From a virus, in the IMG/VR virus record IMGVR_UViG_3300008110_000668, positions 1-20,789 of that record: a DNA stretch of 20,789 bases, one strand, 5' to 3'. Within the stretch, counting starts at the first letter, position 1. Every line of letters begins with the position of its first letter. The position numbers and the translations under genes were made by a program. Of the stretch, positions 1-20,789 are shown piece by piece. The notes under the pieces were generated by a model, which was not told the origin of the DNA, made no database searches, and saw only the letters and a list, made by a program, of their open reading frames with translations.

Positions 1-2
1 AT

Positions 3-116
3 ACTTTAAGTTATTTAATTAAGAAAAGAAATTCATTATATTTAAAAGGTTTAAATGATGAAAAGATAAATGATAAGATAAGAGTAATACAACACAAATT
101 AAGGGTAGCACAATAG
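3..116 (+). CDS. C-terminal end of an unknown protein (partial)
   Basis: An open frame enters from the left edge and ends at the TAG at 114-116, giving 37 visible residues rich in Lys, Asn and Ile. The other two + frames stop within the first 21 bases, so this is the only candidate. A terminator hairpin overlaps the stop codon, as expected at the end of a transcription unit. The rest of the gene lies outside the window and the fragment is too short for a function call. Confidence 0.55.
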   Translation, partial: TLSYLIKKRNSLYLKGLNDEKINDKIRVIQHKLRVAQ

Positions 117-128
117 CTATCCTTTTTT
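101..128 (+). terminator. Intrinsic terminator after the left-edge gene
   Basis: Stem AAGGGTAGC (101-109) pairs with GCTATCCTT (116-124) with one G:U pair, a 6-nt loop, and a T run from 123 to 128. The stop codon of the upstream gene lies in the loop and stem. It separates the left-edge gene from the promoter that follows. Confidence 0.8.
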
Positions 129-161
129 AATATGTTAAAGTTTTGTTAAAATTTTAATAAG

Positions 162-193
162 TTGTTTATAATTAAAAAATAGTATTATATTTG
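162..193 (+). promoter_or_regulatory. Bacteroidota-type promoter (TTG - N21 - TATATTTG)
   Basis: TTG at 162-164 and TATATTTG at 186-193 fit the flavobacterial consensus TTG, 17-23 nt, TAnnTTTG. It lies in a non-coding gap just after a terminator, about 30 nt before the first ATG of a compact run of + strand genes. It would be read by the host primary sigma factor (SigABfr type). No operator was recognised. Confidence 0.75.
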
Positions 194-222
194 TATAACA
201 ATTAACAATTAAAAAAAACATT

Positions 223-312
223 ATGAAAACATTATTAAAAGATTTCGCATTAGCATTATTATTATGGGTTGTATTTTTTACTGGTTCATTAATCCTTTTA
301 AACGTAATTTAG
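223..312 (+). CDS. 29-residue single-pass membrane protein
   Basis: First ORF after the promoter; the ATG follows the A-rich leader AAAAAAAACATT. It encodes a short basic head (MKTLLKD) and then one long hydrophobic stretch (about residues 8-29), so it should be a single-span inner-membrane peptide. The next gene starts one base after its stop, which suggests co-translation. Phage miniproteins of this type include holin-like and superinfection-exclusion factors, but nothing here identifies the role. It is below usual gene-finder length limits. Confidence 0.5.
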   Translation: MKTLLKDFALALLLWVVFFTGSLILLNVI

Positions 313-313
313 T

Positions 314-430
314 ATGACACCACAAGAAAAAAAAGAATTAGATTATGTTTTAAAAACAGCAACAAAAGTTTTAATAGGTGCAATAGTAGCAGCATTAGTA
401 TTATTAACAATAGCAATTATAAAATTATGA
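314..430 (+). CDS. 38-residue membrane protein, MTPxE start
   Basis: Starts one base after the preceding stop and overlaps the next gene by ATGA (427-430), so it sits in a tight operon. The N-terminus MTPQEKKELDYVLK is charged, and residues about 18-36 (VLIGAIVAALVLLTIAII) form one transmembrane helix. The MTP(x)E start recurs in the small genes at 3701, 3904 and 14491. Function unknown. Confidence 0.5.
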   Translation: MTPQEKKELDYVLKTATKVLIGAIVAALVLLTIAIIKL

Positions 431-630
431 AAATAGAAATTATTAGAAAATTAGATATACTTTTAGATTTACAAAGTGAAGAAAATATCCACCAAATAAC
501 TTTGATTAATTCAATTAAGAAAGATTTAATTAACGAATGGAATGCATCAGATAACTATGCACAACAAATCAGAGAAGTATTAGATATGGATAACACATAT
601 GATTTATTAAACAACATTAAAATAAGATAA
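427..630 (+). CDS. Small hypothetical protein (67 aa)
   Basis: ATG overlaps the previous stop by ATGA. The product is predicted helical and slightly acidic, with alternating hydrophobic and charged residues (MKIEIIRKLDILLDLQSEEN). No catalytic motif, Cys pair or signal peptide is visible. The next gene begins one base after the stop. Position before a recombination-type nuclease suggests an early accessory gene, but no function can be assigned. Confidence 0.6.
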   Translation: MKIEIIRKLDILLDLQSEENIHQITLINSIKKDLINEWNASDNYAQQIREVLDMDNTYDLLNNIKIR

Positions 631-631
631 T

Positions 632-1396
632 ATGATAACAACTTTTGATAACAAACAATGGGATAAACAAGAACTATTAGACAATATGTATGATGATAGT
701 TTCTATTATGGATATTTAGGTAAAAATGCATTAAGTAGTTCATCAGCAAAAATGCTTATATCTTCACCTAAAACATATAAATATGTTACACAATATGGTA
801 GTGATGAAAGCCAAGCATTAAGGGATGGTAAACTATTTCACACAATGATATTAGAACCACATAAGTTAAATGATTTAGTAATTGTTGATGTAGCAACTAA
901 AGCAGGAAAAGAATACAAACTTGCAAAAGAACAAGGTTTAGAAGTTTACACAAGAAAAGAATATCAAGATGCAGAACGTTTAACTGATGCTTTATTAAAA
1001 AACAATGAAGTTGTATCTTTAATGAGTAAATCGCAAACAGAAATACCAGCTATTGAAATGATTGATGGAATACCATTTAGAGCAAAAGCAGATATATTAA
1101 AGCCAAATATGATTATAGATTTAAAAACTACAACAGGTGTTAAAGACTTTAGATATAGTGCTGATAAATATAGCTATGATTTACAAGCATATCTTTATAA
1201 AAAGATGTTTAATGTTGATGACTTTATTTTTGTTGCAATAGATAAAGGAAGTTTAGATATAGCAATCTTTGAATGTAGTGATGAATTTTATGCTAAAGGT
1301 GAAGCAAAGTTAGAACAAGCAATATCTAACTATAAATATTTCTTTGGTGAGGAAGATATGGATTTAAATCAATATGTATTAAGAGGAATACTTTAA
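632..1396 (+). CDS. PD-(D/E)XK nuclease, DUF3799/RecE-like
   Basis: 254 residues with the layout of phage exodeoxyribonuclease VIII-like proteins (DUF3799 family). An N-terminal segment contains LSSSSAKMLISSPKTY (34-49) and GKLFHTMILEP (66-76, H70). The nuclease core follows: KAD with D154, then IIDLKTT with D163 and K165 (the D/E-x-K pair), then YDLQAYLY with Q185 and Y188 (the Q-x-x-x-Y motif). Such enzymes resect DNA ends 5' to 3' and usually work with a single-strand annealing protein. None is seen here, but the annealing partner may lie upstream. It is followed by a 30-nt A-rich gap and the ParB-like gene. Family assignment is good; the biological role is inferred. Confidence 0.85.
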   Translation: MITTFDNKQWDKQELLDNMYDDSFYYGYLGKNALSSSSAKMLISSPKTYKYVTQYGSDESQALRDGKLFHTMILEPHKLNDLVIVDVATKAGKEYKLAKEQGLEVYTRKEYQDAERLTDALLKNNEVVSLMSKSQTEIPAIEMIDGIPFRAKADILKPNMIIDLKTTTGVKDFRYSADKYSYDLQAYLYKKMFNVDDFIFVAIDKGSLDIAIFECSDEFYAKGEAKLEQAISNYKYFFGEEDMDLNQYVLRGIL

Positions 1397-1426
1397 CAAT
1401 TAAAAAACAATTTAAAACAAAAACAA

Positions 1427-2173
1427 ATGAAAACAATAGAAATTAAAAGAGGAAAATTTAATGCTTATTATTTAATAAGTGATTTAAAAGTAGCAAATGT
1501 AAATAGGGATTTATTTACTAAACATTCAGAAGCATTTAAAAATAAATTAAATGATTTTGGATGGATGATGCCAATAGTCGTTTCAGATAAAGGTGATGTA
1601 ATTGAAGGTCATCATAGATTATCAGCAGCTTTAATGTTAAAGCAAGAAACAATACCAGCTTATATTGTTGATTGGGTTGATACTAAAAATCAATTAGAAC
1701 ATTTAGATTGCATAATTAATTTAAATAATGGAAATAGAGCTTGGACTAAATTAGATTATTTAAAAGCATTTGCTGGAAAAAATAAAGATTATAGAATAGT
1801 ATATAATTCTTACTTAAGTAATTTAAATAATATTTCAATAGGAAATATAATAAATTGTTATTTTTATAAAAACAATAAGTTTAATAAAGGATTATCTAAA
1901 ATAAGAAATATAGAATTTGCAGAATATTTAATTAATAATATTAGTAATTTAGTTAGCAAACATACTACTAAATATATTCAAGCATATTGTGTTAGAGAAT
2001 TAATTAATGTTGCTTATTCTAAAACTAATATGGATAAAAAAGCTATGGACTATTTATTTAAATATTATGATAATATGGCTACTATTAAACATTTATCTTT
2101 AACTTCAATTTCTGATTTTAAACCACATATTGAACATATTTTAAACGATTATAAAAAAATACAATGCAATTAA
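1427..2173 (+). CDS. ParB-like nuclease-domain protein
   Basis: 248 residues. The first 85 carry a ParB/Srx-type fold signature: a hydrophobic strand, MMPIVVSDKGDVIEGHHRLS with the G-H-H-R box at residues 61-64, then ALMLKQETIPAYIVDW. In the ParB family this box binds nucleotide (CTP or ATP). Phage versions commonly sit next to DNA methyltransferases, and that is the case here: the methyltransferase remnant starts inside the last codons of this gene (2164). The remaining 160 residues are Asn/Ile/Tyr-rich without a recognised domain, and codon use there is extremely AT-rich. A partition role is unlikely because there is no ParA; a DNA modification or regulatory role is possible. Confidence 0.75.
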   Translation: MKTIEIKRGKFNAYYLISDLKVANVNRDLFTKHSEAFKNKLNDFGWMMPIVVSDKGDVIEGHHRLSAALMLKQETIPAYIVDWVDTKNQLEHLDCIINLNNGNRAWTKLDYLKAFAGKNKDYRIVYNSYLSNLNNISIGNIINCYFYKNNKFNKGLSKIRNIEFAEYLINNISNLVSKHTTKYIQAYCVRELINVAYSKTNMDKKAMDYLFKYYDNMATIKHLSLTSISDFKPHIEHILNDYKKIQCN

Positions 2174-2617
2174 CAGATAAAATAACAATAACAAACGAGG
2201 ATAATATGTTATTGATGGCATATATGGGGTGCAAATTATTTTACTGAATATTTAAAACCCAAAAAAGCTTGGATATTTTGGTATAAAGGTCAAAGAGATT
2301 TAACAATGTCCGATGGTGAAATGGCTTGGACTTCATTTGATACTGTTACAAGACAATTTGAATTAAATAGAGCTTCTTTAATTGCACAAAATACTTTTCA
2401 TCCAACAGAAAAACCGTATAAACTTTATAAATGGATTTTAGACAAATACGCAAAAGAAAACGATAAAATACTTGATACACATTTAGGTTCAGGTTCAATA
2501 GCAATAGCTTGTCACGATTATAAATACGAATTAACTGCTTGTGAACTTGATAAAGAGTACTACGATAAAGCAATACAAAGAATACAAAACCACGTAGCAC
2601 AACAAAAGCTATTCTAA
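2164..2617 (+). pseudogene. DNA adenine methyltransferase remnant, internally deleted and frameshifted
   Basis: An ATG at 2164, overlapping the ParB-like stop, opens a frame beginning MQLTDKITITNEDNMLLMA, a typical start of phage N6-adenine/N4-cytosine methyltransferases, but it stops at 2245-2247. In the +1-shifted frame from about 2222 the text IWGANYFTEYLKPKKAW continues through KGQRDLTMSDGEMAW, then FHPTEKPYKLYKWIL and the motif I region DTHLGSGSIAIA...LTACELDKEYY, ending at 2617 (131 codons). Intact relatives have a middle segment with the catalytic D/N-P-P-Y motif between these halves; it is missing here. The junction falls near 2218-2224. This is best read as an internal deletion that also broke the frame. 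The 103-residue ORF from the internal ATG at 2306 would lack the catalytic motif, so no active enzyme is expected. An assembly error is the alternative. Confidence 0.85.
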
Positions 2618-2844
2618 TGAATGATATAGCAACAGAACATTATAATATTACCTTATATGAAATAGAGCAAGGAATGACTATTGAACAAATAAGGTTTATA
2701 TTAAAAGAATATGAAGCAGAAGAATTATATGAAGAATGTCAGGGAATACATTTAGCATTAGAAATAGTATTATTTAACATACTAACACAATTAATAAAAC
2801 AAAGTAAAAAACAAAAAATAAAAATAAGATGGAAACGCAAATAA
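2617..2844 (+). CDS. Small acidic/basic hypothetical protein (75 aa)
   Basis: The ATG overlaps the methyltransferase stop (TAATG). The product is helical, acidic in the middle (KEYEAEELYEECQG) and strongly basic at the C-terminus (KQSKKQKIKIRWKRK), a tail that could bind nucleic acid. It overlaps the next gene by 16 nt. No family recognised. Confidence 0.6.
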   Translation: MNDIATEHYNITLYEIEQGMTIEQIRFILKEYEAEELYEECQGIHLALEIVLFNILTQLIKQSKKQKIKIRWKRK

Positions 2845-3365
2845 CATTACAATTAAAAAAAGCAATAAAAGAAATAACAGGTGTAGATATAAATGAAGTT
2901 ACACGTAAAAGAGAAACAATAGAAGCAAGAGCAGTTTACTATAAGATATTAAAACAAATAGATAAAAAGAAGTCATTAAAATCTATTGGTGCTTCAGTAG
3001 GAAAAGACCACGCAACAGTATTACATTCATTAAACAACTATGATATGTTTGAACAATTTAATCCAACATTAAAACTATTTAGAAAACAAATATTACAAAG
3101 ATTAAATTACATAAAACCAGAAGATATTTTAGATGTGTCTAAAGATGAATATATACAAAGTTTACAAATAGATATAATGAAACTAAATGATGAAATAGCA
3201 AACTTGCAAGAAACGATTACTAACTTGCAAAAACCAAGAAACAATTACAACATAGTAAACAACATACAACAATTACTAATAGAAACAGAAGGTACAGAAC
3301 AATGGCAAATAATTACAGAAAGATTACAAGCATTATATAGAATGAATAAAAACATAAAACTTTAA
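2829..3365 (+). CDS. DnaA domain IV-like helix-turn-helix protein
   Basis: 178 residues. Residues about 15-70 resemble the C-terminal DNA-binding domain of the replication initiator DnaA: VTRKRETIEARAVYYKIL, then a short helix, then GASVGKDHATVLHSL (54-68), matching the DnaA signature in which the G-x-D-H-x-T-V segment contacts the DnaA box. The AAA+ ATPase domain is absent. Residues about 108-135 form a coiled coil (SLQIDIMKLNDEIANLQ) that could mediate dimerisation. Proteins of this type are common in Bacteroidota phages and may recognise DnaA boxes at the phage or host origin; that role is inferred. The start is in a 16-nt overlap with the preceding gene. Confidence 0.75.
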   Translation: METQITLQLKKAIKEITGVDINEVTRKRETIEARAVYYKILKQIDKKKSLKSIGASVGKDHATVLHSLNNYDMFEQFNPTLKLFRKQILQRLNYIKPEDILDVSKDEYIQSLQIDIMKLNDEIANLQETITNLQKPRNNYNIVNNIQQLLIETEGTEQWQIITERLQALYRMNKNIKL

Positions 3366-3369
3366 TAAG

Positions 3370-3486
3370 ATGAGAATAGAAACAAACTACACAGACAGAT
3401 TTAGTTTAGGTATTGTTATTGGTAAAAATGAAATATCAATAGCATTAGTATTAATAATAATAGATATAAAATTATGGCAGATATAG
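3370..3486 (+). CDS. Very small protein (38 aa)
   Basis: The ATG lies 4 nt after the preceding stop, and the frame ends inside the first codons of the next gene (13-nt overlap). The sequence begins MRIETNYTDRFSLGIVIGKN and continues ISIALVLIIIDIKLW. It resembles short peptides I recall from the same small-gene cluster of other Bacteroidota phages (a basic/aromatic head and a beta-like hydrophobic end), but this is memory rather than a search. Function unknown. Confidence 0.45.
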   Translation: MRIETNYTDRFSLGIVIGKNEISIALVLIIIDIKLWQI

Positions 3487-3704
3487 CAAAATGTAGTGAT
3501 GCACTATGCCCATCAAAAGAATACTGTTACAGGTTTACAGCACCAGCATCAGAATATTTGCAATCATACGAAATGTTTAATAGAGAAAGTGATGCAGATA
3601 ATTGTGAAATGTTTTGGGCAAATGGTAAATGTAAATATTGTAATTTAGAAAATGATAATCACAAAATGAGTTGTCCAATAATGAAAATACAAGTGAACTT
3701 ATGA
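3474..3704 (+). CDS. Cysteine-rich small protein, possible zinc binder (76 aa)
   Basis: Seven cysteines in 76 residues: C7, C12 and C18 in MADIAKCSDALCPSKEYCYR; C44; C53-x-x-C56; C67 with H63 close by. The spacing suggests one or two structural zinc sites. The N-terminal pattern KC...CP.KE.CYR.TAP...Y.QSY looks like a family seen repeatedly in Bacteroidota phage small-gene clusters (recalled, not searched). It is translationally coupled to the next gene by ATGA at 3701-3704. Function unknown; a DNA- or protein-binding adaptor is possible. Confidence 0.7.
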   Translation: MADIAKCSDALCPSKEYCYRFTAPASEYLQSYEMFNRESDADNCEMFWANGKCKYCNLENDNHKMSCPIMKIQVNL

Positions 3705-3907
3705 CACCAAGAGAAAAAGCAGAAGAAATAACTTTATTATATTATAATTTAGGTAAACATTTATATGTTCCTATAAGTTTTGCAAAACAATGTGCAACAA
3801 TAGCAGTTGATGAGATAATTGAATTTGCTTATAATTATACTGACTATAATGAAAAATCAACAAAAGAATATTGGCAAGAAGTTAAACAAGAAATAGAAAA
3901 GTTATGA
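3701..3907 (+). CDS. Small MTPxEKA-family protein (68 aa)
   Basis: I place the start at the ATG at 3701 (MTPREKAEEI) because it overlaps the preceding stop by ATGA; the upstream in-frame ATG at 3671 would only add ten residues that lie inside the Cys-rich gene. The body contains SFAKQCATIAVDEIIEFA and ends YWQEVKQEIEKL, a helical pattern common to small Bacteroidota phage proteins of unknown function. It is followed, again through ATGA, by a second gene with the same opening. Confidence 0.7.
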   Translation: MTPREKAEEITLLYYNLGKHLYVPISFAKQCATIAVDEIIEFAYNYTDYNEKSTKEYWQEVKQEIEKL

Positions 3908-4047
3908 CACCAAAAGAAAGAGCAAACATACTATTCAAAAAGTATAGCAAAGAATATAATAGATTTGTTGTAACAGGTTATATTAAACAAGGTTTAGATG
4001 AATGGAAAGAAATAGCTATTGAATTAGGTAAGTTATATAAACAATAA
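3904..4047 (+). CDS. Small MTPxEKA-type protein (47 aa), possible partial paralogue
   Basis: The ATG overlaps the previous stop (ATGA 3904-3907) and the protein opens MTPKERANIL, closely echoing MTPREKAEEI of its neighbour, also at DNA level (ATGACACCAA in both). It continues with helical, Lys/Tyr-rich sequence and ends TAA at 4045-4047, inside a terminator hairpin. It is the last gene of this cluster. The shared start suggests a tandem duplicate or a reused N-terminal module; function unknown. Confidence 0.6.
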   Translation: MTPKERANILFKKYSKEYNRFVVTGYIKQGLDEWKEIAIELGKLYKQ

Positions 4048-4065
4048 ACAAAAATGTTTATTTTT
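4043..4065 (+). terminator. AT-rich hairpin terminator ending the early small-gene cluster
   Basis: AATAAACA (4043-4050) pairs perfectly with TGTTTATT (4055-4062) across an AAAA loop, followed by Ts to 4065. It overlaps the stop codon of the preceding gene. The stem is 8 bp but has only one G-C pair, so it is weaker than the hairpins at 101, 16471 and 17077. It marks a plausible boundary between the early cluster and the terminase genes. Confidence 0.5.
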
Positions 4066-4090
4066 AAATTGATAATAATTTTTTTCAATT

Positions 4091-4348
4091 ATGGAAGATA
4101 AACGAAAATACAATGGTGGTCATATAAATAGTGGTCGTAAAGCTAAAGCAGAAGAAGTAGCATTAATAGAGAAACTTACACCTTTAGAACCATTAGCATT
4201 TGCAGCATTAGAAAAAGGATTAGCAAATGGTGATTTTAAATTCACACAATTATTTTATAATTATTATGCTGGTAAACCAAGAGAAACAAAAGATATAACT
4301 GTAAGTAATGAACAACCTATATTTAATATTGATTTAGATGAAGTTTAA
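4091..4348 (+). CDS. Probable terminase small subunit (85 aa)
   Basis: Directly precedes the large terminase (11-nt gap). It has a basic start with GGHINSGRKAKAEEVALIEKL (a G-x-x-N-S-G-R-K element), a helical middle, and then FTQLFYNYYAGKPRETKDI. The pattern NYY.GKPRETKDI is familiar from short proteins in front of PBSX-type terminases in Bacteroidota phages. It is much shorter than classical small terminases (about 150 residues), so it may be a reduced DNA-recognition subunit. Role inferred mainly from position and this pattern. Confidence 0.65.
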   Translation: MEDKRKYNGGHINSGRKAKAEEVALIEKLTPLEPLAFAALEKGLANGDFKFTQLFYNYYAGKPRETKDITVSNEQPIFNIDLDEV

Positions 4349-4359
4349 AGCATTATCTT

Positions 4360-5526
4360 ATGGAGTTTATATTAACTACTGCAATTAAAAAGTTATTACG
4401 TTTAAAGCAACGTATTAAAGTTATTAGAGGTGGAACATCAGCTGGTAAAACATTTGGTATTCTACCTTTACTAATTGACAAAGCAATTAAAGAACCTAAT
4501 TTAGAAATTAGTGTAGTATCTGAAAGTATACCACATTTACGTAGAGGTGCATTAAAAGACTTCTTAAAGATTATAATGGCACTTGGTAGATATAATGATG
4601 AACAATTTAATAAATCTACTTTAAAGTATAGTTTTACAAACGGAAGTTATATTGAGTTTTTTAGTGTTGACCAACCTGACAAATTAAGAGGTGCAAGAAG
4701 AAACATATTATATGTTAATGAGTGCAACAATATAGATTTTGAAAGTTACTATCAATTAGCAATTAGAACTTCAGGTGATATATGGTTAGATTATAATCCT
4801 ACTTCAGCATTTTGGGTAGATAAAGAAATATTAACGCAATCGGATGTTGATTTTATTACATTAACTTATTTAGATAATGAAGCATTATCAGATACAATAG
4901 TGCAAGAAATAGAAGCAGCAAAAGTAAAAGCATTAACATCTACATATTGGGCAAATTGGTGGCAAGTTTATGGTTTAGGTCAAACAGGTAGTTTAGAAGG
5001 TGTATGTATTACTGATTGGCAAGAAATAGATTTACCAGCAGATGCAAGAATATTATGTTATGGAATGGACTTTGGTTATAGTAATGACCCAACAAGTTTA
5101 GTAACAATGTACAAATATAATGATGCTTATATATTTGATGAAGTAATTTATAAGAAAGGATTATTAAATAGTGAAATATCTAATTTGTTAAAAGCAAATA
5201 ATGTAAACGAAATTGTTTATGCTGATAGTGCTGAACCAAAATCAATAGCTGAATTAAATAGTTATGGTCATAATGTATTACCAGTATCAAAAGGAAAAGA
5301 TAGTATCTTATTTGGTCTTAATTTAATTAATCAAAACAAAGTTTATGTTACATCAAGAAGCAAGAACTTAATTAACGAATTAAGAAACTACATTTGGCAA
5401 ACTGATAAGACAGGAATTAAAATGAATAGACCAATAGATGCATACAATCACGCAATAGATGCTATGCGTTATGCTATAACAAGTCAATTAGAAAATCCAC
5501 ATAAAGGAAACTATTTTATATATTAA
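4360..5526 (+). CDS. terL: Terminase large subunit (PBSX/Terminase_3 family)
   Basis: The 388-residue packaging motor docks on the portal, pumps DNA into the prohead and cuts it. ATPase half: Walker A GGTSAGKT (24-31), hydrophobic Walker B strand ILYVNE (116-121, E121 as likely catalytic glutamate), then a DYNPTS segment (144-149). Nuclease half (RNase H fold): GMDFGYSNDPTS with D237, YADSAEPKSI with D289, and NHAIDAMRYA with D367 as the three metal-binding acidic residues. All key motifs are present, so the enzyme looks intact. Length is slightly below the usual 400-430. The start ATG follows the small subunit by 11 nt, and an AT-rich hairpin overlaps its stop. Confidence 0.95.
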   Translation: MEFILTTAIKKLLRLKQRIKVIRGGTSAGKTFGILPLLIDKAIKEPNLEISVVSESIPHLRRGALKDFLKIIMALGRYNDEQFNKSTLKYSFTNGSYIEFFSVDQPDKLRGARRNILYVNECNNIDFESYYQLAIRTSGDIWLDYNPTSAFWVDKEILTQSDVDFITLTYLDNEALSDTIVQEIEAAKVKALTSTYWANWWQVYGLGQTGSLEGVCITDWQEIDLPADARILCYGMDFGYSNDPTSLVTMYKYNDAYIFDEVIYKKGLLNSEISNLLKANNVNEIVYADSAEPKSIAELNSYGHNVLPVSKGKDSILFGLNLINQNKVYVTSRSKNLINELRNYIWQTDKTGIKMNRPIDAYNHAIDAMRYAITSQLENPHKGNYFIY

Positions 5527-5546
5527 TAACATTATATTGTTATTTT
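5525..5546 (+). terminator. Weak AT-rich hairpin at the end of terL
   Basis: AATAACA (5525-5531) pairs with TGTTATT (5538-5544) around a 6-nt loop, then TTTT. It could be a weak terminator or attenuator. The rest of the gap to 5611 is non-coding; TTG (5537-5539) and TACTTTTA (5559-5566), spaced 19 nt, make a poor promoter match lacking the final G. Confidence 0.35.
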
Positions 5547-5611
5547 AAGTGTATTTAATACTTTTAATATTTAAAATATATTCAAAATAACATTATAATA
5601 TCATTTTACTA

Positions 5612-5758
5612 ATGAGTTACGGACAAATAATAGCAGCAATACAATGTTACATTCATCACGTTAAAGGTGTTGAAGTACAAATTAACTTACCAAGAAACAT
5701 AGGTGAAATAAAAAAGATGCAACAAATGTATAATGTAGCAAGTGTTTACCTTTTATAG
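5612..5758 (+). CDS. Small hypothetical protein (48 aa)
   Basis: An ATG-initiated frame after an 85-nt gap, starting MSYGQIIAAIQCYIHHVKG and continuing VEVQINLPRNIGEIKKMQQ. The composition (mixed helix and strand, balanced charge) looks like a folded small protein rather than random ORF. The antisense frame over it has no support. No family recognised; it may be part of the terminase-adjacent small-gene group. Confidence 0.5.
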   Translation: MSYGQIIAAIQCYIHHVKGVEVQINLPRNIGEIKKMQQMYNVASVYLL

Positions 5759-5802
5759 TAACATAAGTATTAAAATTAGGTTTTATATTGACACAAAAGG
5801 TA

Positions 5803-6027
5803 ATGAAAGAAGAAGAAGATATATTTGAAAATATGGAGTTTGAAGCAGCTGATACAAGATATGAAATAATATCAATGTGCAATAGTGCTTTAAATGCAGT
5901 TGAAGGATTTGACACAGGAATGATAAGTAAAGAAGATGCATTTAAGATTAAAGAAATTAGAAGAAAGTCTTTAGCTTTAATTGATTTGCATATTGGAATG
6001 ATATATGATGAAAACTTTGAAAGTTAA
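5803..6027 (+). CDS. Small acidic helical protein downstream of terL (74 aa)
   Basis: I chose the ATG at 5803 (MKEEEDIFENMEF); an in-frame TTG at 5788 would add five residues but has no better leader. The product is predicted all-helical: RYEIISMCNSALNAVEGFD, then MISKEDAFKIKEIRRKSLALID. Similar short proteins lie near terminases in other Bacteroidota phages in my recollection, without known function. It is followed by an intergenic promoter. Confidence 0.6.
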   Translation: MKEEEDIFENMEFEAADTRYEIISMCNSALNAVEGFDTGMISKEDAFKIKEIRRKSLALIDLHIGMIYDENFES

Positions 6028-6040
6028 AGAAAAGTTAAAA

Positions 6041-6073
6041 TGTATTTTATTTAAAACAATATAGTTATATTTG
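6041..6073 (+). promoter_or_regulatory. Bacteroidota-type promoter (-7 box TATATTTG)
   Basis: TATATTTG at 6066-6073 with downstream TAT is the same as the strong candidate at 186-193 (shared TTATATTTGTAT). The -33 region around 6041-6050 (TGTATTTTAT) lacks a clean TTG, so upstream recognition is weaker. It sits in a non-coding gap 18 nt before an ATG. It would drive the 56-residue gene, which ends at a terminator, making a small monocistronic unit inside the late region. Confidence 0.6.
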
Positions 6074-6090
6074 TATCAAATAAAAAACAA

Positions 6091-6261
6091 ATGAAAACAT
6101 ATATGACAAAGTATTTAATAACTTACTGGACAGAAAGAAATGATGAAAGCACAGATGTAGAAATAGAACTATATGCTTATAATGAAATAGATGCACAAAG
6201 AAAATTCTATGATATGAATATAGTACATAAGAAAATAGAAAGTGTAAAAGAATTGGTTTAA
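6091..6261 (+). CDS. Small hypothetical protein with its own promoter (56 aa)
   Basis: The ATG follows TAAAAAACAA, 18 nt after a -7 box. The protein starts MKTYMTKYLITYWTERNDES, then acidic VEIELYAYNEIDAQRKFYD, and ends KKIESVKELV. The alternating strand/helix pattern suggests a small alpha/beta fold. Being flanked by a promoter and a strong terminator it is an independent transcription unit, which in phages often signals regulatory or host-interaction genes; this is inference only. No family recognised. Confidence 0.6.
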   Translation: MKTYMTKYLITYWTERNDESTDVEIELYAYNEIDAQRKFYDMNIVHKKIESVKELV

Positions 6262-6284
6262 AATTAGGTTAATAATGGTTGAAG

Positions 6285-6314
6285 AAAGACTTGCAGAAAT
6301 GTAGGTCTTTTTTT
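6285..6314 (+). terminator. Intrinsic terminator
   Basis: AAAGACTTGC (6285-6294) pairs with GTAGGTCTTT (6301-6310) with two G:U pairs, loop AGAAAT, and a T run from 6308 to 6314. It separates the small unit at 6091 from the tail block. Confidence 0.8.
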
Positions 6315-6336
6315 GTTTAATACAATTTAGACTTTA

Positions 6337-6354
6337 TTTTATTTTTAAATAAAA
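6337..6354 (+). promoter_or_regulatory. Inverted-repeat leader element, copy A
   Basis: TTTTATTTTTAAATAAAA: 8-nt arms TTTTATTT and AAATAAAA around TT, ending exactly 5 nt before the ATG at 6360. The identical 18-mer lies 5 nt before the ATG at 17160. It may be a phage-specific initiation or transcription-start element; see findings. Confidence 0.45.
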
Positions 6355-6359
6355 AAACA

Positions 6360-7037
6360 ATGAAGTTACAAATTACAATACCAACAAGTTTAGAAGAAAT
6401 AACATTAGAGCAGTATCAAAAGTTTTTATCTATTGCAAAAGATAATCCTGATGGTGAATTTCTACAACATAAAATGGTAGAAATATTTTGCGGTATAGAT
6501 TTAAAGAATGCTGCTAAAATAAGTTACAAAGATGTAAATGAAATAACAACTAATTTATCAAATCTATTCAATCAAAAATATGAATTGAAAAGAACATTTA
6601 AATTAGGTAATACTGAATTTGGATTTATAACTAACCTTGATGAAATAACGTTAGGTGAATATACTGATTTAGATAAATACATAAGTGATTGGGATAAGAT
6701 GCATAATGCAATGGCAGTATTATACAGACCAATTACAAAGAAGTTAAAAGACAAATATCAGATTGAAGAATACAATGGTAGTTATACTTATTGTGATGCA
6801 ATGAAATATGCACCAGTAGATGTTGTATTAGGTGCTGTTGTTTTTTTTTACAATTTAGGCAACGAATTGTTGAAGTCTACGATACATTATTTGGAGAACA
6901 ACAAGGAGTTTCAGAGTATAGCAAACAATCACAATTTGGAAGTAAATGGGGTTGGTATTCATCATTCTATGCTCTTGCTCAAGGAGATGTTAGAAGATTT
7001 GAAGATGTTTCCAGACTTCGATTATCAGTTGCATTAA
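6360..7037 (+). CDS. Putative tail assembly chaperone, zero-frame product (225 aa)
   Basis: Starts MKLQITIPTSLEEITLEQYQ and contains NLDEITLGEYTDLDKYISDWD (about 92-112) and AVLYRPITKKLKDKY (119-133), a pattern I associate with a conserved Bacteroidota siphophage protein. The zero frame runs through a T9 tract (6841-6849) and ends VGIHHSMLLLKEMLEDLKMF..., which also looks like genuine protein. A -1 slip at that tract gives an alternative 246-residue product. A short form and a -1 frameshifted long form from one start are the hallmark of gpG/gpGT-type tail chaperones, which coat the tape measure during tail assembly. Against this, it is not adjacent to the tape measure (11657), so the role is inferred. 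The inverted-repeat leader element lies 5 nt before the ATG. Confidence 0.7.
   Translation: MKLQITIPTSLEEITLEQYQKFLSIAKDNPDGEFLQHKMVEIFCGIDLKNAAKISYKDVNEITTNLSNLFNQKYELKRTFKLGNTEFGFITNLDEITLGEYTDLDKYISDWDKMHNAMAVLYRPITKKLKDKYQIEEYNGSYTYCDAMKYAPVDVVLGAVVFFYNLGNELLKSTIHYLENNKEFQSIANNHNLEVNGVGIHHSMLLLKEMLEDLKMFPDFDYQLH
6842..6848 (+). other. Candidate -1 ribosomal frameshift site, T TTT TTT
   Basis: In the zero frame the codons are GTT GTT TTT TTT TAC, so the heptamer T TTT TTT fits X XXY YYZ and allows both tRNAs to re-pair after a -1 slip; the whole run is nine Ts (6841-6849). The -1 frame then stays open to 7099. I did not identify a clear downstream pseudoknot or stem by eye. Confidence 0.65.
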
Positions 7038-7099
7038 CATTTTTAACGTTTGAGAAAGAAAAGAACCAAATAGAAACAGAATTAATAAGAAGTAAATAA
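6848..7099 (+). CDS. -1 frame extension of the putative tail chaperone (83 codons plus stop)
   Basis: Read in the -1 frame after the T9 slip, this gives LQFRQRIVEVYDTLFG..., then FGSKWGWYSSFYALAQGD and VRRFEDVSRLRLSVALTFL, ending in a charged helix KEKNQIETELIRSK. Aromatic G-W-Y..Y.LA.GD..RFE patterns are familiar from tail chaperone partner proteins in related phages. The -1 frame is open only from 6797 and contains no ATG, GTG or TTG before its stop, so frameshifting is the only visible way to translate it. Its TAA overlaps the next ATG (TAATG, 7097-7101), the junction style used by neighbouring genes. The full frameshift protein would have 163 + 83 = 246 residues. Codons here look more typical of this genome than those of the overlapping zero frame. 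Confidence 0.7.
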   Translation, partial: LQFRQRIVEVYDTLFGEQQGVSEYSKQSQFGSKWGWYSSFYALAQGDVRRFEDVSRLRLSVALTFLTFEKEKNQIETELIRSK

Positions 7100-7566
7100 T
7101 GAAAGGATTTTATCAGGTAACAACAGCAATTAAAGACCAACTATATAAAGATGTATTTGTTAATACAGTTTCATCTGGTGATATATTTGAAATTGATTTA
7201 AACAAGCAAACTATATTTCCTTTGTCGCATATTATTGTAAACAATGCAACGTATAATAATAACACTTGGTTATTTAATATATCAGTTCTATGTATGGATG
7301 TTGTAGATTTTAGTAAGACTGAACAAACAGACCAGTTTTTAACAAATGATAATGAGCAAGATGTGTTACATACTCAACTAATGGTTATTAATAGATTGTT
7401 AGAAGTATTACGCAGAGGTTCTTTAAATGATGCTGGTTATGAATTAAGTGGTACACCTAATTGCGAACCATTTGTAGATAGGTTTGAAAACAAGATAGCT
7501 GGTTGGACTGTTACATTTGATGTAATGGTAGCTAATGAAATGACAAGTTGCGAAAATGAATGCTAA
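7099..7566 (+). CDS. Probable tail terminator-like protein (155 aa)
   Basis: Overlaps the -1 frame stop by one base. Opens MKGFYQVTTAIKDQLYKD (helix) followed by strands FPLSHIIVNNATY, WLFNISVLCMDVVD and the helix EQDVLHTQLMVINRLLEVLRR, ending with AGWTVTFDVMVANEM. This alpha/beta order (helix 1, beta hairpin, helix, final strand) matches tail terminator or head-tail joining proteins of siphophages, which cap the tail tube. Position before a gp10-like gene supports a neck role. I recognise the family pattern from Bacteroidota phages, where it is usually left as hypothetical. Confidence 0.6.
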   Translation: MKGFYQVTTAIKDQLYKDVFVNTVSSGDIFEIDLNKQTIFPLSHIIVNNATYNNNTWLFNISVLCMDVVDFSKTEQTDQFLTNDNEQDVLHTQLMVINRLLEVLRRGSLNDAGYELSGTPNCEPFVDRFENKIAGWTVTFDVMVANEMTSCENEC

Positions 7567-8116
7567 TAATTTAACATCTACTAAAGAAGTTTTAGAAGCT
7601 TATAAGAAATATGTTATTCAACAAGCACGTAGTAACCTTTCAAAAAGCAATAAGAACGTTTCTAAACAACTTTATAATCAAATCAAAGGTGAAATACTAT
7701 TTGAAGATAATTACTTCTTATTGGGCTTTAGTATGCCTGATTATGGGTTTTATCAAGATGAAGGTGTTAAAGGTGCAGACCCAAGTAAAGTATCAAAGAA
7801 TGCAAAGATAAAAGGACAACAAGCACCGAATAGTAGATTTAAATTTAAAAAAAGAATACCATCATCACCATTTGAACAATGGGCAAAGTTTAGAAACATA
7901 AGATTTCGTGATGCAAAAGGAAAGTTTAAAAAAGGCAATTATAAATCAATAGGATATATTATAGCTAAAAATGTATGGGCAAGAGGAATAAAACCAAGTT
8001 TATTTTTTACTAAACCATTTGAAGCGGGATATAAGAAATACATAGATACAGATTTAATAAAAGCATTTGGTGACGATATAGAAACATTAATAGATTATAC
8101 AATAACAAATAAATAA
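7556..8116 (+). CDS. HK97 gp10-like neck/tail completion protein (186 aa)
   Basis: Overlaps the previous gene by 11 nt. It has a helical N-terminus (TSTKEVLEAYKKYVIQQARS), then YNQIKGEILFEDNYFLLGF, MPDYGFYQDEGVKGADPSK, a basic stretch with PNSRFKFKKRIP, and GIKPSLFFTKPFEAGYKKY. The core Y-x-x-x-x-D-E-G-V-K and the late (R)GIKPSLFFTKPF pattern resemble gp10-type tail completion proteins (G-x-x-P-x-x-F/x-F-x-x-A/P motif near the C-terminus). Such proteins sit at the head-tail junction. Lys-rich overall, pI clearly basic by composition. Confidence 0.65.
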   Translation: MNANNLTSTKEVLEAYKKYVIQQARSNLSKSNKNVSKQLYNQIKGEILFEDNYFLLGFSMPDYGFYQDEGVKGADPSKVSKNAKIKGQQAPNSRFKFKKRIPSSPFEQWAKFRNIRFRDAKGKFKKGNYKSIGYIIAKNVWARGIKPSLFFTKPFEAGYKKYIDTDLIKAFGDDIETLIDYTITNK

Positions 8117-8122
8117 AATAAA

Positions 8123-9199
8123 ATGCCAAGTATAAATGTAATATTTGCAAGAAGTCCATATCAGGTTATAATTGATGAAGCAAGTCAGGTTAAAACTAAA
8201 GTAGAATTAAGACTTTGGAATAAAGGTGATACTAAACCAACAGACCCAACTTATATAATGAGTAAGGGAATTGCATCTGTAACACAAACTGAAACTAATT
8301 ATAATATATCACCATTTATTTTAGAGTATATAGACAAATATTTTTTAGAATATTCTACAACTACAATAACAGAAGCAGATAATAAAGAATGGTGTATAGG
8401 TGAGTATATTACTTATTATAGTACTGATGGAACTACATATAATATAATAGACACAATAGAATTTTGTGCAGTAAATGGATATTCAACAGTTGAAGAAGGA
8501 TTAAATTTAGACTTAACAAAAACACAAGCATATTTATTATTAGCAAATCCTTTAATCAAAGTTTATTGGAATACTATTATACCATATTACAATTTTATTG
8601 TAAGAGAAAAAGATAATGAGTATCAAGCAAAATGGATAGACAAAGCCGAAACTGTTTTAAAGTCAGAAACATTTTATACAGGTGTTGATGAATTTTTTAA
8701 TTATGCTATTCCTTTAGTTTATGGTGCAAGTGTAAGAATAGATATATATAATAAAACTACAAATGAATTACTTGAAAGAGTTGAAACACAAGAAATATGT
8801 GAACCAAAATATCCTATTCAAGTTATGTGGTTTGTGAATAAATTAGGTGGATGGAACCATTTTTCATTTTTTAAAGCAAGTTTTAATTCTATTGATGTTA
8901 AAAATAGTGATTATTCATTAATGCAACAAGAAGTTGATTATGATTATCGTAAAGGGCAAACAAAACCATTTAATATAAACGGTGGTCAAACTATTAAAGT
9001 AAATTCTGGATGGGTTACTGAAGATTATTTTGAATGGATACAAGAAATGATGTTAAGTGATACTATATTATTAAATCCACAAACACCTGTTACAATTAAG
9101 ACAATGAATATGGATAAGAAAACATCTTTACAAGATAAAACTATTAACTATACTTTAGAATTTAATTTTGCAAACAAACTAATAAATAATATAATATAA
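8123..9199 (+). CDS. Minor tail protein, unknown specific role (358 aa)
   Basis: Begins MPSINVIFARSPYQVIIDEA and is dominated by alternating strands with many Tyr, Thr and Trp residues (ELRLWNKGDTKPTDPTYIM; IQVMWFVNKLGGWNHFSFF). No catalytic motif is visible. It is coupled by TAATG to the 775-residue gene that follows, and both lie directly upstream of the tape measure, so a structural tail role (distal tail or baseplate-type) is likely. I recall similar uncharacterised proteins in Bacteroidota siphophages; more precise naming is not supported. Confidence 0.6.
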   Translation: MPSINVIFARSPYQVIIDEASQVKTKVELRLWNKGDTKPTDPTYIMSKGIASVTQTETNYNISPFILEYIDKYFLEYSTTTITEADNKEWCIGEYITYYSTDGTTYNIIDTIEFCAVNGYSTVEEGLNLDLTKTQAYLLLANPLIKVYWNTIIPYYNFIVREKDNEYQAKWIDKAETVLKSETFYTGVDEFFNYAIPLVYGASVRIDIYNKTTNELLERVETQEICEPKYPIQVMWFVNKLGGWNHFSFFKASFNSIDVKNSDYSLMQQEVDYDYRKGQTKPFNINGGQTIKVNSGWVTEDYFEWIQEMMLSDTILLNPQTPVTIKTMNMDKKTSLQDKTINYTLEFNFANKLINNII

Positions 9200-11526
9200 T
9201 GGAATTATATATTTACGTTGATGATGTTGCTAAAAGAGTTGAAATGTTTAAAGATGAAAAAGTTTCAGTTACTTCTACAATACAAAACTATTCAGATATT
9301 GGTAAACTATTTACAGACTATTCACAATCATTTACAATACCAGCATCACCTACAAATAATGCTATCTTTTCACATTGGTATGATAATGCAGTTGATGATG
9401 GATATGATGCAAGAATTAGATACAATGCATATATTGAAATAGAAACAATACCATTTCGTGAAGGTAATGTACAATTAGAAAAAGCAAATAAAAAGAATGG
9501 TTATATTGAAAGTTATACACTTACATTCTATGGAAATTTAACACAATTAAAAGATAAGTTTGGTGAAGACAAATTAAATAGTTTAGATTTTAGTTCTTTA
9601 AATCATACTTATGATGCTTCTACTGTTGTTTCTAAAATCAATACTAATGGTGCTGGTGTTTTATATCCTTTAATTGGTAACACAAGAAAGTTTGATTATA
9701 AGACTGCAACTACTTTTGATGTAACTACAAACACAGGTGCTATTAATTGGGATGATTTATTTCCAGCAGTACCTATAACAACAATATTAGATTTTATTGA
9801 AACTAAATATGGTTTAACATTTACAGGTAATTTTTTAGGATACAATCAATTTAGTAAGTTATATATGCTATTGAAAAATAGTGAACTTCCAAGAGCATAT
9901 AATGCTGGTATATTTTACGACCAATTTAGAATTGGCGGTACTGCTACTTTTCCAGAATACAATACAACAACAGACACAATAACAACTGATTGGAATAGTG
10001 CTTATTTTGTAACAGGTTCACCACCATTTCCTACATATGGTGGAAATAGAAGAATAATAATTAAATTTGATACTATATTAGCTTCACCATATTTAACAAC
10101 AAATTACAAAGTTGAATTATTACAAGATGGAGTTATTACACAAACATTTGATAATTTAATAGGAAATCAAACTTTATATTTATTAGATGTAAGACAATCA
10201 GATGACCCCGCAAGTCATCAATATAAAATTAGAGTTTCTGCTTTAGGTGCTTTTGTTTTTAAGGGTAGATTTGATTATGTAAGAAGAAATGTTTATGGTG
10301 ACCAAACAACTGTTTCTCTTAACTATGCATCAAGTGGTTCGCCTACTGGTCAATCATTTTCAGCAATACAAAATGTTGTTAATTATGTTCCTGATATTAA
10401 AGTTGCAGATTTCTTTATAGGATTAGTTAAAATGTTTAATTTAATTATTACACCAATTAATGAAACTACATTTAAATTAGAACCATTAGAACTTTATTAT
10501 CAAGCTGGACAAATAAAAGATTTAACGCCATTTATTTATGCTGATGAATTAGATATTGAAAAGCCCAAACTATTTAAGTCAATAGAGTTTACATATGAAA
10601 AGTCTGAAAACATTTTAAACAATTCTTTTAGTGGTTTATTTAATAGACAATATGGCGATTTAACTTTTGATAGTGGTTCAAATTCAGAAAGTGGTAAGTA
10701 TGAAATTAAATTACCGTTTGAAGATGTTATGTGGGAAAGAGCAACAGGATATAATTTTCAAACTGCTACATTATTAAACAAAGATTTACAAAGTTATACA
10801 CCTAAACCAATATTGATGTATAACAATGATTTAAGTGATGTTTCTGCTTTTCCTATTAAAATTTATAATGGAACTGGTTACACAAACGTAAATAATTATG
10901 TAAGATTTAACAATGAAATAAATACAGGTGCAACTGATTTAAGTTATTTATATTCTATAAACTTTGGTAATGAAATATCATCTTGGTATTTAGTAAATGC
11001 ACCACAAGGATTATACAAAAGACACTATGAACAATATATTGCAAATCTTTATAATCAAAAAACAAGGGTTTTAAAAGCTAAAGCAAAATTAGAACCACAA
11101 AATTTGACTGAATTAAAATTAAATAACAGAATTATAATTAGGGATAATAGATATATTATTAATTCTTTTACTACTGATTTAACAAGTGGTGAAACAACTT
11201 TTGAATTGATAAATGATTATAGAGTTTTAGGGTATGATAGTGTAGGGTATAGATATGCAAATATAGAATTATTAAACGTAGATAAAGAAGCACAAGAATT
11301 TCAATTAGATTTATATTTAGGAATGTTTAAAGAGTTTACAATAAATTCTTTATCAGGGTTTTTGTCTTCACCAAAAAGTGGAACATATTACAATGATGAA
11401 AGTATGGTTGTTACAATAGCTGCTAATACAACAGGAATAGAAAGAACAAGTAATGTAAGTATTAAGTTTAAAGATTTTAACAACGTTGAAACAACAATAG
11501 AAATTCCAATAACACAAAACGCATAA
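9199..11526 (+). CDS. Large tail/baseplate protein with C-terminal BACON-like domain (775 aa)
   Basis: The ATG overlaps the preceding stop (TAATG). It starts MELYIYVDDVAKRVEMFKDE and continues YSQSFTIPASPTNNAIFSHW, with an even mix of beta strands over most of its length. Residues about 700-775 form a beta domain ending NTTGIERTSNVSIKFKD and TTIEIPITQNA, which closely matches the BACON pattern (N-x-x-G-x-x-R-x-x-x-I-x-[IV] then I-x-[IV]-T-Q-x-A). BACON domains occur in Bacteroidota glycan-binding proteins and crAss-like phage tail proteins and may bind carbohydrate or mucin. By position and size it is a tail hub, tip or tail-associated receptor-contact protein. No lysozyme or peptidase motif seen. 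Confidence 0.7.
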   Translation: MELYIYVDDVAKRVEMFKDEKVSVTSTIQNYSDIGKLFTDYSQSFTIPASPTNNAIFSHWYDNAVDDGYDARIRYNAYIEIETIPFREGNVQLEKANKKNGYIESYTLTFYGNLTQLKDKFGEDKLNSLDFSSLNHTYDASTVVSKINTNGAGVLYPLIGNTRKFDYKTATTFDVTTNTGAINWDDLFPAVPITTILDFIETKYGLTFTGNFLGYNQFSKLYMLLKNSELPRAYNAGIFYDQFRIGGTATFPEYNTTTDTITTDWNSAYFVTGSPPFPTYGGNRRIIIKFDTILASPYLTTNYKVELLQDGVITQTFDNLIGNQTLYLLDVRQSDDPASHQYKIRVSALGAFVFKGRFDYVRRNVYGDQTTVSLNYASSGSPTGQSFSAIQNVVNYVPDIKVADFFIGLVKMFNLIITPINETTFKLEPLELYYQAGQIKDLTPFIYADELDIEKPKLFKSIEFTYEKSENILNNSFSGLFNRQYGDLTFDSGSNSESGKYEIKLPFEDVMWERATGYNFQTATLLNKDLQSYTPKPILMYNNDLSDVSAFPIKIYNGTGYTNVNNYVRFNNEINTGATDLSYLYSINFGNEISSWYLVNAPQGLYKRHYEQYIANLYNQKTRVLKAKAKLEPQNLTELKLNNRIIIRDNRYIINSFTTDLTSGETTFELINDYRVLGYDSVGYRYANIELLNVDKEAQEFQLDLYLGMFKEFTINSLSGFLSSPKSGTYYNDESMVVTIAANTTGIERTSNVSIKFKDFNNVETTIEIPITQNA

Positions 11527-11675
11527 TGATAAAGTTAATATTAGAAATGCTACAATTAGATGAGCATTACGGACAATCAGAAACAATAGAAATAGCAAAA
11601 GGTAAATATGAATTACCAACAACTTGGTCAAGAACATTTAAACAAATAAAAAGAGAATGGAAAATAAAGAAATAA
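11526..11675 (+). CDS. Small hypothetical protein preceding the tape measure (49 aa)
   Basis: The ATG overlaps the previous stop (TAATG) and the end overlaps the tape measure start by 19 nt, so the frame is bridged on both sides. Sequence: MIKLILEMLQLDEHYGQSE, then YELPTTWSRTFKQIKREWK and a basic end. A very short gene squeezed before the tape measure might assist tail assembly, but there is no recognisable family. The tight coupling is the main support. Confidence 0.5.
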   Translation: MIKLILEMLQLDEHYGQSETIEIAKGKYELPTTWSRTFKQIKREWKIKK

Positions 11676-13567
11676 ATTTAAAGATAAATAGTAACATTGA
11701 TGATGTAACTAAAGAAATTAAATCTTTAAATAAAAATTTAGATAAGACAACTGATGTAGTAAAAGATGTTGGTAAAAGCACTAAAGAGGTTGAAAAAAAT
11801 ACAAAAACTTTAGCTGATGGTTTCAAAGGTGTAGGATTAGCAATTAAAGCTATGGGCATTGGTCTTGTGATTAGTGCTATGTCTACATTGAAAGAAGTAT
11901 TTATGAGCAATCAAAAGGTTGCTGATACAGTTGCTACTGGTATGGGAACAGTTGTTAATGTATTTACTAAAGTTGTTGATGTTGTTGTTTCAGTTGTTGA
12001 AAAGGTTAATCAATCAAGTAATGGATTTAAAGGATTAACAGCAGTTATTTCTGGTTTAATTACAATATCATTAACACCATTAAAATTAGGTTTCTATGCA
12101 ATATCTTTAGCTATTGATGAAGCCAAACTTGCTTGGGAAGAAAGTTTCTTTGGTGATGAAGACCCAAAAACAATAGAAAAATTAAATAAAAGAATTTCTG
12201 CAACAAAAGATAATATTGTTGAAGTTGGTAAAGATGCATTAGATGCTGGAAAGAAAGTTGCAAATAATATTGGTGCTGCTATAACTGAAGTAGGTGCAGT
12301 AGTTGAAGGAACAATAGATGGTGTTAGTAAGATATCTGTTAAAGCTGCTTATGACCAAGCAAAAGCAAATGTTCAATTACAGAACACAGCAAAGTTAGCA
12401 GAAGCAAATCAAGCAAGGTTAGTTGAACAATATGACAGACAAGCAGAAAAATTAAGACAAATAAGAGATAATGATTTAATTTCTATTGATGACAGAATAA
12501 AAGCAAATAATGATTTAAAAGATGTTTTAGATAAACAACAAAAAGCTATGATTGGTCAAGCAGATATGCAAATTGCTGCTGCCAAGAATACTTATGAAAT
12601 GAATAAAACTATTGAAAATCAAGTAGCTTTAACAAATGCTTTAGCAAACAAAGAAGGTGTACTTGCACAGGTTGAAGGATTACGAAGTGAACAAATAGCA
12701 AATAACATAGCATTAACAAAAGAGAAAACTGCATTACAACAATCAGAACTTGAAGGTATAACTAATTTATCTATTGAGCAAAAGAAATTTAATGCTGAAT
12801 TAGAAAAAGATGATTTATTAAGATTACAAAAACAAAAGGCAGTATTAGAAGAAGAAAAAGCTATTGAACTTGCAAGATTACAATCTAAAATAGATGGTGC
12901 TGTAAAAGGAACACAAGCAAGAGTAGATGCAGAAAATGAATACAAAACAAAATCACAAGAAATAAACAATGCAATAATAACTAATAAAGCAGAAACTGAT
13001 AAGGTAATTCTTGACCAAGAAAAAGCAGTTGCTGAAGGTAAAAAAGCTATTCAAGATGCTTCATTTGCTGCTATGGAAGGTGGTATTAATTTATTAAAAG
13101 GTTTATTTGAAAAAAACAAAGCAATTCAAAAAGGATTATTGTTAGTAGAAAGTGCTGTTGGTATTGCTAAAATTGTTACTAATACAGTTGCTGCTGATGC
13201 TGCTGATGGTCTTGTTGCTGCTACAATGGGTCCAGCTGGTATTGCATATAAAGCAACTAAATTTACTTTAAATAGAATTAATGCTGGTATTGGTATTGCT
13301 GCAAATATAGCTGCTACTGCAAAAGCATTAAGTGCATTAGGTGGTGGTGGTTCATCAAGTAAACCTGATATGGGTGGTGGCGCTGGAGGTGGTGTTGGTG
13401 CTGCTCCACAATTTAATGTAGTAGGAAATAGTGGTGTTAATCAATTAGCAGAAACAATGCAAGGAAGGTCAGCACAAGCACCAATACAAGCATATGTAGT
13501 TGCACAAAATGTAACAACAGCACAATCATTAAATAGAAACATAGTTAGTAATGCTTCTTTAGGATAG
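11657..13567 (+). CDS. Tape measure protein (636 aa)
   Basis: Sets tail length by spanning the tail lumen. The N-terminus is charged and helical (1-50). Hydrophobic membrane-like segments follow at about 56-78 (GFKGVGLAIKAMGIGLVISA) and 126-153 (GLTAVISGLITISLTPLKL). Long Ala/Lys/Glu/Gln-rich coiled coils run from about 230 to 470, then a second hydrophobic Ala/Gly region (493-565), a poly-Gly linker (562-581), and a C-terminal AYVVAQNVTTAQSLNRNIVS typical of Bacteroidota tape measures. No peptidase or lytic transglycosylase domain. At about 0.15 nm per residue the tail would be roughly 95 nm long, short for a siphophage. Confidence 0.88.
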   Translation: MENKEINLKINSNIDDVTKEIKSLNKNLDKTTDVVKDVGKSTKEVEKNTKTLADGFKGVGLAIKAMGIGLVISAMSTLKEVFMSNQKVADTVATGMGTVVNVFTKVVDVVVSVVEKVNQSSNGFKGLTAVISGLITISLTPLKLGFYAISLAIDEAKLAWEESFFGDEDPKTIEKLNKRISATKDNIVEVGKDALDAGKKVANNIGAAITEVGAVVEGTIDGVSKISVKAAYDQAKANVQLQNTAKLAEANQARLVEQYDRQAEKLRQIRDNDLISIDDRIKANNDLKDVLDKQQKAMIGQADMQIAAAKNTYEMNKTIENQVALTNALANKEGVLAQVEGLRSEQIANNIALTKEKTALQQSELEGITNLSIEQKKFNAELEKDDLLRLQKQKAVLEEEKAIELARLQSKIDGAVKGTQARVDAENEYKTKSQEINNAIITNKAETDKVILDQEKAVAEGKKAIQDASFAAMEGGINLLKGLFEKNKAIQKGLLLVESAVGIAKIVTNTVAADAADGLVAATMGPAGIAYKATKFTLNRINAGIGIAANIAATAKALSALGGGGSSSKPDMGGGAGGGVGAAPQFNVVGNSGVNQLAETMQGRSAQAPIQAYVVAQNVTTAQSLNRNIVSNASLG

Positions 13568-13575
13568 TTAAAAGC

Positions 13576-13606
13576 AACATTAACTAATAAAAACAGACTT
13601 AATGTT
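13576..13606 (+). other. Stem-loop after the tape measure gene
   Basis: AACATTAA (13576-13583) is perfectly repeated inverted as TTAATGTT (13599-13606) with a 15-nt loop. No T run follows, so it is more likely an RNA processing or stability element than a terminator. It lies in the 88-nt gap between the tail and head blocks. Confidence 0.35.
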
Positions 13607-13632
13607 ACTTATTTAAAACAAAATATAAATAA

Positions 13633-13650
13633 TTTAATTTTTAAAAAAAA
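13633..13650 (+). promoter_or_regulatory. T5A8 leader element, variant of the inverted repeat
   Basis: TTTAATTTTTAAAAAAAA, ending 5 nt before the ATG at 13656. It shares the TTTTTAAA core and the exact spacing with the copies at 6337, 14468 and 17137, but the second arm is all A. Confidence 0.35.
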
Positions 13651-13655
13651 GTATA

Positions 13656-14243
13656 ATGAAAAAGTTAGAAACTATTTATTTAGATATAGACGAACAAAAT
13701 TTACAGGATGGAATAGACGCAATTAGTTTAGTGAAATTTCCAGCCATAGAGGAAACGTGGGTTGCATTAAATGAACACAAAGTAGAATTAAAAACTATTG
13801 ATGAAGATAAAAGAATAGTTATAGGTTTAGCTTTAATACCTGAAAAAGATATTTACAGGAGAAATGGTGATTATGAATATAACATTCGTTTCTCAAAAGA
13901 TACAGTTAGAAAAGCATCTGAATTATATTTAAAGAAACTTAAAATACATAATTCAACATTAGAACACGACAAAAAAACAGAAGGAGTTTATACAATAGAA
14001 AGTTGGATAGTTGAAGATGTTAAACGTGATAAATCTGCAATATATAATTTAAATGCTGTTGAAGGTGCTTGGGTTGTAGTTCAAAGAATAGATAATGAAG
14101 AAGTTTGGGCAGATGTTAAAAATGGTTTGTATCAAGGATATTCCATAGAAGGATATTTCAGTGAAAAAGCAGAATTAAATTTACAAGAAAGTAAAGAGCA
14201 AGAATTGATTGAAAAAATAAAACAAATATTAATTAATGTTTAA
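13656..14243 (+). CDS. Prohead protease, XkdF-like serine peptidase (195 aa)
   Basis: Cleaves scaffold and capsid proteins during prohead maturation. The N-terminus has the familiar DGIDAISLVKFPAIEETWVALN (19-40). The core contains IVIGLALIPEKDIYRRN (54-70), NSTLEHDKKTEGV with candidate catalytic H104, ESWIVED (115-121), and GLYQGYSIEGYF with candidate nucleophile S163. This His...Ser layout fits the XkdF/PBSX branch (Peptidase_S78_2) of the phage prohead proteases. Length is normal for a stand-alone protease. It opens the head block (protease, scaffold, capsid), which supports the call. The catalytic residues are assigned by pattern, not alignment. Confidence 0.8.
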   Translation: MKKLETIYLDIDEQNLQDGIDAISLVKFPAIEETWVALNEHKVELKTIDEDKRIVIGLALIPEKDIYRRNGDYEYNIRFSKDTVRKASELYLKKLKIHNSTLEHDKKTEGVYTIESWIVEDVKRDKSAIYNLNAVEGAWVVVQRIDNEEVWADVKNGLYQGYSIEGYFSEKAELNLQESKEQELIEKIKQILINV

Positions 14244-14442
14244 CATATTTAAAATGGGAAAAAACAAGTACACAAGTCCAAAAGATGCAAAAAGAGGTTG
14301 CTTATGTGATGATAGCACATATTCATCAGAATGTTGTAAAGGTGAATTAATAAATCAAGGTATTGGTTCAACAGTTTCACAAGGCACTTCAACTGTAACA
14401 GTTGTTGATGGAGTTAGAACAATAGTTAGAACAAACGGATAA
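14236..14442 (+). CDS. Small Cys-containing virion-block protein (68 aa)
   Basis: Overlaps the protease end by 8 nt; an alternative in-frame ATG at 14254 (MGKNKYTSP) would drop six residues. The sequence has KDAKRGCLCDDSTYSSECCK with four cysteines in a short span, followed by a Gly/Ser/Thr-rich tail GIGSTVSQGTSTVTVVDG. The C-L-C...C-C cluster suggests a small metal-bound or disulphide knot. I recall similar short proteins next to head genes in Bacteroidota phages. Function unknown; a capsid decoration or regulatory role cannot be told apart. Confidence 0.6.
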   Translation: MFNIFKMGKNKYTSPKDAKRGCLCDDSTYSSECCKGELINQGIGSTVSQGTSTVTVVDGVRTIVRTNG

Positions 14443-14467
14443 ACAATTTATAACAAATATAAATAGT

Positions 14468-14485
14468 ATTAATTTTTAAATAAAA
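14468..14485 (+). promoter_or_regulatory. Inverted-repeat leader element, copy B
   Basis: Core TTTTTAAATAAAA (14473-14485) preceded by ATTAA, ending 5 nt before the ATG at 14491. One arm matches the exact copies at 6337 and 17137; the left arm is degenerate. Confidence 0.4.
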
Positions 14486-14490
14486 AATAG

Positions 14491-14901
14491 ATGACACCAG
14501 AAGTAAAAAAAATTGGAAATAAGTTATTTGACAAAGTAGAATTGGCAAGTCAAAAAGTAGAATTAGGAGTTGTTGAAGATATAGCTAAAATGATATCAGA
14601 TGCAAATTCTTTATTAAAGACATTAGTTGATGATAAAACATTATTAGCAAATGCAGACAAAGCTATTGCAGCAGCAAATGCAAATGCTGATAAAGTTGCA
14701 GTTGCATCAGAAAAAAATGTTCAAAAAGCAAATTCAATATTACCTAAAATTGGAACTATATTAGATAAAGCAGACCAAGCAGCAAAAGGTTTGGGATTAG
14801 ATAGTAAAGGTATTACTGGTTATACTGATTTAGATAAACTTTATTTTGCATTAGAAGCAGCACAAAAAGAAGTTGGTGTAAGTTATAAATTTCAAAACTA
14901 A
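14491..14901 (+). CDS. Helical virion-block protein of unknown function (136 aa)
   Basis: Starts MTPEVKKIGNKLFDKVELAS. The middle is an Ala/Asn/Asp/Lys-rich amphipathic helix (NADKAIAAANANADKVAVAS) that would form a coiled coil; the C-terminus has KGITGYTDLDKLYFALEAAQ. It lies between the protease and the scaffold-like gene, so a scaffold accessory, head-completion or internal virion role is possible. There are no cysteines and no membrane segment. The inverted-repeat leader ends 5 nt before the ATG. Confidence 0.65.
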   Translation: MTPEVKKIGNKLFDKVELASQKVELGVVEDIAKMISDANSLLKTLVDDKTLLANADKAIAAANANADKVAVASEKNVQKANSILPKIGTILDKADQAAKGLGLDSKGITGYTDLDKLYFALEAAQKEVGVSYKFQN

Positions 14902-14906
14902 TAAAA

Positions 14907-15482
14907 ATGAACGTAGTAAATCAAATTAAAGAACTTTTGGGTATGGAAGTAAAACTTGCTCAAATGAAACTAATTGATGGTGTTACTGTTATTGAAGCAG
15001 AAACATTTGAAGTTGGAGATTACACAGAAACTAAACCATCTGTATTTATCTTAAATGAAGAAGAAAAAGTACCAATGCCAGTTGGAGAGTATATTCTTGA
15101 AGATGGTAATGTATTAAAAGTAGAAGTAGAAGGTATTATTGCTTCTATTGAAATGCCAGAAGAAGAAGCACCTGAAGTAGAAGTAGAAGTAGAAACTACT
15201 AAAAAAGAAGAAGAAATGGCAACTGAAGCAGCTACACCAAAAAGAGTAATTGAAAGTGTTACTAAAGAAATGTTCTTTTCTGAAATTGAAAAATTAAGAG
15301 CAGAAATTGCTGAATTAAAATTATCAAAAACTGAAGTAGTAGAAGCAGTTGAATTGTCAAATGATAACATTGAAGTTTTATCACATAATCCTGATGCAAC
15401 TAATGAAGTTAAATTGAATTTATATTCAAGAAAAAGAAATGCTACAACGCTTGATGTAGTATTAAGTAAATTAAATAAATAA
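14907..15482 (+). CDS. Scaffold-like acidic protein before the capsid gene (191 aa)
   Basis: Ends 23 nt before the major capsid gene. Layout: residues 1-80 are beta-rich (KLIDGVTVIEAETFEVGDY); 81-103 are very acidic (MPEEEAPEVEVEVE); 110-140 form a coiled coil (TKEMFFSEIEKLRAEIAEL); the basic C-terminus NLYSRKRNATTLDVVLSKLN resembles capsid-binding tails of scaffolds. This is consistent with an internal scaffold that is degraded by the XkdF-like protease. An in-frame ATG at 15216 (M104) after an A/G-rich stretch could start an 88-residue coiled-coil form. The GAAGTA hexamer is repeated three times (15174-15191). Call rests on position and composition. Confidence 0.65.
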   Translation: MNVVNQIKELLGMEVKLAQMKLIDGVTVIEAETFEVGDYTETKPSVFILNEEEKVPMPVGEYILEDGNVLKVEVEGIIASIEMPEEEAPEVEVEVETTKKEEEMATEAATPKRVIESVTKEMFFSEIEKLRAEIAELKLSKTEVVEAVELSNDNIEVLSHNPDATNEVKLNLYSRKRNATTLDVVLSKLNK

Positions 15483-15505
15483 TAAAAATAAAAATTAAAT
15501 AAAAA

Positions 15506-16450
15506 ATGGCTACAACAACAAGTATTACAACAACTTATGCTGGAGAATTTGCTGGTAAGTATATATCTGCTGCATTATTATCTGCTTCTACTATCGAAAA
15601 TGGTGGTATTGAAGTAAAACCAAACATCAAATACAAAGAGGTAATCAAGAAAATTGCAACTGACGGGATTGTTAAGAATGCAACTTGTGATTTTGATGCT
15701 ACTTCTACTGTAACATTAACTGAAAGAATTATACAACCAGAAGAATTTCAGGTAAATTTGCAATTATGCAAGAAAGATTTCCGTAGTGATTGGGAAGCGG
15801 TTCAAATGGGTTATTCTACATTTGATACTTTGCCACCTGCATTTGCTGATTTCTTATTAGCACACGTTGCAGCTAAAGTTGCTGAAAAAACAGAACAAAA
15901 CATTTGGAAAGGTGCTACTGCTACTGCTGGTGAGTTTGACGGATTTGTAACACTTGCTACTGCTGATGCAACTGTTTTAGATGTAGCTTCTCCTGCTTCA
16001 GGTGGTGTAACTGCTGCTAATGTAATTGCTGAAATGGGTAAAGTAGTGGATTTAATTCCTGCTACACTTTACGGAAAAGAAGATTTGTATTTATACGTTT
16101 CACAATCAGTTGCTCGTGATTATGTAAGAGCATTAGGTGGATTTGGAGCATCAGGTTTAGGTGCTAATGGTACAAACGCACAAGGAACACAATGGTGGAA
16201 CAATGGTTCACTTTCTTTTGATGGTGTTAAAATCTTTGTTTGTAATGGTATGGCTAACGATTATATGATGGCTGCTCAAAAATCTAACTTATTCTTTGGA
16301 ACTGGTTTATTAGCAGATAGCCAAGAAGTTAAGTTAATTGATTTGTCTGACCTTGATGGTTCACAAAATGTTAGAGTAGTAATGAGATTTACTGCTGGTG
16401 TACAATACGGAATTGGTTCAGAGATTGTACTTTACACTCCTGCAGCATAA
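15506..16450 (+). CDS. Major capsid protein (HK97-fold type)
   Basis: The 314-residue main shell protein. It starts MATTTSITTTYAGEFAGKYI and has NGGIEVKPNIKYKEVIKKI, then LCKKDFRSDWEAVQMGYSTF, a helix FADFLLAHVAAKVAEKTEQN (compatible with the long spine helix), LYLYVSQSVARDYVRALGG, and a C-terminal MRFTAGVQYGIGSEIVLYT. This is the pattern of Bacteroidota phage capsid proteins preceded by a scaffold. It uses more G/C-ending codons and a wider codon range than the neighbours, and a strong terminator follows, both fitting very high expression. No Ig-like insertion seen. Confidence 0.85.
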   Translation: MATTTSITTTYAGEFAGKYISAALLSASTIENGGIEVKPNIKYKEVIKKIATDGIVKNATCDFDATSTVTLTERIIQPEEFQVNLQLCKKDFRSDWEAVQMGYSTFDTLPPAFADFLLAHVAAKVAEKTEQNIWKGATATAGEFDGFVTLATADATVLDVASPASGGVTAANVIAEMGKVVDLIPATLYGKEDLYLYVSQSVARDYVRALGGFGASGLGANGTNAQGTQWWNNGSLSFDGVKIFVCNGMANDYMMAAQKSNLFFGTGLLADSQEVKLIDLSDLDGSQNVRVVMRFTAGVQYGIGSEIVLYTPAA

Positions 16451-16469
16451 TCATAAATAAATAAATTCT

Positions 16470-16504
16470 AAAAGGGTGGTGGAATAAACACCACCTTTTT
16501 TTTT
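16470..16504 (+). terminator. Strong intrinsic terminator after the capsid gene
   Basis: GGTGGTG (16475-16481) pairs with CACCACC (16489-16495), extended by A/G-T pairs to about 12 bp, with loop GAATAAA and a run of nine Ts (16496-16504). This is the strongest hairpin in the window. Confidence 0.9.
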
Positions 16505-16524
16505 AACTTTAAAAAAATATAAAT

Positions 16525-17052
16525 ATGGCTTGTGATATTAGTTTAGGTAGATTAGAACCTTGTAAAGATAGTTCAGGAGGTTTAAAAGCAGTTTATTTTG
16601 TTAATTGGGGTGATGCTACAGGATACACTTACGATGGAACAAATACAGATGTTATTGATGCAGTAGCTGGAACACCAACAGCATACAAATATGAGTTGAA
16701 AGGTAATTCATCTTTTACACAAACAATTACATCTTCAAGAGAAAATGGTACTACATTCTTTCAACAAGAATTGGCATTAACTTTGAAAAAATTATCAATA
16801 GTTGACCACAAACAAATTAAACTTTTGGCTTATGGTAGACCACAAGTAATTGTTGAAGATAACAATGGTAATTTCTTCTATTGTGGATTAGAACACGGAA
16901 TGGATGTAACTGGAGGCACAATAGTCAGTGGCGCAGCAATGGGCGACCTCTCAGGATATACACTTACATTGACAGGAATGGAGCAAGTACCAGCGAATTT
17001 CATTGGAGATACTTTAGCTGGTGCTGGATTTACAGTAGTAGTAGGTTCTTAA
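16525..17052 (+). CDS. Probable major tail (tube) protein (175 aa)
   Basis: Begins MACDISLGRLEPCKDSSGGL, then AVYFVNWGD, TAYKYELKGNSSFTQTITS, SRENGTTFFQQELALTLKKL, HKQIKLLAYGRPQVIVEDN, and GAAMGDLSGYTLTLTGMEQ. The beta-sandwich layout with one central helix region, the size and the ...GYTLTLTG.E..PA end fit tail tube proteins; relatives in Bacteroidota phages are abundant virion proteins. It stands alone between two strong terminators, so it is expressed as its own high-level unit, as expected for a structural subunit needed in many copies. No clear -7 box is seen in front; the leader is TTTAAAAAAATATAAAT. A head decoration protein is the alternative. Confidence 0.7.
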   Translation: MACDISLGRLEPCKDSSGGLKAVYFVNWGDATGYTYDGTNTDVIDAVAGTPTAYKYELKGNSSFTQTITSSRENGTTFFQQELALTLKKLSIVDHKQIKLLAYGRPQVIVEDNNGNFFYCGLEHGMDVTGGTIVSGAAMGDLSGYTLTLTGMEQVPANFIGDTLAGAGFTVVVGS

Positions 17053-17076
17053 TAATTGTTTTTTTGTTTTTTAATT

Positions 17077-17102
17077 AAGGGGTGTTTAGGCATCCCTTTT
17101 TT
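17077..17102 (+). terminator. Intrinsic terminator after the tail tube gene
   Basis: AAGGGGTG (17077-17084) pairs with CATCCCTT (17091-17098) with one G:U pair, loop TTTAGG, and Ts from 17097 to 17102. Confidence 0.85.
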
Positions 17103-17136
17103 ATTTTAATCCTATATTAAAACAATTTTAACTTAC

Positions 17137-17154
17137 TTTTATTTTTAAATAAAA
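17137..17154 (+). promoter_or_regulatory. Inverted-repeat leader element, copy C
   Basis: TTTTATTTTTAAATAAAA, identical over 18 nt to the copy at 6337-6354 and again ending 5 nt before an ATG (17160). It follows the terminator at 17077, so it begins a new unit. TACTTTTA at 17134-17141 overlaps it but lacks the final G of a -7 box. Confidence 0.45.
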
Positions 17155-17159
17155 AGAAA

Positions 17160-17489
17160 ATGATAATTCTAAAAGAGCAAGTAGAAGAACAATCATTGAA
17201 ATTCATTCCAAGAACATATAAAGCTACATCAATAGTTTTAGTAAATGAAATGACAAATGAAAGCACTACTATAACATCTGATTTTTATATAGATGGTTAT
17301 TATCTATTTACAACAGCTACATTTGATTTAAAAGAAGGTAATTTTTATACATTATCAATTCTTAACAATACGGATGTAGTTTATAAAGACAAAATATTTT
17401 GCACAAATCAAGTTATTGCTGATTACACAATTAACAAAGATGAATATGTAGCAAATCAAACAACTAATGATTTTATAGTTTATGAATAA
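17160..17489 (+). CDS. Beta-rich small protein upstream of portal (109 aa)
   Basis: Begins MIILKEQVEEQSLKFIPRTY, then ATSIVLVNEMTNESTTITSD, YYLFTTATFDLKEGNFYTLS, and VVYKDKIFCTNQVIADYTIN. The strand pattern (FY.L.ILN.TDVVYKDKIFCTNQ) is one I know from Bacteroidota phages next to structural genes, without known role; it may be a virion protein. It overlaps the portal start by 8 nt. Confidence 0.65.
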   Translation: MIILKEQVEEQSLKFIPRTYKATSIVLVNEMTNESTTITSDFYIDGYYLFTTATFDLKEGNFYTLSILNNTDVVYKDKIFCTNQVIADYTINKDEYVANQTTNDFIVYE

Positions 17490-18975
17490 TTCTAATATTT
17501 CTATTGTAAATTTAAGTGCTTATACAAGTCCTAAAATTCAAGAAAATAAAAAGCAAGGTTATATTGAGTATGGTGATGATAACAACTACTTTCAGTTTCT
17601 AATTGATAGGTTCTTATATTCAACAACAAATGGTGCTATTATTACAGGTATATCTAATATGATATATGGTAAAGGTTTAGATGCTTTAGATGCATCAAGA
17701 AAGCCAAATGAATATGCACAAATGAAAACTTTATTTAAGCCAGATATGTTGCGTAAAGTATGTTTAGAACGTAAACTAATGGGGATGGCTTCTATGCAAA
17801 TAGTAAAGCAAAAGAATAAAGTAGTTAAAGTTGAACATTTTCCAATACATACTTTAAGAGCAGAAAAATGTAATGATAAAGGAGAAATAGAAGGATATTT
17901 CTATGCACCTGATTGGAGTAAAGTTAGACCTTCTGATAAATTAAAAAGAATACCAGCTTGGGGATTTGGTAATGGTAATGAAATAGAAATTATGGTTATA
18001 AAGCCATATTTACCAATATTTCACTATTATACACCTGTTGATTATAATGGTGCATTAGATTATGCAATGCTTGAAGAAAGCATTTCTGAATATCAAATAA
18101 ACGATGTAAAAAATGGATTTAGTGGAACTAAAGTTATCAATTTCAACAATGGTATTCCAACTGAAGAAATGCGTGACCAAATTAAAGCAGATGTAAAAAA
18201 TAAACTAACTGGTTCAAGAGGTGACAAAGTAATTGTAGCTTTTAATGCTAATGCAGAAAGCAAAACAACAGTTGAAGATATACCATTAAATGACGCACCA
18301 GCACACTATGAATATTTAAGTAATGAATGCTTTAATAAGTTAATTGTTGGTCATAGAGTTACTTCACCTATGTTATTAGGAATTAGAAATGGTGATGGTG
18401 GTTTAGGAAACAATGCAGATGAAATTAAAACTGCAACTTTATTATTTGATAATATAGTTATTAAACCATATCAATTAGAAATAATAGAAGCATTAGATGA
18501 AATATTGTTTTATAATGATATAAGTTTAAAATTATACTTTAAAACTATTCAGCCATTAGAATTTACTGAATTAGATAATACACAAAATCAAGACCAAGTA
18601 AAAGAAGAAACTGGTTTAAGTTCTCACACTTGTTTAAGTTTTGATATTGCTGATGCTTTAATTTCTAAAGGTGAAACTATGGGTAATGAATGGACTTTAG
18701 TTGATGAAGTAGAAGTTGATTATGAAAAAGAAGATGAATATGATGCTGAAATTGATTTAATAAACGAAAACAATAAAAAAAGCAAAAGTGCATTATCTAA
18801 ATTATGGGAATTTGTTTCAACAGGAACTGCAAGACCAAACGCAAAATCACCTGAACAAGATGAACTTATTGATGGTGTACAATTTATTACAAGATATGTT
18901 TATAGTGGTAATGCAACAGGGCAAAGAGAATTTTGTAAAAAAATGATTAATGCTGATAAGGTTTACAGAAAATAA
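17482..18975 (+). CDS. Portal protein, reading frame ended early by TAA (497 aa)
   Basis: Forms the dodecameric channel at one capsid vertex for DNA entry and exit. It starts MNNSNISIVNLSAYTSPKIQ, then GYIEYGDDNNYFQFLIDRFL and ITGISNMIYGKGL typical of portals; the middle has ESISEYQINDVKNGFSGTKV and VGHRVTSPMLLGIRNGDGGL, and the following helical part contains NIVIKPYQLEIIEALDEILF. After about residue 430 a linker leads to a further region GVQFITRYVYSG, REFCKKMINADKVYRK. The frame then meets TAA at 18973-18975 but continues in phase, DIIAM..., as the next ORF. In relatives I recall this segment reads YRKEDI, so one G-to-T change (GAA to TAA) would explain the stop. The portal core itself is complete. 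Confidence 0.85.
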   Translation: MNNSNISIVNLSAYTSPKIQENKKQGYIEYGDDNNYFQFLIDRFLYSTTNGAIITGISNMIYGKGLDALDASRKPNEYAQMKTLFKPDMLRKVCLERKLMGMASMQIVKQKNKVVKVEHFPIHTLRAEKCNDKGEIEGYFYAPDWSKVRPSDKLKRIPAWGFGNGNEIEIMVIKPYLPIFHYYTPVDYNGALDYAMLEESISEYQINDVKNGFSGTKVINFNNGIPTEEMRDQIKADVKNKLTGSRGDKVIVAFNANAESKTTVEDIPLNDAPAHYEYLSNECFNKLIVGHRVTSPMLLGIRNGDGGLGNNADEIKTATLLFDNIVIKPYQLEIIEALDEILFYNDISLKLYFKTIQPLEFTELDNTQNQDQVKEETGLSSHTCLSFDIADALISKGETMGNEWTLVDEVEVDYEKEDEYDAEIDLINENNKKSKSALSKLWEFVSTGTARPNAKSPEQDELIDGVQFITRYVYSGNATGQREFCKKMINADKVYRK

Positions 18976-18987
18976 GATATTATTGCT

Positions 18988-19290
18988 ATGGAAAGTCAAG
19001 CAGTTAATGCTGGTTTTGGAAAAAATGGTGCTGATAATTACTCAATCTGGCTTTACAAAGGTGGTCCAAGATGTGAGCATAAATGGTTGCGTAGAACTTA
19101 TGCAAACTTTGAAGGTGTTAAAATAGACCCAACAAGTCCAACTGCAAAAGAAAAAGTTATTAGTCCATCTATTGCTGAACAATATGGTTATAGAATTAGA
19201 AATGAAAAAGAAGTTGCTATGAAACCAGCAGATATGCCAACAAAAGGTTTTACACAAGAGTATTGGGATAAAATGGGATTTAAAAACTAA
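18988..19290 (+). CDS. C-terminal domain normally continuous with the portal-linked region (100 aa)
   Basis: In the same frame as the portal gene, separated by TAA and four codons (Asp-Ile-Ile-Ala). It opens MESQAVNAGFGKNGADNYSI and has WLYKGGPRCEHKWLRRTYAN, then GYRIRNEKEVAMKPADMPTK and ends GFTQEYWDKMGFKN. The block (A)VN.G.G..GA..Y..WLYKGG..C.H.W.R..Y is familiar as the C-terminal part of longer phage structural proteins (portal or protease fusions), function unknown. Either it is now a separate gene starting at this ATG, or it is made by read-through to give a 602-codon product. The leader GATATTATTGCT is not A-rich, unlike other starts here, which favours it being a former internal part. 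Confidence 0.65.
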   Translation: MESQAVNAGFGKNGADNYSIWLYKGGPRCEHKWLRRTYANFEGVKIDPTSPTAKEKVISPSIAEQYGYRIRNEKEVAMKPADMPTKGFTQEYWDKMGFKN

Positions 19291-19293
19291 GAT

Positions 19294-19659
19294 ATGGCAC
19301 AGGCATTATTCATAAGTAGAGATGATATTGTAAAATTTACTGCATTAAATGGCAACATTGATGTAGACCGGTTTATCCAATACATTAAAATAGCACAAGA
19401 TACACATATACAAACTTATTTAGGAACACAATTATTTAATAGACTAAATGATGATATTGTAAATGATGACTTAACTGAACCATATACAACGCTTTTAACG
19501 AAGTATATCAAACCTATGGTAATACACTGGTCTATGGTAGAAGCATTACCATTTTTGGCTATTACTATTGCTGGAAAAGGCATCTACAAACATACTTCAG
19601 AAAATGCTACAAATGTTGAAAAGAATGAAGTTGATTTCTTAATTGCCAAAACAAGCTAA
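19294..19659 (+). CDS. Head-tail connector-like protein (DUF6712-like), apparently short (121 aa)
   Basis: Starts MAQALFISRDDIVKFTALNG, then DVDRFIQYIKIAQDTHIQTY, LGTQLFNRLNDDIV, YIKPMVIHWSMVEALPFLAI, and KHTSENATNVEKNEVDFLI. The all-helical pattern matches the gp6-like adaptor class that sits under the portal. Relatives as I remember them continue for about 50 more residues after NEVD(F/Y)L; here the frame ends IAKTS-TAA and no homologous text follows in the other frames. It may be a truncated or naturally short version. It starts 3 nt after the preceding stop. Confidence 0.65.
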   Translation: MAQALFISRDDIVKFTALNGNIDVDRFIQYIKIAQDTHIQTYLGTQLFNRLNDDIVNDDLTEPYTTLLTKYIKPMVIHWSMVEALPFLAITIAGKGIYKHTSENATNVEKNEVDFLIAKTS

Positions 19660-19684
19660 CGTTAAGAAGTTAGAAATTTTTTTT
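19656..19684 (+). terminator. Weak terminator-like hairpin
   Basis: CTAAC (19656-19660) pairs with GTTAG (19669-19673), with an 8-nt loop and a T8 run at 19677-19684. The stem is short. The T run continues into A7, resembling the T-A leader elements found upstream of other genes, so the signal may serve both or neither. Confidence 0.35.
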
Positions 19685-19709
19685 AAAAAAATAGAAAACA
19701 AAATTAAAG

Positions 19710-20045
19710 ATGGGATTAAATTTTCAAAGCATTAAAGGAGACACATTTGACGAAGTAACTTTTGAATTACTATTAAACGATGCACCATATAGTTTAGAAG
19801 ATGCTATTATTAGAATGCAGTTAAGAAAAGAATATGGTGGTATTCCTGTTTTATCTTTAACTTCAGTTGCTAATGCTGGTTTAACAATTACAAACGCTGC
19901 TAATGGACTTTTTAAGATTAATGAGCAAATAATTGATATTTGTGCATATAACTATTTATATGATATAGAAATTGAGTTTGGTGATGGAACTGTTAAGACT
20001 TACATAAGTGGTAATTTTCTAATTAAAAACGATGTAACAAGATAA
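19710..20045 (+). CDS. BppU-like N-terminal domain/tail protein (111 aa)
   Basis: Begins MGLNFQSIKGDTFDEVTFEL with LEDAIIRMQLRKEYGGIPVL, LTSVANAGLTITNAANGLFK, INEQIIDICAYNYLYDIEIE and TVKTYISGNFLIKND. This immunoglobulin-like layout (KGDTF, (A)xIRMQ(L)R, then V.TY..G.F.(I/V).(N)DVT) resembles the N-terminal domain of lactococcal-type baseplate protein BppU, which anchors receptor-binding proteins. It is coupled by TAATG to the fibre-like gene that follows, consistent with an adaptor that holds it. Short stand-alone forms are common in Bacteroidota phages. Confidence 0.65.
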   Translation: MGLNFQSIKGDTFDEVTFELLLNDAPYSLEDAIIRMQLRKEYGGIPVLSLTSVANAGLTITNAANGLFKINEQIIDICAYNYLYDIEIEFGDGTVKTYISGNFLIKNDVTR

Positions 20046-20789
20046 TGAGTGATATTATAGATATAAACGTAGGAGAAACTATTGAAGAAGTTACTATTAA
20101 TGTAGTTGATAATCTAATTACAGTAAACATAAATAAAGTAACAGGTGGCGGTGGTGGAACACAAACACTTGCAGAAACTTTAGTATTAGGTAATGTAACA
20201 GGTGGTGAAAACATAAGTATTTCAAATGGTGATGCTATTATTTTAGATAATGGTTCAATGCTTAAAAAAGGAACTATTGATGCTGGTGATGGTGGTTCAG
20301 GTGGTATTGCTCAAATATGTGGTGTAGGATTTGAACATAAATGGGAAGCTGGTAGACTTTACATTATGAATAGTAATGGTAATGTTATTCGTGAAGTATC
20401 ACATAATTTTACTATTACACCAACTGCAACTGATGATGTAACAAAAGGTTTTGTTCAAGATACAAGATGGATTTTAGATAATGGTGATGTTTATGTTTGT
20501 ACTGACCCAACAGAAGGTGCAGCAGTTTGGGAATTAGTAAATACTGGTACTACACCTACACTTCAACAAGTTACTGATGAAGGAAATGAAACAACTTTGC
20601 CTATAAAAGCACACCAATTAGTAACACAAACTAATGGAAGTACAAAAGCAATGATTTTAAGTTCTAATAATGTTCAGACTGAAAGAACTGCTGAATGGCA
20701 AGATAAAGATTATACAGGTATTGCTGATATTTCAGATATTCCTGATACTTCTACTTTTGTACCTTATACAGGTGCAACTACTAATGTTG
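20045..20789 (+). CDS. Tail fibre or receptor-binding protein, N-terminal part (runs off the window)
   Basis: Starts at an ATG overlapping the preceding stop (TAATG, 20043-20047) and is open to the end of the window: 248 codons seen, C-terminus missing. It opens MSDIIDINVGETIEEVTINV, then NLITVNINKVTGGGGGTQTL (Gly linker), long beta repeats with GNVTGGENISISNG, TDPTEGAAVWELVNTG, and ends in VPYTGATTNV. The PYTGAT..V motif is typical of the joint between anchoring and fibre regions of Bacteroidota phage tail fibres, where the sequence usually continues D-L-G. The role is host attachment; specificity residues would lie in the unseen C-terminus. Confidence 0.75.
   Translation, partial: MSDIIDINVGETIEEVTINVVDNLITVNINKVTGGGGGTQTLAETLVLGNVTGGENISISNGDAIILDNGSMLKKGTIDAGDGGSGGIAQICGVGFEHKWEAGRLYIMNSNGNVIREVSHNFTITPTATDDVTKGFVQDTRWILDNGDVYVCTDPTEGAAVWELVNTGTTPTLQQVTDEGNETTLPIKAHQLVTQTNGSTKAMILSSNNVQTERTAEWQDKDYTGIADISDIPDTSTFVPYTGATTNV

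Follow-up and report, generated by a model that had tools for sequence, protein, structure and literature searches.

Ribosomal −1 frameshifting is the textbook means by which the product ratio of tail assembly chaperones is controlled. The gene for gpE and gpE+E′ of phage P2 (Phage_TAC_7; phrog_103, phrog_166) specifies a short and a −1-extended product from a T-rich slip site (T TTT TTG), at which six Ts suffice; its zero frame ends 6 codons past the site, and the gene adjoins that of the tape measure protein. Phages lambda (gpG and gpGT) and HK97 (gp13 and its −1 fusion product) follow the same two-product logic by a −1 shift, using a GGGAAAG-type site and an overlap of a few codons. Across P2, HK97, and lambda, the zero frame ends about 4 to 6 codons past the sites. 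A further set of genes, the Thermus dnaX (9 Ts) and the IS elements with A9, have in common a conserved run of 9 As or Ts, avoidance of long runs elsewhere in coding sequence, and an extra protein from the shifted frame (PMC5009743, PMC1088944). In the cultured Nonlabens phages P12024L and P12024S, the adjacent gp40 and gp41 (phrog_32199 and phrog_38404) are annotated as two unrelated hypothetical proteins.

We examined a gene on a 20.8-kb IMG/VR virus fragment (positions 1 to 20,789; hereafter, the window), in which one message appears to give rise to two proteins by a one-base backward slip at a run of nine Ts (T9). Like the P2 gene, it would encode a short and a −1-extended product from a T-rich site, and the two families are weakly linked by a profile (phrog_166) that covers the helical N-terminal region. 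Unlike the P2 gene, it has at least nine Ts at the site, remains open in the zero frame for 54 to 82 codons past it in nearly all family members, and adjoins the gene for the terminase large subunit (TerL). The two-product logic is shared with lambda and HK97, but the gene order is different and sequence similarity was not found. The conserved run is shared with dnaX and the IS elements, but dnaX encodes a replicase and the IS elements encode transposases, whereas the present gene is a phage gene of the assembly type with a long, doubly constrained overlap. P12024L and P12024S gp40 and gp41 are homologous to its N-terminal and −1 domains and share its T9, including the phase, but their zero-frame tail comprises only 25 codons.

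Two-frame layout and its conservation

The terminase region of the window matches Flavobacterium phages at the DNA level, and the frameshifted gene matches those of P12024L and P12024S at the protein level. The T run and the ends of the two frames lie where a preliminary description of this sequence had placed them (Table 1). The run is read as GTT TTT TTT TAC, and 62 sense codons follow in the zero frame before the stop at 7035 to 7037. Positions 6797 to 7099 are open in the −1 frame, which is bounded by a TGA and by the TAA at 7097 to 7099 and encodes LQFRQRIVEVYDTLFGEQQGVSEYSKQSQFGSKWGWYSSFYALAQGDVRRFEDVSRLRLSVALTFLTFEKEKNQIETELIRSK past the T run. As also described earlier, this TAA overlaps the ATG of the following gene at 7099 (TAATG).

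TABLE 1 Features of the frameshifted gene and its surroundings in the window
Feature	Position	Strand	Description
Zero-frame ORF	6360..7037	+	225 aa; short product; ATG at 6360; N-terminal domain (about residues 1-163) plus 62-residue zero-frame tail; basis: phrog_32199 (E 6.6e−23) and AF2 pLDDT
T9 run, candidate slippage site	6841..6849	+	In-frame heptamer T TTT TTT at 6842-6848
−1 frame extension	6848..7099	+	83 aa plus stop; FGxKWGWY...FEKEK domain
Upstream TGA of −1 frame	6794..6796	+	ATG, GTG, and TTG absent in this frame up to the slip site
Dual-coded stretch	6850..7034	+	Both frames constrained
Terminase large subunit (TerL)	4360..5526	+	Conserved upstream neighbor
Downstream neighbor	7099..7566	+	Conserved; start overlaps −1 stop
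Probable tape measure protein	11657..13567	+	Inferred from its length and composition; lies about 4.6 kb downstream

We propose that the gene would specify two proteins with a common N-terminal part of 163 residues. Most messages would yield the 225-residue zero-frame product; in a fraction, entry into the −1 frame at T9 would give a product of 246 residues with the KWGWY/FEKEK domain at its end.

Scanning with the zero-frame protein identified 258 relatives, 80 of which were kept (L004 to L083); further scans added L084 to L333 and more. Profiles of the N-terminal and −1 domains were then run over six frames of all loci. In each of the 365 locus-level pairs with both domains (not equivalent to 365 independent phages because some contigs were fetched repeatedly), the −1 domain lies in the −1 frame and the run has at least nine Ts: 9 Ts in 322 pairs, 10 in 42, and 12 in one. 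Fused domains, +1 arrangements, and runs shorter than nine Ts were found in none of these pairs. Every relative that covers the site has T9 and both frames, the layout is kept down to about 30% identity, and the heptamer at T9 has no substitution among 46 close relatives. The −1 frame carries the KWGWY motif in P12024L and KWSWY in P12024S. T9 is also present in prophage-like copies (L170 and L171) and in a very remote one (L172); two further genome matches (L173 and L174) were spurious.

The profile phrog_32199 matches the N-terminal domain of the window (Table 1) and all 57 family representatives. The phrog_38404 profile matches weakly 11 of 60 −1 domains (best value, 0.0033), and the gene order is conserved. 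On the N-domain profile and the synteny of the −1 domain, the gene thus belongs with the phrog_32199/phrog_38404 family of P12024L gp40 and gp41. We conclude from these comparisons that the two-frame arrangement is real and old. It is widespread and, as far as we searched, undescribed: a literature search of open-access papers returned no report of such an arrangement in phages of Bacteroidota.

Two other features of the window were noted. A second T9 run (16496 to 16504) is intergenic, located between the end of one open reading frame (ORF) at 16450 and the start of another at 16525, and is perhaps part of a terminator. A 103-aa ORF within positions 2174 to 2617 has a methyltransferase-like C-terminal stretch (DTHLGSGSIAIAC) for which no N-terminal part is evident in that frame.

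The agent of the proposed shift

Homologues that conserve a run of nine As or Ts at constant length are very likely to use transcriptional slippage (Baranov and colleagues, PMC1088944). Efficient slippage in vivo has been reported on nine As or Ts, and the functional site of Thermus dnaX consists of nine Ts (2016 review, PMC5009743). The family examined here has a conserved run of at least nine Ts and, as expected of slippage sites, long runs are selected against elsewhere in its coding sequence. We therefore hypothesize that RNA polymerase slips on the nine Ts and produces some mRNAs with one extra U, in which the −1 frame comes into phase. Polymerase slippage at T9 is, in our judgment, the probable agent of entry into the −1 frame, with a possible contribution from ribosomal −1 slippage on U UUU UUU.

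Classical −1 programmed ribosomal frameshifting on U UUU UUU, comparable to that on T TTT TTG of P2, would produce identical proteins by a different agent, and we regard it as a serious if less probable explanation. The in-frame heptamer is invariant and present in every member, −1 shifts are known from the chaperones of P2, HK97, and lambda (PMC5009743), and those phage tail chaperones with a known shift to which we compared the gene are described as ribosomal, a counterpoint to polymerase slippage. The presence of the heptamer is uninformative, however, because any T9 holds T TTT TTT in any register. The heptamer needs only 6 or 7 Ts, yet runs of fewer than nine are never seen. What is kept is the length of the run, while its register varies among members (GTT TTT TTT TAC, TTT TTT TTT CTG, AGT TTT TTT TTT CGT, and GGT TTT TTT TTG). 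The codon after the two Phe codons specifies Tyr, Trp, Cys, Ser, Phe, or Leu and nearly always begins with T. A further counterpoint to polymerase slippage is that the flanking Ts can in part be forced by the amino acids of the fused product (V, L, or I before and L or F after). Against a ribosomal agent, U UUU UUU ranks far below A AAA AAG in its tendency to shift in Escherichia coli (PMC5009743), and neither a consensus fold nor single folds revealed a conserved RNA structure downstream of the site.

To assess avoidance, T runs were counted across 500 kb of coding sequence elsewhere in these loci. Runs of at least eight Ts, in any register, occur 4 times versus 27.4 expected (P = 3e−8). The other genes of these phages tolerate the in-frame T7 heptamer, with 41 occurrences (61.9 expected), and T7 in other registers occurs 15 times (23.9 expected). 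Because runs of at least eight Ts are avoided and in-frame T7 is no more depleted than other T7, the avoidance tracks length and not frame, although avoidance of T≥8 could reflect replication slippage instead. Taken together, the constant length with changing register, the avoidance of T≥8, and the absent conserved structure favor polymerase slippage. Of the −1 shift on the heptamer T TTT TTT that was originally put forward, the two-product layout at the T run stood; the ribosome as its agent did not fare as well, with the evidence leaning to the polymerase.

An immediate stop in the +1 frame was considered as a sign of polymerase slippage. It is found in 155 of 155 loci, and we dropped it because it is expected by chance in 52 of 64. 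Runs of A are also depleted in coding sequence of 82 representative loci, less sharply than T≥8: A8 occurs 28 times (41.7 expected), A9 4 times (14.2 expected), and A10 or longer 0 times (9.3 expected).

Gene context and the putative tail role

The gene is part of a fixed cassette, in which it is preceded by TerL and followed by the genes starting at 7099, 7556, 8123, and 9199 and then by that of the probable tape measure protein. It adjoins TerL and therefore does not occupy the position typical of tail assembly chaperone (TAC) genes, between those of the major tail protein and the tape measure. The position far from the tape measure, considered unusual in the preliminary description, is indeed shared by relatives, with a median distance of 5.1 kb to the probable tape measure downstream (40 loci).

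The "tail protein" profile phrog_166, which picks up P2 gpE at 4e−7, gives weak matches to 16 of 57 family members (best value, 1.8e−4), in several of them over the same profile stretch as gpE. Because of this weak link and the short/long product design, a tail assembly chaperone is our best guess, and we consider it likely that the short and −1-extended products form such a pair. The layout, its conservation, the dual constraint, and the single proteins that match both domains (see below) are consistent with a frameshifted TAC, predicted to be two products that share an N terminus by way of a −1 shift. Many short subunits would coat the tape measure protein, a few long ones would recruit a tail protein, and slippage would fix their ratio. 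Of the earlier proposal of a tail chaperone, the chaperone-like design was thus retained, and the identity draws on a weak profile link and context. Pfam TAC models gave no match above cutoff, so that the gene falls outside the curated TAC families. Comparisons by hhalign to Mu gp41 and HK97 gp13 returned nothing, the annotated chaperone of FPSV-S2 showed no similarity, and a fold search of PDB gave no match of weight.

The two products might instead serve another assembly step, such as packaging or head completion. TerL is the conserved upstream neighbor, and the tape measure gene is kilobases away, as would suit such a step. The profile link of phrog_166 to P2 gpE argues against it, as do the conserved downstream genes, a tail cassette that extends to the probable tape measure, and we consider a role outside the tail to be unlikely, if less so than the explanations discussed in the next section. 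For the explanation as a whole, that is, two products, polymerase slippage as the most likely agent, and a chaperone-like pair, we hold a modest degree of confidence on the right side of even.

A remote match to the N-terminal domain was found in gp10 of Flavobacterium phage 6H (L382, 9900 to 10927, minus strand), a tail-region gene close to that of the tape measure. In the unannotated gap after gp10, one frame stays open for about 105 codons. We rejected gp10 as an instance of the same layout: the −1 frame past its T TTT TTC runs immediately into a TAG.

Selection in both frames and its implications

The preliminary description had proposed a long region selected in two frames, and the comparison of relatives bears this out. 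Substitutions per site were counted by parsimony among the 46 close relatives. At positions 1, 2, and 3 of zero-frame codons, they amount to 0.71, 0.53, and 3.82 in the zero-only part and to 0.54, 1.05, and 1.48 in the overlap; at the corresponding positions of −1-frame codons in the −1-only part, they amount to 0.31, 0.29, and 1.88. In the overlap, third positions of either frame are suppressed. The pattern differs significantly from those of the −1-only part (P = 5e−56) and the zero-only part (P = 7e−27), and neither frame alone fits it. A second clade has the same substitution pattern. A drop in synonymous change, suggested earlier as a check, was found as well: among codons with invariant amino acids, it decreases from 3.2–4.7 to 1.2–2.0 changes per codon. 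Of the zero-frame codons that had been called atypical, TTG and AAG are indeed minor codons in this phage (TTG, 25 versus 281 for TTA; AAG, 66 versus 281 for AAA).

The zero-frame tail past T9 could be functionless readthrough next to a real −1 product. AF2 predicts most of residues 1 to 170 of the zero-frame product with pLDDT above 90 and tail residues 191 to 225 with pLDDT below 50, and the tails of L171 and L172 are, like those of P12024L and P12024S, shorter; because the latter two have only 25 codons there, a long dual-coded stretch is not required in all members. Against this reading, the zero frame is open for at least 50 codons in 63 of 64 diverse relatives, while 4.0 are expected, and substitutions at −1 synonymous sites are suppressed and shifted to zero-frame third positions. 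For the window, when the −1 protein was fixed and its codons were reshuffled by phage usage, the zero frame stayed open as far as observed in 0.15% of draws. We consequently find a functionless tail improbable.

That the −1 part is a gene of its own, initiated within the overlap, is more improbable still. In P12024L and P12024S, gp41 is annotated in this way, with an ATG overlapping the stop codon of the zero frame. As described previously, however, the −1 frame of the window has no ATG, GTG, or TTG upstream of or near T9, and in 121 of 155 loci, the window among them, the −1 frame lacks such codons near its start. Conservation of the −1 frame starts exactly at the T run. Single viral proteins also match both domains: searches of BFVD with the AF2 models of the N-terminal domain and of the −1 extension (a helical domain; pLDDT, 81) returned the same proteins of 226 to 267 aa, including A0A516L611 (258 aa), A0A6J5N0W0 (267 aa), and A0A6J7WJY4 (243 aa). 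Because both models match the same proteins, natural one-frame versions of the shifted product seem to exist, as these fold matches suggest at the level of predicted structure. The separate search with both parts, advised at the outset, thus recovered phrog_32199, phrog_38404, and these two-domain proteins; a fused homologue at the DNA level was found neither among the loci in hand nor in a scan with a remote prophage as the query. P12024L gp41 (L001, 4528 to 4695), annotated as a separate gene of 55 aa, most likely constitutes the C-terminal portion of gp40's −1 extension.

A wrong homopolymer count in an ordinary, misassembled single-frame gene, which had been named as the main alternative, can be dismissed. 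Some sequencing chemistries are prone to errors in T9 runs, but the same T9 recurs in hundreds of independent assemblies and two cultured phage genomes, and selection on both frames in the overlap excludes a miscount.

These comparisons correct the annotation of the −1 domain (KWGWY), which annotation of these genomes misses or treats as a small ORF of its own. With hundreds of related sequences, the long, doubly constrained stretch offers a natural test bed for the evolution of overlapping genes. We infer that this gene of viruses of Bacteroidota bacteria probably sets the ratio of two tail-building proteins. More tentatively, and with somewhat less than even confidence, we suggest that a widespread lineage of Bacteroidota phages sets this ratio by polymerase slippage at nine or more Ts, with about 60 codons selected in both frames in most members. 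Because members such as P12024L and P12024S can be cultured, the question is directly testable. If the two-product gene is tied to run length and not to a ribosomal heptamer, control of the ratio would move to transcription.
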